Assembly (NCBI GenBank): GCA_003220225.1
Contig: QHRU01000031.1
Coordinates: 62,001-126,000, forward strand
Length of the DNA stretch: 64,000 bases
Reading direction: 5' to 3'
Origin: Candidatus Rokuibacteriota bacterium
GTDB taxonomy: Bacteria > Methylomirabilota > Methylomirabilia > Rokubacteriales > CSP1-6
Shown: positions 1 to 64,000 of the stretch, piece by piece
Position numbering within the stretch: the first letter of the stretch is position 1
Layout: every line of letters starts with the position of its first letter
Notes under the pieces: generated by a model
Told to the model about the DNA's origin: nothing
Database searches by the model: none
What the model saw: the letters and a program-made list of their open reading frames with translations, nothing else
Made by a program: the position numbers and the translations under genes

Positions 1-1043
1 TCCTCTCGCAGCTGGCCAGCCTCACGCCGCAGGGGCTCACCCGCATCCAGCTGTTCTCCGGCGGCGCCGAAGCCGTGGAGGCCGCCCTGCGCCTTGCCAA
101 GGCCGCCACCGGCAAGCACGAGGTCCTCGGATTCTGGGGCGGGTTCCACGGCAAGACGGGCGGCGTGCTGGGCCTGCTCGGCAGCGAGTTCAAGCACCAC
201 CTGGGCCCCTTCATGCCCGGCCGCCACGTGTCGCCGTACGCGGACTGTTACCGCTGCCCGCTCAAGCTGCGCTTTCCGGACTGCGGGATCGCGTGCGCGG
301 ACTTTCTGCGCGACGTCGTCCGCTATCAGACGGGCGGCGAGATCTCCGCCATCATCGTCGAGCCGATCCAGGGGACGGCCGGCAACGTGGTTCCGCCGCC
401 GGGGTTCTTGCGGGCGGTCCAGGCGATCGCCAGGGAGCACGACGCGCTCCTCATCGCGGACGAGATGCTGACGGGCTTCGGGCGCACGGGTGCGATGTGG
501 GGCTGCGACCACGACGGCGTCGTGCCCGACGTGATGACGGTCGGCAAGGGCATGGGCGGCGGTTTCCCGCTGAGCGCCGTCGTCTCCACCGACGACCTGA
601 CGGGCCGCGCCCCCTGGTCGAACCCCAGCGCCAGCTCGTCCAGCTACGGTGGGAATCCCCTGGCGGCCGCCGCCGGGCTCGCCACGCTCGAGATCTTGCT
701 GAAGGAAGACCTCGTCCGCAACGCCGAACGCGTCGGCCAGGTCATGCTCAGACGGCTGGAGGCGCTGAAGGAGAAACACCGGTGCGTGGGCGAGGTGCGG
801 GGCAAGGGCCTGATGCTCGGTATCGAGCTGGTCCGTGACCGGCAGACGAAGGAGCCGCTCGCCAAGGAGGTGACGCGCGCGCTGTACCAGGAGTGCCTGC
901 GCCGCGGCCTGGTGGCCATGACGTACTCGCCCTCGATCCGAATCAACCCGCCCCTGGTCATCCGGGAGGATACCGCCCTCGCTGGCCTCGCCATCCTGGA
1001 CGAGGCGCTGGAGGCCGTCGGGCGCGCGCACGGGCTCCGCTGA
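1..1043 (+). CDS. Class III PLP-dependent aminotransferase, 5' truncated by window edge
   Basis: Fold-type I, class III aminotransferase transferring an amino group between an omega-amine or amino alcohol and a 2-oxo acid. The frame is open from base 3, so the N-terminus lies outside the window. Visible marks are FSGGAEAVEAALRLA (phosphate-cup region), IADEMLTGFGRTG with the PLP-ring aspartate, and VGKGMGGGFPLSAVV with the Schiff-base lysine at 546-548. A Cys-rich CYRCPLKLRFPDCGIAC stretch is typical of the 4-aminobutyrate/diaminobutyrate-like branch. The next gene starts 4 nt after the stop, so the two are co-transcribed. The substrate cannot be read from sequence; with an oxidoreductase and a CDP-alcohol phosphatidyltransferase downstream, an amino-polyol headgroup is possible (inference). 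Confidence 0.9.
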   Translation, partial: LSQLASLTPQGLTRIQLFSGGAEAVEAALRLAKAATGKHEVLGFWGGFHGKTGGVLGLLGSEFKHHLGPFMPGRHVSPYADCYRCPLKLRFPDCGIACADFLRDVVRYQTGGEISAIIVEPIQGTAGNVVPPPGFLRAVQAIAREHDALLIADEMLTGFGRTGAMWGCDHDGVVPDVMTVGKGMGGGFPLSAVVSTDDLTGRAPWSNPSASSSSYGGNPLAAAAGLATLEILLKEDLVRNAERVGQVMLRRLEALKEKHRCVGEVRGKGLMLGIELVRDRQTKEPLAKEVTRALYQECLRRGLVAMTYSPSIRINPPLVIREDTALAGLAILDEALEAVGRAHGLR

Positions 1044-1047
1044 GCGG

Positions 1048-2076
1048 ATGCTACGCGGGGCGATCATCGGCCTCGGGAACGTGGCCCTGGAGGGCCATCT
1101 GCCCGGCTGGACCCGTCGCGACGATGTCGAGATCGTTGCCGTCAGCGACACCGAACGCGGGCGCCGACAGCTCGCCGACGCGCGACTGCCGGCGGCGCGC
1201 TGGTACGACTCGGTCGACGGGCTTCTCGCGCACGAGCCGCTCGACTTCGTCGACATCTGCACGCCGCCCGCGAGCCACGGCCCCCTGGTGTGCCGCGCGC
1301 TCGAGCGCGGGCTTCACGTGCTCTGCGAGAAGCCCCTCGTCGTCGGCCCGGACGACCTGGCCCGGGTGAGCCGTCTCGCCGAGGCGACTCGCCGCGTCGT
1401 CCACACCGTTCACAACTGGCATCACGCGCCGATCATCAAACGGACGATGCAGCTCGTGCAGCAGGGAACGATCGGGCCGGTCACGCGGGTCGTGTGGCAG
1501 ACGCTTCGGACGCGCCCCGCCGCAGCCAGCAATGCGAACGGGGTGAACTGGCGCCTCGACCCCGCGCTCGGCGGCGGTGGCGTGCTGACCGACCACGGCT
1601 GGCACGTGTTCTATCTGCTCCGGAACTGGATCGGCGACCGGCCGACGGCGGTGAGCGCGCGCCTCGAGCGACGCCGGCACCTGACCTCGCCCGTCGAGGA
1701 TACGGCGACGGTGCAGGTGACCTTTCCCCGCGCGACGGCCGAGATCTTCCTCACCTGGGCCGCCGACCGGCGCGACAACGTCGCCGAGCTCGTCGGAACC
1801 GACGGGCGCATCGAGCTCCACGCGGAGACGCTGCGGCTCGAGCGCGACGGCCGCGAGCAGCGGTGGTCGTGTCCGCCCGCCCTGTCCAACGGCTCGGCGC
1901 ATCCGGAGTGGTTCGATCCCGTCGTGGATCAGTTCCTCGGCGCAGTGACCGGGACGGCGCCGCGCGACTCCAACCTCGCCGAGGCCCGGCTCTGCAGCGT
2001 GCTCGAGAGCGTCGCACGCGAGTCGAGCCGCCGCGGCGGGGTGTCCGTCGCCGTGCCGAGCCTGCCGATCGCATGA
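1048..2076 (+). CDS. Gfo/Idh/MocA family NAD(P)-dependent oxidoreductase
   Basis: 342-residue sugar/polyol dehydrogenase-type enzyme. The N-terminal Rossmann fold opens with AIIGLGNVA (residues 5-13), and the family signature CEKPL with its catalytic lysine is at 93-97. VHNWHH and the later GGGVLTDHGWH segment belong to the C-terminal alpha/beta substrate domain. Its ATG lies 4 nt after the aminotransferase stop, and its TGA overlaps the next ATG (ATGA), so it belongs to the five-gene + strand operon. Family members oxidise a ring hydroxyl of sugars or inositols. A dehydrogenase followed by an aminotransferase is how inosamines and aminosugars are made elsewhere, but the substrate here is unknown. 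Confidence 0.88.
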   Translation: MLRGAIIGLGNVALEGHLPGWTRRDDVEIVAVSDTERGRRQLADARLPAARWYDSVDGLLAHEPLDFVDICTPPASHGPLVCRALERGLHVLCEKPLVVGPDDLARVSRLAEATRRVVHTVHNWHHAPIIKRTMQLVQQGTIGPVTRVVWQTLRTRPAAASNANGVNWRLDPALGGGGVLTDHGWHVFYLLRNWIGDRPTAVSARLERRRHLTSPVEDTATVQVTFPRATAEIFLTWAADRRDNVAELVGTDGRIELHAETLRLERDGREQRWSCPPALSNGSAHPEWFDPVVDQFLGAVTGTAPRDSNLAEARLCSVLESVARESSRRGGVSVAVPSLPIA

Positions 2077-3224
2077 TCCTCGTCGTCGTGCCGTCCGCGT
2101 CGGACGGCGCACCGTCCGTCGCTCCCACCCGCGTCGTCGCCGGGCTTCCGCTCATCACGAGGATCGTGCGGGCGGCGAGGGCGGCTGGATTCGAGCAGGT
2201 GTTCGTGTGCGACATGGGCCCGGCGGTGCGCGGGCTCGTCGACGGCGCGGGCGCCGCCGTCCTGACGCCGTCGACCCACATTCCCCCGCTGTCCAGGCAG
2301 CGGATCGTCCTGGTGCCGGCGAACGTCGTGCCGCAGCCACGCTGGCTGCACGCGCTGCTCGAGATGCCCGTCGAGCCGGAACGGCTGTACGTCGACGGCG
2401 CCTGCGCGGTGGTCGTCGAGACCGAGCGGCCCGGCGTCGTCCTCGCCGCGGCGGCGCGCTCGACGCAGCCCGGCCTCGTGGTCGAGCTCGCCCGCACGTT
2501 CGGCAACCCTCCGCGGCCGCTCGCGCTGGACGGACGGTTCCCGCTCGTGTCCGCGACAGACGTCGCGACGGCGGAGACCTTGCTCCTGAGGTCCCTGATC
2601 AAGCAGAACGAAGGCTTCATGTCGCGTCACTTCGAGCGCACGATCTCGCTCGCTCTCACCCGGCGCCTCGCCTCGACCTCCGTGACCCCCGATATGATGA
2701 CGCTCACGAGCGTCGCGGTCGGGCTGGCCGGCGCGCCCTTCTTCCTGGGCGAAGCGCCGGCGCTCCAGCTCACGGGGGCGATGCTCTTTCTGGCCCACTC
2801 GGTGCTCGACGGCTGCGACGGCGAGCTCGCCCGGCTGAAGTTCCAGCAGTCGCGCCGCGGGGCGATCCTGGACTTCTGGGGCGACAACACCGTCCACGTC
2901 GCGGTGTTCATCTGCATGGCCGTCGGCTGGGCGCTGAGCGCCAGGACGGCGTGGCCGCTCGTGCTCGGAGCCGCCGCCGCGCTGGCCACGCTCGGCTCGG
3001 CGGCCCTCACGTTCGAGCGCACGGCCGAAGACCACGCGGTGGGCGCCGACAGCCCGCGCGCCGCCCGTCTGGCCGCCGCGCTCGCCAGCCGCGACTTCAT
3101 CTATCTGGTCATCGTGTTGTCCGCCTTCGGGAAGGCGTCGTGGTTCCTGGTGGCGGCCGCGGTGGGAGCGCCCGCGTTCCTTCTCCTCGTCGTCTGGAAC
3201 CGACGCCATGGCCGCGTTCGCTGA
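2073..3224 (+). CDS. CDP-alcohol phosphatidyltransferase with degenerate N-terminal nucleotidyltransferase-like domain
   Basis: 383 residues. The C-terminal half is a membrane CDP-alcohol phosphotransferase with the complete motif D249-G-x2-A-R-x8-G263-x3-D267-x3-D271, preceded by D246. The roughly 190-residue N-terminus resembles the cytidylyltransferase part of bifunctional inositol-phosphate cytidylyltransferase/DIPP-synthase proteins (RIVRAARAAGF, FVCDMG) but lacks the GxGTR nucleotide signature, so it is probably inactive. The linker LLRSLIKQNEGFMSRHFERTIS is also of the type seen in those bifunctional enzymes. The start is the ATG at 2073 inside an ATGA overlap with the preceding stop. 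Expected product: a phosphodiester lipid or polyol made in the inner membrane from a CDP-activated partner. Confidence 0.85.
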   Translation: MILVVVPSASDGAPSVAPTRVVAGLPLITRIVRAARAAGFEQVFVCDMGPAVRGLVDGAGAAVLTPSTHIPPLSRQRIVLVPANVVPQPRWLHALLEMPVEPERLYVDGACAVVVETERPGVVLAAAARSTQPGLVVELARTFGNPPRPLALDGRFPLVSATDVATAETLLLRSLIKQNEGFMSRHFERTISLALTRRLASTSVTPDMMTLTSVAVGLAGAPFFLGEAPALQLTGAMLFLAHSVLDGCDGELARLKFQQSRRGAILDFWGDNTVHVAVFICMAVGWALSARTAWPLVLGAAAALATLGSAALTFERTAEDHAVGADSPRAARLAAALASRDFIYLVIVLSAFGKASWFLVAAAVGAPAFLLLVVWNRRHGRVR

Positions 3225-4770
3225 CGTTCTGCTGCGCGGGCTCAACCTGTCGGGGCAGGCCATCGCGATCGGCGGCGTGGCCTTCGCGCTCATCGTCCTC
3301 TGGTCGGGGTGCGCCCGCGAGCAGGCGCCGCTGCGCCGCGTGTGGCCCCTGCTCGCGTTGGGCGCCGCGGGCGTCGCGGTCACCCAGTGTCTGTCGCTCG
3401 GTGTCGTCGTCGCCGCGCTGGGCACCGGCGCCGACTGGCACGCGCGCGAGCTGCTCGCCACCTCCTACGTCAGGGCCAGCGCGCTGCGGGTGTTCGCGAG
3501 CGGTGGGCTGATGGTCGGCGCCCTCACGCTTCGCCGGCCATCCCAGGCGCGGGTCCGCTGGGCCCTGCTCGCCGCGTGCACGCTGAGCCTCGTCGTCGCG
3601 GGCGCCTGGACGAGCCACGCGGCGGCACGCTCCGGCCATCGGGCGACGCTGATGGCGCTCGATGCGCTCCACCAGCTCGCGGCCGCCGTCTGGATCGGCG
3701 GCCTGTTCCACCTGGTGGTGGCGGCGGTCGGCTCGATCGAGCGCCCGTGGCCGCCGCGGCTGCTTCAGGGCTTTTCGGCGACGGCGCTCGCCGCCGTCGG
3801 CGTGCTGATCACGGCCGGCGTCGGGCTCACGCTGGGTTACGTCGGCGGCGTCCACGCGCTGCTGGGAACGGCCTACGGCGTCATGGTGCTCACGAAGATG
3901 GTGATCCTCGCGGGGCTCCTGGTCCTGGGCGCGGCGAACTTCTTCGCCGTGCGTCGTCTCGCGGGCCAACCGCCGATGTCCCTGCAGCGCGTCCGGCGCT
4001 TCGTGGAAGTCGAGCTCGGGCTCGGGATCACGGTGCTGTTCGCCGCCGCGTCGCTGACGTCGCTGCCGCCGGCGATCGACGTCGTCGCCGACCGGGCGAC
4101 CCTGGGCGAGGTGGCCACGCGGTTCACGCCGCGCGTGCCGAGCTTCACCTCACCGCCGATCGACGAGCTCCCTGTCGACGACAGGAACGCGCCCCGGACC
4201 GACTCCGACCGGGCGTGGTCGGAGTACAACCATCACGTCTCGGGGCTCTTCGTGCTGTCGATGGGGACCCTCGCGATCCTTCACGTGAGCGGCCTGGCGC
4301 GCTGGGCGCGTCACTGGCCGCTGGTGCTGCTGGGCCTGGCGAGCTTCATGTTGGTGCGCAACGATCCGGGAGCGTGGCCGCTGGGCCCGCAGGGATTCTG
4401 GGAGAGCATGGCCGAGCCCACGGTCTTGCAGCACCGCGTCTTCGTGCTCCTCGTGGTGGCCTTCGGCCTCTTCGAGTGGATGGTGCGCACCCACCGGCTG
4501 CGCTCGCCGCGGTGGGCGCTCGTCTTTCCTCTGCTCTGCGTCGTCGGCGGCGGCCTCCTGCTCACGCACTCGCACGCCAGCCTCAACCTCAAGGCCGAGT
4601 TCCTCCTGGAAGTCACCCACGCTCCGCTCGGCGTGCTCGGCGTCGTCATCGGATGGGCCCGCTGGCTCGAGCTGCGGCTGGCGGCGCCGGAGGATCGCCT
4701 GCCGGGTCGCGTCTGGGCGGCGGGACTGGCGGTCTTCGGGGTCCTGCTGCTGCTCTATCGAGAGAGCTGA
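3208..4770 (+). CDS. CopD-like polytopic membrane protein
   Basis: 520 residues, very hydrophobic, with many predicted transmembrane spans from residue 10 onward. The segment around TLMALDALHQLAAAVWIGGLFHLVVA is the hallmark of the CopD family (copper-resistance D), with conserved His and Trp in membrane helices. A soluble loop (about residues 290-340) separates a second membrane block that ends in THSHASLNLKAEFLLEVTHAP. It overlaps the preceding gene by 17 nt. CopD proteins move or bind copper at the inner membrane, but the lipid-synthesis neighbours make another role equally possible. No CopC domain or clear Met-rich site is visible. Confidence 0.8.
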   Translation: MAAFADVLLRGLNLSGQAIAIGGVAFALIVLWSGCAREQAPLRRVWPLLALGAAGVAVTQCLSLGVVVAALGTGADWHARELLATSYVRASALRVFASGGLMVGALTLRRPSQARVRWALLAACTLSLVVAGAWTSHAAARSGHRATLMALDALHQLAAAVWIGGLFHLVVAAVGSIERPWPPRLLQGFSATALAAVGVLITAGVGLTLGYVGGVHALLGTAYGVMVLTKMVILAGLLVLGAANFFAVRRLAGQPPMSLQRVRRFVEVELGLGITVLFAAASLTSLPPAIDVVADRATLGEVATRFTPRVPSFTSPPIDELPVDDRNAPRTDSDRAWSEYNHHVSGLFVLSMGTLAILHVSGLARWARHWPLVLLGLASFMLVRNDPGAWPLGPQGFWESMAEPTVLQHRVFVLLVVAFGLFEWMVRTHRLRSPRWALVFPLLCVVGGGLLLTHSHASLNLKAEFLLEVTHAPLGVLGVVIGWARWLELRLAAPEDRLPGRVWAAGLAVFGVLLLLYRES

Positions 4771-4787
4771 GCCGTCCCGGCTGCCGC

Positions 4788-5762
4788 ATGAAGCTGCTTC
4801 GCGTGCTGCTCCTCGTGCTCGGCGTCGTGTTCCTGGGCGTCCTCGTCGCCACGAACGACCCCGCGGCGATCCTCGCCGCGATCACGGGCCTGTCCTGGCG
4901 GCTCGCCGTGGTCGCCGTCTTTCCCTTCGTCCTGGTCACGACGTTCGACACGCTCGGCTGGCGCTACGCCTTCCTCCGCGATCGCGTGCCCTTTCGAAGG
5001 CTGCTGGCGATGCGGATCGCGGGCGAGGCCTTCAACCTGACCACACCGACGGCGTCGCTCGGCGGCGAGGCCATCAAGGCATGGCTGCTGCGCCGTCACG
5101 TGTCCCTCGACGAGGCCGTGCTGTCGGTGGTCGTCGCCAAGACGACCATCACGCTCGCCCAGGGCCTCTTCCTCCTGCTCGGCGTCGTCGTCGCGTGGAT
5201 GGCCGGGTTGCCGAACTCCTCGCTGCTGCACGGGATGATGTGGCTCCTCACGCTCGAGGTGCTGGCCCTCGTCGGCTTCGTGGTGGCGCAGATGCGCGGT
5301 CTCTTCGGCCCGGTCCAGCGCTGGCTCGCCCGGATCGGCCTGCGCCTGGCGCGGCACACGGAGACCGGCGCGCGCGTCGATCGCGGCCTCGTGAGGTTCT
5401 ATCGCGAGGAGCCCCGGCGGTTGATGCTCTCGATCGCGTTTCACTTCGTCGCCTGGCTGCTCGGCGTGGTGGAGGCCTTCCTCGCGCTGCGCTTCCTCGG
5501 GGTGCCCGTGTCGCTGACCACGGCCACCATCATCGAGGCGTTCGGAACGGCCGTGCGCTTCGCGACGTTCCTGGTGCCCGCGAGCGTCGGCGCGCAGGAG
5601 GGCGGCTACGTCGTGACGTTCGTCGCGCTGGGGCTGCCGGCCTCGACGGCGGTGGCCTTCGGCCTCGCGCGGCGCGCGCGCGAGATCCTCTGGATCGTCG
5701 TGGGCTTCGTCATCTTCGCGCTGGTGCGCGACCACCCGCGTCCCGATGTGCGCGACCGCTGA
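4788..5762 (+). CDS. Lysylphosphatidylglycerol synthase TM-region/flippase-like family protein
   Basis: 324-residue integral membrane protein of the family that contains the flippase half of MprF, with about eight hydrophobic helices. Characteristic segments are the AFNLTTPTASLGGEAIKAWLL region (family PxrxGEaxkaw-like motif) and ATFLVPASVGAQEGGYV near the C-terminus, which matches the family P-x2-G-x2-E-G signature. Start ATG 4788 follows the CopD-like stop by 17 nt. Members often translocate amphipathic lipids. In this operon it would be the natural flippase for the product of the CDP-alcohol phosphatidyltransferase (inference). It is the last gene of the operon; the next gene converges 10 nt away. 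Confidence 0.85.
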   Translation: MKLLRVLLLVLGVVFLGVLVATNDPAAILAAITGLSWRLAVVAVFPFVLVTTFDTLGWRYAFLRDRVPFRRLLAMRIAGEAFNLTTPTASLGGEAIKAWLLRRHVSLDEAVLSVVVAKTTITLAQGLFLLLGVVVAWMAGLPNSSLLHGMMWLLTLEVLALVGFVVAQMRGLFGPVQRWLARIGLRLARHTETGARVDRGLVRFYREEPRRLMLSIAFHFVAWLLGVVEAFLALRFLGVPVSLTTATIIEAFGTAVRFATFLVPASVGAQEGGYVVTFVALGLPASTAVAFGLARRAREILWIVVGFVIFALVRDHPRPDVRDR

Positions 5763-5772
5763 CCCCGCGTCG

Positions 5773-6600
5773 TCAGCCCACCAGCGACTCGATCGCCCGC
5801 ACCTCGTCGGCGGACAGCGGCACCTCGCGGCTGGCGAGATCCTGCTTCATGTGCTCGGGGTCGGTGGTGCCGGTCAGCGGCAGCATGCCGACCGCCACCG
5901 CGAAGCGGAAGACGACCTGGGGCCGCGTGGCTTTGGTCCGGGCGACGATGCGGCCCACGAGCGGATGCTGCAGCGCTTCCGGATTGGCGGTGAGCAGCGA
6001 GAAGCCCTGGTAGACGATCTTCCGCTCCGCACAAAACATGCGCACCGCCCGATCCCAGCCCAGCCGGGCGAAGCAGCGGTTCTGGACGAACGCCGGGGCC
6101 TCGGCGCCGGTGGCCGCCATCTGCTCGAGGTGCCGCAGCGAGACGTTGCTCACGCCGAGCAGCCGCGTGCGCCCGGCCTCACGCTCCTTCACCATCGCGC
6201 CCCAGGTCTCGGCGTCGTCATCGCTCCAGCTGTGGCCGGAGGCGGGCCCGTGCAGCACGTAGCTGTCGACGTGATCCGTTCCGAGGTGCTCGAGCGAGCT
6301 GGCCATCGACTGGGCGACCTGCGTCGAGCGATCGGCCGCGGGATCGTAGGGCAGCCGGTGGTCCTGGCCGTGCCGGTAGGTGAACTTCGTCTGGAGGAAC
6401 AGCTGCTCGCGCGTCACGATGCCTGCGCGGTACGCGGCGGCGAGCCCCTGGCCGACGCCGGCCTCGAAGTAGTGGCGCCGCTGGTTCGCGGTGTCGATGC
6501 CGCGAAAGCCCGTTCGCAGCGCGAGCTCGGTCACCGCCTGGGTGCGGTCTTCCTTCCAGGCCGTGCCGTAGAGGAAATCGGGAACGGCGGTGGGCGCCAC
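5773..6600 (-). CDS. Aldo/keto reductase
   Basis: 275-residue NADPH-dependent reductase with an (alpha/beta)8 barrel. FRGIDTANQRRHYFEAGVGQGL carries the catalytic aspartate; the usual DTAxxYxNE reads DTANQRRHYFEAG, so the canonical Tyr is displaced to a Tyr three residues later. FLQTKF supplies the lysine, and YVLHGP corresponds to the catalytic-His strand. The start is a GTG at 6600-6598 that shares one base with the TAG of the upstream binding-protein gene. It is the last gene of a five-gene minus-strand operon. Substrate unknown. Confidence 0.85.
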   Translation of the reverse strand: MAPTAVPDFLYGTAWKEDRTQAVTELALRTGFRGIDTANQRRHYFEAGVGQGLAAAYRAGIVTREQLFLQTKFTYRHGQDHRLPYDPAADRSTQVAQSMASSLEHLGTDHVDSYVLHGPASGHSWSDDDAETWGAMVKEREAGRTRLLGVSNVSLRHLEQMAATGAEAPAFVQNRCFARLGWDRAVRMFCAERKIVYQGFSLLTANPEALQHPLVGRIVARTKATRPQVVFRFAVAVGMLPLTGTTDPEHMKQDLASREVPLSADEVRAIESLVG

Positions 6601-7343
6601 TATCGAACGGACGCCTTCGGCGCCACCGAGACGCCGCGGGCCCCCGTCTTCTCGATCGCCCGGGCCACCAGTCCGGAGGCCTTGGCGTCCTCGACGAAGC
6701 CGCGCAGGTACGCGAGGCCGGCGTCGCGGCCCCTGGGGACACCCACGGCTTGCGGCACCTTCATGAACTGCCCGTCGAGCATGCGCGATCCGGGCAGCTT
6801 GTCGACGAGCCCGATCAGCGCCTGCCTCAATCCCGCCAGCGCGTCCACCGTGCCGCTCGCGAGCAGGTCAAAGGCTGCGTCGGCGTTCGGCGCCCGCACG
6901 AGCTGCGCGCGCTTCAGGCTGCGGCTGAGGAACAGCTCGTAGTTGGCGCGCGCCGGCGCGGCGACGCGCACGCCCTCACGGTCGACCTCCGCCGCCGCGC
7001 GCAGCGGCGAGGCCGCCGGCACGAGATAGGTGGCTTCGATTTCCAGATAGGCCGCGCTGAACCCGATCTCGCCCTCGCGGGCGGGATCGATCCCGAGAAA
7101 CGCGATGTCCCAGGCGCCCGTCCTGGCCGCGTCCACCATCGCCGCCACGCTCGTGTAGGCGATGAGCTCGACGGGCACGCCGAGCCGCCGGGCGAGCTCG
7201 CGCGTCAGGTCGATCGCCACGCCCCGGGACTCTCCGCGGGCCGGCTCTTTCTGGGCGAGGATGAAGTTGCCGTAGTTGATCCCGGCGCGAAGCGTGCCGG
7301 TCGGGGCGAGGTCTGCGCGGACGGCCGGGGTCGGCTGAGTCAT
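6600..7343 (-). CDS. Family 3-type substrate-binding domain protein without visible signal peptide
   Basis: 247 residues with the fold of amino-acid-type periplasmic binding proteins: TLRAGINYGNFILA at the N-terminus, GVAIDLTRELARRLGVPVELI, and DIAFLGIDPAREGEIGFSAAY in the first lobe. The protein starts directly with MTQPTPAVRADLAP, with no hydrophobic leader, lipobox or Tat motif, and no permease or ATPase gene lies nearby. Its ATG overlaps the CoA-transferase stop (ATGA). Either it acts in the cytoplasm as a sensor or ligand carrier, or export signals were lost. The fold assignment is firm; the role is open. Confidence 0.8.
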   Translation of the reverse strand: MTQPTPAVRADLAPTGTLRAGINYGNFILAQKEPARGESRGVAIDLTRELARRLGVPVELIAYTSVAAMVDAARTGAWDIAFLGIDPAREGEIGFSAAYLEIEATYLVPAASPLRAAAEVDREGVRVAAPARANYELFLSRSLKRAQLVRAPNADAAFDLLASGTVDALAGLRQALIGLVDKLPGSRMLDGQFMKVPQAVGVPRGRDAGLAYLRGFVEDAKASGLVARAIEKTGARGVSVAPKASVR

Positions 7344-8611
7344 GGCGCGGTCGGCGTCACGGCACCGCCGGCGAGCAGGCGCTCGACGTCGCGCGGGGCG
7401 AAGCCGGCCCACGCGAGGATCGCGCGGACCTCGCCGCCGAACGCCGGCGTCGGCGGGCCCGGCACGAAGCCGCCGTCGTCGACCTGGACCGGCGGGCCGA
7501 GCACAGTGACCGGCCCCAGCGTCCGATGCTCGAAGCGCTGGAACATCGCGTTCGCGGCCGGCTGCGGATCGTCCAGGATCTCGACGGGCAGCGCGACGCC
7601 GCTCGCGGGGACGCCGGCGGCGTCGAGGGCGACCTTCCACTCCTGGGTCGTGCGCGAGGCGATCGTCGCCTCCACCGCCGCCTTGAGCGCGGCGTAGTGG
7701 GCGTCGACGTCGGCCACCGGCGCCTTCAGCGCCGGATCCTCGTGACCGACGGCGGCCATGAACTTGCGGCGCAGCGACGGGCTGCCGCAGGCGACGGCGA
7801 GCGCGGCGTCCTTCGTCGCGTACGTCCGGATGTAGATCGCCTGCGAGGCCACGACGCGGTTGCGCGGCATCCGCTCGACCTGCTCCGCGAACGGCACGCC
7901 CCCGGCGCGCGCCCGCGTGAGCCACTCGCGAAAGGCGGCGTGGCGCGGGCCGTCCAGGGCTTCGACGCGGACCATGAGGTTGTTCTGCAGCGCGAGCGCG
8001 GCGAGCAGCAGCGAGGTGTCCACGCGTCCGCCGCGCCCGGTGCGCTCGCGCCGATAGAGGGCAGAGGCCACACCGAAGGCGAGCAGAGCGGCCGCCATGT
8101 AGTCGGCGATCGGCGACTCGCCCGTCGTCGGCAGGCCGTCCTTCACGCGTCCGCCCGTCACCATGAGCCCGCTCCGCCCCTGCACGACCAGGTCCATCCC
8201 GGCCAGCGCCGCGTCCGGCCCGCGCGCGCCGAACGCGGTCACATTGCCGACGACGAGACGCGGGTGACGCGGCCGGACCTGCTCGTACTCGAGCCCGAGG
8301 TCGGCGGCGAGGCCGGGGCGCATGTTGGTCAGGACGACGTCGGCGCGTGCGAGGAGCGCCTCGAGGATCTCGCGCGCGTCGGGATGGCGCAGATCGAGCG
8401 GCAGCGCGTGCTTGCCGCGGTTGCGGATGAGGAAGTGCCGGCTCTCGCCGCCGCCGAGAGGCGCGATGTGACGGCTCGGCTCGCCCTCGAGCGGCTCGAT
8501 CTTGATCACGTGGGCGCCGCCGTCGGCGAGGACCTGCCCCGCCCACGGCACCGCGATGAAGTGGCCGAACTCGACGACGGTGACGCCGGCGAAGGGACGC
8601 TCGGTGCTCAC
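7340..8611 (-). CDS. CaiB/BaiF family (class III) CoA transferase
   Basis: 423 residues. The start GVTVVEFGHFIAVPWAGQVLADGGAHVIKIEP is the typical CaiB/BaiF N-terminus that binds CoA. LDLRHPDAREIL, DVVLTNMRPG and VGNVTAFGARGP follow in the expected order, and D140 in AGMDLVVQGRSGLM sits at the position of the catalytic aspartate that forms the acyl-anhydride intermediate. It moves CoA between carboxylic acids in the cytoplasm. The gene starts 4 nt after the PEP-mutase-like gene and overlaps the binding-protein gene by 4 nt, so CoA activation of a small carboxylate is part of this operon. Substrate not predictable. Confidence 0.92.
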   Translation of the reverse strand: MSTERPFAGVTVVEFGHFIAVPWAGQVLADGGAHVIKIEPLEGEPSRHIAPLGGGESRHFLIRNRGKHALPLDLRHPDAREILEALLARADVVLTNMRPGLAADLGLEYEQVRPRHPRLVVGNVTAFGARGPDAALAGMDLVVQGRSGLMVTGGRVKDGLPTTGESPIADYMAAALLAFGVASALYRRERTGRGGRVDTSLLLAALALQNNLMVRVEALDGPRHAAFREWLTRARAGGVPFAEQVERMPRNRVVASQAIYIRTYATKDAALAVACGSPSLRRKFMAAVGHEDPALKAPVADVDAHYAALKAAVEATIASRTTQEWKVALDAAGVPASGVALPVEILDDPQPAANAMFQRFEHRTLGPVTVLGPPVQVDDGGFVPGPPTPAFGGEVRAILAWAGFAPRDVERLLAGGAVTPTAP

Positions 8612-8615
8612 CGGC

Positions 8616-9437
8616 TCACGCCTGCATGAAGGCGTTCCAGTCCGGCGTGGCGATGGCGCGATCGAGGTAGCCGAAGCTGCCTTTGTCCTTCACCTCGCGC
8701 GCGGCGTCGAGCATCCCGGTCATGGCGGCGCGATAGAGCGACGTCGCCAGGCTGATGCGCCGCACGCCGGCGGCCTCGAGCTCGGCCACCGTGAACGACT
8801 TGCCCTTGATGCCGGCCATGAAGTTGAAGGGCTTGCCGAGGGCGCCGCACACCGCGCGCACGGCCGCGAGATCGGGCAGCCCCGGCGCCATGAGCACGTC
8901 CGCCCCCGCGTTCTCGAACGCCTGCAACCGCTTGATCGCGTCGTCGAGATTCGTGTTGCCGCGCAGGAAGCCCTCCGCGCGCGCCGTCAGCGTGAAGGGA
9001 AACGGCAGCGCGCGCGCGGCCTGCACCGCCGCCGCCACGCGCTCGACGGCGTGGGCGATGTCGTAGAGCGGCGTGGCCTTGTCGCCGGTCGCGTCCTCGA
9101 TCGAGCCGCCGACCAGCCCGACGCCGGCGGCGAGACGGATGGTCTCCGCCGCCGCCTCCGGCGCGTCGCCGAAGCCCTTCTCCAGATCGGCGGAGACGGG
9201 AAGATCGGTCGCGGCCGCGATGGCTCCGCAATGCGCGAGCGCCTCGTCGCGCGTCACGGCGCCGTCGCGCCGGCCGAGCACGCCCGCTTGCGCGCCGCTG
9301 GAGGTCGCCAGCGCCGGGAACCCGAGCGCGGCGAGGGCGCGCGCCGAGCCGGCGTCCCACGCGTTCGCGATCACGAACGCGCGCGGGCCTCGGTGCAGGG
9401 CGCGGAGGGTCGCGGCCTTGTCGCTCTGACTGGGCAT
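8616..9437 (-). CDS. Isocitrate lyase/phosphoenolpyruvate mutase family protein
   Basis: 273-residue TIM-barrel enzyme of the PEPM/ICL superfamily. NAWDAGSARALAALGFPALATSS at the N-terminus, DLPVSADLEKGFGD (metal-binding acidic strand) and GGSIEDATG are the standard signatures. The lyase-loop KKCGH motif of true isocitrate lyases is absent, so it is one of the many short paralogues that cleave or rearrange 2-hydroxy or 2-oxo acid C-C or P-C bonds. It lies between gamma-glutamyltransferase and CoA-transferase genes in the same operon. No phosphonopyruvate decarboxylase is near, which argues against phosphonate synthesis. Confidence 0.88.
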   Translation of the reverse strand: MPSQSDKAATLRALHRGPRAFVIANAWDAGSARALAALGFPALATSSGAQAGVLGRRDGAVTRDEALAHCGAIAAATDLPVSADLEKGFGDAPEAAAETIRLAAGVGLVGGSIEDATGDKATPLYDIAHAVERVAAAVQAARALPFPFTLTARAEGFLRGNTNLDDAIKRLQAFENAGADVLMAPGLPDLAAVRAVCGALGKPFNFMAGIKGKSFTVAELEAAGVRRISLATSLYRAAMTGMLDAAREVKDKGSFGYLDRAIATPDWNAFMQA

Positions 9438-9446
9438 GGTTCTCTC

Positions 9447-11201
9447 CTAGAAAGCCAGCGCGTAGGTCGGACGGCGCGGGTCGGCGCCGGCCGACAACAC
9501 ACCGGTCTCTGGATCTCGACGCGTGACGACCGCGCCGACCCCACACGCGCCGATCTCGGTCACCGTGTGGCCGAGGGCGCGCAGCTCGGCGCGCGTGCTC
9601 TCGGAAATGGCCGCCTCGACGTTGAGCTGGCCGGGCTTGTACACGCGCGGATAGAACGAGTTCACGAGCGTCTGCGTCGCGAAGCGCGGGGCCTCGACGG
9701 CCTGCTGCGGGTTCATGCCGAAGACGACCAGATTGAGGACGATCTGGAGGTCGGCCTGCGCCTGATCGTCGCCGCCCGGACAGCCGACGGTCATCACGGG
9801 CGCGCCGTTCTCGCAGATCAGATAGCTCACCAGGGTCGTGCGCGGCCGCTTGCCCGGCGCCAGCGCGTTCGGATGGCCGTCCTCGAGCACGAACATCTCG
9901 CTTCGCGTGCTCAGCGTGCAGCCCAGCTCGGGCGCGAACGCGGACTTCCGGAAGACGCCGCCGCTGGGCGTCAACGCGATCATGTTGCCGCGCCCGTCGA
10001 TCGCCGCGATGTGCGTCGTGCCGTCGGCCACGGCCGGCGCCGGGGCCGGCGTCACCGCCCTCCGTGGGGTGCCGGACGGCGGCGCCGCGAGCATCGCGCG
10101 GTCGGGCGCGATCAGCGACGCGCGCTCGGCGAGATACGCGGGCGCCAGGAGCTCGGTGAGCGGCACGGTCGGCACGTCGCCGTAGTACCGCTCGCGATCG
10201 GCGAGGGCGAGCTTCAGGCTCTCCGACACCACGTGGACGTAGCGGGCGGAGTTGTGGCCCATGGCCCTCAGATCCAGCGTCGCGAGCATGCCGAGCGCCT
10301 GCATCAGCACCGGCCCCTGCGTCCACGCCGCCTGGCCGAGGATCTCCCGGCCCGCGAACGTCGTGCGCAGCGGCGGCTCGACGCGCGCCCGGTAGCCGGC
10401 GAGGTCACTCGCGCGCAGCAGGCCGTTCCACTTCTCCGAGAAGGCGCCGATCATCGACGCGACGTCGCCGCGATAGAAGCGCTCGCGCGCGGCGGCGATG
10501 CCGGCCAGGCGATCGCCGCCGGCCTTCGCGTCGGCCTCCACGAGACGCCGGAGCGTGCCGGACAGCGCCGGCTGCACGAACAGCTCACCGACGCGCGGCG
10601 CGCGGCCGCCAGGATAGAAGACGCCGGCGCCGCCGGGCGGGTAGAGCGCGAACTGTGCGCGGGTCTCGGGGATCGCGAGCATGCGGTGCATGTACTCGTA
10701 CATCGGGAAGCCGCGCTCCGCGTACTGCAGCGCGGGGATCAGTACCTCGCTCACCGACTTCGTGCCGTACGTCTCGAGCAGCGTGAGATACGCGTCGACG
10801 GCGCCCGGCACCGTGAACGACAGGTGCGCGTCGGCGCCCGGCCCGGTCGGGATGCGCTCCAGGCCGCGCCGGCGAAAGACGTCGATGGTCGCGCGCGCCG
10901 GGGCCGTGCCCTGCCCGCTCACCGCGACGCTCTCGCGTCGTCGCGCGTCGTGGACCATCGCCACGCACTCGCCGCACAGCGTATAGGAGGCCGTCGGCTC
11001 CACCACGGCGGCGGCGAAACCGGCGGCCGCCGCCGCGTCGAAGGCGTTGCCGCCGGCGAGCAGCATGCGCATCCCCGCCATCGACACGAGCGGATGGCCG
11101 GCGGCCACCACGCCGTGCATGCCGGACACGACCGGGCGCGTCGTCGCCCGCTCGGCGGCATGATGCTCGATCTCGTGGACGCGCGGCAGCTGGTTGGTCA
11201 T
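9447..11201 (-). CDS. Gamma-glutamyltransferase family protein
   Basis: 584-residue Ntn-hydrolase precursor. Thr395 in ADGTTHIAAID is the expected autocleavage site and nucleophile; the large subunit holds GMHGVVAAGHPLVSMAGMRML and GNAFDAAAAAGF, and the small subunit ends in PRRPTYALAF. It cleaves gamma-glutamyl amides or transfers the glutamyl group; some relatives are acylases or autocleaving hydrolases of other amides. The start is the ATG at 11201. No clear export signal is visible in the first 25 residues, so a cytoplasmic location is likely. It is the first gene of the minus-strand operon ending at 5773. Confidence 0.92.
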   Translation of the reverse strand: MTNQLPRVHEIEHHAAERATTRPVVSGMHGVVAAGHPLVSMAGMRMLLAGGNAFDAAAAAGFAAAVVEPTASYTLCGECVAMVHDARRRESVAVSGQGTAPARATIDVFRRRGLERIPTGPGADAHLSFTVPGAVDAYLTLLETYGTKSVSEVLIPALQYAERGFPMYEYMHRMLAIPETRAQFALYPPGGAGVFYPGGRAPRVGELFVQPALSGTLRRLVEADAKAGGDRLAGIAAARERFYRGDVASMIGAFSEKWNGLLRASDLAGYRARVEPPLRTTFAGREILGQAAWTQGPVLMQALGMLATLDLRAMGHNSARYVHVVSESLKLALADRERYYGDVPTVPLTELLAPAYLAERASLIAPDRAMLAAPPSGTPRRAVTPAPAPAVADGTTHIAAIDGRGNMIALTPSGGVFRKSAFAPELGCTLSTRSEMFVLEDGHPNALAPGKRPRTTLVSYLICENGAPVMTVGCPGGDDQAQADLQIVLNLVVFGMNPQQAVEAPRFATQTLVNSFYPRVYKPGQLNVEAAISESTRAELRALGHTVTEIGACGVGAVVTRRDPETGVLSAGADPRRPTYALAF

Positions 11202-11318
11202 GGGGGCCTTTGTATCACACGCGGACCGACGCGGTCGCGCGGTGGCGGGTGCCCCGGACTGGGAAACGATTTTCCTACGTAGACGGCGGAGCCGGGAGGC
11301 CGTAAGGTTATCGCGGTG

Positions 11319-11729
11319 ATGCGCCCAATCGACCTGCCGGATCTCTCCGGCCTCACGCTGATCGTTGCCGAGGACACCGACGACTCGCTCGACGTCCTGT
11401 CGACGTTCCTCAGGGCCTGCGGTGCGCGCGTGATGGCAGCGCGAAACGGCCTCGAAGCGCTGGCGCACCTCGAGGCGACCCCGTGGGTCGACGCGATCGT
11501 CACCGACCTCGCCATGCCGCACATGGATGGCGTCGAGCTGCTTCGCACGCTCAGAGGTCATGCGGGGGGCGGATCGTTGCCCGCGATCGCCCTCACCGGG
11601 TTCTCGGAGCAGTATATGGATACGACGGGCGCGGGCTTCGACGCGGTCCTGATCAAGCCGGTCGACCTCGATAAGCTCTGCGGCACCATCAAGGCGCTGG
11701 TGCCGACGTCGTCCGAGTCCCACGGCTGA
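11319..11729 (+). CDS. Stand-alone response-regulator receiver (CheY-like) protein
   Basis: 136 residues consisting of one receiver domain. VAEDTDD gives the acidic pocket, DAIVTDLAMPHMDGVELLR contains the phosphorylatable aspartate, ALTG the conserved Thr, and LIKPVD the conserved Lys. No output domain or adjacent histidine kinase is present. ATG 11319 follows an in-frame GTG at 11316; either may be used, with GGGAGG about 20 nt upstream. The domain would act by protein-protein interaction or phosphate relay. It is flanked by unrelated metabolic genes on the other strand. Confidence 0.9.
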   Translation: MRPIDLPDLSGLTLIVAEDTDDSLDVLSTFLRACGARVMAARNGLEALAHLEATPWVDAIVTDLAMPHMDGVELLRTLRGHAGGGSLPAIALTGFSEQYMDTTGAGFDAVLIKPVDLDKLCGTIKALVPTSSESHG

Positions 11730-11732
11730 GGC

Positions 11733-12143
11733 TCAGGCGAGCAGTCCGCTGGCGCTCCCCACCGCCGTCTTCTGTCGGTGCTGGTTCTCGCACCACACCT
11801 CGACCACGACACGCGTCCCATCCTTCTCGGGCCGCACCTCTTTCACGACGCCGCGAACGGTGAGGCGATCGCCGGCGTAGACCGGCTTGACGAAGGCGAC
11901 GGCCATCGTGCCACCCTTGATGAAGCCGGCGCCGAGAAGCCGCGTCATCATCTCCGAGACGTATGCCGTCGACATCATCCCCTGCGCCAGCGTGGTCCGG
12001 AAGCCTTTCTGGCGCGCCCAGGCTTCGTCGGTGTGAATCGAGCGCGTCCGCACGCCGGAATACGCGTCGATGTGCCGCTGTGTCAGGTCTTTCTCCAGGG
12101 GTGGGAGCTCCTGGCCGACGGCGATGTCGTGAGCGATGGCCAT
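11733..12143 (-). CDS. MaoC family hotdog dehydratase-like protein
   Basis: 136 residues with the MaoC hotdog fold: VGQELPPLEKDLTQRHIDAYSGV at the N-terminus and RSIHTDEAWARQKGFRTTLAQGM, the active-site helix region with Asp/His as in (R)-specific enoyl-CoA hydratases. It lies 10 nt behind the second hotdog gene (12154-12576), with which it probably forms a heterodimer, as is usual for paired short MaoC genes. Expected reaction: reversible hydration of an enoyl-CoA or related thioester. Confidence 0.88.
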   Translation of the reverse strand: MAIAHDIAVGQELPPLEKDLTQRHIDAYSGVRTRSIHTDEAWARQKGFRTTLAQGMMSTAYVSEMMTRLLGAGFIKGGTMAVAFVKPVYAGDRLTVRGVVKEVRPEKDGTRVVVEVWCENQHRQKTAVGSASGLLA

Positions 12144-12153
12144 GGTCCGCCGC

Positions 12154-12576
12154 CTAGGCCGGGATCAGCATCTGCGTGAATTGGCCGCGGACGAGCGTCG
12201 TGCCGGCGTCGTCCTCGGTGACGAACTCCGTCACCATGTACTGCTTGCCGCGCCGCTCGTACTTGTCGACCACCCGGCCGCGGGAGCGAACGCGCATGCC
12301 CGCCCGGATCGGCTCGAGAAATTCGAATTGCATCTTCGCGTGGAGCCCGGCGTGCACGACATACCGGCTGTGGCGCAAGCGCAAGGCTTGATTGGCAACC
12401 AGCGTGGGATGAGCCACCGGGCCGCCGAACGGCGACGGCCCGAAGAACCAGGGGTGATGATCGTCGACCGCGAAGGCGTAGGTGTCGACGTCTTCCGGGG
12501 TGACGAGGTACGCGTCGGAGACGAATTCCTCCCCGACGGTCAGCGCCTCGTACGTCAACGGCTTGAACTCGGTCAT
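12154..12576 (-). CDS. MaoC-like/FAS1-type dehydratase partner protein
   Basis: 140 residues, hotdog fold of the FAS1-type dehydratase/MaoC-like N-terminal group. PSPFGGPVAHPTLVANQALRL and the FLEPIRAGMRVRSRGRVVDKYERRGKQYM strand are characteristic. It precedes the other MaoC gene by 10 nt on the same strand, and the pair resembles the split two-subunit enoyl-CoA hydratases. By itself it probably lacks the complete active site and supplies the substrate-binding half. The start is the ATG at 12576. Confidence 0.85.
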   Translation of the reverse strand: MTEFKPLTYEALTVGEEFVSDAYLVTPEDVDTYAFAVDDHHPWFFGPSPFGGPVAHPTLVANQALRLRHSRYVVHAGLHAKMQFEFLEPIRAGMRVRSRGRVVDKYERRGKQYMVTEFVTEDDAGTTLVRGQFTQMLIPA

Positions 12577-12579
12577 GGC

Positions 12580-12735
12580 TCAGCGGCAATAGTCGCACAG
12601 GCCGGCATGAAACACGCCGCCGCCATTCACACACCTCTCCTCGTCCGTGGGCAGCTGCCCGAGCCGTAGAGGACCGGCGCAGCCGCCCAGCACGCCGCAC
12701 ACCAGCAGGCACGCGAGAACCGTCACGGAGCTCAT
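12580..12735 (-). CDS. Small lipoprotein, 51 residues
   Basis: A short reading frame just upstream of the MaoC-like pair. The first 20 residues form a hydrophobic leader ending in the lipobox VLGGC, so Cys19 should be lipidated. The mature part is only about 33 residues, with a C-terminal Cys pair (CVNGG...LCDYC) that could hold a disulfide or metal. This VNGG/C-x2-C pattern occurs in small DUF-type bacterial lipoproteins. The stop is 3 nt before the next gene. Function unknown. Confidence 0.6.
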   Translation of the reverse strand: MSSVTVLACLLVCGVLGGCAGPLRLGQLPTDEERCVNGGGVFHAGLCDYCR

Positions 12736-12807
12736 GCCCCCGACTATACTTGCCCCTGCGCGACAGTGCGCGGTGATTCTCCTTACGTTCGATCTCGGAG
12801 GTGCGCG

Positions 12808-14088
12808 ATGAACCTCAGCCGACGCGCGTTCGTTCGGACCACGGGACACGCCGCCGCCGGCCTCGCCGGAATCCTGGCCACGGGGCGCCCGCCGGCCGGC
12901 TGGGCGGCCAGAGAGATCAGCCTGCTGACCGCCGTGAACTACGCGCCCGCGTCGGACGTGAAGCTCGCCGAGCTCGGCAAGCGCTTCACCAAGGCGACCG
13001 GCGTGAGCGTGCGCACCGACCACATTCAGAGCGTGCAGATGTCCGCCAAGCTGGCGGCCGAGCTCATGTCGAAAGGTGGTCACGACATCGTGAGTCTCGA
13101 GATGCACTACCCGTGGCTCTTTCAGGCGGGGCTCGCCGACGTCTCCGACATCGCGAACGACCTCGCGAGCAAGCACGGCGACTGGTATCCGTTCGCCAAA
13201 GAGCACGCGTACGTCAAGGGCCAGTGGCTGGGTGTCCCCTACCTCTACATCTCCTTCCCGGGCAGCCATCGCATCGATCTCTTCGAGAAGGTCGGCGAGA
13301 AGGCACCCGACACCTGGGAGGATCTGCTTCGGGCCGGACGGAAGCTGAAGAAGCTCGGTCACCCGGTCGGCTTCGCCATCAGTCAGACGACGGACTCCGT
13401 CACCACCCTGTACTCGATCCTCTGGTCCTATGGCGCGAAGGACGTGGCGGCCGACGGCCGCACGATCGCGATCAGGTCGAAGGAGACGGAGGCGGTCATC
13501 GACTACGTCCGCGCCCTGTACACGGACGCCATGGACCCGGTCGTGCTCTCGTGGGACAACGCGTCGAACAATCAGTGGCTGAACTCGGGAGCGGGCTCGT
13601 GGATCCACAATCCGATCAGCCACTACGTCGTCGCGAAGGAGAAGAAGATGCCGGTCGCCGACCAGACCGGCTTCCACTTGTCGCCGGCGGGGCCGGCCGG
13701 ACGTCACACCGTCGGCGTGCCGCGAAGCCTCGGCGTCTGGAAGTTCAGCAAGAACGTCGACGCCGCCCGCGAGTTCCTTCGCTGGTTCTTCGAGCCGGCG
13801 CAGTATCACGAGTGGATCATGTCGGGCGACAACTACAATCATCCCGTGTGGCGCGACATGGAGAACCATCCGGTATGGAACCTGGACCCGAAGTACAAGC
13901 CGCTCAAGGCGCTCGCGCAGTACTCGCACCTCTACGGCTGGCCGGCGCCGCCGGACGAGCGCATCCAGATGATCACGAACAGCTACATCATTCCCAACAT
14001 GTTCGCGAAGGTCGTCACCAATGCGGCGAGCCCGAAGGACGCGATGCTGTGGGCGGAGACCGAAATCCGACGCGTGCTGCAGACGTAG
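12808..14088 (+). CDS. Extracellular solute-binding protein (family 1), Tat-exported
   Basis: 426 residues. The N-terminus MNLSRRAFVRTTGHAAAGLAG is a twin-arginine signal, and ATG 12808 is preceded by CGGAGG at 12797-12802, which decides the start over the in-frame ATG at 12766. The mature part has the family 1 architecture: SLLTAVNYAPASDVKLAELGKRF, a VPYLYISFPG hinge strand, and EFLRWFFEPAQYHEWI near the end. The ligand is probably a carbohydrate or polyol. No permease or ATPase gene is adjacent, so it is an orphan binding protein. Confidence 0.88.
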   Translation: MNLSRRAFVRTTGHAAAGLAGILATGRPPAGWAAREISLLTAVNYAPASDVKLAELGKRFTKATGVSVRTDHIQSVQMSAKLAAELMSKGGHDIVSLEMHYPWLFQAGLADVSDIANDLASKHGDWYPFAKEHAYVKGQWLGVPYLYISFPGSHRIDLFEKVGEKAPDTWEDLLRAGRKLKKLGHPVGFAISQTTDSVTTLYSILWSYGAKDVAADGRTIAIRSKETEAVIDYVRALYTDAMDPVVLSWDNASNNQWLNSGAGSWIHNPISHYVVAKEKKMPVADQTGFHLSPAGPAGRHTVGVPRSLGVWKFSKNVDAAREFLRWFFEPAQYHEWIMSGDNYNHPVWRDMENHPVWNLDPKYKPLKALAQYSHLYGWPAPPDERIQMITNSYIIPNMFAKVVTNAASPKDAMLWAETEIRRVLQT

Positions 14089-14091
14089 CCG

Positions 14092-14391
14092 TCAGGGCGG
14101 CAGGACGATCGTCGGCTCGTCCGCCCGCGCACGATAGAGCAGCGCCGTCCGGCCCAGGACCTGCGCGAGCTCCGCGTTCGTCCGCCCGGCCAGCTCGTCG
14201 GCGATGTCGTGACGGCTCCGGGGCGCGTTCTCGCCCATCCGCACCTTGATCAGCTCGTGCGCCGTGAGCTGTGCGTCGGCCTGGCCTACGACCGCGTCGG
14301 TCACGCCGTCGTGGCCGACGTGCAGCGTCGCGGCCAGGCGCTGTCCCAGCGCGCGGAGGTAGCGCCGCTGGTTGCCGGTCAGTCGGCTCAA
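14092..14391 (-). CDS. yhbY: YhbY/CRM-domain RNA-binding protein
   Basis: 99 residues covering one CRM domain. The hallmarks are LTGNQRRYLRALGQRLAATLHVGHDGVTDAVV, the AHELIKVRMG strand and a central helix, as in E. coli YhbY, which associates with pre-50S ribosomes. The GxxG loop is slightly altered (VGHDG). The likely start is TTG 14391, since no in-frame ATG fits the family N-terminus. It converges 3 nt from the binding-protein gene. A role in ribosome assembly is known for the family. Confidence 0.85.
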   Translation of the reverse strand: MSRLTGNQRRYLRALGQRLAATLHVGHDGVTDAVVGQADAQLTAHELIKVRMGENAPRSRHDIADELAGRTNAELAQVLGRTALLYRARADEPTIVLPP

Positions 14392-14445
14392 GGCTCGCGC
14401 CGCCTCACGCGTGAGACACTACCACTCCGCGCCAAGGAGAATCCC

Positions 14446-15210
14446 ATGGGCCGCGTACAGGATCAGGTGGCGGTGGTGACCGGAGCGGCCAGCGGGCTCG
14501 GTCGCGCGATCGCGCTGCGCCTCGCCGAGGAGGGCGCGCGCATGGCGCTGGGCGACATCGACACATCCGGCCTGGACCGGACGGTGAGCGACATCACCGC
14601 CGCGGGCGGCCAGGCGTTCGGCGTGGTCGGTGACCTCACCGACGAGGCGCCGGCGGCCCGCCTCGTCGCCGACGCGGTGGCACGCCACGGCCGGCTCGAC
14701 ATCCTCGTCAACAACGTCGGCGGCAGCCGCAACGCGAAGATCTGGGAGATGGCGCTGGAGGACTGGGACTTCACCATCCGCCTGAATCTGCGCGGCACGT
14801 TCCTCTGCACGCGGGCCGCGGTCCCGCACATGATGAAGCAGCGCTCCGGCCGCATCGTCTGCCTCTCCTCGGGCGCGCGCGAGGGCACGCCGTGGACCGC
14901 GTACTACCAGGGCGGCTCCGCGTACTCGGCCGCCAAGGCCGGCGTCCACGGCTTCATCCGCGACGTGGCCCTCGAGCTCGCCGAGTACGGCATCAACGTC
15001 AACGCGGTGGCGCCGGGGCCGATCGACGCGGATCGCACGGGCCCGGCCCTGCGCCGACTCAACGAGACGGTGGAGTACAGCCCGAACCACATGACGCCGC
15101 TGCGTCGCCTGGGGCAGCCGATCGAGATCGCCAACGCCGTGCTCTTCCTGGCCTCCGCCGAGGCGAGCTACATCACCGGCGTCACGCTGCAGGCGACCGG
15201 GGGCCGCTGA
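14446..15210 (+). CDS. Short-chain dehydrogenase/reductase (SDR)
   Basis: 254-residue classical SDR. TGAASGLGRA (12-21) is the NAD(P)-binding glycine motif, NNVGG (89-93) replaces NNAG, and the catalytic Ser141, Tyr160 and Lys164 (YSAAK) are all present. D37 in GDID suggests NAD rather than NADP. ATG 14446 has AAGGAGA six nt upstream and is preferred to upstream in-frame starts. The stop is followed 1 nt later by an amidohydrolase gene, so the two are co-transcribed. Substrate unknown. Confidence 0.93.
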   Translation: MGRVQDQVAVVTGAASGLGRAIALRLAEEGARMALGDIDTSGLDRTVSDITAAGGQAFGVVGDLTDEAPAARLVADAVARHGRLDILVNNVGGSRNAKIWEMALEDWDFTIRLNLRGTFLCTRAAVPHMMKQRSGRIVCLSSGAREGTPWTAYYQGGSAYSAAKAGVHGFIRDVALELAEYGINVNAVAPGPIDADRTGPALRRLNETVEYSPNHMTPLRRLGQPIEIANAVLFLASAEASYITGVTLQATGGR

Positions 15211-15211
15211 G

Positions 15212-16507
15212 ATGACCCGTGTCCTGACCGGCGCCACCCTGATCGACGGCACCGGCGCCATCCCGGTGTCGGACGCCGCGCTGGTCATCGACGGCGAGCG
15301 CATCATCGCCGCCGGCCCGCGCACGGGCCTGACGTGGCCGCCGGACGCCGACGTCGTCGACGTGAGCGGCCGCACCGTGATCCCCGGGCTGATCGATGCT
15401 CACGATCACATGGCGTCGCACGGCTACGCGCTCGCGACGCGCTGGGGACTGGACGAGCCGGCCAGCACCGCCCACCTGCGCACCGCGCGCGTGCTCGCCG
15501 AGACGCTCGCCATGGGGTACACGACCGTCCGCGACGCCGGCGGCCTCGACGCGGGATTCAAGGTCGCCATCGAGCACGGGCTGATCGCGGGGCCCCGCCT
15601 GGTGCTCGGCATCCAGATCATCTCGCCGACGGGCGGTATCGGCGATCGGGTGAGCCCGTCGGGCCACGAGTGTTGCGCCGCGTACGATCCGCTGCTGCCC
15701 AGGAGCGTGGGCAACGGGCCCGACGAGGTGCGCGACGTCGTGCGCACGATCGTGCGGGCCGGGGCGGACGTGATCAAGACCGCCACCACCGGCGGCGCGA
15801 GCTCGCGTGCCGGCCACGGACCGCGGGACGCGGCCTTCTCCCTCGAGGAGATGCAGGCGCTGGTGGCGGAGTCGCACGCGCTCGGACGACGCGTGATGTG
15901 CCACGCCCTCGGCGGCCCCGGCCTGCGGACCGCCCTCGCGGCCGGCGTCGACTCGATCGAGCACGGCTGTTACCTGGACGAGGAGCCCGAGCTGATGGCC
16001 AAGATGGCCGCGCAGGGCACCTTCTTCGTGCCGACGCTGACCGTGTACGTGTACCATCGCGAAAGCGTCGCGCCCCACGTGCGAGCGCGCGCGATCGACC
16101 TCCACCCGCACCACCTCGCGAGCATCCGGCGCGCGCTCGAGCTCGGCGTGCCGATCGCCGCCGGCACCGACGCCGGCGGCCACGGGCATCCAAAGAACGC
16201 GTTGGAGCTCAGATACCTCGTGGAGGCGGGCCTCACGCCGATGCAGGCGCTGCGGGCGGCCACGCAGTGGGCGGCCCGGTGTCTCGGCCTCGAGCGTGAG
16301 CTCGGGACGCTCGAGAAGGGCCGGCTGGCCGACGTGGTGGTGGTGAACGGCAACCCGCTCGACGACGTGAGGGTGCTCCTCGATCCGGGGCGCATCGAGC
16401 TCGTGCTCAAGGGCGGCGCGGTCTGCGCCGACCGCCGGCCGAGCGGTGCTCGAACTGGCAAGGAACTGACCGCTGGTCGGATCGTGTCCGCGTTCGATCC
16501 AGCGTGA
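15212..16507 (+). CDS. Amidohydrolase family protein (prolidase/imidazolonepropionase-like)
   Basis: 431 residues. The small beta-sandwich at the N-terminus (VLTGATLIDGTG, VIDGERIIAAG) leads into VIPGLIDAHDHM, where HDH replaces the usual HxH metal ligands. MCHALGGPGLRTAL and EHGCYLD follow, and GTDAGGHGH contains the final metal aspartate. The C-terminus returns to the sandwich (GRLADVVVVNGNPLDD). This order matches the metal-dependent cyclic amidase/dipeptidase branch. The gene is co-transcribed with the upstream SDR (1-nt spacing). It is cytoplasmic, with no signal peptide. Confidence 0.9.
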   Translation: MTRVLTGATLIDGTGAIPVSDAALVIDGERIIAAGPRTGLTWPPDADVVDVSGRTVIPGLIDAHDHMASHGYALATRWGLDEPASTAHLRTARVLAETLAMGYTTVRDAGGLDAGFKVAIEHGLIAGPRLVLGIQIISPTGGIGDRVSPSGHECCAAYDPLLPRSVGNGPDEVRDVVRTIVRAGADVIKTATTGGASSRAGHGPRDAAFSLEEMQALVAESHALGRRVMCHALGGPGLRTALAAGVDSIEHGCYLDEEPELMAKMAAQGTFFVPTLTVYVYHRESVAPHVRARAIDLHPHHLASIRRALELGVPIAAGTDAGGHGHPKNALELRYLVEAGLTPMQALRAATQWAARCLGLERELGTLEKGRLADVVVVNGNPLDDVRVLLDPGRIELVLKGGAVCADRRPSGARTGKELTAGRIVSAFDPA

Positions 16508-16600
16508 CGCGCCGTCGAAGCGTCAAGTGTCGTGAGGCTTTAGACGCGCGGCCCCCTCTCGGCACGCTGGATGCCTCTGTCTCTCGTGCGGGAGGGCACC

Positions 16601-17482
16601 GTGAGCGACTTCAGCCGAGAGCCCAAGGTCGTCAGCCATTTCAGCCGGGGACCGGAGCCACCGCGCCACCCGAGCGGGGGGCCCGTCGTGACGGCGCACG
16701 CAAGCCCCGCGCACACGACCGCGACCCCGGCGAACGGCGCGGAGTCTCCGAGCGCGCGCCGATTCGGCGAGATCCTGGTCGACGAGAAGTACATCACCGC
16801 GGCGCAGCTCGAGGCCGCGTTGCGGCTTCAGGCGGTGTCCCCGACCTACGTGCCGATCGGGCAGGTGCTGCTGGCCAACAAGCTGATCACCCGCAGGCAG
16901 CTCAACGCCCTGCTCCAGCACCACAAGCGACGCTCCCGCCTCGGTGAGATTCTGGTCAAGGCCGGCCGGATCAGCGCGGAGCAATTGCACGAGGCCCTCG
17001 CCTTCCAGCGGCGGACGCCGATGCCGATCGGGCAGGCGCTCATCAAGCTGCGCCACGTGAACGAAACGGTGATGCGGGACGCGTTGTGCACGCAGCTGCA
17101 CATCAACTTCTTCGACCTGGATCCGATCTCGATCGACCAGGCGCTCACCTGCTTGATCTCGCAGCGGTTCGCGACCCGGCACCTCGTCATCCCGTTGTTC
17201 CGCGTCGACGACGTCCTCGTGGTCGCGATGGACGATCCCTCGCAGGTGGAGGTGATCGAGCATCTCCAGGCCGGCCTCGGACTCCACATCGAGACCGTGA
17301 CGGCGACGACCAAAAAGCTGAAGGCGGCGATGGCGCGTCTCTACGGCCCGCCCGTTGCGCCCGACGTCAACGTCTTCCGTCGCGCCAACATCCTGGTGGG
17401 CCCGGTCCGCGACCACCTGGTGGCCGACCTCGTCGCCAAGGGTCTCCGGGGCGTCGCTGTCGTTCCGCCCGGCTGGCAATAG
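16601..17482 (+). CDS. Stand-alone MshEN/GspE N-terminal domain protein (putative c-di-GMP receptor)
   Basis: 293 residues from GTG 16601, chosen because GGAGGG lies at 16591-16596; an in-frame ATG at 16571 has no ribosome-binding site. After a 50-residue Pro/Ser-rich lead, four half-motifs of MshEN type follow: RFGEILVDEKYITAAQLEAA, IGQVLLANKLITRRQL, RLGEILVKAGRISAEQLHEA (a near-perfect match) and IGQALIKLRHVNETVMRDAL. A GspE-N-like alpha/beta domain (VIPLFRVDDVLVVAMDDP) comes next. The protein ends before any Walker ATPase domain. MshEN repeats in MshE bind cyclic di-GMP. Its place near a c-di-GMP riboswitch is suggestive. Confidence 0.85.
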   Translation: MSDFSREPKVVSHFSRGPEPPRHPSGGPVVTAHASPAHTTATPANGAESPSARRFGEILVDEKYITAAQLEAALRLQAVSPTYVPIGQVLLANKLITRRQLNALLQHHKRRSRLGEILVKAGRISAEQLHEALAFQRRTPMPIGQALIKLRHVNETVMRDALCTQLHINFFDLDPISIDQALTCLISQRFATRHLVIPLFRVDDVLVVAMDDPSQVEVIEHLQAGLGLHIETVTATTKKLKAAMARLYGPPVAPDVNVFRRANILVGPVRDHLVADLVAKGLRGVAVVPPGWQ

Positions 17483-17635
17483 CTATTTGTACTTGATCAC
17501 CGTCCCGCTCACGGTGGTGTGGTAACCGTTCGTCGTGTTCATTCGTGTTCGCCCTTTCACTGAGCCGCTCCGCTGCGGGCTGAGGCCGCGCGGGCCGATG
17601 AGAGGCAGCCCTGCACCATGGGCACCCGGAGGCTA

Positions 17636-18628
17636 TCACGGGGCGCAGGCCCGGATCGCAGCCATCGCCATCTTCTTGCCGTCGGCGCCCGAGACGCGCG
17701 GACTCACGATGGGCAGCGCGAGCCCCGCGCGGCGATAGGCCGCGAGGCGGTCGCGGCACGTATCCGGGGTACCGGCGAGCGCCACCGCGTCGATCAATTC
17801 GTCGGGCACGATCTTCGCCGCCGCCTCGCGGCCGCCGCGATCGAACGCATCCTTGATCGCGCGCACGGCGTCGCCGAAGCCCGCCTCCGCGAGCAGCCGG
17901 TTGTAGCGGGGAAAGAAGCCGGCGTAGAGCCCGACGGCCGGCCGCATCGCATCACGCGCGGCGGCAACGGTCTCGGCCACGGCGCACGGGATCAACGAGG
18001 CCACGTCCACCGCCGTCGCGTCTCGTCCCGCTCGGCGCGCGCCGATCGCGACGTGCTCGATGGCGCGCGCGATCGTGCTCGGCGTCGGCCACGTGAGGAG
18101 CGCGCCCTGGGCCAGCTCGCCGGCGATCTCGAGCATGCGCGGGAACAGCGCCGCCACGTAGATCGGGATGTCGGGTTTTCGCGGGGGAAACCAGAGGTCG
18201 AACCGCTCGATCGTCACGACCTCGCCGTGGTGCGAGACGACGCCGTCTCGGAGCAGCGCGCGCACGATCGCGATCGTGTCGCGCAGCCGCGCCGTCGGCT
18301 GGACGAACGGAATGCCGTGCTCGGGCTCGACTTGCACCCGATGGCTCGACCCCAGACCGAGGATGAACCGGCCATTCGAGAGTTGGTCGACGGTCGCCGT
18401 CGCCATGCCGATGGTCGTCGCGCTACGCACGAACACGCTCGAGATACTCGTACCGAGCAGAATCCGCCGCGTCGCGACGGCACAGGCGCCGAGGATCGCG
18501 AACTGGTCACCGCCATGACCTTCCGCCACCCACGCCGATTCGTACCCGAGCGTTTCGGCAAGCCTCACGCACTCGACGATGTCGGCGGGCGGCAGGCCGC
18601 CGCTGAAGGCGATGCCCAGACGAAGCAC
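17636..18628 (-). CDS. LLM-class flavin-dependent oxidoreductase
   Basis: 330 residues of the bacterial luciferase-like TIM-barrel family using F420 or FMN. LRLGIAFSGGLPPADIVECVRLAETLGYESAWVAEGHGGD is the standard N-terminus, ILLGTSISSVFVRSA follows, and GRFILGLGSSHRVQVE is the cofactor-binding segment. A C-terminal VALAGTPDTCRDRLAAYRRAGL matches the usual GtpeevaerL region. Such enzymes oxidise or reduce small organics. No partner flavin reductase is adjacent, and the gene stands alone between unrelated genes. Confidence 0.9.
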   Translation of the reverse strand: MLRLGIAFSGGLPPADIVECVRLAETLGYESAWVAEGHGGDQFAILGACAVATRRILLGTSISSVFVRSATTIGMATATVDQLSNGRFILGLGSSHRVQVEPEHGIPFVQPTARLRDTIAIVRALLRDGVVSHHGEVVTIERFDLWFPPRKPDIPIYVAALFPRMLEIAGELAQGALLTWPTPSTIARAIEHVAIGARRAGRDATAVDVASLIPCAVAETVAAARDAMRPAVGLYAGFFPRYNRLLAEAGFGDAVRAIKDAFDRGGREAAAKIVPDELIDAVALAGTPDTCRDRLAAYRRAGLALPIVSPRVSGADGKKMAMAAIRACAP

Positions 18629-18765
18629 GCGAGGAGTATACGGCTCGACGCGATGGTCACTTTATCACCACACGTGGCACGCGGGCCGGTCGGCGACGAG
18701 ACCATTGCTGCCGGACACATCGCGTTACCTGCGCCTTTTCGAGTGGTTCCATCACATGGCGACCT

Positions 18766-18781
18766 TGGCACTCCCGTTGCT
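18766..18781 (+). promoter_or_regulatory. Sigma54-type (-24/-12) promoter
   Basis: TGGCAC-N5-TTGCT, an exact match to the sigma54 consensus TGGCACNNNNNTTGCW, with GG at 18767-18768 and GC at 18779-18780 separated by 10 nt. Transcription would begin near 18791, directly before the riboswitch aptamer, on the same strand. No enhancer-binding activator gene is seen nearby. Confidence 0.75.
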
Positions 18782-18797
18782 GTACTAGGCGATAGCG

Positions 18798-18893
18798 CTC
18801 TTTCCGATAAAGGCAAACCAGTCGTGAGACTGGGACGCAAAGCCACGGGCCTGGGAATGGCTCCCAGGTAGCCGGGTTGCCGAAGAAGGAGAG
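18798..18893 (+). ncRNA. Cyclic-di-GMP-I (GEMM-I) riboswitch
   Basis: Conserved blocks of the class I c-di-GMP aptamer occur in order. GGCAAACC (18812-18819) is followed by a hairpin CCAGTC-GTGA-GACTGG with a GNRA tetraloop. GGGACGCAAAGCC comes next (18832-18844), then a P3 hairpin CCTGGG-AATGGC-TCCCAGG that carries GGTAGCC, with GGGTTGCCG at the end. CTCTTT (18798-18803) can pair with GGAGAG (18888-18893) to close P1. The bound nucleotide would report intracellular c-di-GMP. The reader gene starts at 18950. Confidence 0.93.
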
Positions 18894-18943
18894 GCGGGCT
18901 TCAGTCCCCCTCCCGGAGAGAGTCACAACTCTTACGAGGAGGG
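18891..18943 (+). promoter_or_regulatory. Possible translational expression platform of the riboswitch
   Basis: CCCTCC at 18908-18913 is exactly complementary to the ribosome-binding site GGAGGG at 18938-18943. The same C-rich stretch (18906-18912) can instead pair with GAGGCGGG at 18891-18898, which overlaps the 3' side of aptamer stem P1. The two pairings exclude each other, giving an anti-SD/anti-anti-SD switch. No U-tract terminator is present. The pairings are visible in sequence; the switching direction is inference. Confidence 0.5.
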
Positions 18944-18949
18944 ACTGTC

Positions 18950-19291
18950 ATGCGGACGGTCTGGAACGTCACCACGACCCTCGATGCATTCCCGTGGCGC
19001 ATGCGCCATGCGGCCGTGCCGACGAAGGACGAGGTCGTCCACGCGATTCATCGAATGCTGGACGCACTGACCAGCGCTCGCGAGCCGCAGAATCGGAGTC
19101 TCAACGAAGGCGTCTCGAGCTTCAACACGCTGCTCCAACAGGCGAAGGAGGAGTTTCGGGGTTCCGACACGCTCCGACTCATCGAGCCGCTGGGGCGGGA
19201 TGCCTCAGCCGCCCTCATCGCCGTGAGGCTCTCCATGGTGAAGCGAACCGTCGACGCCGAGCTGGCGCGATCGACCGAGGACGCTTCCTGA
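18950..19291 (+). CDS. Hypothetical protein under c-di-GMP riboswitch control
   Basis: 113 residues, no recognised domain. The composition is soluble and mostly helical: an N-terminal VWNVTTTLDAFPWRMR stretch, then amphipathic helices DEVVHAIHRMLDAL, SFNTLLQQAKEEF and DASAALIAVRLSMVKRTVDAEL. There is no signal peptide or transmembrane segment. ATG 18950 has GAGGAGGGA 6-8 nt upstream. It is the only gene behind the sigma54-like promoter and the c-di-GMP-I riboswitch, so its level should follow c-di-GMP. Homologues elsewhere control surface or motility traits, but the function of this one cannot be named. Confidence 0.75.
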   Translation: MRTVWNVTTTLDAFPWRMRHAAVPTKDEVVHAIHRMLDALTSAREPQNRSLNEGVSSFNTLLQQAKEEFRGSDTLRLIEPLGRDASAALIAVRLSMVKRTVDAELARSTEDAS

Positions 19292-19413
19292 TCGCGACCC
19301 CGTTTTCGCAGTTTATTTCGGGCGCCGAGGCGAGATAAGCTCGAAGTACCCTGATCCGCCTCGGGGCCCGACGTCCGGTAGGCGGCGCGCTCCGCACGCA
19401 CCCGGGACGGGCG

Positions 19414-20775
19414 ATGCCGTCGATCCTGCCGGCAGTCAGGCCGAGTCGGCTCCGTGCTTCACTCGACGCCTCCGTCGCTGAGGGCGCCGCCGCAGAGGTG
19501 TTCGGTGCCTGCGCCGGCGGCGCGGTCCTCACCGGTTGGGCGCTCTTTCTCGGAGCGAGCCCGGTCGTCATCGGACTTCTCGGCGCTCTTCCGCTCGCCG
19601 CGCAGATGGTCCAGGTGCCCGCCGCCTGGCTCACGCAGCGAATCGGCGCCAGGCCGCTCGCCATCGTTTCGATCGGCGCGGCGCGCCTCGCCTGGCTGCC
19701 GCTGGTCGCCGTGCCGTTCCTTCACCTCGCCCCGGCCACCGCGCTCATGGTCTTCATCGGTGTCGTGGCGCTGGCGGCCGTCCTGGGCGTCGTCGGCAAC
19801 AACGCCTGGACGGCGTGGATGGGCGACCTGGTTCCCGGTCCCGTCCGCGGACGCTTCCTTGCCCGCCGCATGGTCTATCTGAACGTCGCGGGCACCGTCG
19901 CGTCGCTCGCCGCCGGATGTGCGCTCGACGCGTTCGCGCCGCGCGGCTGGAAAGGCGAAACGCTGGGCGTGCTCGCGGCCGTCGCCTGCGTGGCGGGGAT
20001 CGTGAGCATCCGGCTCATGCTCGCGCAGCAGAGTCCTCGTCGCCGGGACGACACCGCACCCGACTGGGGCGACGTGGCTCGCGCGGTGCGCGAGCCTCAG
20101 ACGCGTCCGCTGCTCGGGTATCTCCTCGGCTGGAACGCCGCGGTCGGAATCTCGGCGGGCTTCTTCTCGTTCCACATGCTCGCCAACCTCGAGATGGCGT
20201 TCACGCTCGTGGCCGCGCACGCGATCATCGTGGCGGCGCTCCGCATCGTCTCGGCTCCGGCGTGTGGCCGCCTCGTCGACACGTTCGGCGCGCGTCCGGT
20301 CCTCGTCGTCTGCTCCTTCGGTATCTCGGTCGTCCCCCTGATCTGGCTCTTCGTGACGCCCGACCGGCTGTGGCCGATCGCCGTCGAAGCGGTCGTCTCC
20401 GGCATCCTGTGGGGCGGGCACGGCATCGCCGCGTTCGATCTATCGATCGGAGTGTCCCCGCGGCGTGGCCGTCCGTTCTACCTGGGCGCGTTCGCGACCG
20501 CCGGTGGGCTGGGCTTCGCCGTGTCCTCGACGCTCGCGGGCCTCCTCGCCGCTGCGCTGTCGAGTCCGCTCCACGTGCTCGGCTCCTCGTGGAGCGACAT
20601 GCACGTGCTGTTCCTGCTCTCCGCGATCGGCCGAGCCGGCGCCGCGGCTCTCGCGCTCCGAATCGACGAGCCCGCGGCGCGGAGCGTGCCCGAGCTCACG
20701 CGCGCGCTGATGGGCATCGCGCGTCGATCCGCTCGGCTGTCGCGGGCGGGAGCCGCCGAAGTCTCATCGGGGTGA
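19414..20775 (+). CDS. MFS transporter
   Basis: 453 residues with about 12 hydrophobic helices. The inter-helix 2-3 loop reads LTQRIGARPL, a weak form of the MFS motif A, and its counterpart in the second half is GRLVDTFGARPV. LVPGPVRGRFLARRMVYLNVAG is the segment seen in MFS proteins of the UMF/BtlA-like group. It is a single gene, ending 12 nt inside the convergent membrane-protein gene. Substrate and direction unknown; an efflux role is as likely as uptake. Confidence 0.85.
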   Translation: MPSILPAVRPSRLRASLDASVAEGAAAEVFGACAGGAVLTGWALFLGASPVVIGLLGALPLAAQMVQVPAAWLTQRIGARPLAIVSIGAARLAWLPLVAVPFLHLAPATALMVFIGVVALAAVLGVVGNNAWTAWMGDLVPGPVRGRFLARRMVYLNVAGTVASLAAGCALDAFAPRGWKGETLGVLAAVACVAGIVSIRLMLAQQSPRRRDDTAPDWGDVARAVREPQTRPLLGYLLGWNAAVGISAGFFSFHMLANLEMAFTLVAAHAIIVAALRIVSAPACGRLVDTFGARPVLVVCSFGISVVPLIWLFVTPDRLWPIAVEAVVSGILWGGHGIAAFDLSIGVSPRRGRPFYLGAFATAGGLGFAVSSTLAGLLAAALSSPLHVLGSSWSDMHVLFLLSAIGRAGAAALALRIDEPAARSVPELTRALMGIARRSARLSRAGAAEVSSG

Positions 20776-21276
20776 GGTGCGCGGGGGCGGGAGTGTGGTC
20801 ACCTTCCGCAGCCAACGCACCTGCAACGTGATGCCGACCAGGAGCGCCAGCAGCAGGACGAGGTCGACCGCCTGCAAGACCGGAGCATCCTGGGACGCCA
20901 CCAGAGGCGCTCCCGGCGGCAAGCGGGTCGACGTCTCGGTCACAGCCGGGATCATGTGGAAGAGGACCGTGGACGAGTAGCTGACCGCCTGGACGTACCT
21001 CGACAGCCGCCCAAAGAACGAGGAGGTCGCCGCAACCGTGCCGATTCCGAGCGCGATCAGAGTGAGCACCGCGAGCACGTGGCCTGGGCCCCAGCCACCA
21101 TGGTGAAAGATCCCCAGGGCCGTCACGGCCGTGATCAACGTCGTGACCAGATAGACCTGCCCGAGTCGGTTCTTGGCCGAGATCTCCTTGTCCCGCACCA
21201 GCGCACTGAAACCGCAGACGAGGGCAACCACGCCGATCGCCGTATGAAACACGCCGAGTGTCGTGAGACCGGTCAT
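20764..21276 (-). CDS. Hypothetical multi-span membrane protein
   Basis: 170 residues from ATG 21276; an upstream in-frame extension to 21372 is Gly/Ser-rich and unlikely. Four to five hydrophobic helices are visible (about 5-23, 40-58, 64-84, 98-118, 138-157), with H50 and H51 between helices 2 and 3 and an FHMIPAVTET segment. The His-rich membrane pattern recalls DUF2306-like proteins, but the match is weak. It overlaps the MFS gene convergently by 12 nt. Function unknown. Confidence 0.65.
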   Translation of the reverse strand: MTGLTTLGVFHTAIGVVALVCGFSALVRDKEISAKNRLGQVYLVTTLITAVTALGIFHHGGWGPGHVLAVLTLIALGIGTVAATSSFFGRLSRYVQAVSYSSTVLFHMIPAVTETSTRLPPGAPLVASQDAPVLQAVDLVLLLALLVGITLQVRWLRKVTTLPPPRTSPR

Positions 21277-21394
21277 GCCCGCCTCGATTGAGGAATCAAC
21301 CGAGACACTACCGCCGGTCGGGGCCGGTTGACAAGCGAGCAGGCGCGGCCCACACTTTGCGCCGCTCGCCACCTCTCGCTGGGAGGAACCGACG

Positions 21395-23077
21395 ATGGAT
21401 CACGATCACGAGCACGTCCTGATCCCCAGGCTCAAGCGTCAGCTCGTCGAGCGGCAGATCGACCGCCGTGAGTTCCTCCGCTACGCGACCTTCCTGGGAA
21501 TGTCGGCCCCCGCCGCCTACGCGTTCGCCGGCCGCATCGCCGGCCAGCCGCTGGTGGCGCCGGCGGCCGCGCAGAACCTCCCACGCGGCGGCACGCTGCG
21601 CCTCGGCATGCGCTGCCAGGATCTCAAGAGCCCGCACACGTATTCCTGGATCGAATCGGCCAACACCGCGCGCCAGGTGGTCGACTACCTGACCGTCACC
21701 GGCGTCGACAACGTCACGCGCCCGGGCCTCGTCGAGAAGTGGGAGGCGAGCCCCGACCTCAAGACCTGGACGCTGAAGCTGCGCCGCAACGTCAAGTGGC
21801 ACAACGGCCGGCAGTTCAACGCGGACGACGTCGTGTGGAACCTCAAGCGCGTGCTCGACCCCAAGACGGGCTCCTCGGTCGTCGGGCTCATGAAGGGCTT
21901 CCTCCTCGAGGAGTTCGAGACGGGCGAGAAGGACGACAAGGGCAACGCCAAGAAATCCACGCGGCTGTGGGACGCCAACGCCATCCAGAAGGTCGACGCC
22001 TTCACCGTCCGGCTCAACGGCAAGACGCCACAACTGGCCATCCCCGAGCAGCTCTTCCACTATCCGCTCCTGATCCTCGATCCGGCCGAGAACGGCGAGT
22101 TCAAAGTCGGCTCGAACGGCACCGGCGCCTTCACGCTGGTGGAGAGCGAGGTGGGAAGACGCCAGGTCCTCAAGGCCCGCAAGGAACCGTACTGGGGCGG
22201 TGGGCCGTACCTGGATCAGATCGAGTTCATCGACCTCGGCGACGACCCGGCGGCGGCGGTGAGCGCCCTGGCCAGCAAGCAGGTGGACGGTCTCTACGCC
22301 GCCGACATCGTGCAGCTCGACGCGCTGCAGAAGCTGCCGCACGTGCAGATGTACTCGGTGACGACGGCCTACACCGCCACCGCGCGCGTGCAGCCGGTCA
22401 AGCCGTTCGACGACAAGCGCGTCCGGCAGGCGCTCCGCTACGCGATCGACTCGAACGTGATCCTCCAGATCGCCCACCGGGGCCTCGGTCAGGCCGGCGA
22501 GCACCACCACGTGAGCCCGGTGCATCCCGAGTACGCGAAGCTCGTGCCCTTCCAGCGCGACGTCGCGAAAGCCAGGCGTCTGCTCGCCGAGGCGGGCCAT
22601 CCCAACGGCATCGACACCGAGATCGTCTGCCGGCCGCAGCCGGGCTGGGAGCTGCTCGCCGTCCAGGCGATGGTCGAGCAATGGAAGGAAGCCGGCATTC
22701 GCGTGAAGATCAACGTCATGCCGTCCACGCAGTACTGGGAGGTGTGGACCAAGGTGCCGTTCGGCTTCACGACGTGGGCGCACCGCCCGCTGGGCGTCAT
22801 GAGCCTCGCGCTCGCCTACCGCACCGGCGTGCCGTGGAACGAGTCGAAGTATTCCAATCCCGAGTTCGACCGTCTGCTGTCGCTGGCCGAGGGGACGATC
22901 GACGTCGCCGCCCGGCGCGAAGTCATGGCGCAGCTCGAGAGGATCCTCCAGGACGACGGGCCCATCGTGCAGCCGGTGTGGCGCGCGATCTTCACGTTCC
23001 ACGACAAGCGGGTGCAGGGCTTCAAGGCGCACCCCACGCTCTACATCTTCGGCCACCAGCTCGCGATCGCGACCTAG
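21395..23077 (+). CDS. ABC transporter substrate-binding protein, family 5 (oligopeptide type)
   Basis: 560 residues. The first 58 residues form a long Tat-like leader with the core DRREFLRYATFLGM and a cleavage region APAAAQ. The mature part has the DppA/OppA plan: GGTLRLGMRCQDLKSPHTYSW, EKWEASPDLKTWTLKLRRNVKWHNGRQFNADDV (signature), and FDDKRVRQALRYAIDSNVI. It is monocistronic and followed by a dispersed repeat hairpin. It converges with the minus-strand operon that holds matching permeases and a fused ATPase, so it is the likely binding protein of that transporter. Confidence 0.93.
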   Translation: MDHDHEHVLIPRLKRQLVERQIDRREFLRYATFLGMSAPAAYAFAGRIAGQPLVAPAAAQNLPRGGTLRLGMRCQDLKSPHTYSWIESANTARQVVDYLTVTGVDNVTRPGLVEKWEASPDLKTWTLKLRRNVKWHNGRQFNADDVVWNLKRVLDPKTGSSVVGLMKGFLLEEFETGEKDDKGNAKKSTRLWDANAIQKVDAFTVRLNGKTPQLAIPEQLFHYPLLILDPAENGEFKVGSNGTGAFTLVESEVGRRQVLKARKEPYWGGGPYLDQIEFIDLGDDPAAAVSALASKQVDGLYAADIVQLDALQKLPHVQMYSVTTAYTATARVQPVKPFDDKRVRQALRYAIDSNVILQIAHRGLGQAGEHHHVSPVHPEYAKLVPFQRDVAKARRLLAEAGHPNGIDTEIVCRPQPGWELLAVQAMVEQWKEAGIRVKINVMPSTQYWEVWTKVPFGFTTWAHRPLGVMSLALAYRTGVPWNESKYSNPEFDRLLSLAEGTIDVAARREVMAQLERILQDDGPIVQPVWRAIFTFHDKRVQGFKAHPTLYIFGHQLAIAT

Positions 23078-23080
23078 GAC

Positions 23081-23168
23081 ATGGGGGGCCCCGAGATGGC
23101 CCCCCATACTCCCCCACGCTCGGGGCGCCCCGGCCAAGCCGTGGCACCCCTCGATACTCCGACAGGCG
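23081..23168 (+). repeat. Dispersed intergenic hairpin-plus-unit repeat, copy A (one 45-bp unit)
   Basis: It begins 3 nt after a stop codon with a perfect inverted repeat ATGGGGGGCC...GGCCCCCCAT (stem 23081-23090/23098-23107, 7-nt loop), then one GC-rich unit ending CTCGATACTCCGACAGG. The same hairpin and unit recur on the other strand at 41939-42118, again behind a stop codon. It could end or protect transcripts, but there is no U tract. Confidence 0.85.
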
Positions 23169-23184
23169 ACCTAAAGACGGAGCC

Positions 23185-24381
23185 TCAGAGCCGGTGCTTC
23201 GGGTGCGGCGGCGCCGTCCATCGGGCGGGCGGCACCAGATCGCCCTCGCGGAACCGGCTCCAGCGGAAGGGCGTGAGGTCGTAGTCCTTCGCTTTGCCGT
23301 GCAGGACCACGTCCGAGAGGATGTCGCCGATGAACGGCGAGTGCTTGAAGCCGTGTCCGCTCCAGCCGAAGTCGGCGTAGAGCCCCGCGTACTCCGGAAT
23401 CGGGCCGAGCACCGGGTGATGGTCCGGCGTCGCGTCGTAGAGTCCGGAGTAGCCTCCCATCGCCAGGCCGTGCTCCATCACCGGGAAGCGGCGCGCGATC
23501 AGCTCGGCGTTGCGCACGATCTCGTCGGGGTCGACGCCCTCGTTGTAGTGATCGGCGTCCACGACTTCGTCGTAGGAGAGCACGCCGTGGATCGTGAGAT
23601 CGCCGTGCTCGGGACGCATGTAGGTCACCTGGACCATGTCGGCCACCGCCGGGTGCGCGCCGAACCCGCCCGGCCGGCGGAAGAAGCACATCTGGTGGCG
23701 TGTCGGCGTGATCGACACCTCGATGCCGAGCGGGCGCAGCAGCCGGTCGGCCCAGAGCCCGCCGCAGTTGACGACGACGGGCGCGTCGATGTCCTCCGAT
23801 TCCGTGCGCACGCCGATCACGCGTGAGCCCGCGATGCGAATCGCGTCCACCCGCCGATACTGGATGATCGTCGCGCCCAGGTCGCGCGCCCGATTCACGA
23901 GGGCGTTCGCCGTCGACGACGGATCAGCGTAGCCCGACTCCGCCTCGTACGAGGCCAGCGCCACGTCGTCCACCCGCGCGGCCGGCACCAGCGCCTTCAC
24001 CTCGGCGGGCGAGAGGAGCGCGACGCCGGCCCCCAGCTCGCGGGCGCGGAGCGCGTTGTGCCGGAGATACGGCGCGGTGTCGGGGCCGGCGAGGACCAGC
24101 ATGCCCACCTGCTGAAATCCCGGATCGCCGTCGCCGCCGACCACGTCCTTCCAGTGGCGGAACATCTCGGCGGCGGCGCTCGCCGTTCGCGTGAAGAAGT
24201 CCATGGCGTAGAACCGCCGCACGAGCGCGGTCGAGCGGCCGGTCGGGCCGGACGCGATGAATTTCTTCTCGATCAGCACGATCCGACCCGCCTTCTTGCG
24301 GGCGAAGTGAAAGGCGAGGCTGGCGCCGTGGACGCCGCCGCCGACGATGACGATATCCGCCGTCTTCGGGACGTCTACCAT
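23185..24381 (-). CDS. FAD-dependent oxidoreductase (DAO family)
   Basis: 398 residues with a D-amino-acid-oxidase/sarcosine-oxidase-beta-like fold. TADIVIVGGGVHGASLAFHFARK is the dinucleotide-binding GxGxxG segment at residues 8-30, and VVNCGGLWADRL and GYSGLYDATPDHHPVLGPI are later family markers. It oxidises a secondary or tertiary amine with release of an iminium that hydrolyses to aldehyde. It is the last gene of the minus-strand transporter/oxidase operon. With two other FAD genes next to it, it may be one subunit of a multi-subunit amine or opine oxidase. Confidence 0.88.
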   Translation of the reverse strand: MVDVPKTADIVIVGGGVHGASLAFHFARKKAGRIVLIEKKFIASGPTGRSTALVRRFYAMDFFTRTASAAAEMFRHWKDVVGGDGDPGFQQVGMLVLAGPDTAPYLRHNALRARELGAGVALLSPAEVKALVPAARVDDVALASYEAESGYADPSSTANALVNRARDLGATIIQYRRVDAIRIAGSRVIGVRTESEDIDAPVVVNCGGLWADRLLRPLGIEVSITPTRHQMCFFRRPGGFGAHPAVADMVQVTYMRPEHGDLTIHGVLSYDEVVDADHYNEGVDPDEIVRNAELIARRFPVMEHGLAMGGYSGLYDATPDHHPVLGPIPEYAGLYADFGWSGHGFKHSPFIGDILSDVVLHGKAKDYDLTPFRWSRFREGDLVPPARWTAPPHPKHRL

Positions 24382-24391
24382 GACCCTGGTC

Positions 24392-26053
24392 TCACTCGTC
24401 GCTCATGATCAAGCGGCCGTGGGCGGTCGGTTCATCCATGGCCATGCCGGCCTCCCAGTGCGGGCTGAACTGGGTCGGAATGCCGAACCAGCTCACCCAG
24501 TCGCCGCGCATGGCCGGCGGCTCGTCGCCCGGCCACAGCACGCTCAGGGGCAACGGGCGGAGCGGCGGACGGAACGTCGGCAGCGGGATCCGCTCGACCG
24601 GCGTTGTCGTCGCCTCGGCGAGCAGCAGAGCCACCTGCTCGCGGCAGCGGCGGCTCTGGCACGGCCCCATGCCGGCGCGCGTGAGACGCTTGATCTGATC
24701 CTGGTTGATCGGCCCGTCGCGCAGGAGCGTGCCGAGGCCGCGCGCGCTCATCTGCGGCGACTGCCAGGCCAGATAGCGCGGCGGCCGCGTCTCGACGAGC
24801 TCACGCCGCGTGACCTCCTCGCACTGGCAGACGTTCACCTCCCAGCCGCCCGCGTGGATCAGCGAGCGGAGCCACGCCTGCCAGTGACCGTGGACCTCGC
24901 GCGGCGGTTGCATCGGCGGCTCGGGATCGAGCTTCGCTCGCCGACCCTCCGCGTCGCGCCGCCCCAGCGCGCCGAGCGACTCGGCGACGGCGAGGCCGGC
25001 GAGACGTCCCTGGCGACGCGCGAGCGCGGGGTCCGCCAGCATGGCGTCGTGGAATCCCGCGCAGTCCCCCGCCGCGAACACCGTGGCCACGCTCGTCCGC
25101 ACCGCTTCGTCGAGCTCCGGCACCCAGCCACCGAGCGCCGAGGCGAACCGAAGACGCGCGCCCGCCAGCGCGAGCAGCTCCACGCTCGGCGTCAGCCCGA
25201 CGGCCTGGCACACCGTGTCGCACGCCAGCTCCCGGTCGCTGCCGGCGGCCGGCATCCCGGCGTCGTCCATCCGCACGACGACGACCGATTCCACCTCGCC
25301 GACCCGGCCGCGCGCCTCGCGAATCGTGTGGGACGTCAGGATCGGCACGCCGCGGCGCTCCAGCGAGCGCGCGCGCTCAGCGTCGCCGCGCACCCGCGGA
25401 GCGATCTCGACGATCGCGGCCACGTCCACGCCGTGCTCGAGCGCGAGCGCCGCCGTGCGCAGGCCGAGGCTGCCCGAGCCGACGACGACCATGCGACGCG
25501 CGGCGAGCGCGCGATAGCGAGTCAGGAGCGAGAACGCCGCGTTGGCGGCCATGACGCCGGCGCGCTCCCAGCCCGGAAAGCCCAGGACGACGTCGCGCGC
25601 CCCGGCGGCCACGATCAGACGGTCGTAGCCGACGAGCCAGGAGCGCCGCTCGTCGGCGAGGCCGAGCAGCGGCGCGTCCAGCTCCTGCACCGTCGGACCG
25701 TTGACGAACGCCCCCCAGACGCACGTGCCGAGCTGCACGTCCACGCCCGCCTCGTACGCGCTGGCCAGGGCCGGGTTCGACTCGACCACGCGCTCCAGCA
25801 TCAGCGCGCGATTGCGCACGGACGGCTGCATGCGCTGCCCGAAATAGAGCGGCACGTCCATTGCCATCGTGTCGTTGTCGACGGGATTCTCGTCGACGAG
25901 CAGGACCTCGACCCCGGCCTCCGCCGCCTCGACGGCCGCCGCGACGCCGGCAGCGCCGCCGCCGACGACGACGACGGCGACGTGGCGCTCGGGCCTGGGC
26001 GCCTTGCCCGCGATGGAGCGCGGATCGCTCTCTCGCCTCACCGGCTCACTCAT
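24392..26053 (-). CDS. FAD/NAD(P)-binding oxidoreductase with C-terminal BFD-type [2Fe-2S] domain
   Basis: 553 residues from ATG 26053, which overlaps the previous stop by 8 nt. VAVVVVGGGAAGVAAAVEAAEAG (25-47) binds FAD, and a second glycine motif is MVVVGSGSLGLRTAALALEHG. The C-terminus CQCEEVTRREL...CQSRRC has the four cysteines of a BFD-like [2Fe-2S] domain. This architecture is that of HcnB/OoxA and the alpha subunits of opine or proline dehydrogenases. It probably pairs with one or both flanking DAO-type proteins to pass electrons from amine oxidation. Confidence 0.9.
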   Translation of the reverse strand: MSEPVRRESDPRSIAGKAPRPERHVAVVVVGGGAAGVAAAVEAAEAGVEVLLVDENPVDNDTMAMDVPLYFGQRMQPSVRNRALMLERVVESNPALASAYEAGVDVQLGTCVWGAFVNGPTVQELDAPLLGLADERRSWLVGYDRLIVAAGARDVVLGFPGWERAGVMAANAAFSLLTRYRALAARRMVVVGSGSLGLRTAALALEHGVDVAAIVEIAPRVRGDAERARSLERRGVPILTSHTIREARGRVGEVESVVVVRMDDAGMPAAGSDRELACDTVCQAVGLTPSVELLALAGARLRFASALGGWVPELDEAVRTSVATVFAAGDCAGFHDAMLADPALARRQGRLAGLAVAESLGALGRRDAEGRRAKLDPEPPMQPPREVHGHWQAWLRSLIHAGGWEVNVCQCEEVTRRELVETRPPRYLAWQSPQMSARGLGTLLRDGPINQDQIKRLTRAGMGPCQSRRCREQVALLLAEATTTPVERIPLPTFRPPLRPLPLSVLWPGDEPPAMRGDWVSWFGIPTQFSPHWEAGMAMDEPTAHGRLIMSDE

Positions 26054-27233
26054 CGGCGCCGTCACCCGCCGCGGCGCCGGCCACCGGGGCGCCTGCCGAA
26101 ACCCAGCCGGCCCGGTCGCGCCAGTCCGCCGGCGTCTCCGCGAAGCGGCCGAGCGAGAGCGCCGACAGATCGGCGAACTGACAGCGGCCGTGGAGCACCA
26201 GCTCGCTCACGCCACGGCCGACGGCCGGTGAGAGGCCGAACCCCACGCTCGACATCGTGGCGAGGATCACGTTGCCGGGGCTGGCGAGGCGATCGATGAC
26301 GGGCAGCCCGTCGGGCGTGTTCTCGACGATCCCGCCCCACGCGCGGATCAGCCGCACGTGGGCGGCGCCGGGGAACAGCTCGGCCAGCCGGCGCGCGAGG
26401 TTGCGGACGAGCGGCGTGTTCGGATGATCCGGAGCCGCCATGTCGGGCACGTTGATCCACTCGTGCGGCCCGCCGCCGTACACGAGGTTGCCGCGCAGCG
26501 TCTGGCGGCCGTAGAGTCCGTTGCCGGCCACGCCGCCGCAGCTCATCAGAGGGATCGGCTCGGTGGCGATCATCTCGACACGCGCCGGCGCCAGCGGCAG
26601 CCACACGCCGAGCATGTCGGCGAAGAGTCCGGTCTGCGGGCCCGCCGCGACGACCACGGTGTCGGCGTCGAAGGTCCCTCGCGTGGTCTCGACCGCGGTG
26701 ACACGGCCGCCGCGCTGGGTGAGCCCGGTCACCGTCGTGTGCTGCAGGATCCGTCCGCCGTGATCTTGCAGCGCCCATGCATACGCCTGCACGGTCCGCT
26801 GCGGATTGGCGTGCCCGCCGAAGTGCAGGTACGTCCCCCCGATGGCGTTGTCGCCGACGATCGGCACCAGCTCTTTCAGCTGTCGGGAGTCGAGCGACTC
26901 CCAGCGAAAGCCCCGCGTCGCGCCGATTTCGGCCCAGCGGCGGGCCAGCGCCAGCTGCGGCTCGGTGAGCGCCACGCCGATCCGGTACGGCTGATACTCG
27001 GTCGGGTAGCCGAGCAGCTCATCCATCTGCGGCCACAATCGCTGCTCTTCGAGCCCGAACGGACTGTACACGTGGGTCGCGCCGCCACCGTTGCGCCCTG
27101 AGGCTTCCCAGCCGACGATGCCGCGCTCGAGGACGAGGACATCGACGCCGGCGCGGGCGAGCCACCAGCCGGCGCTGAGTCCGGTGACGCCCCCACCGAT
27201 GATGACCACCGCCGCGCCCTGCCGATCGCTCAT
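26046..27233 (-). CDS. FAD-binding oxidoreductase (DAO family, sarcosine/dimethylglycine-oxidase-like)
   Basis: 395 residues. GAAVVIIGGGVTGLSAGWWLARAGVDVLVLERG is the FAD-binding N-terminus, and the ASGRNGGGATHVYSP loop is typical of GlpD/DadA/sarcosine-oxidase-like enzymes. VRLIRAWGGIVENTPDGLPVI is the C-terminal FAD-contacting strand. It starts 24 nt after the fused ABC ATPase gene and overlaps the [2Fe-2S] oxidoreductase gene by 8 nt. It would dehydrogenate an N-alkyl amino acid or amine. It duplicates the DAO-type function of 23185-24381, so the operon has two catalytic subunits or two steps. Confidence 0.88.
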   Translation of the reverse strand: MSDRQGAAVVIIGGGVTGLSAGWWLARAGVDVLVLERGIVGWEASGRNGGGATHVYSPFGLEEQRLWPQMDELLGYPTEYQPYRIGVALTEPQLALARRWAEIGATRGFRWESLDSRQLKELVPIVGDNAIGGTYLHFGGHANPQRTVQAYAWALQDHGGRILQHTTVTGLTQRGGRVTAVETTRGTFDADTVVVAAGPQTGLFADMLGVWLPLAPARVEMIATEPIPLMSCGGVAGNGLYGRQTLRGNLVYGGGPHEWINVPDMAAPDHPNTPLVRNLARRLAELFPGAAHVRLIRAWGGIVENTPDGLPVIDRLASPGNVILATMSSVGFGLSPAVGRGVSELVLHGRCQFADLSALSLGRFAETPADWRDRAGWVSAGAPVAGAAAGDGADE

Positions 27234-27257
27234 GTCGGGCCGCTCATGACGCGCCCA

Positions 27258-29324
27258 TCATCGTTCCTCTCGGGACGGCTCGACAAGTGCCGTCTGCAGC
27301 GTCTCGAGCTCGGCGGTCGGAATGTGACAGGCGATATGATGGCCGCCGGGCAGGCGCTGCACGGGCGGCGGCGTGTCGTCGCAGACCGCGCCCAGCTTCC
27401 GCGGGCAGCGCGTCGCGAAGGGACAGCCGCGCAGCCTCTCGCTCGCGCGCGGCACCGCCCCCTCCAGCAGGATCCGCGCGTATTGCCGGTCGGGGTCCGG
27501 TACCGGGACGGCCGAGAGCAGCGCCTCGGTGTACGGATGGTAGGGCGGCGCGAAGACGCTCGCGACGCGGCCGAACTCGACGACGGCCCCGAGGTACATC
27601 ACGGCGACGTGATCGGCGAGATAGCGCACCACGGCGAGGTCGTGCGAGATGAAGACCAGCGTGGTGCCCCGGGCGGCCTGCAATTCGGCCAGCAGATTGA
27701 CGATCGTCGCCTGCACCGAGACGTCGAGCGCCGAAACGGGCTCGTCCGCGACGATGACGTCGGGATCGCCCGCGAGCGCACGCGCGATCGCGACTCGTTG
27801 CTTCTCGCCTCCCGACAGCTGGCGCGGCTTGCGCGCCGCCATCTGCGGCGCGAGCTTCACGACCTCGAGCAGGCGGGCGACGCCGGCGCTCGGGTCGGCC
27901 GGCGCGCGGTCGCGCAGGCGGCGCAGCGCCCGTGAGATGGCGTAGCCGACGGTGTGGCTCGGGTTGAGCGTGCTGTCCGGGTTCTGAAACACCATCTGCA
28001 GCTTCCGCCTCAGCTCGCGGCTGCGCCCGTCAACACCGAGCCGACCGATCTCGGCGCCGTCGAGCGTGACGTGGCCGTCCGTGGCGACCTCGATGCCGGT
28101 CAGCACCTTCGCGAGCGTGGACTTGCCGCAACCCGACTCGCCGACGATCGCGAGCGTCTGACCACGCACGGCGACGACGTCGACGTCACGCAGCGCGCGT
28201 ACCGCCGCCCGGCCGGCGCCGAAGAGACCCGACCGAGCGTGGTACACCTTGCCGAGACGCTGCGTCGAGATCACCGGGTCCGACACGACCGCGGCGTCCG
28301 CCGCCGTCCCCTCCGCGCGCCGCCGCGCCCACGGCGCCAGCTCGGTGGCGCGGACGCACGCGACGCGATGGCCGCGCGCGCCATCGCGCGGCAGCAGCGG
28401 GATCGGTGCCGACGTGCAACGCGCGCGATCGACGTGAATGCAGCGGGCGGCAAAGCCGCAGCCGGGTGGCCGCGAGAGCGCAGGCTCGAGCTGGCCGGGG
28501 ATCGGCACCAGGGGGGCGTAACGCTTGTCGCGCCCGAGGACCGGCAGGCAGTCGAGGAGGCCCCGGGTATATGGATGGCGTGGATCGGTGAAGATCTGGC
28601 GGATGGATCCTTCCTCGACGAGCTCGCCGCGGTACATCACCCCGATCCGGTCGCAGACGCGAACGACCGTCCCGAGGTTGTGACTGATGAAGAGGATGGC
28701 CGTGCGACGCCGCCGCCGAAGCTCCCGGACGAGGTCCAGCACCGCCGCCTCGACGGTGACGTCCAGGCCCGTCGTCGGCTCGTCCATGACGAGCAGCGCG
28801 GGCTCCGCGATGAGCGCCATCGCGATGACGATGCGCTGCTGCTGGCCGCCGGAGAGCTGATGCGGATAGCGGGCCATCACGGCCTCCGGGTCGGACAGGT
28901 TCACCTCGCGCAGCATCTCGATCGCCCGGGCGTGCGCCGTGGCGGCGCCGACGCCCTCGTGGATCATCGGGACTTCCATGAGCTGACGCCCGACCGTCAT
29001 CACCGGATTGAGGCTGGCCATCGGATCCTGGTAGACCATCGCGATGCGCCGCCCGCGTACCGCGCGGAGCTCTTCGTCGTCGAGCGTGGCGAGGTCGCGC
29101 CCCTCGAAGAGGATGCGGCCGCGCACGAGGCGGCCGGCCCGCCCCAGGTAGCGCACGATCGAGAGCGCGACGGTGGACTTGCCGCAGCCGGACTCGCCGA
29201 CGAGGCCCATGGCCTCGCCCGCGCTCACGCGGAAGCTCAGCGCGGGAATGACCGGCACCTCGCCGGCGCGCGTGGCGTAGGCGATGCCGACGTCCCGGAA
29301 CTCCAGCAGCGGGGCGTCAGTCAC
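27258..29324 (-). CDS. Fused oligopeptide/dipeptide ABC transporter ATP-binding protein (DppD-DppF)
   Basis: 688 residues with two complete ATPase halves. Half 1: Walker A GESGCGKST, Q-loop VYQDP, signature LSGGQQQR, Walker B LLVMDEPTTGLD. Half 2 has the second GESGCGKST, VFQNPDST, LSGGEKQR and VIVADEPVSALD. Each half is followed by a Cys-rich oligo_HPY-type tail (GCGFAARCIHVDRARC and GCPFATRCPRKLGAVC). This is a natural fusion of the two peptide-transporter ATPases, so one protein serves both permeases. It overlaps the permease gene upstream by 8 nt. Confidence 0.95.
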   Translation of the reverse strand: MTDAPLLEFRDVGIAYATRAGEVPVIPALSFRVSAGEAMGLVGESGCGKSTVALSIVRYLGRAGRLVRGRILFEGRDLATLDDEELRAVRGRRIAMVYQDPMASLNPVMTVGRQLMEVPMIHEGVGAATAHARAIEMLREVNLSDPEAVMARYPHQLSGGQQQRIVIAMALIAEPALLVMDEPTTGLDVTVEAAVLDLVRELRRRRRTAILFISHNLGTVVRVCDRIGVMYRGELVEEGSIRQIFTDPRHPYTRGLLDCLPVLGRDKRYAPLVPIPGQLEPALSRPPGCGFAARCIHVDRARCTSAPIPLLPRDGARGHRVACVRATELAPWARRRAEGTAADAAVVSDPVISTQRLGKVYHARSGLFGAGRAAVRALRDVDVVAVRGQTLAIVGESGCGKSTLAKVLTGIEVATDGHVTLDGAEIGRLGVDGRSRELRRKLQMVFQNPDSTLNPSHTVGYAISRALRRLRDRAPADPSAGVARLLEVVKLAPQMAARKPRQLSGGEKQRVAIARALAGDPDVIVADEPVSALDVSVQATIVNLLAELQAARGTTLVFISHDLAVVRYLADHVAVMYLGAVVEFGRVASVFAPPYHPYTEALLSAVPVPDPDRQYARILLEGAVPRASERLRGCPFATRCPRKLGAVCDDTPPPVQRLPGGHHIACHIPTAELETLQTALVEPSREER

Positions 29325-30213
29325 GGAGTCCGAGCTCCCGGAGCCCGACGGCGAGCAGGTTGAAGCCGATGACGAGCGAGGAGATCGCCGCGCACGGGAC
29401 GAGCGCCATGTGCGGCCACACGCTCATCATCCCGTAGGTGTCCTTGACCATGCCGCCCCAGTCGGGATCGGGGGGCGGCAGCCCGATGCCGAGGAAGCCG
29501 AGGACGCCGATGATGATGATGTTGTAGCCGGTGCGCAGACACATGTCGACGATCAGCGGGCCGCGGGCATTCGGCAGGATCTCGACCACCATGATGTAGA
29601 GCGCCGACTCGCCCCGCATCTTGGCCGCCGCCACGTACTCGCACTCGCGCAGCTCCAGGGTCATTCCGCGGACGATGCGCGCGATGATCGGCGCCTTCGT
29701 CAGCGTGAGCACGCCGACGATGTTCCAGGCCGACGAGCCGAAGGTGGTCAGGATGATCATGTAGAGGATGATCACCGGAAACGAGAGCACGATGTCGCAG
29801 GCCCGGGTGAGCACGAGATCGATCCAGCGCCGGTGGTATCCGGCGGCGAGGCCGAGCAGGCAGCCGAGCGCCGTCGCGCCGAGGACGGCGAGTGGGGCGA
29901 TGACCAGGACGGGGCGCGCGCCCCACGCGAGGCGCGAGAGCAGATCGCGTCCGAGGTGATCGGTCCCCAGCCAGTGCGCTCTCGAGGGCGTCGGGTGCGC
30001 CAGCGCCGCGAGGTCGGTGGCATTCGGCGGATACGGCGCGAGCAGCGGAGCGAGGGCCGCCACCGCCAGCCAGAACAGGATGATGAGGACGCCGACCGTC
30101 GCCGGCGTGGACTCGCCGACCCGCGCCAGCCGCCGCCACCCATCGCGGGCGCGCCGCCGCGACGTTGCCGGTGGCGAGACGGACAGCGCCTCGGCCGTGG
30201 CTGGAGCGGTCAT
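29317..30213 (-). CDS. ABC transporter permease, DppC/OppC type
   Basis: 298 residues. The cytoplasmic N-terminus (about 30 residues) leads to the first helix VGVLIILFWLAVAALAPLLAPY, then the extracytoplasmic HWLGTDHLGRDLLSRLAWGARP segment that defines the DppC branch, and about five further helices. The EAA-type loop is AAKMRGESALYIMVVEILPNARGPLI. It forms the inner-membrane channel with the permease at 30217-31155. It starts 3 nt after that gene and overlaps the ATPase gene by 8 nt. Confidence 0.94.
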   Translation of the reverse strand: MTAPATAEALSVSPPATSRRRARDGWRRLARVGESTPATVGVLIILFWLAVAALAPLLAPYPPNATDLAALAHPTPSRAHWLGTDHLGRDLLSRLAWGARPVLVIAPLAVLGATALGCLLGLAAGYHRRWIDLVLTRACDIVLSFPVIILYMIILTTFGSSAWNIVGVLTLTKAPIIARIVRGMTLELRECEYVAAAKMRGESALYIMVVEILPNARGPLIVDMCLRTGYNIIIIGVLGFLGIGLPPPDPDWGGMVKDTYGMMSVWPHMALVPCAAISSLVIGFNLLAVGLRELGLRD

Positions 30214-30216
30214 GGC

Positions 30217-31155
30217 TCAGGCGCGGATGCGGGGATCGAGGACCATGTAGGCGAGGTCGCCGAGGATGTTCGTGGCGACGGCCACGAAGACCGCCACGAG
30301 CGCGCCGGCCTCGACCAGCGCGATGTCCTTGAAGAGCGCGGCCTCGAGCATCATGCGGCCGAAGCCCGGATAGGCGAACACCGTTTCGACCACGACCACG
30401 CCGGCGATCAGATAGTTGATCTGCAGCATGATCACCGTGATCGGATTGATCATCGCGTTGCGCACGGCGTGGCGCAGGATGACGTCGCGGAGCGGCATGC
30501 CCTTGAGGACCGCCGTCCGGATGTAGGGGCGCTGCATCACCTCGATCATCGAGGCCCGGATCATGCTGATCACGTAGCCGGAGTCGAACAGCACGATCAC
30601 CGCCACCGGCAGGACGAGCTGGGTCGCCACCGACCAGCCGCCGCCGGCGACGAGCGTGGCCGTACCAGGCAGCCAGCCGAGCCAGACCACGAAGACGCTG
30701 GCGAGGAAGACGCCGAGGGCGAACTCGGGGATCGAGGCCACCACGGTGCTGAACAGCAGAATCGCGCGGTCCAGGCGTGACGACTCACGCATCCCGGCGG
30801 CGATGCCGAGCAGCATCGAGAGCGGCACGATGCACGCGAACGCGAGCGCGGCCAGGAGCGCCGTGTTGCCGAGGTGCTTGCCGATGACGTCCTTCACCGG
30901 GAGCTTGAACCGCGCCGAATAACCGAGGTCGCCCGCCGCCGCCTTGCCGAGATATTCCGCGTAGCGGACCGGCAGCGGCCGGTCGAGGCCCATCTGGCGC
31001 GTCAGGAGATCGACCTGCTCCTGGGTCGCATAGGCACCCAGCTCCTTGCGCGCGACCGCGCCGGGCGAGAACTCGCTCAGCGCGAAGACGAGGAACGAGA
31101 CGACGAGCAGCGTGAGCAGGAGGAAGGCGAGGTGCTTGGCGAAGAAGCGCGCCAT
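30217..31155 (-). CDS. ABC transporter permease, DppB/OppB type
   Basis: 312 residues from ATG 31155. The N-terminal helix FLLLTLLVVSFLVFAL is followed by QMGLDRPLPVRYAEYLGKAAAGDLGYS, the DppB signature region. The EAA loop TAVLKGMPLRDVILRHAVRNAMIN is near the C-terminus, and TVFAYPGFGRMMLEAAL is the usual final periplasmic segment. Six helices are visible. It is the first permease gene of the transporter, directly behind the methyltransferase-like gene (11 nt), with which it is co-transcribed. Confidence 0.94.
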   Translation of the reverse strand: MARFFAKHLAFLLLTLLVVSFLVFALSEFSPGAVARKELGAYATQEQVDLLTRQMGLDRPLPVRYAEYLGKAAAGDLGYSARFKLPVKDVIGKHLGNTALLAALAFACIVPLSMLLGIAAGMRESSRLDRAILLFSTVVASIPEFALGVFLASVFVVWLGWLPGTATLVAGGGWSVATQLVLPVAVIVLFDSGYVISMIRASMIEVMQRPYIRTAVLKGMPLRDVILRHAVRNAMINPITVIMLQINYLIAGVVVVETVFAYPGFGRMMLEAALFKDIALVEAGALVAVFVAVATNILGDLAYMVLDPRIRA

Positions 31156-31166
31156 CGCGCTCCGGC

Positions 31167-32270
31167 CTAGCCGGACGGGGCGCGCGCGGTGCGGTAGTTG
31201 CGGCGGCCGTACTCCAGGTTGTCCTGACGCAGCCGCTTGTCGGTGCCGAACAGGATGTGCTTGGACATGTCGGGCGAGAAGCGACTGGCCGGCGGGCGCC
31301 GGCCCAGCGCCTCGGCGAGACTCCGGATGTGATGCGGCCCGGCGCCGCAGCACACCCCGAGATACCGCACGCCGAGCTCGAAGGCCGCCTTCCCGAACCC
31401 GGCGATCTCGTAGCGGTTGCAGACGAAGGGATCCAGCGCGGTGGGGAACGGCCGGCCGTCCGGGATGCTCGCGCACGCCGGATCGCTCAGGCTCTGGAAC
31501 GTCGGCTCGGCGGGCGTCGTGCGATACGGCACCGGCAGCGCGGCCACGTGACACCGCACGGCCGCGCGGATCTCGCCGAGCAGCGGCAGCATCGTGGCCG
31601 GGCCGCGCGCGCAGTTGAGACCGACGACGGCGGCGCCGGCAGCCTCCAGGCGCCGGCAGGTGTCGGCGACCGTCCAGCCCTCGCGCGTGCGGCCTTCGCG
31701 CGGGATCGCGAGCGTGATCACCGCGGGCCGGCCCGAGCCTCCGATCGCTTCGAGCGCCAGCAGCGCCTCGCCGCCGAACGAGTACGTCTCGCCGACGATG
31801 CAATCGACGCCGGCGTCCACCGCCCAGCCGATCTGCTCGTCGAAGATCCGGCGCGCCTGCCGGTGCGACGCGGCATCGTCGGGTCCGTAGATGCTGGTGT
31901 TGCAGATGTCGCCGGCCAGCAGCGTGCCCGTGCTTCGCGCCACGTTCGCCGCGATGCGCAGCGCCGCGCGGTTGATCTTCTCGAGATCCTTCTCCCGGCC
32001 GATGATCTTCAGCTTGGCCCGGTGGGCGTAGTACGTGAACGCCTCGACCACGTCGGACCCCGCGTGCACGAAATCGCGGTGCAGCGACTCGACGAGGTCG
32101 GGATGCTCGAGGACGACCTCGGGCACGAAGGCGCCGGCTTGCAGATACCCGCGGCGCTCGAACTCGAAGAGGTAGCCCTCCGCGCAGATGACCGGCCCGG
32201 CCGCGAGCCGTTCGAGCAGCCCGGCCGATTTCCGCGTGGTCTTCGCCTTCGTCGTCGTCTTGCTCGGCAT
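31167..32270 (-). CDS. Homocysteine S-methyltransferase family protein
   Basis: 367 residues from ATG 32270 (a GTG at 32288 is in frame). The zinc-site cysteines are in place: VVGLNCARGP and GVRYLGVCCGAGPHHI, the GGCC-type site shifted to GVCCG. The barrel begins with AEGYLFEFERRGYLQAGAFVPEVVLEHPDLV. Known members use betaine, S-methylmethionine or other methyl donors to methylate homocysteine to methionine. It is the first gene of an operon carrying a peptide-type transporter and amine oxidases, so an N- or S-methylated import substrate is plausible. Confidence 0.88.
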   Translation of the reverse strand: MPSKTTTKAKTTRKSAGLLERLAAGPVICAEGYLFEFERRGYLQAGAFVPEVVLEHPDLVESLHRDFVHAGSDVVEAFTYYAHRAKLKIIGREKDLEKINRAALRIAANVARSTGTLLAGDICNTSIYGPDDAASHRQARRIFDEQIGWAVDAGVDCIVGETYSFGGEALLALEAIGGSGRPAVITLAIPREGRTREGWTVADTCRRLEAAGAAVVGLNCARGPATMLPLLGEIRAAVRCHVAALPVPYRTTPAEPTFQSLSDPACASIPDGRPFPTALDPFVCNRYEIAGFGKAAFELGVRYLGVCCGAGPHHIRSLAEALGRRPPASRFSPDMSKHILFGTDKRLRQDNLEYGRRNYRTARAPSG

Positions 32271-32338
32271 GCCCGGACGATATATCACAACCGACTGACC
32301 CGCGCCATGTGCGTCAGGGCTGCGCTATGCTCGGGCCC

Positions 32339-33562
32339 ATGTCGGAGCGCCCCCGCCTTTCCGAGCTACGCGTGCCGACCGTCCGCGAGCTCGACTTCGC
32401 CAGGCTCCGCGCCGGCCGGCTGGCGCGGCTGCAGACGATGCTCCGGCGACACGACCTGCCGGTCGCGCTCCTCTATAGCACGCCCAACATCCGCTACGCG
32501 ACCGGCGTGGATGTCATGTCGGTGTGGACCGCGGGCACCTTCGCGCGCTACTGCCTCGTCCCCGCCGAGGGCGCGCCGATTCTCTTCGAGTACAGCGGCT
32601 CGGTCCACGTCTCGCAGAAGCTCGTCAGGGACGTGCGCCCGGCCTACACGTGGCGATTCGGCGGCGTCGCCGCGCGCGCCAAGGCGCGCGAGTGGGCGGG
32701 CTCCATCCGCTCTGCGCTGCGCGAGCTCGGCCTCGAGGGCGAGCGCCTCGCGGTGGACAGGCTCGACGCGCCCGGGTTGCTGGCGCTCCAGGAGGAGAAC
32801 ATCGCCATCACCGACGTCGGGCCGGCGACCGTCGACGCGCGCGAGGTGAAGACGCCCGAAGAGGTCCAGCTGTTCGCGCTCAATGGCGGCATCGGCGATG
32901 CCATGCTGGCCGAGTTCGAAGCGGCGATCCGGCCTGGCATCCGCGAGTACGAGCTGCTGGCCGTCCTGAGCGACTCGCTCCTACGCCGCCAGGGCGAAGG
33001 CCTCTTCACGCGGCTCGTGGCGTCGGGCACCAACACGAACCCGTGGCTGACCGAGGCGCACGACAAGCTGGTGATGCCCGGAGACCTCGTCGGGGTCGAC
33101 ACCGACGCCAACGGCTACGAGGGCTACGTCATCGACGTCTCGCGGACGTTCCTGTGCGGCGACGATCCCTCGCCGGGCCAGAAGGAGGCGTATCGCGTCG
33201 CCTACGATTGCGTCAACGCCATGCGCGACCTCGTGAGGCCGGGAATCACCTTCGAGGAGTTTGCGCGCAAGGCCCCGCGTCTGCCCGACGCGTACGTGCC
33301 CCAGCGCTATCCGACGATGGTGCACCAGGCGGGTCTCGAGGACGAGGGTCCCGGCATCCCCTACCCCGACGACGAGCGCGGCCCGCGTCGCATCATGCCC
33401 GACCGCGAGATCAAGGAGAACATGGTGCTGTGTCTCGAGTGCTACGCGGGCAAGGTCGGCGCGCCGTTCGGCGTCAAGCTCGAGGATCAGGTGCTCGTGA
33501 CCGCGACCGGCGCGCGGCTCGTGTGCACGTATCCGTTCGAGGCGAAGCTGCTCGGCGGTTAG
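32339..33562 (+). CDS. M24 family Xaa-Pro peptidase/creatinase-like metalloenzyme
   Basis: 407 residues. A creatinase N-terminal domain (LLYSTPNIRYATGVDVMSVWT) precedes the pita-bread fold. All five metal ligands appear: the two Asp of GVDTDANGYEGYVIDVSR, His of MVHQAGLEDEGPG, Glu of CLECYAG and Glu of KLEDQVLV. Relatives are Xaa-Pro dipeptidases, creatinase or the DMSP lyase DddP; the HQAGLEDEGPG context is closer to the non-peptidase branch than to PepQ. It is transcribed divergently from the methyltransferase operon, 68 nt away. It is cytoplasmic. Confidence 0.88.
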   Translation: MSERPRLSELRVPTVRELDFARLRAGRLARLQTMLRRHDLPVALLYSTPNIRYATGVDVMSVWTAGTFARYCLVPAEGAPILFEYSGSVHVSQKLVRDVRPAYTWRFGGVAARAKAREWAGSIRSALRELGLEGERLAVDRLDAPGLLALQEENIAITDVGPATVDAREVKTPEEVQLFALNGGIGDAMLAEFEAAIRPGIREYELLAVLSDSLLRRQGEGLFTRLVASGTNTNPWLTEAHDKLVMPGDLVGVDTDANGYEGYVIDVSRTFLCGDDPSPGQKEAYRVAYDCVNAMRDLVRPGITFEEFARKAPRLPDAYVPQRYPTMVHQAGLEDEGPGIPYPDDERGPRRIMPDREIKENMVLCLECYAGKVGAPFGVKLEDQVLVTATGARLVCTYPFEAKLLGG

Positions 33563-33589
33563 CCAGGACGACGGTGCAGCCGGTGAGGG

Positions 33590-34852
33590 TCACCCGGGCG
33601 GCTGAGGGAGCTCGAGCTGACCCTCCTCAGGGCGCATCCGATTCTCGAGGCGAGCTCGACGGTCATCGGCCTGCCGGCGAGGGACCGAGTGACGCCCGGT
33701 CCGCGGCCGCGGAAAGGTGACGCGCAGTCCTTGCGCCTGAACCTGGAAGAGCATTTCGGCATCCGGCAGGCCAGGCAGGCGATGTCGACCGAGACTGCGG
33801 AACCGGATGCCCGTCGGTGCCGATGCCCCGACCGCTGCTCTGGTCGCGGCGGAAACGACGATCTGCCCACCGTGGGCTGCCGAGCACAGGCGAGCAGCGG
33901 TGTGAACGGCCAGACCGATGTACCCAGCATCGGTCAGTGTCGGGCGGCCGCTATGGATCCCGACACGAACCTGCACCTCGAGGCCGTCGCCCCAGGCCCG
34001 GTTGCCGAGCTCGCGCTGAATCGCCACGGCCGCCTCGATGGCGGCGGCGGCCCCCTCGAAAACCGCAAAGAACTCGTCGGCGCGGGCGTCGATCTCGCGG
34101 CCGCTCGCTCGCAACAATGCGGTCCTCAGGATGCCTCTGACGTCGTTGAGCAGAGCGCCATAGCGATCGCCCAACCGATGGAGCAGGGCGGTGGAGGCCT
34201 CGATATCGGTCATGAGGAGTGTGACGAACCCGGTAGGAAGCGCGGCGGCAGCGGTCGATGTCGCCTGAATCTGGCCGTGCAGTCGGTCCTTCTCGACGAC
34301 GAAGCGCACCGCGTCCAGCACGGTCTCCGCGAGATCCGGGTCGGCGAGGATCGTTGGATCGTGCACGAGCGCCGTCATCGGCCGACCCTGGCGCTCGAGG
34401 TAGGTCACGCCGCGTTGGTCTCGTTCGGTGGGGAGCGCAACCGGCTTGCCCGTGCCGTCCAGGTACGCGCCAGAAGCGTCAGACCAGTGCAGGACAGCCA
34501 GGGTCGGATCCCGGAGGACGATTCGCAGTCGCTTTTCGAGCTCACCGGGTGCTGGGTTCCGACCCAACTCGATCACGAGGCGCCCGGCCGTCGCAGCTCG
34601 CCGCTCCGATTGCAGCAGGCCGGTGATGAACCCGACGGGCACGATGCGGTACTTCTTCGCCGCGTTCAGCAGCCGGTTGCGGGCGCGCTCCCGGGCGGCA
34701 TCGTTCTCGAAGGCGACCTGGTTGAACCGGGCCAGGGCATTCCGCACGTGGGTCTTGTCGTGGACCGGCAGCCGCCGCCGGCCGCGAGAGTCGACGTAGG
34801 CGAAGGCCCGGTCGGGGAGGCGGGCTCGCTTGCTGGGCTTGAGACGAGACAT
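33590..34852 (-). CDS. Class III adenylate/guanylate cyclase with N-terminal DUF6582-like domain
   Basis: 420 residues from ATG 34852. The N-terminal 70 residues (FAYVDSRGRRRLPVHDKTHVRNALARFNQ...LLNAAKKYRI) form a small domain often found before class III cyclases. The C-terminal cyclase domain has TLLMTDIEAST with the first metal aspartate, ARADEFFAVFEGA with the second, and VRVGIHSGRPT...VHTAARLCSAAHGGQI. The metal aspartates are kept, but the usual GDG around the second is ADE. It likely makes a cyclic nucleotide in the cytoplasm. The C-terminal 35 residues are Arg-rich and low in complexity. Confidence 0.85.
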   Translation of the reverse strand: MSRLKPSKRARLPDRAFAYVDSRGRRRLPVHDKTHVRNALARFNQVAFENDAARERARNRLLNAAKKYRIVPVGFITGLLQSERRAATAGRLVIELGRNPAPGELEKRLRIVLRDPTLAVLHWSDASGAYLDGTGKPVALPTERDQRGVTYLERQGRPMTALVHDPTILADPDLAETVLDAVRFVVEKDRLHGQIQATSTAAAALPTGFVTLLMTDIEASTALLHRLGDRYGALLNDVRGILRTALLRASGREIDARADEFFAVFEGAAAAIEAAVAIQRELGNRAWGDGLEVQVRVGIHSGRPTLTDAGYIGLAVHTAARLCSAAHGGQIVVSAATRAAVGASAPTGIRFRSLGRHRLPGLPDAEMLFQVQAQGLRVTFPRPRTGRHSVPRRQADDRRARLENRMRPEEGQLELPQPPG

Positions 34853-34868
34853 GCCTGAACGATAACGC

Positions 34869-35171
34869 TCAGCTTCTCCGCATGCTATCGACGCTCTCCT
34901 CCGGCCACGTGGTGATGTCGACGACCGCCCAGCCACACTCGCGGACTTCGCGGTCAACCAGCATCCGCTCGCGGCGCTGAGCGCGGCGGCGATCGTGCCC
35001 GCCCCGCGCGACGGCGCGGCGCTCACCCTGGCGACGCTCCCTCTCGCGACGGTCGAGAATGATCTCGCAATCGAGCTCGTTCCAGAGGGCGCCGCGGAGC
35101 GCTTCGTACAGGTCCATGCGCTCACGCGACACGATGAAGAGCAAGCGGCGTCGCGCCGGTGATGCGGCCAT
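34869..35171 (-). CDS. Hypothetical Arg-rich protein
   Basis: 100 residues starting at ATG 35171, just upstream of the cyclase gene on the same strand (16 nt). The first half resembles a receiver-like strand-helix unit (LLFIVSRERMDLYEALRGAL...CEIILDRR). The middle is a highly basic ERERRQGERRAV...DRRRAQRRERM stretch, and the end is hydrophobic (ECGWAVVDITTW). Proteins with a DRRxxERR core and this strand are common next to signalling genes. No function is known. Confidence 0.6.
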   Translation of the reverse strand: MAASPARRRLLFIVSRERMDLYEALRGALWNELDCEIILDRRERERRQGERRAVARGGHDRRRAQRRERMLVDREVRECGWAVVDITTWPEESVDSMRRS

Positions 35172-35270
35172 CAGGAAGCATCATAGTCGTTCCTTCACGC
35201 TGGGGGGCGCGTTCCTTGTGCCGCCAGGAACGAGTGCTGTGCTGAATTCCTTGACTTCTCCGGGCGGGAT

Positions 35271-35304
35271 GGGCGACGTTGGTCGCGGGTTGGGCGACGT
35301 TGGT
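35271..35304 (+). repeat. Short tandem repeat, two copies of GGGCGACGTTGGT
   Basis: The 13-mer GGGCGACGTTGGT occurs at 35271-35283 and again at 35292-35304, 21 bp apart, in the leader of the PKD-protein gene. It could be an operator pair spaced two helical turns apart. No binding protein is known. Confidence 0.5.
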
Positions 35305-35356
35305 AGAACGGTGATGGAAACCGCCGTCATGCTTGGGTAGTAGGGAGGAGTATGCC

Positions 35357-36853
35357 ATGAGGCGACCCATGTTCCTGGCGCTGGCCGTCCTGGTCCCGGC
35401 TCTGGTTCTTGCCAGCGGCGAACGGGCGGGGGCGGGTGTCATCACGTTCGAGAGCGTTCCCGGCGTGACGGGGATGGCGTTCCTCGACGGTATGCCCGTC
35501 CCGCTCGATGCACGGCTCGGTGCTCAGCTGCAACTTTCCGACGGTGTGAGCTTCAGCTCGATCGCCGGCAGCTCGATCGTCGGCTACGTCGCTCTGGTCA
35601 ATCTGGGTAGCGGGCACGCGACAAGCGGGGTCAACGGAATCGGCGGAGTCGACGCCGCGAACACCCTCAGGTACAACTCGCCAGTGATGATCACATTCAC
35701 CTTACCCGGCGATCCCTCCACGCCGGCCATCACGAACTTCGTTTCCATTCGAGGCGATCAGTTCGCCGTCGTCGGCGGCTCGGCGACGATGGAGGCGTTC
35801 GATGTCAATGGCCTCTCGTTAGGGAGCGTGACGGCCGCGGATGTGGCGGGTGGCCTCACGCTCAGCCTCACGATGCCGAATATCCATTCCATTCTGCTCA
35901 CCCAAGCCCCCGGATCGCTCATCGCTTTCGACGACCTGACCTTCAACCCACTCTCATCACACGTGGGACAGGCCCCGACGGCGAACGCGGGACCGGATCA
36001 GTCGATCCACGCGGGCCAGCTCGTCACGCTGGACGGCACCGGGTCTTTCGACGACAACACCGCCACCGAAAACCTGATCTTCGCGTGGACGCTGACCAGC
36101 AAGCCGGACGGAAGCTCCGCGACATTATCGGGGGCCAACACCTCGCGGCCGTCGTTCGTGGCTGACCTGCCCGGGGTGTACGCCGCCAGCCTCATCGTCA
36201 CGGACGTCGACGGCTTGTCGAGCGCTCCGGATACCGTCGTCGTCAGCAGCTCAACGAACAGCGCACCCGTGGCAGACGCGGGACCCGACCAGGGTACCTT
36301 TGTCGGCAACGCGGTCTCCCTCGACGGCTCGAAGAGTCAGGATCCCGACTCCGACACCCTCCGGTTCTCATGGACGCTCGCCACGCCGGTCGGGAGCAAG
36401 GCCGCCCTCGCGGGTGCGACGACCGCCTCCCCGACCTTCACCCCGGACGTTCCGGGGAGCTATACGGCGACGCTCACCGTCAATGATCCCTTCGGCGGCG
36501 TCGCGACCGATAGCGTGGTCGTGTCGGTGGTCACGGGCGCTCAGTTCGCCGAGAACGAGGCCGTGAAAGCGCTCAACTTGATCGGCGCGCTGAGGCCGGA
36601 GCAGGTGACGTCCCGGGGCAACCGGAACGCGCTGCAGGAGTATCTCACCCAGGCCATCGCCTTCCTCCAGGCCGGTGAGTTTGACCAGGCCCGCAAAAAG
36701 CTCACGAAGGCGCTCGAGCGGACCGACGGGTGCGCTCTGGAGGGCACCCCCGACGGCAACGGCCCCGGCCGCGACTGGGTCACCGACTGTGCGGCCCAGG
36801 CGAAGTTGTACGACCTGCTGACGGCCGCATTGGACGCGCTGGCGGAGAAATAG
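35357..36853 (+). CDS. Secreted PKD-domain protein with C-terminal helical repeat-like domain
   Basis: 498 residues from ATG 35357, with GGAGGAG upstream (35343-35349). A 26-residue signal peptide (MFLALAVLVPALVLASGERAGAG) is followed by a beta-rich N-terminal domain (VITFESVPGVTGM...DDLTFNPLSSH), then two PKD repeats: PTANAGPDQSIHAGQLVTLDG and PVADAGPDQGTFVGNAVSLDG. The last 95 residues (NEAVKALNLIGAL...LDALAEK) are helical and FIMAH-like, with a Cys pair. It is probably a cell-surface or secreted adhesion/binding protein. It is monocistronic, followed by strong palindromes. Confidence 0.88.
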   Translation: MRRPMFLALAVLVPALVLASGERAGAGVITFESVPGVTGMAFLDGMPVPLDARLGAQLQLSDGVSFSSIAGSSIVGYVALVNLGSGHATSGVNGIGGVDAANTLRYNSPVMITFTLPGDPSTPAITNFVSIRGDQFAVVGGSATMEAFDVNGLSLGSVTAADVAGGLTLSLTMPNIHSILLTQAPGSLIAFDDLTFNPLSSHVGQAPTANAGPDQSIHAGQLVTLDGTGSFDDNTATENLIFAWTLTSKPDGSSATLSGANTSRPSFVADLPGVYAASLIVTDVDGLSSAPDTVVVSSSTNSAPVADAGPDQGTFVGNAVSLDGSKSQDPDSDTLRFSWTLATPVGSKAALAGATTASPTFTPDVPGSYTATLTVNDPFGGVATDSVVVSVVTGAQFAENEAVKALNLIGALRPEQVTSRGNRNALQEYLTQAIAFLQAGEFDQARKKLTKALERTDGCALEGTPDGNGPGRDWVTDCAAQAKLYDLLTAALDALAEK

Positions 36854-36889
36854 CGGCGGGCCCCGCCCGTCACTCGGACCTTCATTCGT

Positions 36890-36909
36890 CGCGCCACCCG
36901 GGTGGCGCG
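36890..36909. repeat. 20-bp perfect palindrome
   Basis: CGCGCCACCCGGGTGGCGCG, centred on CCCGGG, lies 36 nt behind the PKD-protein stop. As RNA it folds into a long GC stem without a usable loop. It is the first of two adjacent palindromes. Confidence 0.7.
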
Positions 36910-36913
36910 GCGT

Positions 36914-36943
36914 CAAATGGAGCGCGGCGCCGCGCTCCATTTG
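36914..36943. repeat. 30-bp perfect palindrome
   Basis: The two halves, CAAATGGAGCGCGGC and GCCGCGCTCCATTTG, are exactly complementary and meet at GGCGCC with no spacer. With the 20-bp palindrome just before it, it makes a double structure between the PKD gene and the next gene. A short GTTTT follows at 36946-36950, so it may serve as a transcription terminator. Confidence 0.75.
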
Positions 36944-37049
36944 GCGTTTTCGTCATCACATAACGGTTTCGACGCCGGGGTCAAGTCGACATGAAAACGT
37001 ACCGCTGCGTCCATCGCCGTGCAGCGAGGTAGCCCTAGCCTCCGGTGCG

Positions 37050-37283
37050 GTGAGGTGCCTTCCTGAGTCGACGCTGGATGAGGCAACGGCGCGTCTCTTA
37101 CGCGCACTTCGGGAGAGCCCGACAGACCTGGCGAAACTGGTGAAGACGATCCATCGGCGGCGGCGGCGTGTCGTGGCGATCGCACCGAAGGCGATCGCAC
37201 GCTGGAATAGAGACGATCCCGACTCATGGAAACGTCTTTACGACTGGCTGACGAGACGAGATGTACGCATCGTAGTCTGTTGA
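37050..37283 (+). CDS. Hypothetical small protein, uncertain
   Basis: 77 residues from GTG 37050. It has an N-terminal acidic helix (STLDEATARLLRALRESPTDLAKLVKTI), a basic patch HRRRRRVV and a C-terminal AIARWNRDDPDSWKRLYDWLTRRDVRIVV. The composition is protein-like and the third-base GC is high, but there is no domain hit and no clear ribosome-binding site. It lies directly before a decayed gene and could be part of the same degraded region. Its reality is only moderately supported. Confidence 0.4.
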   Translation: MRCLPESTLDEATARLLRALRESPTDLAKLVKTIHRRRRRVVAIAPKAIARWNRDDPDSWKRLYDWLTRRDVRIVVC

Positions 37284-37286
37284 GGC

Positions 37287-37734
37287 GGTGTCCCCGCCGT
37301 CTGGAACACCTGCCTCGTTTTCTTCCAGTCGGCTCTGCTGATCGGTTACGGCTACGCATACGCTGCGGCGGCTCGACTGGAAGGCCGGCGACTGGTCATC
37401 GTGCACGTACTTCACCTTCTGGCGCGATTGCCGCGCGGAGCGGCGCTCGGTCGTGACTGGCGACGCCCGGCTCCGTCTCGGGGACTCCGCCGATGGCCGG
37501 TACGGGATGCTCGTCGTGGACGCCTTCAGCTCCAGCGCCATCCCCGTCCATCTCGCCCCCGAGGAGCGGGAGGCAGGCAAGGACCCGTCACAGTGGGTCG
37601 TTCTGGCGCACACGCGATCCGGGCTCGGCGCGCTCGCCGACGATCCGCGGTGGCTCGCGCTCACGGCTCGGGCGGGCGCCCGAGTGTGGACGGACGACTT
37701 CTCAAACCCATGGCGCGTCATCAGGCTGGAATAG
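37287..37734 (+). pseudogene. Decayed spermidine-synthase-like membrane fusion protein
   Basis: Two pieces of one protein family survive in different frames. From 37287 (frame 0) AVWNTCLVFFQSALLIGYGYAYAAAARL reads like the first membrane helix of fused MFS/spermidine-synthase proteins. From 37408 (frame +1) FTFWRDCRAERR then GDARLRL, GMLVVDAFSSSAIPVHL match the SAM-dependent synthase strands. SQWVVLAH and WTDDFSNPWRVIRLE match the C-terminus. The membrane domain, most of the synthase core and the part between VHL and WVVL are missing, so at least two internal deletions and one frameshift have occurred. Confidence 0.7.
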
Positions 37735-37943
37735 GGGGCCGAGGGCCCGACCCAGGGGGTTGGGCGACGACGCCGGTCCCCCCGGCCGGCGGCCGGCTCG
37801 GCCCTACATGTAGTGTGACATCCTGGCAGACACCCCAAGGAATAGTTGCCATTCGGCCGTCATCCTTGCTACTGTTCGAGTCGGCGTGGTTGCCGTCGAG
37901 CCGACTAAGGAGGACACGAAACTAGGAGCGGAAAGGAGCGCGC

Positions 37944-39083
37944 ATGCGAACGATAGCGGTCGTGAACCAAAAGGGTGGGTGTGGAAAGACCATCACATCC
38001 ATCAACCTCTCGGCCTTCCTCGCGCGCGAGCAGCGACGAGTGTTGCTCGTGGACATGGACCCGCAGGGTCATGCCACCCTGGGGCTTCTCACCGATGCGG
38101 CTCAACCTTCGAGGACCATGTACGAAGTGTTCTTGCCGGACGCCGGGCGACCACCCACCGGTCTTGGTGACGTCATCCGTCCCGTCCGCGAAAACCTCGA
38201 TGTGGCTCCGTCCGATATCCTGCTGAGTGCGATCCCCGAAACGCTCGCAGGGCGTGTCGGGCGGGAGGACATCCTGTCTGAGGCCATGGCCAGCGTCGAG
38301 GGCCGCTACGACTACGTCATTGTGGATTGCCCGCCGAACGTCGGTCTCCTGACCTTCAACACGCTGAAGGCCTGCTCGGAAGCGATCGTCCCGATGGACC
38401 CCAGCTTCTTTTCGTTGCACGGCCTCGGAAAGCTGCTGGAGACAATCGAGGTGCTGGCCAAGGAGACCGATCACCACATCGCCGTTCGCGCGCTCGTGAC
38501 GCTCTATTCGGGCCGGTCGGCCTTCGCGAAGGCGGTTCTCGATGAGATTCGCCGTCATCTCGACGGCCGGCACTTCGAGACCGTCATCAGGTACAGCGTC
38601 AAGCTCGCCGAGGCCGCGAGCCACGGCGTGCCGATCGCCCACTATAGCAGGGACTGTGTGGGATTCGACGACTACCGGGCGCTCGCGGTCGAAGTCCTGC
38701 AGCAGGAAGCCGCGATGCGCCAGCGCGAGCGTGTCACGATCAAGAGGAACGCGACCGGAGCGAGCGCGCGCGACGATGGCGCCGGATCATCGGTACCCGC
38801 CGTGACCCCCGAGGGCGTCATGTTCACCATCGAGGCTCCCGACGCCGAGCGCGTTCAACTGGCGGGCGACTTCAACAACTGGACCCTGGACGGAAACGAC
38901 ATGGAGGCCATGGATGGAGTCTGGAAGAAGGTCGTCAAGCTGCCGCCCGGACGTTACCGATATCGCTACGTGGTCGATGGGCGGTGGCAAAACGACCCGC
39001 TGAATACCACGGTCGAGCCGAGCCCGTACGGTGGCGAGGACTCCGTTCTCGTCATGGACGAGAGGGTTGCCACGGCCGGCTGA
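37944..39083 (+). CDS. ParA-type ATPase fused to a C-terminal CBM48/AMPK-like domain
   Basis: 379 residues. The N-terminal 260 residues are a ParA/MinD ATPase: deviant Walker A QKGGCGKT (9-16) with both lysines, VDMDPQGHATLGLL and the Walker-B-like VDCPPN. Residues 287-372 form an E-set domain (VMFTIEAPDAERVQLAGDFNNWTL, then PPGRYRYRYVVDG and DPLNT), the signature of glycogen-binding AMPK-beta/CBM48 modules. The aromatic and Asn of FNNW are kept. ATG 37944 has AAAGGAGCG upstream. ParA ATPases position cargo; a carbohydrate-binding tail suggests a polysaccharide-linked cargo. No parB or parS is seen. Confidence 0.9.
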   Translation: MRTIAVVNQKGGCGKTITSINLSAFLAREQRRVLLVDMDPQGHATLGLLTDAAQPSRTMYEVFLPDAGRPPTGLGDVIRPVRENLDVAPSDILLSAIPETLAGRVGREDILSEAMASVEGRYDYVIVDCPPNVGLLTFNTLKACSEAIVPMDPSFFSLHGLGKLLETIEVLAKETDHHIAVRALVTLYSGRSAFAKAVLDEIRRHLDGRHFETVIRYSVKLAEAASHGVPIAHYSRDCVGFDDYRALAVEVLQQEAAMRQRERVTIKRNATGASARDDGAGSSVPAVTPEGVMFTIEAPDAERVQLAGDFNNWTLDGNDMEAMDGVWKKVVKLPPGRYRYRYVVDGRWQNDPLNTTVEPSPYGGEDSVLVMDERVATAG

Positions 39084-39102
39084 GGGCGTCGGATTGAACA
39101 AC

Positions 39103-39732
39103 ATGGATCCGAACGAGCCTGACGGCACGGCGGGCGCACAAGACAAACCGCTTGGACGGGGATTGGAGGACGTCTCCCATCTGTTCTTGTCACGCAAGAC
39201 AGCTGACGCGTCGGCCAGCGATCGCGCGACGGCTCGTTCGCCCGAGCCCTCGTCTGCTCCGCCCGGATCCCGGGGAGGCGTCGCCCTTCTGCGGCCCGCG
39301 CCGATCACCAGGGACCGGCTTGCCGCCGCCCTGATGGAGTTCGACGGCGCGCTCGAGGAGGGGCTCAGAGCGTTTGATGCGAAAATCCCATGCCCTTCGT
39401 GCGGCGAGATCGACCTGCTCGCGGTCGATCGCGCGAGCCAACTCACGATCATCGACTTCGAGATGACCTTCGACGACAGCCTGCTGCTTCGCGGGATCGG
39501 TCATTTCGACTGGGTCGTGCGCAACATGCCGAACGTCCGACGCATGTATCGGGAGCAGGTCGTGAACTTTTCTCTTCCGCCCAGGCTGTTTCTCCTCGCG
39601 CCCCAGTTTTCTCCCTTGCTCAGAAGCGTGGCGCGGCAGATCACCCGCCCGCAGATTCACTGGGTCAGGTATCACACGGTCGACGCATCTGGCGGGCCCG
39701 GGATACTGTTCGAGCCCGTGGCAGACGAGTGA
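39103..39732 (+). CDS. Hypothetical protein with PD-(D/E)xK nuclease-like core
   Basis: 209 residues from ATG 39103 (TTG 39094 also possible), 20 nt after the ParA-CBM48 gene, so the pair is co-transcribed. A disordered first 80 residues is followed by ITRDRLAAALMEFDGALEEGL and IPCPSCGEIDLLAVDRASQLTIIDFE. The last piece resembles the E-x-D...(D/E)-x-K core of RecB/NucS-type nucleases, with DFE in place of ExK. LLRGIGHFDWVVRNMPNVRRMY and FLLAPQFSPLLRSV complete the fold. The lysine is missing, so catalysis is doubtful. Function unknown. Confidence 0.65.
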   Translation: MDPNEPDGTAGAQDKPLGRGLEDVSHLFLSRKTADASASDRATARSPEPSSAPPGSRGGVALLRPAPITRDRLAAALMEFDGALEEGLRAFDAKIPCPSCGEIDLLAVDRASQLTIIDFEMTFDDSLLLRGIGHFDWVVRNMPNVRRMYREQVVNFSLPPRLFLLAPQFSPLLRSVARQITRPQIHWVRYHTVDASGGPGILFEPVADE

Positions 39733-39764
39733 GGACCTGAGCTAGACGGGAAGCTCCTGGTGGC

Positions 39765-41732
39765 TCAAATAGCACGCGCGGCCCGGGTGCCGTCGAGGAT
39801 CGCCTGGTGGACGCCCCGCGGCGCCACGCAGTCGCCGGCGGCGTACAACGCCGGTACCTGGCCCTTGAGCGCCCGGTAGAGGGCGTCGGTGGAGCGGCTG
39901 CCGGTCGCCAGCACCACCGTGTCGACCGATTCGATGCGGCGCTCGGCGCCCGAAAAGACGTTGCGCACGACCACCGTCGAGCCTTCCACGGCCCGCAGCT
40001 CGCTGCACGGCGTGAGGACCGCGCCCTTCGTGTAGAGCCGCGTGTAGAGCGGCGCGATCGACGTGACGCCGATGTCCTGGCCGACGTAGAAGAGTGGCGA
40101 GATCACCTCCACGCGCTTGCCCTGGTCGAGCAGCAGCTCCGCCGTCGAGAGCGCTTGCTCGGTGTGGACATCGTCGATCACGACCACGTTACTGCCGACG
40201 GTCGCCTCGCCGCCGAGCACGTCGCGGTCCGTCACGACGTGCTTGCCGTCGCTGCCGGGGACCGGCGGGATGTACGGGTGCGAGCCGGTGGCGACGACGA
40301 CCGCGTCCGGTCGCTCGCCGAGCACGAGGGCCGGGGTCGCCTCCACCCCCAGCCGGACGTCGACGCCGAGCTTGCGCACCTGGCCCGCGAGGAAGCGGAC
40401 GATGCCCGCGTACTCCGCGCGAGCCGGCGCGCACGCGGCGAGGAGTACCTGTCCGCCCAGCTCGGCCGCTTTCTCCATCAGCACGACGCGGCAGCCGCGG
40501 AGGGCAGCCACCCGGGCGGCCTCGAGCCCGGCCACGCCGCCGCCGACGACCACGACATGCTTGGCCGTCGCCGGCCGTACGTCGCCGAGCTCGCCCTCGC
40601 GTCCGGTGGCCGGGTTCTGCACGCACGTGACGGCCTTGCCCTGATAGATGCGGTCGATGCAGCCCTCGTTGGCTCCCACGCATCGACGAATATCGTCCAG
40701 CCTGCCCTCGCACGCCTTGCGCGGCAGCTCGGGATCCGCGATCAGCGCGCGTGTCATGCCCACCACGTCGATCTGTCCGGCGGCGACGAGGCGGTCGGCG
40801 TGCAGTGGATCGACGATTCGGCTGGCGTGAAAGATCGGCAGTCCGGGCGCGGCGCTCTTGATCGCGGCCGCGAGGGGCACGAACACGGCCGGCGCGAAGC
40901 TCATGTTCGGCACGGCGGAGGCCTGCAGCGTATACGTGTGGGCGCCGCCGCCGATGACCGAAAGGAAGTCGACCAGGCCGGAGGCGGCGAGCCGGCGCGC
41001 GATCACCGCCATGTCCGCCGCCCCGAGGCCGCCCGGGCTGAACTCGTCCCCGGAGATGCGGGCGCCCACGACGAAGTCGCGGCCGGCCCGGCGTCGGATC
41101 TCCGCCAGCACCTCGAGGCCGAAGCGCATGCGGTTGTCCAGGCTGCCGCCGTACTCGTCCAACCGCTCGTTGAAGACAGGCGACCAGAACTGATCGATGA
41201 GATGGTTGTGCGCCATCGAGATCTCGACGCCGTCCAGCCCTCCCTCGCGACAGCGTCGCGCCGCCTCGCCGAACGCCCGGACCAGCTCGGCGATCTGCTC
41301 GGCTTCCAGCTCGTGCGGCACCTCGCGATGGACGCGCTCCGGGATCTGCGACGGCGCCAGCAGCGGGCCCGGAACCTCGGGGTCGGACTGCGCACGCCGT
41401 CCCAGGTGCGTGAGCTGCGTGAAGACCAGACAGCCGTGCGCGTGGACCCCGTCGGCGAGCGCGCGGTAGCTCGGGATGATGGAGTCGTCGTGGTTGGCAA
41501 TCTGCTTCCAGGCGGCGGCCGGCGACGAGGGGTGGACGCTCGAGGACCCGCCGAAGATCGTGAGCGCGCAGCCACCCCGGGCCTTGGACTCGTGGTAGCG
41601 CCGGAGCCGCTCGGTCGGCCGACCGCCCTCCGCCATGGCTTCGGCGTGACCGGAGGAATAGATGCGATTCTTCAGCGTCACGCCGCCGACCTCGATCGGT
41701 GTGAACAGCGACGTGAACTCGTAGGCCATCAT
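39765..41732 (-). CDS. FMN/FAD-dependent oxidoreductase (2,4-dienoyl-CoA-reductase/N-methylproline-demethylase-like)
   Basis: 655 residues: an Old-Yellow-Enzyme barrel (FTPIEVGGVTLKNRI, QLTHLGRR, GLDGVEISMAHNHLIDQFWSP) and a C-terminal FAD/NAD(P) part (HVVVVGGGVAGLEAARVAA). The [4Fe-4S] linker reads CVGANEGCIDRI...CVQNP, so the second cysteine of the classical C-x2-C-x3-C-x11-C motif is Ala. This CVGA form also occurs in stachydrine/N-methylproline demethylase-like proteins as I recall them. It may oxidatively demethylate a quaternary or tertiary amine, in line with the methyl-amine operon upstream, or reduce enoyl compounds. Confidence 0.88.
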   Translation of the reverse strand: MMAYEFTSLFTPIEVGGVTLKNRIYSSGHAEAMAEGGRPTERLRRYHESKARGGCALTIFGGSSSVHPSSPAAAWKQIANHDDSIIPSYRALADGVHAHGCLVFTQLTHLGRRAQSDPEVPGPLLAPSQIPERVHREVPHELEAEQIAELVRAFGEAARRCREGGLDGVEISMAHNHLIDQFWSPVFNERLDEYGGSLDNRMRFGLEVLAEIRRRAGRDFVVGARISGDEFSPGGLGAADMAVIARRLAASGLVDFLSVIGGGAHTYTLQASAVPNMSFAPAVFVPLAAAIKSAAPGLPIFHASRIVDPLHADRLVAAGQIDVVGMTRALIADPELPRKACEGRLDDIRRCVGANEGCIDRIYQGKAVTCVQNPATGREGELGDVRPATAKHVVVVGGGVAGLEAARVAALRGCRVVLMEKAAELGGQVLLAACAPARAEYAGIVRFLAGQVRKLGVDVRLGVEATPALVLGERPDAVVVATGSHPYIPPVPGSDGKHVVTDRDVLGGEATVGSNVVVIDDVHTEQALSTAELLLDQGKRVEVISPLFYVGQDIGVTSIAPLYTRLYTKGAVLTPCSELRAVEGSTVVVRNVFSGAERRIESVDTVVLATGSRSTDALYRALKGQVPALYAAGDCVAPRGVHQAILDGTRAARAI

Positions 41733-41938
41733 CGCCTCCGTCCAGAGCGGCCGCCTCGAATCCAGGCTGATACGCTACCACGCCGACCGCGCGGCTCGGC
41801 TGGCCGACCGGCGGCTACACCCGGTCGACGCAGACGGAACTGCAGAAAGCGGTGGGCGCGTTCGACGAGGTGAAGGGCCATGAGGCAACTCACGGCCCCT
41901 GGCGGCGCCATACCCGCAGCTCGATTCTGGACTCGGAG
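41733..41938. other. Intergenic stretch upstream of the enoate reductase gene, no gene seen
   Basis: Together with repeat copy B this makes a 390-bp gap between divergent genes. It holds the leader of the 41732-39765 gene, then GC-rich sequence with no convincing reading frame, tRNA or riboswitch. The two promoters that must lie here cannot be identified by eye. Confidence 0.5.
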
Positions 41939-42118
41939 CCTGTCGGAGTATCGAGGGGCGCCACGGCTTCCCCGGGGCGCCCCGAGCGTTGGAGGTCGAG
42001 GCGCGCCACGGCTTCGCCGGGGCGCGACGAGCGTTGGGGATCGAGGCGCGCCACGGCTTCGCCGGGGCGCGACGAGCGAGCGTTGGGGGGTATGGGGGGC
42101 CATTTCGGGGCCCCCCAT
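41939..42118 (-). repeat. Dispersed intergenic hairpin-plus-unit repeat, copy B (three 45-bp units)
   Basis: Read on the minus strand, it starts 6 nt after a stop codon with the same hairpin ATGGGGGGCC/GGCCCCCCAT (42109-42118 and 42092-42101, loop 42102-42108). Three units of 45 bp follow (boundaries at 42041, 41996 and 41951), each with a TCGAGG-GCGCCACGGCTT core, ending CTCCGACAGG. Copy A at 23081 has a single unit. The last unit has an extra GAGC. Confidence 0.9.
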
Positions 42119-42124
42119 ATTCAA

Positions 42125-43234
42125 CTAGTAGAGCACCATCGGATTGCCGGGCGAGCCGGTGGCGCCAATGATCCGCAGCGGCGCCCAGATGAACGCGCCC
42201 TCGAGGATCTTCTTGTCGACGAGCGACTTGGTGTCGACGTTCTCCAGGTTCCAGATGCCCCGGCGGGTCTGCATCTCCGTGTGGCAGGGCACCGCGAAGT
42301 CGGGCCCCTGCTCCCCCGAGGGCTGCGCGTCGCACGCCGACGTATCGCACATGGTCAGCGCGATGTCCCGCGCGGCCAGGTACTCGCAGGCGCTGAGGCC
42401 GAAGCCGGGCTCCCCCTGGTCGAAGAGGTCGCGGGCCGCCTTGCGCTGGGCGGAGTTCATGGATTTGTACCGATCATTGCTCCAGCTGTTGCCCTGCCCG
42501 GTGTGCAGCGCCACGCAGTCCCCCGGCGCGATGTCCCGAAGGCCTTGCATCTGGAGCATGCCTCGGACGTCATCCGCGGTGACGATGCCCGGATCGCCGG
42601 GCTTGGTGGGGATCGGCAACATCTCGGCACCCGCCGGGATCACGCCCTTAGACTTCTTGTAGGCGACGGCGTCCAGCACCACAACGCGACACACGAAGCC
42701 AAGCTCACCCGGATGCTCGACGCCCAGGGGACCCATGCCGACCACGCGGCCGCCCGCGCCGTGCTCGTAGGCGTCCCAGGAGATCACGCCGTTGTACATC
42801 ATCGGGCCCTTCGACGTGTTCACGCCGATGTGACCAGGACCGTCGAACTGCGTCTGGATCTGGCCGATCTCCGTGGTCACCAGCTCGTCGTGGTAGATCA
42901 GCGCGTTCTTGCCGAACGGGCCCCCCGTCGGCGTCCCGGGAATACTCATCTGCCAGCCCCGCGGCCCGAAGGCCGGCGCCTCCCGGTGGTAATACTTCCC
43001 GATCGTGATCGCCTTGTTCTGCTTGATGGTGGCCAGCGCCCGGGCGATGTTCGCGGCGTTCTTCGTGTGGTTGGCCGAGCCCGCCCGGTCGTTCGCCCCC
43101 CACTTGGACGGCGCCCACTTCTCGTCCAGGGGCTTGTCCGAGACCGGTCCCTTCAACGTCTGCGCGACCGCAAGGGCGGCGAACGCCAGCAGGAGCACGG
43201 TCAGGACTGCTTTGCCAATCATCGAGTGCCTCAT
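42125..43234 (-). CDS. Secreted cyclase-family (kynurenine-formamidase-like) protein
   Basis: 369 residues from ATG 43234, preferred because GAGGAGA lies just upstream. The signal peptide (MIGKAVLTVLLLAFAALAVAQ) is cleavable. TQFDGPGHIG replaces the HxGTHxDxPxH of the family, keeping the Asp and final His. Later segments GDCVALHTGQGNSW and CDTSACDAQPSGEQGPDFAVPCHTEM are typical of the long cyclase family, and EGAFIWAPLRIIG closes the fold. Metal-dependent hydrolysis of an amide or lactone in the periplasm is expected. It follows the dehydrogenase-like gene after a hairpin. Confidence 0.88.
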   Translation of the reverse strand: MRHSMIGKAVLTVLLLAFAALAVAQTLKGPVSDKPLDEKWAPSKWGANDRAGSANHTKNAANIARALATIKQNKAITIGKYYHREAPAFGPRGWQMSIPGTPTGGPFGKNALIYHDELVTTEIGQIQTQFDGPGHIGVNTSKGPMMYNGVISWDAYEHGAGGRVVGMGPLGVEHPGELGFVCRVVVLDAVAYKKSKGVIPAGAEMLPIPTKPGDPGIVTADDVRGMLQMQGLRDIAPGDCVALHTGQGNSWSNDRYKSMNSAQRKAARDLFDQGEPGFGLSACEYLAARDIALTMCDTSACDAQPSGEQGPDFAVPCHTEMQTRRGIWNLENVDTKSLVDKKILEGAFIWAPLRIIGATGSPGNPMVLY

Positions 43235-43309
43235 CGAGATCTCCTCTGCCCGGACGGTTGAGAGGCCAGGCGACGTAAGGCCATGGAGGGACACGAATCG
43301 AAGGGCTCA

Positions 43310-43339
43310 CCGGAAGCCGGCGCGTCCGCCGGCTTCCGG
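43310..43339 (-). terminator. 13-bp perfect hairpin between two minus-strand genes
   Basis: CCGGAAGCCGGCG (43310-43322) pairs exactly with CGCCGGCTTCCGG (43327-43339) around a 4-nt loop. It lies behind the stop of 43390-45063 and before the cyclase gene. No U tract follows, so it may be a Rho-dependent pause, an RNase-stop or a weak terminator. Confidence 0.5.
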
Positions 43340-43389
43340 CCTCCCTTACCGCGATCGCCCCGCAAAGCAACCGCGCGCCGCTTCCTCCT

Positions 43390-45063
43390 CTACTGCCCGG
43401 TGTACGTGACCTTCCAGATCACGCCGGAGCGCGGCGTGGTGAAGAACGGCGAAGGCATCGAGTAGTCGATGTAGAGCTCTCCGTAGTCCACCACGTACAT
43501 GCTTTTGCCGTCGTTCGAGAACACGACGTCGTTGGTCCGCTCGAGGCCCCCCCGGTTCTCGGCCTTCTGGTAGGCGTTCGGCCCGGGCTCCTTGTTCCGC
43601 AGGAAGTATGACCACTTGACGCCGGCCGGCTGCAGGAACTCGATCTTGATGATCGCCGGCCAGGTGGGCACGAGGCTCTCCGGGCCGTTGTCGATGATTC
43701 CGAAGATCGCGGCGAACAGGGTGTCCTTGACGCCGAAGCGCTCGTCCCCCCACGCGATCCCGTCCATCGGATTGTTGGTGTCCCACTCGAGGACGGGGTT
43801 GATGTACCCGTTCGGGTTCGGGTTGGCGACGATCAACGGGACGCCGCGCACGCCTTCGACGTGGGGCGGGAAGCGATACGGCGGCATCTGGGGCACCCAC
43901 GGCTTGTCGCCGATGTAGAGATTGGGATATGGCCGATCAACTTTGGCGCCGTTGTACGCCTTGAGCGAGAAGCGCTTGTTGGTGACGAATCCCATGCCCT
44001 CCTTGTCCGGAAAGCCGGCGTCCTGGCCCTTCTCGGTCACGATCCAGAGCTTCTCGGCGCCGTTGGCGATGCGGCGATTGCCGAGGTCGTTCACGCCGTT
44101 GTCGCTGACGGCCAGCGCGTTCTCGAAACGGCTTCCCTTGGGGCCGAACCTGACACCGGACTGGTTGCGGAAGCCCATCGCATACACTTCCATGTCCTTG
44201 TGCTGGTACATCCCGTCCGATCCCTGCTTGTCGATTTTCACGCGCATGATCGAGCCGCCACAGGGAACCTGGGCTTTGATGGTCATGCCCGGCTTGGCTG
44301 GAACCCCGGCCGGCAGCAGCGCACCCGTCAGGCGGCCGTCGGCGGACTTCACGTTGAGCCCGGTGTGGACGATGTCGCGGCAGACTGGATCACGGGCCGT
44401 CTTGGGCAGCGCCGGATCGCCGTGCTTCTCCCAGAATGGGTCGACGTCGTTCGTCCAGCCGTGGTTATCCGGATCGGCGAAGCCGCTGTTGCTCGGAAAG
44501 CCCTGGCCCCAATAGAGGTAGCCGTCCTTGCACGTGATCCCGCCGATCTGGTGGTCGCCGATCGGGAGATCGGTGATGATCTTCTTCAGCTCGCCGTTGA
44601 CGCCGCTGATCTCCCAGATGTGCTTCGAATACTCGGGGATGTAGACCTTGTTGTTCTCGGCGCAGTAGCCGATCTCGTTCATCACGAAGCCGAACCTGCC
44701 AACGCCGATGTCCTTGAGGTGCTTGCCATCCTTGTCGAAGACCTTCACATGAGGTCCGGACACCGGGTTCTTGATCCGCTGCCCCGCGTACTCGTACTCG
44801 AACGGACCGAAGAGGTTTCCGGAGATCGCGACCCAGACGTTGCCTTCGCGGTCCACGGCGGCGGAGCTGGGCGTATCGAGCCCGGCCACGAAGACCTCCG
44901 CCTTGTATCCCTTGGGCACGACGAGCTTGCCGGGCTCCGGCTTCAGGGCGGTGCGCGGCACCCACCCGCCCGACGTGCTCGTTCCTGCGTTCTGCGCCAG
45001 CGCCATGGGGACCAGCGGCAGGGCGGCGAGGGCCGCCAGGATGAGACTCCTGAATATTCTCAT
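43390..45063 (-). CDS. Secreted sorbosone/glucose-dehydrogenase-like beta-propeller protein
   Basis: 557 residues from ATG 45063 (GAGGAGG 8 nt upstream). Signal peptide MRIFRSLILAALAALPLVPMALAQ, then a propeller opening with PKGYKAEVFVAGLDTPSSAAVDREGNVWVA, the start seen in PQQ-dependent sugar-dehydrogenase-like proteins. GDHQIGGITCKDGYLYWGQGFPSNSG, YAMGFRNQSGVRFGP and DGIAWGDERFG follow blade by blade. It is probably a periplasmic PQQ dehydrogenase of an alcohol or sugar. The cytochrome c gene 82 nt upstream could take its electrons. Confidence 0.85.
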   Translation of the reverse strand: MRIFRSLILAALAALPLVPMALAQNAGTSTSGGWVPRTALKPEPGKLVVPKGYKAEVFVAGLDTPSSAAVDREGNVWVAISGNLFGPFEYEYAGQRIKNPVSGPHVKVFDKDGKHLKDIGVGRFGFVMNEIGYCAENNKVYIPEYSKHIWEISGVNGELKKIITDLPIGDHQIGGITCKDGYLYWGQGFPSNSGFADPDNHGWTNDVDPFWEKHGDPALPKTARDPVCRDIVHTGLNVKSADGRLTGALLPAGVPAKPGMTIKAQVPCGGSIMRVKIDKQGSDGMYQHKDMEVYAMGFRNQSGVRFGPKGSRFENALAVSDNGVNDLGNRRIANGAEKLWIVTEKGQDAGFPDKEGMGFVTNKRFSLKAYNGAKVDRPYPNLYIGDKPWVPQMPPYRFPPHVEGVRGVPLIVANPNPNGYINPVLEWDTNNPMDGIAWGDERFGVKDTLFAAIFGIIDNGPESLVPTWPAIIKIEFLQPAGVKWSYFLRNKEPGPNAYQKAENRGGLERTNDVVFSNDGKSMYVVDYGELYIDYSMPSPFFTTPRSGVIWKVTYTGQ

Positions 45064-45145
45064 CGACACTCCTCCTCAACGGTTCGGGGTACCGCGACGT
45101 GAATGCTGCGTGGATCCGATCCTCCTTCCTCGGTCGCGCGGCAGG

Positions 45146-45517
45146 TCAACGGTGCGAGAGCGTGCGAACAAAGGCAACGATGTCCCAGATCTCATCGTCG
45201 CCGAGCCGCGTACTCCAGGCCGGCATGGCCGCGTTCTTGCCGACGGCGGCGCCGCCCTTCTGGATCGCCGCGAACAGATACTCGTCCGAGAGCTGATCCA
45301 TCAGCTCCTTGACCGAGAGGTTGCCGACGTTTGGCCGGAAGGTCTTGGCCTCGCCGCGCCCGTCTTCGCCGTGGCAGCCGGAGCAGTACTGGAGGAAGAG
45401 GACCTTGCCTCGTGTGAGATCGTGACTCCGCGCCGGAGCTGCCCGGGCCACGGCGGCGAGAGCGAAGAACACCACGAAGAGCGCGAGCGCAACAGCACCG
45501 CGCTCCCTGGATGTCAT
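45146..45517 (-). CDS. Small secreted c-type cytochrome
   Basis: 123 residues from ATG 45517. A signal peptide (AVALALFVVFFALAAVARA) precedes one haem site, CSGCH at residues 45-49, and the distal Met lies in AAMPAWSTRL at 97-98. LGDDEIWDIVAFVRTL is the usual C-terminal helix. It is a mono-haem cytochrome of the CccA/alcohol-dehydrogenase-associated type in the periplasm. It lies upstream of the propeller dehydrogenase on the same strand and is its likely electron acceptor. Confidence 0.92.
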   Translation of the reverse strand: MTSRERGAVALALFVVFFALAAVARAAPARSHDLTRGKVLFLQYCSGCHGEDGRGEAKTFRPNVGNLSVKELMDQLSDEYLFAAIQKGGAAVGKNAAMPAWSTRLGDDEIWDIVAFVRTLSHR

Positions 45518-45630
45518 TGTCGCCGTCCCTCGTGACGCGACGTGACTCATGTGGCCTCTGCGGGATGCGAAGTATATGCGGTTGGACGGGAAGTGGCAAG
45601 ACCCGCGCGCCGCGCGGGCCCGTGCCTGCC

Positions 45631-45660
45631 TTGACACCTGCGCGGCGCCCGTCCTATGAT
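45631..45660 (+). promoter_or_regulatory. Sigma70-type promoter of the Ebo operon
   Basis: TTGACA (45631-45636) and TATGAT (45655-45660) are separated by 18 nt. The first base of the transcript would be near 45667, 17 nt before the TTG start of inositol-3-phosphate synthase. The region is intergenic and divergent from the cytochrome gene, so promoter placement fits. Confidence 0.7.
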
Positions 45661-45683
45661 GACGCGCTTTTTCAGGAGGACCT

Positions 45684-46847
45684 TTGTCGCAGAGATCGGG
45701 CGGTGCCCCTCTCGGCGTCTGGCTGATCGGTGCCCGTGGCGCAGTCGCGACCACCACCATCGTGGGGGCGATCGCGATGAAACTCGGCCACGCGGGTCGG
45801 GTTGGCCTCGTGACGGAGACCGACGCGTTCCGCGTCTCCGGACTTGCTTCGCTCGACGATCTCGTGTTCGGCGGTCATGACCTCCTCGACACGCCCCTCG
45901 TCAAGGCCGCTCATGCGCTCGGCCGGGACGCCGGTCCGCTCGCCCCCGAGCTCGTCCACGCCATCGAGGACGAGCTGACGGAGGCGGAGAAGCATCTCAA
46001 GATCGCGCCGCCGACGGCGGCAGCCCGGGCGCCGCTGCAGTTCGTACGTGCGGTGCAGCAGGACCTGGACGACTTCCGGAGGTCGACCGGCGCGCGTCGG
46101 GTGATCGCGGTCAACGTCGCGACCACCGAGCAGCCCGCCGCGGCCGAGCTACGCGATCTCGATCTCGACGCCCTCGACGCGGCCCTGCACGCGCCCGGCT
46201 CCCGCGTGCCGGCGAGCGCGCTCTACGCCTACGCGGCTCTCGACATGGGCGTGCCTTACGTCAACTTCACGCCCTCGGTCGGTGCGTCGCTTCCGAGCCT
46301 CGAGGAGCTGGCGCGGGTACGCGGCGTGCCTCACGCGGGACGCGACGGCAAGACCGGCGAGACGCTCCTCAAGAGTGCGCTTGCGCCGATGTTTCGCATG
46401 CGCCATCTGCACGTGCGCACCTGGGTTGGGTTCAACGTTCTCGGCAACGCCGATGGCCTCGCGCTCTCCGATCCCGCCACGGCCGCCTCGAAGACCGAGT
46501 CAAAGGGCAAGGTGGTTCCCTCGATTCTCGGCTACGAGCCCCAGACGCTGGTGCGCATCGACTACGTGCCCACGCTCGGGGACTGGAAAACCGCATGGGA
46601 CCTGATCCAGTTCGAGGGCTTCCTCGGGACCCCGATGACGCTGCAGTTCACGTGGCAGGGCTCCGACTCGGCCCTGGCGGCACCGCTCGTGCTCGACCTG
46701 ATCCGCCTCGTCGACCTCGCGGCGTCGCGGGGAGAGCGTGGCGGGCTCGGCCACCTCGCTTTCTTCTTCAAGTCTCCGGTGAGCTGCGAGATCCATGACC
46801 TCGCCGAGCAGTACGCGTTGCTGTGCAGACACATAAACGGGTCCTGA
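45684..46847 (+). CDS. Inositol-3-phosphate synthase family protein
   Basis: 387 residues. WLIGARGAVATTTIVGAIAM is the NAD-binding start, and the family core follows: INFTP-like YVNFTPSVGASLP, then GRDGKTGETLLKSALAPMF and LGYEPQTLVRIDYVPTLGDWKTAWDLIQFEGFLG. It converts glucose 6-phosphate to 1L-myo-inositol 1-phosphate with bound NAD. The start is TTG 45684 with AGGAGGA at 45674-45680 (short spacing). It is the first gene of the Ebo-type operon and overlaps EboC by 25 nt. The product may be the cyclitol that the operon modifies. Confidence 0.92.
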   Translation: MSQRSGGAPLGVWLIGARGAVATTTIVGAIAMKLGHAGRVGLVTETDAFRVSGLASLDDLVFGGHDLLDTPLVKAAHALGRDAGPLAPELVHAIEDELTEAEKHLKIAPPTAAARAPLQFVRAVQQDLDDFRRSTGARRVIAVNVATTEQPAAAELRDLDLDALDAALHAPGSRVPASALYAYAALDMGVPYVNFTPSVGASLPSLEELARVRGVPHAGRDGKTGETLLKSALAPMFRMRHLHVRTWVGFNVLGNADGLALSDPATAASKTESKGKVVPSILGYEPQTLVRIDYVPTLGDWKTAWDLIQFEGFLGTPMTLQFTWQGSDSALAAPLVLDLIRLVDLAASRGERGGLGHLAFFFKSPVSCEIHDLAEQYALLCRHINGS

Positions 46848-47701
46848 CCAGCCTCTTCGAACTGGTCCGCCTCCCCAACATCTTCACGGCGCCACCCGAC
46901 GTGATGATGGGGTTGACGGTAAGCGGCGCCGCCCTCACGTCATCAGCCGCCACCCTCCTGCTCGCCTCCGCGTGTGCGTACGCCGGCGGGATGGCGCTCA
47001 ACGACGCCTGTGACGCGACGCTCGATGCCCGTGAGCGGCCCGAACGCCCGATCCCTTCCGGGCGGATCACGCGTGCCGGCGCCTTCACCGTCGCCGGCCT
47101 CCTCCTCGCGCTCTGCCTCGGCCTGGCCGCGGCCTCCGGTCTCCGCCCGTTCCTCGTGGCCCTCGGGCTGGTCGTCGCCATCGTGGTCTACGACGCCGTC
47201 GCCAAACGAACAGCCGTGGGCCCCGCCGTGATGGCGTCCTGTCGGGCACTGAACGCTGGTCTCGGCATCGCGCTCGGCGCGCTCGCGTGGCCCGCGGTCG
47301 GGGCCGTGGCGATCCTCTTCGCCTATGTCCTCATCCTCACGCTCGTCAGCCGCTTCGAGGTGATGACGGCGCCGGTCACCCTCGTCCGGGCCGCCGCGAT
47401 CGGCTTCGCGGCGCTCCTCGCCATCGCGGTCGCGCTGTTCGTCCTCGGGTGGGGACCCGGCGGCCTGACCGGCCTCGTCTTCCTCGCGCTGCTCGCGGCA
47501 TGGCTCGGGCCGCCGGTACGCGACGCCATCGCGGACCCGGCGCCGCGACGGATCATCGGCGTCATCAAGGCCGCGGTGCTCGGCATCATCCTGCTCGACG
47601 CCGCCTTCACGAGCGCGTCGCGCGGTCTGGTGTCGGGTGCGCTGGTGGCGGCATGCTTCGTTCCGGCGTATGTGCTCGGGCGTCGATTTGCCAGCGCATG
47701 A
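46823..47701 (+). CDS. eboC: EboC: UbiA-like prenyltransferase
   Basis: 292 residues with about nine membrane helices. The first UbiA motif is ALNDACDATLDARERPERPIPSG (N-D-x2-D-x3-D), and the second is VYDAVAKRTAVGPAVMASCRALN. In UbiA enzymes these aspartates bind Mg-diphosphate of a prenyl donor. The context (EboA, EboB, EboE, EboF genes downstream) identifies the EboC subgroup. GTG 46823 lies within the 3' end of the synthase gene; its stop overlaps the next ATG (ATGA). It would attach or handle a polyprenyl chain on the operon's cyclic product in the inner membrane. Confidence 0.88.
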   Translation: MQTHKRVLTSLFELVRLPNIFTAPPDVMMGLTVSGAALTSSAATLLLASACAYAGGMALNDACDATLDARERPERPIPSGRITRAGAFTVAGLLLALCLGLAAASGLRPFLVALGLVVAIVVYDAVAKRTAVGPAVMASCRALNAGLGIALGALAWPAVGAVAILFAYVLILTLVSRFEVMTAPVTLVRAAAIGFAALLAIAVALFVLGWGPGGLTGLVFLALLAAWLGPPVRDAIADPAPRRIIGVIKAAVLGIILLDAAFTSASRGLVSGALVAACFVPAYVLGRRFASA

Positions 47702-48552
47702 AGACGCGGTCGTTCCGCTACGGCTACAACACGAACGGCTTCGCCCATCACCGGCTCGATGACGCGCTCCGGGTGATCGCCGAGCTCGGATACGAGGGCT
47801 GCGCCCTCACCCTCGACCACGCCCATCTCGATCCCTTCGACCCGGACATCCGGGTCGAGGTCGAGCGAATCGCCGCCCTCGCCCACGCCCTCCGCCTCTC
47901 GCTCGTCGTGGAAACCGGAGCGCGCTTCCTCCTCGACCCCCGGCGCAAGCACGAGCCCACGTTCCTCAGCGACGAGGTCGAGGGTCGCGCGCGCCGGCGG
48001 GAGTTTCTCGAGCGCACGCTGGCGATCGCGAGGGACCTCGGCGCGGGCGTCGTGTCGCTGTGGAGCGGCGTCCGACCGCCCGGCATTCCGCCTGACGTGT
48101 GCTGGGAGCGCCTCGTGAACGAGATGGAGGCGGTCGTTCGCCGTGCCGAGGCGGCGGGCATCGTGCTCGGCTTCGAGCCCGAGCCGGGCATGCTCGTCGA
48201 AAGCGTCGGAGATTTTCTCGACTTACGAGGCGCCGTCGACTCGCCCGCGCTCCGGCTCACCCTCGATCTCGGCCACTGCCTGCTGACGGAGCCCGATCCG
48301 CCGGAGAAGGTCGTCCACCGTGTCGCCACGATTCTCAGCAATGTCCACGCCGAGGACATGCGGCGGCCGGCCCACGAGCATCTTGCGTTCGGACTGGGGG
48401 AGATGCGCTACGGCCCGATCCTCGTCGCGCTCCGGGAGATCGACTATGCCGGCCTCGTCGGCGTCGAGCTGAGCCGCGACAGTCACCGCGCGCCCGAGGT
48501 CGCCAGGGCGGCGCTCGCCTATCTTCAAGCGGCCGAGCGAGAAACGGCGTGA
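47698..48552 (+). CDS. Sugar-phosphate isomerase/epimerase-like TIM-barrel protein (Ebo-associated)
   Basis: 284 residues of the xylose-isomerase/AP-endonuclease-2 fold. FRYGYNTNGFAHHRLDDALRVIAELGYEGCALTLDH is the first strand-helix unit, and GIVLGFEPEPGMLVESVGDF and LDLGHC...VHAEDM contain the Glu, Asp and His metal ligands. The ATGA overlap with EboC and the next gene's GTGA overlap show tight coupling. This barrel accompanies EboC in many Ebo clusters as far as I recall. It may isomerise or epimerise the cyclitol or sugar precursor. Confidence 0.85.
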   Translation: MKTRSFRYGYNTNGFAHHRLDDALRVIAELGYEGCALTLDHAHLDPFDPDIRVEVERIAALAHALRLSLVVETGARFLLDPRRKHEPTFLSDEVEGRARRREFLERTLAIARDLGAGVVSLWSGVRPPGIPPDVCWERLVNEMEAVVRRAEAAGIVLGFEPEPGMLVESVGDFLDLRGAVDSPALRLTLDLGHCLLTEPDPPEKVVHRVATILSNVHAEDMRRPAHEHLAFGLGEMRYGPILVALREIDYAGLVGVELSRDSHRAPEVARAALAYLQAAERETA

Positions 48553-48569
48553 CGGCCCGGGAGGCGGCG

Positions 48570-49763
48570 ATGGACGACGCCCTCATCGGCGCGCTCGACG
48601 CATTCGGCGCGACGGTAGGTGCAGTCTATCTTCGCGATCCGGAGCACCCGGTGCTTCGGCTCGCCGGCGCCCGGTCGAAGAACGCGGGCGACGCCCCGGC
48701 GTGGGCCGCCGAAGTGGCGTGGGGCAAGGGCGTCGCTGGCGGCGCGGCCGCGGCGGGCGAGCCGCTGACCGGCGTCGAGCACGACCGCTCGACGCTCGCC
48801 GCGCCGCTGCTCCTCGGCGACGACGCCATCGGGGCGCTGGCGGTGGCGTCGGGCGGGGCGCGAGATTTCAGCGGCGCCGACGCCCAGGCCATGCTCGTCC
48901 GTTCGCGCGCGTTGGCGCGCGCGCTGGCCCCGCCGCCGCTCGAAGCCCTCCGGAGCGAGCTCGCGGGTCGCATTCCGGCTCCCGCCTCGCAGTGGCTCGA
49001 CACCACCACCGCCGCCGCCGCCCGCGGCGAGCGAGAAGCGATCGTGACGTCGTTCCCGGCGGTTGGTCGGCGCCTGGGACGCGAGCCGCTCGGCTCCCGC
49101 TCCGCCCTCGTCCGGCGCGATTTCGACGTCGAGGTGCCGCTGCGTGCGTGGCGGATCGACGACGCGGGTCGCGTGGCGCTCCTCTGCGCGTTCGCGGGGG
49201 ATGCCGAGGCGCTCGCCCGCGAGTTGTACTTCACCGGCGACCTGCGCGAGCGCTGCGGCGCGCTGCGCGGCCTGGCGATGTTCGGCCGCAGCCCCGTCGC
49301 CGTCGACAGCGTGCTCGACGCGTGCCGGACAAGCTCGATGGAGCTGTTCGAAGCGGCGACGGCCGACAATCCTTACACGTGCCGGCTCCTGCCCGAAGAG
49401 GAGTTCCGCAACGCGGTGCTCAAGGCGGCCTTCATGGGCGTGTCGATCGCGCGGCTGCCCGGGCTCGAGGCGCGGGTGGACGCCGAATTGTCGCGGATGC
49501 TACTCTCCTACGTCACTGAGCGCGAGGTCGCCGGACGCTCGGTACCGGCGGACATCTGGCCAGTGGTGGCCCTGCATCCGACCCCCGGCCTCGTCGGCAA
49601 GCTCTGCGGGTATCTCGAGCATCCGGCCGAGGCCCACCGCGCGGCCGCCGCGCGCGCGCTCGGCCGGATCGGCGACCGACGCGCGGAGCCGTTCGTGCGC
49701 GACCGGCTCGCCCGCGAGGACGATCGTATGGTTCGGCGCGCCCTCGAGCGCGCCTTGGCCTGA
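48570..49763 (+). CDS. eboA: EboA-domain protein with N-terminal GAF domain
   Basis: 397 residues from ATG 48570, with GGGAGGCGG upstream; a GTG at 48549 overlaps the preceding stop. Residues 1-120 are GAF-like: GATVGAVYLRDPEHPVLRLAGA, WGKGVAGGAAAAGEPLTGV, APLLLGDDAIGALAVAS and FSGADAQAM. Residues 190-395 form the EboA domain, with SSMELFEAATADNPYTCRLLPEEEFRNAVLKAAFMGV and LSRMLLSYVTEREVAGRSVP. A HEAT-like Ala-rich tail ends the protein. EboA has no known enzymatic activity; a GAF fusion points to ligand sensing or docking. Confidence 0.88.
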   Translation: MDDALIGALDAFGATVGAVYLRDPEHPVLRLAGARSKNAGDAPAWAAEVAWGKGVAGGAAAAGEPLTGVEHDRSTLAAPLLLGDDAIGALAVASGGARDFSGADAQAMLVRSRALARALAPPPLEALRSELAGRIPAPASQWLDTTTAAAARGEREAIVTSFPAVGRRLGREPLGSRSALVRRDFDVEVPLRAWRIDDAGRVALLCAFAGDAEALARELYFTGDLRERCGALRGLAMFGRSPVAVDSVLDACRTSSMELFEAATADNPYTCRLLPEEEFRNAVLKAAFMGVSIARLPGLEARVDAELSRMLLSYVTEREVAGRSVPADIWPVVALHPTPGLVGKLCGYLEHPAEAHRAAAARALGRIGDRRAEPFVRDRLAREDDRMVRRALERALA

Positions 49764-49782
49764 CCGAACGAAGGAGGCGCCC

Positions 49783-50652
49783 ATGCGGATCTTCGAGCCT
49801 CACGCCCACATGCTCTCCCGGGTCACCGACGACTACGAGCAAATGGCGCTGGCCGGCATTGTCGCCGTGCTGGAACCGTCGTTCTGGCTCGGGCAGCCGC
49901 GGACGTCGGTCGGCTCCTTCGTGGACTACTTCGACGCGATCATCGGGTGGGAGCGATTCCGCGCCGAGCAGTTCGGGATCCGCCACTACTGCACGCTGTC
50001 GCTCAACCCGAAGGAGGCCAACGACGACCGCGTCAACGAGGGCGTCTTGGCGCTCCTGCCGCGCTACCTCGAGAAGGACGGCGTCGTCGGGGTCGGGGAG
50101 ATCGGCTTCGACGACATCACGCCGCGCGAGGAGCGCCACTTTGCGGCGCAGCTCGAGCTGGCGCGCGCGCACGACCTGCCGGCCCTCGTTCACACCCCGC
50201 ACCGCGACAAGGTGCGTGGCGTCGAGCGGACCCTCGCCATCATGCGCGAGCTGAATTTTCCGCCCGAGCGCGTGCTCATCGACCACAACACCGAGCAGAC
50301 GGTGCCGGTCGTCATCGACACCGGCTGCACGATGGGCTTCTCGATCTACCCGGACACGAAGATGGACGAGCCGCGGATGGTCGAGATTCTCCGCCGCTGG
50401 GGCACGGATCGCATGGTGATCAACAGCGCCGCCGACTGGGGGAAGAGCGACCCGCTGAAGATCCCCAAGACCGTCACGCTCATGCGCCAGAAGGGCATGG
50501 CCGAGCACGAGATCGAGAAGGTCGTCTGGCACAATCCCGTCTCCTTCTTCGCCAAGAGCGGCCGCCTCGACCTCCGTGAGCTCGACACGCCGGTCTCCCC
50601 CGGTCAGCAGCTGTTCGAGGGCAACTCGATCCTTCGCGGGCCGCGCGCCTGA
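49783..50652 (+). CDS. eboB: EboB: TatD-family metal-dependent hydrolase
   Basis: 289 residues from ATG 49783 (AAGGAGGCG 4 nt upstream). RIFEPHAHMLSRVTDDYEQMALAGIVAVLEPSFWLGQPR is the typical EboB N-terminus, with H7 and H9 as the first metal ligands. GVGEIGFDDITPREERHF supplies the Glu, LVHTPHRDK and LIDHN the next His residues, and INSAADWGKSDP the last Asp. TatD relatives are nucleases or phosphoesterases; the substrate of EboB is unknown. It is translationally coupled to EboE through a 1-nt overlap. Confidence 0.9.
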   Translation: MRIFEPHAHMLSRVTDDYEQMALAGIVAVLEPSFWLGQPRTSVGSFVDYFDAIIGWERFRAEQFGIRHYCTLSLNPKEANDDRVNEGVLALLPRYLEKDGVVGVGEIGFDDITPREERHFAAQLELARAHDLPALVHTPHRDKVRGVERTLAIMRELNFPPERVLIDHNTEQTVPVVIDTGCTMGFSIYPDTKMDEPRMVEILRRWGTDRMVINSAADWGKSDPLKIPKTVTLMRQKGMAEHEIEKVVWHNPVSFFAKSGRLDLRELDTPVSPGQQLFEGNSILRGPRA

Positions 50653-51782
50653 TGCGCCTGCCCGACGGCGCGCAGCTCGGCTACTGCACCAACGTCCACG
50701 CCGGCGAGTCGGCCTCAGAGGTGGTCGACTCACTCCGGCGGGTCGCCGTCCGTGTGCGAGAGCACCTCGGCGTCGGCTCGCTCGGCCTCGGCCTCTACCT
50801 GAGCCATCGCGCGGCGTCCGAGGTCGAGCCTCGGAAGCTGCGCGACGAGCTGGCTGGTCTCGGCCTCTACGCGTTCACGTTCAACGGTTTTCCCTACGGC
50901 GGCTTCCACGCCGAGCGTGTCAAGGAGGCCGTCTACCGTCCGGACTGGACCGATCCCCGGCGTGCCGAGCACACGCTCAGGCTGGCGACGATCCTCGACG
51001 CGATTGCGCCCCCGGAGGTCGCCGAGCCTACGATCTCGAGCCTGCCGCTCGGGTGGAGAATCGGCTGGAGCGCCGAGCACACCGACGCCGCCGCCCGCGC
51101 CCTCGTCGGCGTGGCCCGTGAGCTGCGCGCCCGGGCCGAGCGCGGCGGCCGGCGCATCCGCATCTGCCTCGAGGCTGAGCCCGGCTGCATCCTCGAGCTG
51201 ACACCCGACGTCGTCCGTTTCTTCGACGGCCCACTCACCCGCGCCGCCGGCGGTGAGCGCGAGCTGATCGACGCCCATCTCGGCGTGTGCTACGACCTCT
51301 GCCACCAGGCGGTCGCCTTCGAGAATCCGGCCGACGTCGTGGGAATGCTGACGTCGTCCGGCATCCGCGTCGGGAAGGTGCAGGTCTCGAGCGCCCTCGA
51401 GCTGCGTGATCCCACCGACGCGTCGGCGCGGGCGCGGTTGGCGGCGTTCGATGAGCCGCGCTACCTCCACCAGGCGCGTGCCCGCGATGGAGGCTACGTC
51501 GACGATCTCCCGGAATCCTTCGAGCGGTTCCCCCGCGATCGGCCCTGGCGCGTGCACTTCCACAGCCCGATCGACCGCGACTTCACGGGATCGCTGGGGA
51601 CGACCCGGACCGAGCTGCAGAGCGCGCTCGCGCTGCTCAGAAGCGGCAAGGTCACGACGCAGTACGAGGTCGAGACCTACACCTGGTCGGTGCTCCCCGA
51701 GGCGGAACGCCCCGCTGACGACGCCGCCCTCGCGCGTGGGCTCGCGCGGGAGGTGGCGTCGGCGCGAGACAGGCTCGCCTGA
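50652..51782 (+). CDS. eboE: EboE: metabolite-traffic TIM-barrel protein
   Basis: 376 residues. QLGYCTNVHAGESASEVVDSLRRVAVRVRE is the EboE-type N-terminus, with YCTNxH. GLYAFTFNGFPYGGFHAERVKEAVYRPDWT, ICLEAEPGCILELTPDVVRFF and VCYDLCHQAVAFENPADV follow, with the Glu, Asp and His metal ligands of the AP-endonuclease-2 fold. VHFHSPIDRDF is the last metal strand. In cyanobacteria the Ebo proteins are needed to export the scytonemin monomer to the periplasm. ATG 50652 overlaps the EboB stop. Its stop TGA is part of a CTGA that probably starts EboF. Confidence 0.9.
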   Translation: MRLPDGAQLGYCTNVHAGESASEVVDSLRRVAVRVREHLGVGSLGLGLYLSHRAASEVEPRKLRDELAGLGLYAFTFNGFPYGGFHAERVKEAVYRPDWTDPRRAEHTLRLATILDAIAPPEVAEPTISSLPLGWRIGWSAEHTDAAARALVGVARELRARAERGGRRIRICLEAEPGCILELTPDVVRFFDGPLTRAAGGERELIDAHLGVCYDLCHQAVAFENPADVVGMLTSSGIRVGKVQVSSALELRDPTDASARARLAAFDEPRYLHQARARDGGYVDDLPESFERFPRDRPWRVHFHSPIDRDFTGSLGTTRTELQSALALLRSGKVTTQYEVETYTWSVLPEAERPADDAALARGLAREVASARDRLA

Positions 51783-53149
51783 CACCGCTCGTCGTCCTCG
51801 ACGTCGTCGGGCTCACACCCGCCCAGGTCGGCGCCGACACCCCGGCGCTGGCCGCCCTCGCTCGTGAGGGGTTCTTGACCCCGCTCGGTGAGGTGCTACC
51901 CGCCGTGACGTGCACGGCGCAGTCGACGATGCTGACCGGCACGCTGCCGCGCGAGCACGGCATCGTGGGCAACGGTTGGTACTTCCGGGAGCTCGCGGAA
52001 GTGTGGCTCTGGCGGCAGTCGAACCGTCTGGTCGCCGGCGAGAAGGTGTGGGAGGCGGCCCGCCGTCGCCTTCCCGGCTTCACCTGCGCCAAACTCTTCT
52101 GGTGGTACAACATGCACTCGAGCGCGGACTGGAGCGTGACGCCGCGCCCGACGTACCCCGCCGACGGCCGCAAGATCCCAGGCATCTACTGCCAGCCGCC
52201 CGACCTCGCCCACGAGATCGAGCGCGAGCTCGGGCCGTTTCCGCTCTTCCAGTTCTGGGGGCCCGGCGCCGGCCTCACGTCCTCACGCTGGATCGCCGAC
52301 TGCGCCCGGCTCGTCATCGACCGGAAGCGGCCGACGCTCACCCTCGTCTACCTCCCTCACCTCGATTACGATCACCAGCGGTACGGGCCGGACGATCCTC
52401 GCAGCCGCGCGGCCCTGCGCGCGGTGGACGGGCTCGTGGGGGACCTCGCCGGCCATGCCCGCCGCGCCGGCGCCCAGGTGCTGGTCGTTTCCGAGTACGG
52501 CATTCGTCACGTGCGAAAGGCGGTCGACATCAACCGCGCGCTTCGGCGCGCCGGCCTTCTGGCCGTGCAGGACACGGTCGTCGGAGAGCTCCTGGACGCC
52601 GGCGCCTCTCGCGCCTTCGCCGTCACCGATCACCAGGTCGCGCACGTCTACGTTCGTAATCCAGACGACGTCGGCCTCGCGCGGGCAGAACTCGAGCGTC
52701 TCGACGGCGTCGCCGACGTGCTGGACGCCAAGGGCAAGGAAGCCGTGGGCCTGGACCACCCGCGGGCGGGCGAACTGATGGCGGTGGCGGCCCCCGACGC
52801 CTGGTTCACCTATTACTACTGGCTCGACGACGCCCGAGCGCCCGACTTCGCCCCAACCGTGGACATTCATCGCAAGCCCGGCTACGACCCGGCGGAGCTG
52901 TTTCTCGCCGGGGGCCAACGCACAAAGTTGCGGCTCGCCTATCGCCTCCTCCAGAAGACACTCGGCTTCCGTTACGTGATGGATGTGATCCCGCTGCACG
53001 GCGGCTGGGTACGGGGATCTCACGGCCGGCGATCTGCGGATCCGGCGCACGGCCCGGTCCTGATCGGCTCCGCCCACGCGCTCAGGCCGGCAAAGCCGCC
53101 CGAAATGACGGACGTGTTCGGGCTCATCCTCGCGCATCTCGAGCGGTAG
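51779..53149 (+). CDS. eboF: EboF: alkaline-phosphatase/nucleotide-pyrophosphatase superfamily protein, probable CTG start
   Basis: 456 residues if translation starts at CTG 51779. TPLVVLDVVGLTP supplies the first metal Asp (residue 8), and VLPAVTCTAQSTMLTGTLPREHGIVGN holds the Thr nucleophile (residue 44). YLPHLDYDHQRYGPDD and VVSEYGI carry further ligands, and ALRPAKPPEMTDVFGLILAHLE is the C-terminal strand. The first ATG/GTG/TTG in frame is TTG 51875, which would remove Asp8 and 32 conserved residues. No ATG, GTG or TTG lies between 51725 and 51875 in frame. CTG overlaps the EboE stop as CTGA. Hydrolysis of a phosphodiester is expected. Confidence 0.8.
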   Translation: MTPLVVLDVVGLTPAQVGADTPALAALAREGFLTPLGEVLPAVTCTAQSTMLTGTLPREHGIVGNGWYFRELAEVWLWRQSNRLVAGEKVWEAARRRLPGFTCAKLFWWYNMHSSADWSVTPRPTYPADGRKIPGIYCQPPDLAHEIERELGPFPLFQFWGPGAGLTSSRWIADCARLVIDRKRPTLTLVYLPHLDYDHQRYGPDDPRSRAALRAVDGLVGDLAGHARRAGAQVLVVSEYGIRHVRKAVDINRALRRAGLLAVQDTVVGELLDAGASRAFAVTDHQVAHVYVRNPDDVGLARAELERLDGVADVLDAKGKEAVGLDHPRAGELMAVAAPDAWFTYYYWLDDARAPDFAPTVDIHRKPGYDPAELFLAGGQRTKLRLAYRLLQKTLGFRYVMDVIPLHGGWVRGSHGRRSADPAHGPVLIGSAHALRPAKPPEMTDVFGLILAHLER

Positions 53150-53159
53150 GTCCGCGCCG

Positions 53160-54119
53160 TCATTTCGTCCAGTTCAGAACCTCGATGAGGCCGTTCGTCG
53201 CCGCGGCCAGCCGGTTGTACTCGTCCGCGAGGTTGTTTCGGTGGTCAGTGACTCCGTTGTACTGCTCGACGAGGGTGTTATTGGCTGCGACGAAGCCGTG
53301 GTGCTGATGACACAGAGCCTGGACCCGGCTCGTGGGGCGAGCCTGTGCACACCTGGGCAGTGAGCCGGCGGCCTTCGTTATCTCAACTTTGACGGCGTCG
53401 ATCCTGGCGCGCATGGCGTCGAGCTGAAGCCGGAGTTCGTCGCGGGTCAGGTCGAGGCGCCGAATCTCCGAGTCGAGGGCCGCGAGCCGTGCCCGGTTGA
53501 CGTCGATCCGAGCCTGCAGCGGTTCCCGATCGTTCTGGATCTTCGCTCCGTCTTCAACGTCAAACTGCTGCTGGGCGTTCTCGATCTCCGTTAGCTGGCT
53601 GGTCCAGAGACTGTGGATGGTCTTCCCGAGCTCGGAGCACGAAGACCACTTCGTCAGCACCGCCTCCATCCGGGCCTTCATCGCTTTCGCGCCGTCCAGA
53701 AAGATGTCGACGTGACGCTGCTCATGCGCGGCGACGCGTGTGACGAAGCGCTGCCAGGTTGTCCTGAGGCCCTCTGAGAGATCGTTCGACTCGTCGTGCC
53801 GCGGCAGCGTCACCACCAGATCGAGCGTGATCGTCATTGAAGGGTGACTGCAGCGGATGGCGCGAGTGTCGATGCCTCCCGAGGTCATAGTCCATTCCGC
53901 GGACGTCAGGCCGTTCACGCGCTGGCCACCCTTCTCAAAGAGGCCGTTCCTGTCGATATGGTCGAAGATCGCGGCCGTTGTCATCCCGCGGACCGGGTAG
54001 TGCCGGGTCGAAATGCTCGTCTTGAGCACGACCCGCTGTTGCGGTGGAGCAGGCGGCGCGCTGGCACAGCCCCAGAGAGCGAGGAGCAGAAGAACCGGGA
54101 CCAGGCCAAGCCTCGGCAT
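53160..54119 (-). CDS. DUF922-type putative zinc-binding lipoprotein with coiled coil
   Basis: 319 residues from ATG 54119. The signal ends in the lipobox LALWGCAS (Cys18 lipidated). The domain after it carries KTSISTRHYPVRGMT, typical of DUF922, and VAAHEQRHVDIF, an HExxH-like zinc site (H-E-Q-R-H). Residues 205-265 form a long coiled coil (LQARIDVNRARLAALDSEIRRL...MRARIDAVKVEI). The end is helical with Cys-His residues. A periplasmic metalloprotease-like or scaffold role is possible. It converges 10 nt from EboF and is not part of that operon. Confidence 0.8.
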   Translation of the reverse strand: MPRLGLVPVLLLLALWGCASAPPAPPQQRVVLKTSISTRHYPVRGMTTAAIFDHIDRNGLFEKGGQRVNGLTSAEWTMTSGGIDTRAIRCSHPSMTITLDLVVTLPRHDESNDLSEGLRTTWQRFVTRVAAHEQRHVDIFLDGAKAMKARMEAVLTKWSSCSELGKTIHSLWTSQLTEIENAQQQFDVEDGAKIQNDREPLQARIDVNRARLAALDSEIRRLDLTRDELRLQLDAMRARIDAVKVEITKAAGSLPRCAQARPTSRVQALCHQHHGFVAANNTLVEQYNGVTDHRNNLADEYNRLAAATNGLIEVLNWTK

Positions 54120-54324
54120 GTGGCCCGAGACTATCGCGCTGTGCGGGCGCGTCGACAACGGGGGATCCGGTGCTGCGCGCCGTGCGCGTGCGGTCGGGCA
54201 CAGTGCCTGACCAGGGGGGACCGTCGGGCGCGGCGCCGCGGATCCTCTCCCGCCCGCACCCTCGCCGACGGCCTGTGGGCCGCTAACTCCTCCAAATATC
54301 GACACATATCGAGGGACCACGCCT

Positions 54325-54340
54325 TGGCACCCCCGGTGCA
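54325..54340 (+). promoter_or_regulatory. Candidate sigma54-type promoter of the FecR-domain gene
   Basis: TGGCAC-N5-GTGCA, with GG (54326-54327) and GC (54338-54339) separated by exactly 10 nt. The -12 box has G instead of the first T of TTGCW. A transcript would start near 54351, giving a leader of about 37 nt before ATG 54388. Confidence 0.4.
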
Positions 54341-54387
54341 CTCTCGCCGGCTCGATGTCGAATGCTTCGATCAAGCGAGGGGCGCCG

Positions 54388-55596
54388 ATGAAGACGACGA
54401 TGACCCGCGTGCTCGGCATGCTGCTGGCCCTCACGATCGCGATTCCGGCCGTCGCGTCCGCGCAAGAGCGCGTCGGCGTCGCGACGACGGTCGTGGGTCC
54501 CGTCACCATCACGCACGAGGCCACGTCGCCGGCCCCCCTGAAGTTCAAGGACGACGTCCTTCTGAACGACCGCGTGACCACCGGTGACAAGGGGTTCGCG
54601 CGGATGCTGCTCGGCGGCAAGGCGATCGTCACCGCGCGTGAGCGCTCGGTGATCACGATCACCGAGGTGCCCGGCGTGTCCACGATCGACCTGGTCTCCG
54701 GCCGCATCTCGGTCGCGGTGGACAAGTCCCGGATGCGCCCGGGCGAGGTCGTCGAGATCAAGACGCCGAACGCCGTCAGCGGCATCCGTGGCACGATCGT
54801 CGTCGCCGAGGTGGTGGGCGGCGTGTCGACCATCACGGTGCTGCGCGGCCTCGTCGACGTCTACCGCCGCGATCCGGTGACCGGCAACGCCGTCGGTCCC
54901 GCCACGCCTGTGGGCGTGCGCGAGAGCATCACGGTGAAGGCGGGCCCGGGTCCGCTGCCCGCGCGGCCCCAGTCGATCTCCGTGGACAACGCGCGCCGGC
55001 TGTCGAACGATTTCACGGCGCCGGTGCGTGCGGTCTCGCCGGCGAGCCCCATCGTCACGGACGAGGTCACGCGTGCGACGAACCTGCTCGGCACGCTCAT
55101 CGGCACGACCCCGACCAGGGCCGATACGCCCACTCCGACGCGGTTGGACGGGATGGCGGTCAAGACGGACACGTCGGGTACCGGCGGCACGCTGGCGCCG
55201 ACGGGCACGCTGGCGCCGACTACCACGCTGACGCCGACGGCTACCCTGGAGCCGACGACCACGCTCACGCCGACTGCCATGCTGACCCCGACGACTACGC
55301 TGGAGCCGACGACCACGCTGACGCCGACGACCACGCTCACGCCGACCACGACGCTGACACCGACGACTACGCTCACGCCGGCGACCACGTTCACGCCGGC
55401 CACGACGCTGACGCCGACGACCACGCTGATGCCGACGACCACGCTCACGCCGACGATCAGGCTGACGCCGACGACTACGCTGACGCCACTGCCGACGACC
55501 AGGATGCCGACGATCAACACGACGCCGACCATCAACACGACGCCGACCATCAACACGGTGCCGATTCTGCCGGGCAACACGCTGATCAAGCGGTAG
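54388..55596 (+). CDS. Secreted FecR-domain protein with Thr/Pro repeat tail
   Basis: 402 residues from ATG 54388 (GAGGGG upstream). Signal peptide MKTTMTRVLGMLLALTIAIPAVASA, then a FecR domain: PLKFKDDVLLNDRVTTGDKGFARMLLGG, ARERSVITITEVPG, and IKTPNAVSGIRGTIVVAEV. From residue 265 the protein is almost pure repeats of TTTLTPT or variants for about 110 residues, encoded by 18-bp units at 55200-55500, ending in three TINTTP/TINTVP units. The tail is likely extended and surface-exposed. A strong terminator follows, so it is a single-gene unit. Confidence 0.88.
   Translation: MKTTMTRVLGMLLALTIAIPAVASAQERVGVATTVVGPVTITHEATSPAPLKFKDDVLLNDRVTTGDKGFARMLLGGKAIVTARERSVITITEVPGVSTIDLVSGRISVAVDKSRMRPGEVVEIKTPNAVSGIRGTIVVAEVVGGVSTITVLRGLVDVYRRDPVTGNAVGPATPVGVRESITVKAGPGPLPARPQSISVDNARRLSNDFTAPVRAVSPASPIVTDEVTRATNLLGTLIGTTPTRADTPTPTRLDGMAVKTDTSGTGGTLAPTGTLAPTTTLTPTATLEPTTTLTPTAMLTPTTTLEPTTTLTPTTTLTPTTTLTPTTTLTPATTFTPATTLTPTTTLMPTTTLTPTIRLTPTTTLTPLPTTRMPTINTTPTINTTPTINTVPILPGNTLIKR
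55197..55560 (+). repeat. In-frame 18-bp tandem repeat array in the FecR gene
   Basis: Units of ACG-x-ACG-CTG-ACG-CCG type encode Thr-Thr-Leu-Thr-Pro; about 15-17 copies with synonymous and Leu/Met/Phe or Thr/Ala changes, followed by three 18-bp ATCAACACGACGCCGACC-like units. The length is divisible by 3, so copy-number change would not break the frame. Confidence 0.85.
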
Positions 55597-55621
55597 AGTC
55601 GCCGCAGCGACCGGACATTCC

Positions 55622-55657
55622 CTGCCGCGCGCCCGAAACGACGCGCGGCAGTTTTTT
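55622..55657 (+). terminator. Rho-independent terminator of the FecR-domain gene
   Basis: A perfect 10-bp stem CTGCCGCGCG/CGCGCGGCAG with a 10-nt loop is followed by six T (55652-55657), 25 nt after the stop codon. Confidence 0.95.
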
Positions 55658-55972
55658 CAGGCGCGCTCAGTGCGCGCGAACGCCTGCTCGAAGAACGCCG
55701 CGAGGTCGGTGATCGGCTAGAAGAACAGCGCCGGCGTCTCCCTAAAGAACCTGATCGGCGTACAAGCTTGTGGCGCCTTCACCGGACTTTCACCGGCTCT
55801 GTCATGCCGTCCAACGCCAAAACTCACCTGCCGCCGGAGGCCGCGGCGAGGGACGAGCGGCGGCAGGAAATCCCCTTGACAGGCCGGTTGTGCGCGCTGT
55901 ACCTGAGGGCGGCGGCGGCTTCATGTTGCTTGCGCTGTTCACCGGGGATGACTCGAGGCGGAGGAGAAACCG
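55658..55972. other. Intergenic stretch before the amidohydrolase gene, no gene supported
   Basis: 315 bp. The minus strand at 55664-55770 reads like the end of a protein (residues AAFFEQAFARTERA) but has an in-frame stop and is not followed upstream, so it may be a remnant. A weak TTGACA at 55876 lies about 97 nt before the next start. No RNA gene is visible. Confidence 0.4.
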
Positions 55973-57559
55973 ATGTGCAAACTGTGCGACGAAGGAAATC
56001 CGCAGAACCATTCCCGTTCGCCCCGTTCGCGGCGCGATTTCCTCAAGGCGACGGCCGCGGCCGGGGTCGCCGCCGCCGGTTTCAATCCGTTCGCGGCGCG
56101 CCCCGCCGCCGCGGACGGCGGGGACCCGCCCGCGGACAGCGGCCGGCCTGGGCGGCGCTACATCATTCGGTCCGGGTCCGTGATGTCGCTGGACCCGAAC
56201 GTGGGCGACTTCCCTCAGGCCGACGTGCTGGTCGAGGGCAAGAAGATCCTCAAGGTCGGGCCGAACCTGCACGCGGACGGCGCCGACGTGATCGACGCCA
56301 GCGGCCGCATCGTCATGCCCGGCTTCATCGATACGCACCATCACCAGTTCGAGACGGCGCTGCGTAGCTTTCTCGCCGACGGGCTGCTGTTGCCCGGGAC
56401 GCCGGGCGGGGACATCAATTACTACCAGTACATTCTCCTCACCTTCGCCCCCGTGTACCGCCCGCAGGACGTGTACATCAACGAGCTGTTCGGTGGGCTC
56501 AGCCAGCTCGATGACGGCGTCACGACGGTGCACGACATCTCGCAGATTCACCACTCGCCTGCGCACTCCGACGCCGCCATCCAGGCCCTGATGGATACGG
56601 GTCGCCGCGCCGCCTTCGGCTATTTCGAAGGCGCGGGGCTCACTCACGGCCCCGACTACAAGTATCCGGAGGACGCGTTCCGCATCAAGAAACAGTGGTT
56701 CTCCTCGAGCGACCAGCTCGTCACCATGATCATGGGCGGCGAGATCTATCTTCCGGGCTACGAGAGAGCCTGGCAGATCGGACGGCAGCTCGGCCTTCAG
56801 GTGGCGGCACATATCCTCTCTCCGTTCGGCATGCGCCCGACCTTCGACTTGCTCGCCCAGGGCCACGGGGGCGACAGCGGTACGCTCGGGATCGGATCCG
56901 ACAACCTGTTCGTTCACATGACCGGGATGTCCGACGCGGCGTGGCAGAAGGTCAAGGACCTCGGCGCGCAGGTCTCGCTCGCCGTCCCGATCGAAATGAA
57001 CATGCGGCACGGCACGCCGCCCGTCCTCAAGATGGAGAGCCTGAAGATCGAGCCATCCCTGAGCTCGGACGTGGAGGTCACGCTGCTGGCGGACTTCTTC
57101 TACCAGATGCGCGCCACCATGAATGTGCAGCGCGCGCTCGTGAACCAGATGATCCTCGATACGGGATTTGCCACAGGCAACTGGTGGCCGGCGCAGCCGC
57201 CCGGCGTGCCGAACCCGCTCACCACACGCGACGTGCTGCGCTACGCCACCGTCAACGGCGCGAAAGGCCTGCGGCTCGATCGCAAGACCGGCTCCCTCAC
57301 GCCGGGCAAGGAGGCCGACATCATCATCCTCGACGCGACCGCGCTCAACGTGGCGCCGCTCAACCAGGTGCCGGGGGCGGTCGTCTCGCTGATGGACCGC
57401 AGCAACGTCGAGACCGTGATCGTCGCGGGCAAGGTGCGCAAATGGAAGGGGCGGCTGCTCGACGTCGACCTGCCGCAGCTGCGCCGGCAGCTCGAGGCCT
57501 CGCGCGATCATATCTTCGCCGCGGCGGGCATCCCACAGGATTTGTTCCGCGGCAACTGA
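55973..57559 (+). CDS. Tat-exported amidohydrolase (cytosine-deaminase/atrazine-chlorohydrolase-like)
   Basis: 528 residues. The N-terminus MCKLCDEGNPQ...SRRDFLKATAAAG is a twin-arginine leader preceded by a CxxC. After the small sandwich (ADVLVEGKKILKVG), VMPGFIDTHHHQFET gives the metal-binding HHH, and QVAAHILS and VHMTGMSD follow. The Asp of SSDVEVTLLADFFYQMR marks the final metal ligand, and GSLTPGKEADIIILDATALN returns to the sandwich. It is a periplasmic metal-dependent hydrolase or deaminase. It is monocistronic and ends at a GC-rich hairpin. Confidence 0.88.
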   Translation: MCKLCDEGNPQNHSRSPRSRRDFLKATAAAGVAAAGFNPFAARPAAADGGDPPADSGRPGRRYIIRSGSVMSLDPNVGDFPQADVLVEGKKILKVGPNLHADGADVIDASGRIVMPGFIDTHHHQFETALRSFLADGLLLPGTPGGDINYYQYILLTFAPVYRPQDVYINELFGGLSQLDDGVTTVHDISQIHHSPAHSDAAIQALMDTGRRAAFGYFEGAGLTHGPDYKYPEDAFRIKKQWFSSSDQLVTMIMGGEIYLPGYERAWQIGRQLGLQVAAHILSPFGMRPTFDLLAQGHGGDSGTLGIGSDNLFVHMTGMSDAAWQKVKDLGAQVSLAVPIEMNMRHGTPPVLKMESLKIEPSLSSDVEVTLLADFFYQMRATMNVQRALVNQMILDTGFATGNWWPAQPPGVPNPLTTRDVLRYATVNGAKGLRLDRKTGSLTPGKEADIIILDATALNVAPLNQVPGAVVSLMDRSNVETVIVAGKVRKWKGRLLDVDLPQLRRQLEASRDHIFAAAGIPQDLFRGN

Positions 57560-57581
57560 GGCGACTCGTCGTCAGCAGGAC

Positions 57582-57610
57582 GCGCGGGGCGGCTCCGGCC
57601 GGCCCCGCGC
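57582..57610. terminator. Probable bidirectional hairpin between convergent genes
   Basis: GCGCGGGGC (57582-57590) and GCCCCGCGC (57602-57610) form a perfect 9-bp stem between the ends of the amidohydrolase gene (+) and the gene at 57637 (-). No T tract is present on either side. Confidence 0.55.
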
Positions 57611-57636
57611 ATCTTCCGGCATCGGATGCGTTCGAG

Positions 57637-58350
57637 CTAGCGGCGCGGTTCGGCGATCAATGCTTCGAGGGTGACCTCCGCGGCCCTCGCCTCGGCGGTT
57701 CCGGGATATTCCTGAGCGATCTCGCGGAGCGCGCGAGACGCCAGCCGTTCGTATTTCATGGCCGTCGCCCGATCCGGGCTGTGTCTGAAGAGTCGGTAGT
57801 AGTCCATTGCCAGAAAGAACCGGACCTCTTTCAGGTTTTCCGACCTCGGATGCTCCTTGAGGAAGGCTTCTTCCCGGCCGACCGCCCGCCGCAATTGATC
57901 CACGTCGCTGTTGACGAGCTCGGCCGGATCGCTCCCGACGGAGCCGTAAAACGCGTGGGCGATGACCCGGAACTTCGCCTCCGCAACCCGCCTTCCACGC
58001 GGCTCGCGTCGCACGTATTCCTGGAAGGCGGCCTGGTCGTACACGTACCGCGCGTTCGCTTCGGCGCGGGTGACGCGGATGCCGTACTCGCTGAGTCTGC
58101 GCACGAGGAGATCCGCGTACAGGCTCGTGCCGTGGGAGGTGGCGTCGAGATTCATGAGATCGACGAGGAGCTGCACCTTTTCTCCGAGAAGATAGAGGGC
58201 CTCGCCCCTGGCCTCTCCGCTCACGCCGTTCTGGCTTTCGCTCACGTACTTCGCGAGATCGATGAGGATCGGACGCACGACGTCGGCATCGAGCACGACG
58301 TGGGCATCGCTCGGCACGGGGATCCCGAGCAGGAGAGCGACGACGAGCAT
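57637..58350 (-). CDS. Hypothetical secreted helical protein
   Basis: 237 residues from ATG 58350 (a GTG at 58362 would lengthen the signal by four residues). The signal MLVVALLLGIPVPSDA is cleavable. The mature part is helical: ILIDLAKYVSES, EALYLLGEKVQLLVDLM, VDQLRRAVGREEAFLKEHPRSENLKEVRFFLAMDYYRL and ALREIAQEYPGTAEARAAEVTLEAL; the second half looks TPR-like. It is the last gene of a minus-strand group with HupE-like and TAXI-type genes. Function unknown. Confidence 0.75.
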   Translation of the reverse strand: MLVVALLLGIPVPSDAHVVLDADVVRPILIDLAKYVSESQNGVSGEARGEALYLLGEKVQLLVDLMNLDATSHGTSLYADLLVRRLSEYGIRVTRAEANARYVYDQAAFQEYVRREPRGRRVAEAKFRVIAHAFYGSVGSDPAELVNSDVDQLRRAVGREEAFLKEHPRSENLKEVRFFLAMDYYRLFRHSPDRATAMKYERLASRALREIAQEYPGTAEARAAEVTLEALIAEPRR

Positions 58351-58370
58351 GAGGAGCGGCACGAATGGAC

Positions 58371-59420
58371 CTAGAACGCCCGCTGGAAGAACCAGAACGC
58401 CGCCGCCGAGAAGATCGCCACCGAGGCGAGCCTCGTGGTGGTTCGGTACGCCCGGGTCAGGCCCAAGGCCCACAGGAGCGGGACGACGAGAGCCACGATG
58501 ACGATCTGTCCGATCTCGACGCCGACGTTGAAGAAGAGCAGAGAGGCGACGAGGCTGGAGGTCGGGAGGTGCATGTCCTTCAGAACGTTCGCAAAGCCGA
58601 AGCCGTGCACGAAGCCGAACAGGAAGCTCACCAGCCATCGCTTGTCGAACCTCGTGAAGAACAGGTTCTCGAGGGCCACGTACGCGATGCTCAGCGCGAT
58701 GCCTGCCTCCACCAGCGGCGCGGGCAACGTCACGACGTCGAGCGTGGCGAGGGAAAGGGTCACGCTGTGGGCGACCGTGAACGCGGTCACGATCTTGACG
58801 ATAGCGAGCAGCGAGCCGCCGACCAGGAGGAGACCCAGCAGGAACGCGACGTGATCGTAGCCGAGAAAGATGTGATGAACTCCCACGCCGAGGAACTGCA
58901 AGGCGGAGGACCAGAAACTCTGGGCGCCGCCCTGGTACACGACGCCTTCGTGGAATACGAACGGCTGACGGTGTCCTCCGTGGATGATCGTGGCCAGCGT
59001 CGTGTGGTCGGCTCCGAGCTCGGTCAGGGGCGCGGCGCGTACTGTGACCGCCGCCAGCGGCGTCGAGCTGCGAAAGCGCAGCGTGGTCTCGAACAGATCC
59101 TTGCCGTCGGCCCCCCGGCCGATCGCAAAGGCGCCGACGTCCACGGGCAGCGCCTCGCCGGCGCTCGCGACTGAGATCTTCCGCCGCAGATAGTCCACGA
59201 TCACCGTCCGCTTGGCATCGAGCTCATCCTGGTCCACACGAGCGTCGAGATTCCGGTCCAAGCCCAGCACGAGATCGAGCTCCAGGAGGTTGAGGCTCAG
59301 GGCGATGGTCACTTCAGGCGCCTGAATGGTGATCTCCGCATACCCGACATTGAGCGGATGGGCGTCCAGCGGTGGCGCCTGGAGGAGGAAGAGGAAAACC
59401 GCGGCCAGGACCGTCCGCAT
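58371..59420 (-). CDS. HupE/UreJ_2-like membrane protein
   Basis: 349 residues. A signal (MRTVLAAVFLFLLQAPPLDA) precedes an extracytoplasmic HPLNVGYAEITIQ domain of about 150 residues. Six helices follow, opened by QFLGVGVHHIFLGYDHVAFLLGLLL with the His/Asp set of the HupE family. AFTVAHSVTLSLA and FGFVHGFGFANVLKD are further conserved membrane segments. HupE-like proteins are nickel or cobalt permeases in some species, but this long secreted-domain form has no proven substrate. It lies between the hypothetical and small secreted genes in one group. Confidence 0.88.
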   Translation of the reverse strand: MRTVLAAVFLFLLQAPPLDAHPLNVGYAEITIQAPEVTIALSLNLLELDLVLGLDRNLDARVDQDELDAKRTVIVDYLRRKISVASAGEALPVDVGAFAIGRGADGKDLFETTLRFRSSTPLAAVTVRAAPLTELGADHTTLATIIHGGHRQPFVFHEGVVYQGGAQSFWSSALQFLGVGVHHIFLGYDHVAFLLGLLLVGGSLLAIVKIVTAFTVAHSVTLSLATLDVVTLPAPLVEAGIALSIAYVALENLFFTRFDKRWLVSFLFGFVHGFGFANVLKDMHLPTSSLVASLLFFNVGVEIGQIVIVALVVPLLWALGLTRAYRTTTRLASVAIFSAAAFWFFQRAF

Positions 59421-59425
59421 GATGG

Positions 59426-59839
59426 TTACTGCGAGCTGTTCATCGCCCTCGCCACGATCTCTTCGTACCAGGATCCCGCCTCGGTCCAGGTCGGCCTGTC
59501 GGACGGAAGCTCATGGAAGGCCTTCACGAATCTCCACCGGCCTTCGCGATATCCGAAGACGCACACGACCGGGTGCCACCCCGCCTCGTCCTTCGGCTTC
59601 ATCTCGAACTTCAGCATTCCGACCATCTCGGCATTGACGTCGGGAAACGTATCCCGCCGGCGGATGTCGAAGTGGGGCTTCCTGATTCCGTCCGTGGCTC
59701 GCTGGAATTCGGCGACGACCTGTCCCGCCAGGCTCTGGAACGAGTGGCGAATGCTCTCCTGGCCGTCAGCAAACGAGGACGAGCCCAGCGAGAGAAGAAG
59801 AGCGAGCACGAGCATGCGTGGGCGCCAGAGTCGCGTCAT
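59426..59839 (-). CDS. Hypothetical small secreted protein
   Basis: 137 residues. A signal (RPRMLVLALLLSLGSSSFADG) precedes a helical-then-strand domain: SIRHSFQSLAGQVVAEFQRATDG, DTFPDVNAEMVGMLKFEMKP, WHPVVCVFGYREGRWRFVKAF. The last two strands resemble a DUF-type nuclear-transport-factor or lipocalin edge, but no family can be named. ATG 59839 overlaps the stop of the TAXI gene (ATGA), and the HupE-like gene starts 5 nt after its stop, so it is in the same operon. Confidence 0.75.
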   Translation of the reverse strand: MTRLWRPRMLVLALLLSLGSSSFADGQESIRHSFQSLAGQVVAEFQRATDGIRKPHFDIRRRDTFPDVNAEMVGMLKFEMKPKDEAGWHPVVCVFGYREGRWRFVKAFHELPSDRPTWTEAGSWYEEIVARAMNSSQ

Positions 59840-60774
59840 CGTGGAGTTGACCCTCCTCGATAGAACTCGAGTGCTCCCGGATGAAAGGGAAGCAATGGCC
59901 GAGTGAGCATCGCCTCGTCATGAGGCTCGGCCAGCGCTTTCACGATCCGATACGCCTTTTCTTCGGGGAAATCGTCCCGGCAGACGAGCAGGTGGGCGAC
60001 CGCGATACCGCCCACGTCGGTCGCGATCCCGGGATACGCGCTCTTGGGGATCGTCGCGCGGCGGTAGACGGGTCCGTACTTGGCCTCGATTCTCGGCATC
60101 GTCTCGTCGTGCTCGAGGAGTGCGATGGCAATCCCTGGCGTCCCGGCCAGCTCCCTCAGCGCGTCGTCGGCGACCAGGTCGGCGCGGGCGATGGCGTCGA
60201 TCCTTCTTTCCTTGAGCGCCGCCCTCGCGCCGGCGCCGGCCAATGGCTCCCGCCGCAGATCGTTCTCGGCATCGATGCCGGAGGCTTCGAGGACGCGCAG
60301 GGCGAGGGTTTCGGTCGGACTCCCGGGGATCCCGCTGGCGAGCGTCTTGCCTTTGAGATCTGAAACCCGCGTGATGCCCTGGCCGCTGAGCGTCACGAGA
60401 TGCAAGACCGAGGAGCCGACCGCGGCGAGCGTCCGGAGCGGAGCCGCCGGACCCTTGAACCTTCCGGCTCCCTGGAGCGCCTCGTACGCGTCGTCCGACG
60501 TCAACAGCGCCACGTCGAGCTGCGCGCTCGTCAGGAGCTTGACGACATCCACGGCCGTGGCCGCCGTCGCCATCATGGCCTTGCTCTCCGGCACTCGTGC
60601 CGCCAGCGCCGGCGCGATCGTGCTGCCGAGGCGAAGCGAGACCTCGTCCATTTCACTGACGACGAAGATCAGCCGGCTCTTCCTGTACACCTGCCACTGC
60701 CGGTATGGCGTATGACCCATGAGCAGACACGCGCTCGTACTCAGCCCGAGGAACAGGAAGCCGCGCCGATTCAA
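59836..60774 (-). CDS. TAXI-family TRAP transporter solute-binding subunit-like protein
   Basis: 312 residues. The N-terminal helix GFLFLGLSTSACLLMGH is a signal or anchor preceded by RR. The body has the TAXI layout: ATAATAVDVVKLLTSAQLDVALLTSDDAY, TRVSDLKGKTLASGIPGSPTETLALRVLEASGI and IAVAHLLVCRDDFPEEKAYRIVKAL near the end. Binding proteins of this group carry dicarboxylates or amino acids for TRAP transporters. No fused DctM/DctQ gene is adjacent, so partners are elsewhere or the role is sensory. First gene of a four-gene minus-strand group. Confidence 0.85.
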   Translation of the reverse strand: MNRRGFLFLGLSTSACLLMGHTPYRQWQVYRKSRLIFVVSEMDEVSLRLGSTIAPALAARVPESKAMMATAATAVDVVKLLTSAQLDVALLTSDDAYEALQGAGRFKGPAAPLRTLAAVGSSVLHLVTLSGQGITRVSDLKGKTLASGIPGSPTETLALRVLEASGIDAENDLRREPLAGAGARAALKERRIDAIARADLVADDALRELAGTPGIAIALLEHDETMPRIEAKYGPVYRRATIPKSAYPGIATDVGGIAVAHLLVCRDDFPEEKAYRIVKALAEPHDEAMLTRPLLPFHPGALEFYRGGSTPR

Positions 60775-60795
60775 TCCGTTTCTCCGCTGACCGGT

Positions 60796-60827
60796 AACAA
60801 AAGGGCGGAGAGTGTGGCTCTCCGCCC
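60796..60827 (-). terminator. Rho-independent terminator of the acetamidase gene
   Basis: On the minus strand GGGCGGAGAG (60818-60827) and CTCTCCGCCC (60803-60812) form a perfect 10-bp stem with a 5-nt loop, followed by TTTTGTT (60796-60802). It sits 35 nt after the acetamidase stop and before the TAXI gene. Confidence 0.9.
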
Positions 60828-60861
60828 CTGGCCGGAAGGTCGGCTTGACGCTGCCGACCCC

Positions 60862-62172
60862 CTAGTCGTCGTCGTCCTTCCCACCTTGGAAAACATCGAG
60901 CGGGAGAATCGCGGTGACGAGGAAGTTGGGGACGTCGACCAGGTTGCTGATCCGAAGGTCCACCGCCACGCTCGACAATATATATGCCTGCTCGGGGGAG
61001 AGCCGTGTCGGAGCGGGCGATCTGGGACCCGTCAGCAGGTCGATCATGTTCAGCAGCGCATCCCGGGCCGCCAGCGTCACGTCCTCGGCGACGTTGGATA
61101 GGGAGGCCAGCGTGCCGTCGGTGAACTCCTGCGGTGTCCTGTTGCCCGATGGCTTGAGCGGAATTCCCGTCGTCGCCAGGAAGCGGTTCGGCTCGAGCTT
61201 CTTGAGGAGACCGGGGATCTTCTTGCCTTCGATCTCCGGCAGGCGAAATCCGAGGGCGGCCCGGCCTTTTCGAACGTCCACCCTGACCGTCACGACGGCG
61301 TTCATCTCGATCGCGGTCCCCGAGACTTCACCGTCTCCCTGAGCGAAGTGAACGTCACCCGTAGAGAGCAGACAGCCGTCGACGAAGCAGGGGAAGAGAA
61401 GGGTCGTTCCCGCGATCATCTGCTTGACGTCCATGTTGCCGCCGTTCTCGCGGGGCGGGATCGTCCGCAAGCAAGGCGTGGGCCCGCCCGCAAACGAACC
61501 GCCGACACCACAGATGCCGACCGGAACGGCGTCGTGCGGCTCCGGAGGGAGGACGAACCCGCCGGCCAGACGGAGCTGTTCCTCCCGCTGGAACGCCACC
61601 CGCGTCTCGCCAGGGCCCAGCGCGACGCCGATCGTGCCGGTAAACCCGTTCATCGGAACGCGCACACCCGGCATGTCCCGCGACACGGCACCGGAGCTGT
61701 CGAGGTCCCATCTCACGATGGCTGGATTTGGAAACACGTCCCTGAGGAAGCCGAAGCCGGGCACGATCACGGTATAGCCGAACCGGTCGGGCCCGGGTTC
61801 GATCTTCTCGATCGTCACGGCCAGGACGTCACCAGGCTTCGCACCTTTGACGAAGACCGGGCCCGTCAGCGGGTGGACGCGGTTCAGGTTCGCGGCGGCG
61901 ACGGTGGCCGCGGTCGAGGTTCGGTTGAATTGGTTGTCCAGGGCGTCACGCGTCTGGAAGACGAGGGTGTCTCCCGGCTCGGCCGTGGCAACCGGATGGA
62001 GCGCGAAGTGCCAGCGGTTGTGACACGTCCCGAGTCGTTCGGCGCCACACGGGACGGGAACGCCGCCGACGAGCGTGACGGGGACCAGGATCGTCTTCGC
62101 GGAAGCCAGGTCGGGGGCTCCAGCGAGGGCAGCGGCGAGCGTGGCAGCGAGGAGCAGACGTCTCGGTGACAT
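60862..62172 (-). CDS. Secreted acetamidase/formamidase family protein
   Basis: 436 residues. A signal (SPRRLLLAATLAAALAGAPDLASA) precedes the FmdA/AmdA fold: CHNRWHFALHPVATAEPGDTLVFQTRDALDNQFNR, PLTGPVFVKGAKPGDVLAVTIEKIEP, FPCFVDGCLLSTGDVHFAQGDGEVSGTAIEM. The last piece carries the family signature with catalytic His and Asp (DVHxxQGDGE). It hydrolyses a small amide to acid and ammonia in the periplasm. It has its own sigma70-like promoter and a strong terminator. Confidence 0.9.
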   Translation of the reverse strand: MSPRRLLLAATLAAALAGAPDLASAKTILVPVTLVGGVPVPCGAERLGTCHNRWHFALHPVATAEPGDTLVFQTRDALDNQFNRTSTAATVAAANLNRVHPLTGPVFVKGAKPGDVLAVTIEKIEPGPDRFGYTVIVPGFGFLRDVFPNPAIVRWDLDSSGAVSRDMPGVRVPMNGFTGTIGVALGPGETRVAFQREEQLRLAGGFVLPPEPHDAVPVGICGVGGSFAGGPTPCLRTIPPRENGGNMDVKQMIAGTTLLFPCFVDGCLLSTGDVHFAQGDGEVSGTAIEMNAVVTVRVDVRKGRAALGFRLPEIEGKKIPGLLKKLEPNRFLATTGIPLKPSGNRTPQEFTDGTLASLSNVAEDVTLAARDALLNMIDLLTGPRSPAPTRLSPEQAYILSSVAVDLRISNLVDVPNFLVTAILPLDVFQGGKDDDD

Positions 62173-62213
62173 AGAGACCTCCCCGAAGCGGTTTGGGAGC
62201 CTTGGCGCGTGGG

Positions 62214-62242
62214 ACTCTAGGCGGCGCGAGCGGCTTTGTCAA
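62214..62242 (-). promoter_or_regulatory. Sigma70-type promoter of the acetamidase gene
   Basis: On the minus strand TTGACA (62242-62237) and TAGAGT (62219-62214) are separated by 17 nt, about 40 nt upstream of the ATG at 62172. The -10 matches four of six positions. Confidence 0.5.
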
Positions 62243-62274
62243 GGGCCGTGCGTTGACCCGGTCACGATCAGCTT

Positions 62275-63141
62275 TCAGAGGTCGAGCGCCAGGCCCTCGG
62301 TGGAGAAGACGATCTCGCCCTCGTAGATCCGCCGGACGTCGCCGATGCCCTTTTCCATGACCGGATGGCTGGCGAGATTGGGGCCGATGTGCGAGAGGAT
62401 GAGCCGCCGGACGCCGGCGGCATGAGCCATGCGGGCGGCGCCCTTGGTCCCGCACTGGCCGCCGGCCTCGCCGTCGGCGTCCATGGCGTCCTGGTCGTTC
62501 CAGCACATGCACACAAGCGCGTCGGCGCCCCGCGCCAGATCGATCACGCTCTGGCAGGGCTGGGTGTCGCCGGTGAAGACGATGCTGCCGGTCGGCGTCT
62601 CCACCCGGTAGGCGAGCGAATCGAGGAAGGGCTGCACGTGCTCGGCCGGCGCCGCCCACACCTCCCAGTCGAAGCCGGTGAACACGCAGCCCGGGCCCAC
62701 GTCCGTGGCCTCCACGCTCGGTCCCGGGCGGGGCAGTACCGTTCCGCCGCGATTGCGGTACACGCGCTGGCTCAGCGGGTGCCCGACGCGGGCCTGCCAA
62801 TCGTGCGTGAAGGCGCCGTGCTCGCCGATGAGCCGCTCGGTGATTCGCTCGGTCAGCGTGGGGCCGAAGACCTGCAGCCGGTTCTCACGGCCGATGCTCT
62901 GATCCCAGCGGCAAAGCAGGAAGCAGGGGTAGTCGACGTCGTGGTCGAAGTGGTGGTGCGTGAAGAAGAGGTGGTCCACCTTCGTGGGCCACAGGCCGGC
63001 TTTGACGAGCTTGTGCGTGGCCGCCGGGCCGCAGTCGAACATGGCAAGCCGGCCGCCGCCGAGGTCGAGGACGTATGAGGTGCCAAAGCGATCGGCGGTC
63101 GGTGTCGGCGTGCCGGCGCCCAGGATATGCAGTCGAGCCAA
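62275..63141 (-). CDS. MBL-fold (ribonuclease-Z-like) metallo-hydrolase
   Basis: 288 residues. HILGAGTPTPTADRFGTSYVLD opens the fold, FFTHHHFDHDVDYP is the HxHxDH metal motif, and SIVFTGDTQPC and LILSHIGPN complete the zinc ligands. The short form with a GTPTPT start is close to RNase-Z/arylsulfatase-like MBL proteins. The hydrolysis substrate is not defined, but the DxxH pair and the missing exosite argue against tRNA processing. It is transcribed alone, with 57 nt to the next gene. Confidence 0.88.
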   Translation of the reverse strand: MARLHILGAGTPTPTADRFGTSYVLDLGGGRLAMFDCGPAATHKLVKAGLWPTKVDHLFFTHHHFDHDVDYPCFLLCRWDQSIGRENRLQVFGPTLTERITERLIGEHGAFTHDWQARVGHPLSQRVYRNRGGTVLPRPGPSVEATDVGPGCVFTGFDWEVWAAPAEHVQPFLDSLAYRVETPTGSIVFTGDTQPCQSVIDLARGADALVCMCWNDQDAMDADGEAGGQCGTKGAARMAHAAGVRRLILSHIGPNLASHPVMEKGIGDVRRIYEGEIVFSTEGLALDL

Positions 63142-63198
63142 GAGCGTCTCCCGCGCCGATGCTCCGCGGGTGGCCGCGCGGTTGTCAAGGCCCCTGCC

Positions 63199-64000
63199 CT
63201 ACTTGTCGAGCCACACCTCCTGTATGCGGCCCCAACTGTAGATCGAATGGTGCGGGACGAGGTTCTTCACGTGCGGCCACGCCGTGAAGTAGTCGAGTCG
63301 CCAGACGAGCACCGGCCGCACGGTCGTCTCTTCCAGTTTCCGCTGGATCTCCTGCACCAGCGCCCCGCGCTTCTTCGCATCCAGCTCTTGGGATTGCTGG
63401 TCGATGAGCCGCGCGATTGGCTCGTCGCAGAAGCCGGTATAGTTTCGTGGCGACCCGCAGCCAAAGTGCTCGTAGAAATTGGCGTCCGGGTCGTCCGGCT
63501 CCACCCCGTTTCGGTCGACGCCGACCTCGAACGCCCCGCGCGTTTGCAGGGGACCCCACTGCGGCGAATCCACCTGCCGCAGCGAGGCGTCGATCCCGAC
63601 GCGCCGGAACTCCCCGATCACGAATGAGCTGATGTCCACGAAGGCGGGAAGCTGTCTGGTCAGTACCTCGACCTTCAAGGGCTTGTTCGGGCCGAATCCC
63701 GCATCGGCGAGGAGCATCCGGGTCTGGCCATGTTCGTGGCCGGGCTCGCCGTAGCCCGGGAGTGTGCGGAGATCGGGCTCAAGGATGCCCCACACCCCGT
63801 AGGGCCTCGGCATCATCGAGGAGCCGAGCACGGCCCCGCCTTGGTAGACGGCCGCGATGAGGGCGCGCCGGTCGATGGCGCGGCTCAAGGCCTGGCGCAC
63901 CTTGACGTTGTCGAAAGGCGGTTTCCGCGTGTTGATAGTGAGGTGATCTAGAATCCCCGCGTTGACCTGGGTGATCACGAGCTGCGGGGCCGCCTTCTTC
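63199..64000 (-). CDS. ABC transporter substrate-binding protein, family 5, N-terminus outside window
   Basis: The frame is open to the window edge. The visible 260-odd residues are the C-terminal half of an oligopeptide-type binding protein: NTRKPPFDNVKVRQALSRAIDRRALIAAVYQGGAV, GVDRNGVEPDDPDANFYEHFGCGSPRNYTGFCDEPIARLIDQQS and IYSWGRIQEVWLDK. FDxxxVRQA is the family signature. It would deliver a peptide or another bulky ligand to an ABC importer that is not in view. Confidence 0.9.
   Translation of the reverse strand, partial: KKAAPQLVITQVNAGILDHLTINTRKPPFDNVKVRQALSRAIDRRALIAAVYQGGAVLGSSMMPRPYGVWGILEPDLRTLPGYGEPGHEHGQTRMLLADAGFGPNKPLKVEVLTRQLPAFVDISSFVIGEFRRVGIDASLRQVDSPQWGPLQTRGAFEVGVDRNGVEPDDPDANFYEHFGCGSPRNYTGFCDEPIARLIDQQSQELDAKKRGALVQEIQRKLEETTVRPVLVWRLDYFTAWPHVKNLVPHHSIYSWGRIQEVWLDK

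Follow-up and report, generated by a model that had tools for sequence, protein, structure and literature searches.

A ParA-type ATPase carrying a CBM48 module and its conserved partner gene in Rokubacteriales: a possible positioning cassette for alpha-glucan

The cargoes of ParA-type ATPases include chromosomes, plasmids, carboxysomes and chemotaxis clusters, and the present locus raises the question of what such an ATPase might place, or respond to, when its own C-terminus carries a module of the AMPK-beta/CBM48 family. The locus lies in a window, by which we mean the whole stretch of 64,000 nucleotides that was analysed, on a 180-kb contig (C142) of a Rokubacterial genome of 6.0 Mb that is 97% complete. 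A preliminary description, made from the letters alone, had proposed that the ATPase and the gene behind it may position or partition a polysaccharide-associated body instead of DNA. The features discussed below are collected in Table 1.

Table 1. Features of the gene pair, in window coordinates
Feature	Position	Strand	Basis or remark
Gene 1, ParA ATPase with C-terminal AMPK-beta/CBM48 module	37944..39083	+	379 aa; Pfam; homologues in the order
ParA/Soj ATPase domain, residues 1-255	37944..38708	+	PDB phmmer to ParA/Soj chains, best E=5e-43; fold match
Walker A KGGCGKT, signature lysine K10 and K15	37971..37991	+	family alignment
H43, site of catalytic Asn (N64 of M. xanthus ParA)	38070..38072	+	His in 106/106 fusions
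CBM48 / AMPK-beta-type carbohydrate-binding module	38808..39056	+	Pfam; alignment with AMPK beta-1 and GlgB
W313 (AMPK beta-1 W100)	38880..38882	+	106/106 fusions
W348 (AMPK beta-1 W133)	38985..38987	+	106/106 fusions
Gene 2, partner protein	39103..39732	+	209 aa; adjoins gene 1 in 9/10 genomes of the order
Conserved N-terminal stretch of gene 2, ParB-like	39148..39186	+	invariance in 10 Rokubacterial partners; own ParB start
Degenerate PD-(D/E)xK domain, NucS-like, without lysine	39298..39720	+	profile A4 against PDB

The gene pair and its distribution

Gene 2 opens with an ATG at 39103 on the same strand as gene 1, 19 bases past the gene 1 stop, so that the two are directly adjacent as first described, although at a spacing of 19 and not 20 nt. 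Gene 2 accompanies gene 1 in 10 of 60 genomes of the order, across five genera, and intact homologues of gene 1 occur in eight further genomes of the order at 61-81% identity; Candidatus Rokubacteria bacterium 13_1_40CM_68_15, for example, possesses the pair, with an ATPase-CBM protein 77% identical to gene 1. The pairing is not due to chance, as the genes lie together in nine of the ten genomes that bear gene 2, and in the tenth (G009) the end of a contig truncates the ATPase part of gene 1 and leaves the CBM part. The AMPK1_CBM domain was detected in 13 of the 60 genomes, in ten of them as the ParA fusion. A search for the domain pair and its neighbours, as the preliminary description had advised, returned the pair as the sole gene block conserved around the locus in six related Rokubacteria: by blastn of window 28-50 kb, similarity to the six related loci is confined to 37834-39736, save for one 169-base match to a dispersed repeat, and because the similarity of the DNA stops at these bounds gene 1 and gene 2 constitute a conserved unit. 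Upstream of the pair, the stretch at 35333-36853 encodes two PKD domains behind a signal-like start and is not conserved in the six related loci. Downstream, positions 41775-42128 hold a dispersed or tandem repeat with a translation like MAPHTPQRS...APRRSRGAP, and similar stretches occur on contig C97 of the same genome (L161) and in G008 (L169:7933-8082).

The fusion extends well beyond the order. When 84,980 species genomes were scanned with the CBM alignment, the best 80 loci were kept, and 39 of these are ParA-CBM fusions, a count that is not a prevalence. Carriers among the matches listed belong to Planctomycetota (mostly Phycisphaerae, and also Kuenenia), Omnitrophota, Auribacter, Zixibacteria, Nitrospirota, Myxococcota, Delta- and Gammaproteobacteria, and Rokubacteria. 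Nor is the fusion an oddity of a single lineage, given that, in a sample of 150 genomes from one Planctomycetota class, that of locus L083, at least 75 possess it (12 genomes with a single alignment over the whole fusion, 59 fusions among 60 partial matches that were fetched, and four already known). The alignment of 106 fusions used below excludes the truncated locus of G009 (L006) and also L072, which lies on the same contig as L004 (53,844 bases in both) and is retained in a 48-sequence alignment and among the 39 loci. Among open-licence papers, no description of a ParA-CBM48 fusion was found. Of the neighbours in other phyla, a MerR-type regulator stands just upstream of the fusion at L097:1557-2036 (Pfam) and, by eye, at L118 and L124, and in the Zixibacteria locus L084 the fusion appears by eye to be flanked by polysaccharide export (SLBB-like) and Wzz-like chain-length genes.

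The ATPase, its carbohydrate-binding module and the glucan genes of carriers

The KGGCGKT protein had been taken for a ParA ATPase, and Pfam agrees, with AAA_31 matching residues 1-180 at E=2e-47. A structure model of gene 1 (mean pLDDT 59.8) resembles Soj, ParA and McdA structures with Z of about 22 over 220-236 residues, the matches spanning residues 1-259 and thus the ATPase part without the CBM. With M. xanthus ParA (PDB 8ray) as reference, K10 and K15 are present in all 105 readable fusions and C13 in 102, so that the Walker A motif reads KGGCGKT in 102/105. Both Asp residues of Motif 2 are likewise retained. However, the third residue of this motif, at the position of N64, the catalytic Asn of M. 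xanthus ParA (PMC12462528), is His in every one of the 106 fusions, whereas the canonical ParA of the same genome has Asn there. As a result, ATP hydrolysis may be altered. The fusion ATPase is therefore a distinct branch of ParA and not a standard ParA, its fold and all other motifs placing it in the superfamily, and the exchange of Asn for His together with the KGGCGKT form of Walker A serve, in the alignment, as the marks of that branch. Mutation of R238 in M. xanthus ParA is reported to abolish DNA binding (PMC12462528); Lys or Arg occupies this position in 102/106 fusions, which is at most suggestive of a DNA binding that would be independent of sequence. The pocket that receives ParB appears to be mostly retained by our own mapping from the same alignment, as the positions of L150, L152 and L155 are V/I/L, L and F in most fusions, and the position of L192 is Thr in gene 1.

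The C-terminal tail, first read as an AMPK-beta/CBM48 module, is indeed matched by AMPK1_CBM at 43 bits (cut-off 26.8, residues 300-357) and by CBM_48 at 38.2 bits (cut-off 22.4), and the FNNW and PPGRYRYRYVVDG stretches named as AMPK-beta signatures both align with AMPK beta-1 chains of the PDB. The preliminary description had staked its carbohydrate reading on the contact residues, whose loss would have spoken against it, and by sequence alignment the equivalents of W100, K126 and W133 are present as W313, R341 and W348. For AMPK beta-1, glycogen binding is reported to be lost in W100G and K126Q and reduced in W133L (PMC6274970). Across the 106 fusions, W313 and W348 are invariant and position 341 is R in 101 and K in five; the first and third of these figures, for W313 and R341, are partly a matter of ascertainment, because the patterns of the genome scan demanded both residues, while W348 stood in no scan pattern and the 59 added fusions were selected by the ParA part of the match. 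The module thus shares with the AMPK beta glycogen-binding domain its family, the two stacking tryptophans and the basic character of the K126 position, but it differs in that it sits on a ParA ATPase and not on a kinase complex or a glucan enzyme. As the glucan-contact residues are invariant, it is likely that the gene 1 switch holds or senses alpha-glucan. Among the fusions, the ATPase and the CBM are separated by a linker of 20 to 362 residues. Elsewhere, the CBM query returned no relatives from viral contigs, where 11 stretches fit a pattern, and no other CBM48 match was listed in the organism's own genome, a search that was not exhaustive, as the TreZ of the glucan cluster described below is absent from its list.

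A supply of alpha-glucan is certainly predicted by the gene set of the window organism, in which TreZ, a GH57 branching enzyme, GlgC, TreY, GlgE, TreS and maltokinase are encoded in one cluster on contig C97. This GlgE-type alpha-glucan and trehalose cluster is compact (G000:C97:14500-31500, L161). The lack of GlgA and of a second CBM48 match in the genome had at one stage been taken as evidence against glucan, a reading that was reversed and dropped because the GlgE-type cluster was found. Full-length GlgA (GT5) is present in 20 of the 60 genomes of the order, all of them non-carriers, and was not found in any of the ten Rokubacterial carriers. The resulting associations are weak and ignore kinship, both for GlgE (10/10 carriers vs 31/50 non-carriers of the order, p=0.023) and for GlgA (0/10 vs 20/50, p=0.023). 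In G007, the distance from the fusion to GlgE is about 18 kb on a single contig (G007:C132:65193-83701); in the window's genome the two are on different contigs. Among the 39 listed fusion genomes, taken at any completeness, a strong GlgA occurs in ten, a GlgE above its cut-off in four and both in one, either gene thus being found in 13; four genomes have no GT5 match of any kind, and 13 more have a divergent and ambiguous full-length GT5-like match.

The partner protein

Gene 2 has no match in Pfam or NCBIfam and so no ParB domain. Its N-terminus, PLGRGLEDVSHLF, is nearly invariant in all ten Rokubacterial partners, with P16, L17-L21, D23 and S25-F28 strictly so and an LGRGL..[VI] motif likewise, and the true ParB of the same genome, encoded beside a canonical ParA on contig C129, starts MNKPGLGRGLGALL. 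As judged by these residues, PLGRGLEDVSHLF is close to the N-terminus by which ParB activates ParA, that of the organism's own ParB included. In M. xanthus ParB, the ParA-binding motif is reported to consist of L11, R13, L15, L18 and I19, with R13 required for stimulation of the ATPase and the hydrophobic residues for binding (PMC12462528), and at these positions gene 2 has L, R, L, V and Ser. Partners of other ParA/MinD ATPases have been shown or suggested to act via a positively charged, disordered N-terminus, according to PMC10241942. As a control, a pattern of the motif was found in 18/30 partners vs 8/170 other ORFs and a looser pattern in 22/30 vs 26/170, figures to be read in the light of a pattern devised post hoc, after the motif had been seen, and of 30 partners that include the ten related Rokubacterial sequences.

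The remainder of gene 2 had been described as a PD-(D/E)xK-like core without the lysine. A profile of the domain (A4, 19 relatives) matches NucS (PDB 2vld) with an E-value of 9e-5 over the full sequence and of 0.005 in its best single stretch, with EndoMS and UPF0102 as weaker matches, and the lysine is indeed absent, since D-F-E stands where NucS has E-L-K; in all ten Rokubacterial partners the catalytic D is retained and the lysine missing. The similarity to NucS/EndoMS, and through them to the PD-(D/E)xK superfamily, extends across the core and to the conserved aspartate, but gene 2 has neither the catalytic lysine nor the E of E-x-K, and no DNA-binding N-terminal domain was seen in it. Gene 2 is better read as a putative ParB-like activator set on what may be an inactive nuclease fold than by the nuclease-like label alone. 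A structure model from ten sequences was too poor to add to this (mean pLDDT 44), and Foldseek returned nothing below E=0.47. In many genomes of the order, long proteins (400-650 aa) whose tails look disordered also start with the NucS-like domain, at 22-27% identity to gene 2 (e.g., G000:C113:205826-206230, L016, L020 and L025), and some of them end, by eye, like SRQWLEFLNQLGG. At L012-L015 and L017 the domain (31-37% identity) forms a short gene behind what looks by eye like an ExeA-type ATPase gene.

In other phyla, a comparable partner often follows the fusion. Among the 39 listed loci, 19 next genes encode a comparable N-terminal motif with a MinD/FlhG-like domain behind it, the next gene of L072 and of L092 has the motif without that domain, and a NucS-like domain follows in ten. 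The motif reads, for instance, LGKGLEDISYLFLS at L090, NLREISHFFLS at L079 and SLSEISHLFLSS at L170. Of the 60 loci in the class sample, 26 are matched by the FlhG-like profile and 17 by the NucS-like one, for the most part within a single protein. The count of 26 was made with a cleaner FlhG-like profile (A5), as was the match of ten FlhG-like partners to FlhG (E=8e-13), an iterated version having pulled in the Rokubacterial partners via the shared N-terminal motif and linker, with inflated E-values. The extra domain is therefore alike to FlhG/FleN of the MinD-like group, but it aligns beyond the Walker A part, which is degenerate, and it is absent from gene 2. About half of the fusion loci examined have no recognised adjacent partner. 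As far as can be read from these genes, downstream partners that start with such a motif are thus common across phyla and not universal, and gene 2 is a shortened form of them, composed of the motif and the NucS-like domain without the FlhG-like part.

A model of alpha-glucan positioning and its alternatives

From these observations a model may be constructed in which gene 1 and gene 2 form a two-gene ParA-type cassette for positioning or tethering. Gene 1 would be the ATP-driven switch, which is expected to form dimers with ATP and to bind the DNA of the nucleoid irrespective of sequence, and which brings along its own putative alpha-glucan-binding CBM48 module. Gene 2 would act as activator, the ParB-like helix of its disordered N-terminus docking at the ParA dimer interface and stimulating ATP hydrolysis, while its inactive NucS-like domain may provide a binding platform. 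The likeliest purpose would be to hold alpha-glucan, either as glycogen-like particles or as their synthesis complex, on the nucleoid, from which hydrolysis triggered by the partner would release it for redistribution. That the pair comprises a ParA switch and its activator has good support in the sequence and is probable; that it is a positioning or tethering cassette which holds alpha-glucan, with the partner as activator, is the best single reading of the locus, but one that we put forward tentatively and at somewhat less than even likelihood.

Such a cassette would resemble known systems in part. With ParA/Soj of chromosomal ParABS it shares the ATPase fold, the signature lysine of KGGxGKT, the basic DNA-binding position and the LGRGL activation motif of the partner, but the C-terminal CBM48 and the His in place of the catalytic Asn set gene 1 apart, and a partner without the CTPase and DNA-binding domain of ParB, in a locus without parS, sets the pair apart. 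McdA-McdB and other cargo-positioning ParA/MinD systems are alike in having a nucleoid-type ATPase beside a partner with a disordered N-terminus and in a cargo other than DNA, which for the present pair we infer, and by similarity of motif the N-terminus of gene 2 is predicted to stimulate its ATPase as in McdAB-type systems. ATPases of that type are not known to bear a carbohydrate-binding domain, however, nor is McdB known to be NucS-like.

The evidence on the model is divided. The model is favoured by a complete ParA domain with its fold matches to Soj, ParA and McdA, by the invariant partner motif and the similar motifs of downstream partners in other phyla, and by DNA similarity that is confined to the pair; it is weakened by Ser and Thr at the positions of I19 and L192, by the His in place of the catalytic Asn and by the roughly half of fusion loci that lack a recognised adjacent partner. 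For the positioning of glucan, the two tryptophans and the basic residue 341 of all 106 fusions and the GlgE cluster of the organism's own genome speak in favour, and the proposal of a polysaccharide-associated body is supported in part. Against it, CBM48 modules can be structural, all ten Rokubacterial carriers lack GlgA, and only 13 of the 39 listed genomes have a strong GlgA or a GlgE above its cut-off; the cargo stays inferred, as most carriers outside Rokubacteria showed no strong GlgA and no GlgE.

An alternate scenario, somewhat unlikely in our estimate, would have the CBM serve as a sensor, in line with the sensor role proposed for the CBM of AMPK beta, such that bound glucan adjusts the ATPase cycle of ParA to the state of the energy stores and the partner, by its NucS-like, or elsewhere FlhG-like, domain, reaches a cargo that is a protein complex. 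This would accommodate the variable linker and the patchy glucan genes of carriers, as well as the two further large domains borne by partners of the fusions, and ParA-type systems, as described in PMC10241942, usually reach their cargo through the partner and not through the ATPase. However, no effector gene is conserved next to the pair in Rokubacteria, and no cargo candidate was found.

It is less probable, and on balance doubtful, that the CBM48 has been repurposed for protein-protein contact or dimerisation and has lost any sugar ligand, which would make the cassette an ordinary orphan ParA with a protein cargo. The CBM48 of GlgB-type enzymes is also a structural domain, and the many carriers without strong GlgA and GlgE would fit such a loss of ligand, but in the 106 sequences, which come from many phyla, both stacking tryptophans and the basic character at the K126 position never vary, an invariance that is difficult to account for if there is no ligand.

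Partition of DNA in the manner of ParABS, for a plasmid, an integrated element or a region of the chromosome, is very improbable: a Soj-type ParA, a ParB-like activating motif in the partner and a fold that appears, by profile, to be that of DNA nucleases might suggest it, but gene 2 has no ParB domain, the window has no parS, a canonical parAB stands elsewhere in the genome (C129), the 180-kb contig is of chromosomal type, and coverage of the query reaches 80% in only two of the 5000 plasmid records that ParA matched. The preliminary description had likewise reported neither parB nor parS; no parB was found near gene 1, the ParA-ParB pair of the genome being on C129, and the 64-kb window contains no parS-like 16-mer at three mismatches or fewer, the same search near the canonical parAB giving one site with three mismatches.

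Extended to the fusions at large, the glucan-positioning model would describe a widespread nucleoid-based family in which the ATPase grips a storage polysaccharide, so that glycogen-like alpha-glucan is shared between daughters by a ParA mechanism, and in which the partners combine a ParB-type peptide with a dead FlhG-like ATPase and a dead NucS-like nuclease; we regard this broader form as possible but rather doubtful. Clear and cheap tests could start from the conserved motif of the partner, the tryptophans that never vary and the exchange of Asn for His throughout the family. If the model is true, storage polysaccharide, or else sugar sensing, would be added to what ParA-type ATPases serve, and it would become understandable how bacteria with few glucan particles pass some of them to both daughters.

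Follow-up and report, generated by a model that had tools for sequence, protein, structure and literature searches.

The ebo gene cluster, known from many bacteria, cyanobacteria included, and from algal plastids, is both widespread and poorly understood. Among the ring-forming enzymes, EboD and inositol-3-phosphate synthase (MIPS) are unrelated. The locus considered here lies in a 64,000-nucleotide stretch of DNA (the window) from the soil bacterium Candidatus Rokuibacteriota and raises the question of whether one of these enzymes can take the place of the other within an Ebo operon. We show that in this operon MIPS stands in place of EboD, and that the arrangement is a real and conserved variant. 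We favour the explanation that this is a MIPS-type Ebo operon in which MIPS supplies the cyclitol unit instead of EboD, to which as a whole we give a probability of about 0.62; what is seen directly here is the gene content, the absence of EboD, the mutual exclusion of the two cyclases, two exchanges between them, the catalytic residues and a dedicated MIPS subfamily.

Checking of the open reading frames together with Pfam and NCBIfam searches found seven plus-strand genes in the order MIPS-EboC-TIM-EboA-EboB-EboE-EboF (Table 1). The original prediction was correct as to the genes, their strand and their positions, and its description of genes packed with overlaps applies to every junction (overlaps of 1–25 nt) except that of EboA and EboB, which are separated by a 19-nt gap. 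The single promoter proposed ahead of the operon also held: sites matching the sigma-70 consensus as well as this one number 2 in the region, where shuffled sequence would give 0.3, and in two related rokubacteria its elements are kept with a spacer of 17 while the flanks have diverged.

Table 1. Features of the Ebo operon and its divergent neighbours (positions counted from the first letter of the window)
Feature	Position	Strand	Evidence
Sigma-70-type promoter TTGACA-N18-TATGAT	45631..45660	+	11/12 matches; elements conserved in L020 and L178
Inositol-3-phosphate synthase, Ebo-MIPS subfamily, TTG start preceded by AGGAGG	45684..46847	+	PF07994/PF01658
EboC-like UbiA prenyltransferase, motif NDACDATLD	46823..47701	+	NF035940, NF045897, alignment
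Xylose-isomerase-like TIM barrel, keto-sugar 3-epimerase fold (modelled)	47698..48552	+	PF01261, AF2, Foldseek
GAF-EboA-HEAT protein	48549..49763	+	GAF_3, NF035938, HEAT_2
EboB, TatD-like metallo-hydrolase	49783..50652	+	PF01026 and identity to other EboB
EboE	50652..51782	+	NF035939
EboF, type I phosphodiesterase/nucleotide pyrophosphatase family	51779..53149	+	PF01663
c-type cytochrome, divergent neighbour, link to operon uncertain	45146..45604	-	PF13442/PF00034
Protein with signal-peptide-like N-terminus, possible beta-propeller, divergent neighbour, link uncertain	43390..45069	-	

The Ebo proteins themselves were recognized with differing clarity. EboE (390.6 bits, cut-off 250) and the EboA domain of the GAF-EboA-HEAT protein (121 bits, cut-off 50) score well above their family cut-offs, and EboB and EboF share 41–65% and 47–64% identity, respectively, with their counterparts in complete Ebo clusters from beyond the genus. 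The EboC-like prenyltransferase falls below the cut-offs of both the EboC model (NF035940, 184 bits, cut-off 250) and the SCO3242 model (NF045897, 178 bits, cut-off 260); its start may be GTG 46823 or CTG 46844. Read from CTG 51779, EboF matches PF01663 at 8.9e-64 with the domain beginning at residue 4, and no ATG, GTG or TTG start that retains the whole phosphodiesterase domain is present. Since TTG 51875 would cost this domain its N-terminal strand, the start must lie upstream of it, and CTG 51779, which overlaps the EboE stop and is the sole candidate, is probably the one used.

As predicted, no EboD was found by Pfam and NCBIfam among the open reading frames of the operon (45684–53149). 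The genome (6.03 Mb, 167 contigs, 97.3% complete) was then considered as a whole, since an eboD gene at another site would have spoken against replacement: it holds a single PF01761 protein, which we assign to AroB and not EboD because its gene adjoins the chorismate synthase gene aroC, and a hidden EboD elsewhere in this assembly is thereby ruled out. Because EboD is missing from both operon and genome, the operon belongs to the wider Ebo kind and not to the EboD type. A single DHQ-synthase-family protein was also found in 8 of 14 further MIPS-type genomes checked, among them a congener with the same operon (G095) and seven actinobacteria (G097–G100, G104, G107 and G108). Where MIPS-type genomes have a second protein of this family, those examined were rejected as EboD: with a model grown from an AroB query, the EboD proteins of Ebo clusters score 445–640 bits, and AroB and the other cyclases examined 166–245. 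Given that the assembly is in 167 contigs, EboD could in principle be encoded in the missing 3%, MIPS then being an addition and not a replacement; with the congener and several actinobacterial MIPS-type genomes likewise limited to one DHQ-synthase-family protein, we regard this as extremely improbable.

A survey of Ebo clusters, based on 80 named loci from an EboE scan and on regions from about 1,380 further genomes (Actinomycetota, Pseudomonadota, Acidobacteriota and apparently Planctomycetota), points the same way. Among complete clusters, defined by the presence of EboB, C, E and F and scored with profiles built in this analysis, 33 (the window included) carry MIPS, 32 carry EboD, none carries both and 6 have neither within reach, a 33:32:0 count which does not represent 65 independent cases because it comprises just two independent pairs. 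Each of the 65 distinct clusters thus has one cyclase, and the co-occurrence that would have told against the original prediction was seen in 0 of 65. Of the six remaining clusters, three are no counter-examples, having one of the enzymes further off (in L023 an Ebo-like MIPS that shares contig and strand with the cluster and lies 15 kb upstream of it, in L087 EboD 16 kb upstream and in L029 EboD elsewhere in the genome). A fourth, L108, comes from a genome with two copies of the cluster, of which the other one carries MIPS; for L044 and L060 neither MIPS nor EboD was located for the cluster.

MIPS-type clusters were found in Rokubacteria, Streptomyces, Actinacidiphila, Amycolatopsis, Solirubrobacter, other actinobacteria and one member of the Rhodocyclaceae, and EboD-type clusters in planctomycetes, acidobacteria, proteobacteria, one actinobacterium (L113) and one rokubacterium (L012), so that, given these last two, the type of cyclase is not just a matter of lineage. 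Almost without exception, the gene immediately upstream of EboC in a MIPS-type cluster is that of MIPS, and in L128 that slot is occupied by EboD. The MIPS type is not peculiar to the organism of the window, being the norm in Streptomyces, Amycolatopsis and Solirubrobacter. The central idea of the original prediction, in which MIPS takes over from EboD the making of the cyclic core, came through both the whole-genome and the co-occurrence check and gained from the tree result. The actinobacterial MIPS-type EboC proteins belong to the NCBI SCO3242 family (277–362 bits, cut-off 260). Within the phylum of the window, 7 of 95 genomes have an EboE match and 4 (including that of the window) an operon closely similar to the one described here, two of them cut by a contig end (in G062, MIPS and EboC are on a separate contig); the closest operons are L019–L021, on contigs named Candidatus Rokuibacteriota.

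In a tree of concatenated EboB, C, E and F, the window and L014 fall in one group with the actinobacterial and three proteobacterial clusters with full support, and at least two exchanges of MIPS and EboD can be placed on it. In each of the two independent pairs, one cyclase is gained where the other is lost; the sign test over these two pairs gives p 0.5, two exchanges being too few for a phylogeny-corrected test to reach significance, which would take at least six. Considering the exclusion and the exchanges together, we conclude that substitution of one putative cyclitol maker by another in Ebo clusters is well supported by the sequence comparisons.

Is the Ebo-MIPS a true inositol-3-phosphate synthase? 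The window protein matches both MIPS domains above their cut-offs (PF07994, NAD_binding_5, 1.9e-45 and 156 bits; PF01658, Inos-1-P_synth, 5e-35 and 120 bits), and seven catalytic residues (N251, D257, K270, K274, K302, D328 and K363, corresponding to N255, D261, K274, K278, K306, D332 and K367 in Archaeoglobus numbering) are invariant in 36 of 36 Ebo-type sequences. In the MIPS tree the Ebo-type sequences are set apart from the actinobacterial housekeeping type, with another, longer MIPS type falling among them on a long branch, where its placement is unsure. The genome of the window has two MIPS genes, the second, on another contig, being of the housekeeping type, and judged from the tree the Ebo-MIPS forms a dedicated subfamily, distinct from the housekeeping enzyme found alongside it in these genomes. 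Mere capture of a housekeeping MIPS by the operon is ruled out because of that separate copy and the different subfamily of the Ebo-MIPS. The same distance from the housekeeping type would suit an enzyme of changed function that, like the aristeromycin enzyme, turns a different sugar phosphate into a different cyclitol phosphate, and the MIPS fold does include a five-membered-cyclitol-phosphate synthase (PDB 6k96). This enzyme is matched only weakly (54 bits), however, whereas the closest solved structure is that of the true MIPS of Archaeoglobus (PDB 1u1i, 250 bits), and with all seven catalytic positions invariant we consider a change of function quite unlikely.

A different objection is that the inositol from MIPS serves some unrelated end (an inositol lipid, an osmolyte or a catabolic inducer) and that the enzyme is merely co-regulated with Ebo, a transport module that has lost EboD. 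Ebo has indeed been called a translocation machinery (Klicki 2018; PMC6282210). In the same study ebo mutants of Nostoc punctiforme, the one source from which a part in bringing a metabolite to the periplasm is known, retained the scytonemin monomer in the cytoplasm. Genes for the uptake and breakdown of sugars (ROK regulator, ABC transporter parts, Gfo/Idh/MocA) are common at actinobacterial MIPS-type loci. This reading has to contend with the absence of EboD from all complete MIPS-type clusters, with the presence of either cyclase in nearly all clusters of the clade, and with the housekeeping MIPS already present in most of these genomes, and we think it unlikely.

Returning to MIPS as the supplier of the cyclitol unit, we infer from the genes an in vivo reaction, an EboC acceptor, a product and a role for that product. 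The Ebo-MIPS would convert glucose 6-phosphate into 1D-myo-inositol 3-phosphate as the cyclitol unit, and in other Ebo operons EboD, a relative of sedoheptulose-7-phosphate cyclase, would give the matching unit. The TIM barrel (PF01261, AP_endonuc_2) was modelled with confidence (AF2 pLDDT 93), and its model has the fold of a keto-sugar 3-epimerase, with L-xylulose-5-phosphate 3-epimerase UlaE (TM 0.86) and D-tagatose 3-epimerases among the Foldseek matches; it probably tailors the inositol ring or a keto-cyclitol. Its relatives occur in the MIPS-type clusters examined, a more distant one in L023. The common set of Ebo proteins may then prenylate and process the ring (EboC as transferase, EboF as phosphohydrolase, EboB as hydrolase and EboE as TIM enzyme), and the end product would associate with the membrane and be required outside the cytoplasm. 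Such a compound may be the cyclitol of the original prediction, prenylated or linked to a lipid and transported to the periplasm. An isoprenoid-cyclitol Ebo product was predicted earlier, the product of EboD being itself a prediction (Yurchenko 2016; PMC5133447). One published finding is at odds with a cyclitol acceptor, namely that flavobacterial EboC enzymes farnesylate quinoline acids in vitro: this was found for three Bacteroidota EboC enzymes, and for UbiA-297, an EboC homologue from EboD-type flavobacteria that has this activity, no cyclitol acceptor was reported (Amiri Moghaddam; PMC9235831).

The neighbourhood of the clusters offers a further, previously undescribed observation, in that genes for secreted glucose-dehydrogenase or ScyE-type propeller proteins lie beside actinobacterial MIPS-type clusters. 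Of 17 actinobacterial genomes with a MIPS-type cluster, 11 have a glucose/sorbosone-dehydrogenase-family gene no more than about 10 kb from EboE, against 0.26 expected if copies were placed randomly, a comparison in which the calculated probability is overstated as the genomes are related. Among EboD-type clusters, 1 of 37 has a dehydrogenase nearby. In six Streptomycetaceae the gene close to MIPS is instead one of the ScyD/ScyE family, and in L091 it adjoins MIPS on the upstream side. Clustering of neighbours from mechanical reading frames in high-GC DNA is noisy, and only families named by Pfam or NCBIfam were kept. Considering these neighbours of MIPS-type clusters and the fact that the ebo-dependent step of Nostoc has ScyE for a periplasmic partner (PMC6282210), we suggest, no more, that Ebo may serve secreted propeller enzymes. 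The fuller proposal, that secreted beta-propeller oxidoreductases use a prenylated carrier or cofactor which the Ebo pathway derives from inositol, strikes us as quite unlikely; its shared theme would be Ebo with a secreted propeller, namely ScyE in cyanobacteria and ScyE-family or glucose/sorbosone-dehydrogenase-like proteins next to the MIPS-type clusters of actinobacteria. It possibly extends to the divergent exported protein and cytochrome c of the window, the latter in DNA synteny that is kept in L020 and L178. Similarity of the exported protein to the NHL/ScyE family is faint (19 bits across 27 residues), and, the AF2 model being poor (pLDDT 30), its identity as a propeller is no more than a weak match.

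Clusters without eboD are already known, a few having been noted in Leeuwenhoekiella and planctomycetes and ascribed to deletion or draft assemblies (PMC5133447). A search of the literature outside subscription papers yielded no paper that links MIPS with Ebo or describes a MIPS exchange, and MIPS in the place of EboD is new as far as we could find. If two unrelated ring-forming enzymes do exchange in one slot, a cyclitol ring is likely to be a required part of the Ebo product, as the same swap in many actinobacteria also suggests. The exchange would then lend independent support to the cyclitol product predicted in 2016, and it moves the question of that product into Streptomyces and Amycolatopsis, where gene deletion and feeding of labelled inositol are possible.

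Finally, among known systems the Leeuwenhoekiella and planctomycete clusters resemble the window operon in having no eboD, and differ in that no MIPS replacement was described there. The archaeal myo-inositol-1-phosphate synthase (Archaeoglobus, 1u1i) is like the window MIPS in sequence and in all catalytic residues, the gene of the latter being distinguished by its place in an Ebo operon. The actinobacterial clusters share the architecture of the window operon in combining a UbiA prenyltransferase, there of the SCO3242 family, with MIPS and a TIM barrel with EboA; by published listing, the CDA region of Streptomyces coelicolor has a transferase and a myo-inositol phosphate synthase, SCO3242/SCO3243 (PMC3610822). 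In part of the actinobacterial clusters, e.g. in Amycolatopsis, the TIM barrel is fused to EboA, which accounts for the hybrid EboA proteins with a xylose-isomerase-like domain mentioned for actinobacteria (PMC5133447), whereas in the window the two are separate with GAF in between, and EboC is below the SCO3242 cut-off. The EboD-type operon (PMC5133447, PMC6282210) likewise unites an EboA domain, EboB, an EboC-like UbiA protein, EboE and EboF; compared with it, the window operon has MIPS for EboD, an extra epimerase-fold TIM barrel, GAF on EboA, and the gene order MIPS-C-TIM-A-B-E-F.

The EboA of the operon in the window carries a GAF domain at its N terminus, followed by HEAT repeats at its C terminus, whereas reading EboA sequences from actinobacteria and from EboD-type clusters by eye revealed no GAF domain in those inspected. 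We regard a sensory domain on EboA as odd. Upstream, the operon is flanked by three divergent genes (see table), of which those for the cytochrome c and the exported protein also adjoin the inositol-3-phosphate synthase (MIPS) gene syntenically in two relatives, L020 and L178.

Coordinates of features at the surveyed Ebo loci
Feature	Location	Strand	Remark
EboA	window 48549-49763		
Cytochrome c, exported 559-aa protein, PF04199 cyclase-family protein	window 42125-45604	-	divergent to operon
Secreted ScyD/ScyE-family protein	L091:4123-5376		immediately 5' of MIPS
Large secreted glucose/sorbosone dehydrogenase	L119:763-4563		fused to PKD, CBM6, ThuA and 3-keto-disaccharide hydrolase domains
Reduced second cluster, Streptomyces sp. 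NRRL WC-3742	L026:4959-11152		
Long Rhodocyclaceae locus	L177:3469-16114		

In the Rhodocyclaceae (L177 and L023), the order TIM barrel-EboC-EboA-EboB-EboE-EboF is preceded, within one long locus, by MIPS, radical SAM-SPASM, ABC transporter, squalene-cyclase-like, MoxR and VWA genes.

Among the actinobacteria, a secreted ScyD/ScyE-family protein is encoded close to MIPS in Streptomycetaceae MIPS-type clusters (L091, L057, L066, L067, L074 and L085), and a large secreted glucose/sorbosone dehydrogenase lies close to the Ebo clusters at L119 and in 11 of 17 MIPS-type genomes, some of these clusters also having ROK, Gfo/Idh/MocA and sugar ABC genes nearby. The reduced Streptomyces cluster comprises MIPS, a TIM-EboA fusion, EboE and another TIM protein, with no EboB, EboC or EboF detected in it. 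The second Ebo cluster of actinobacterium G245 (L108) has neither MIPS nor EboD, its EboC being preceded by FAD amine-oxidase-like and inositol monophosphatase genes.

EboE was matched in 218 of 294 genomes of the planctomycete phylum; many planctomycetes (L048, L056, L062, L071, L090, L093-L097 and others) encode EboE-like proteins with no other ebo genes nearby. In the phylum search, one metagenome-assembled genome titled Bacteroidia (G113, locus L059) clusters together with those of planctomycetes, and its title is probably a mislabelling.
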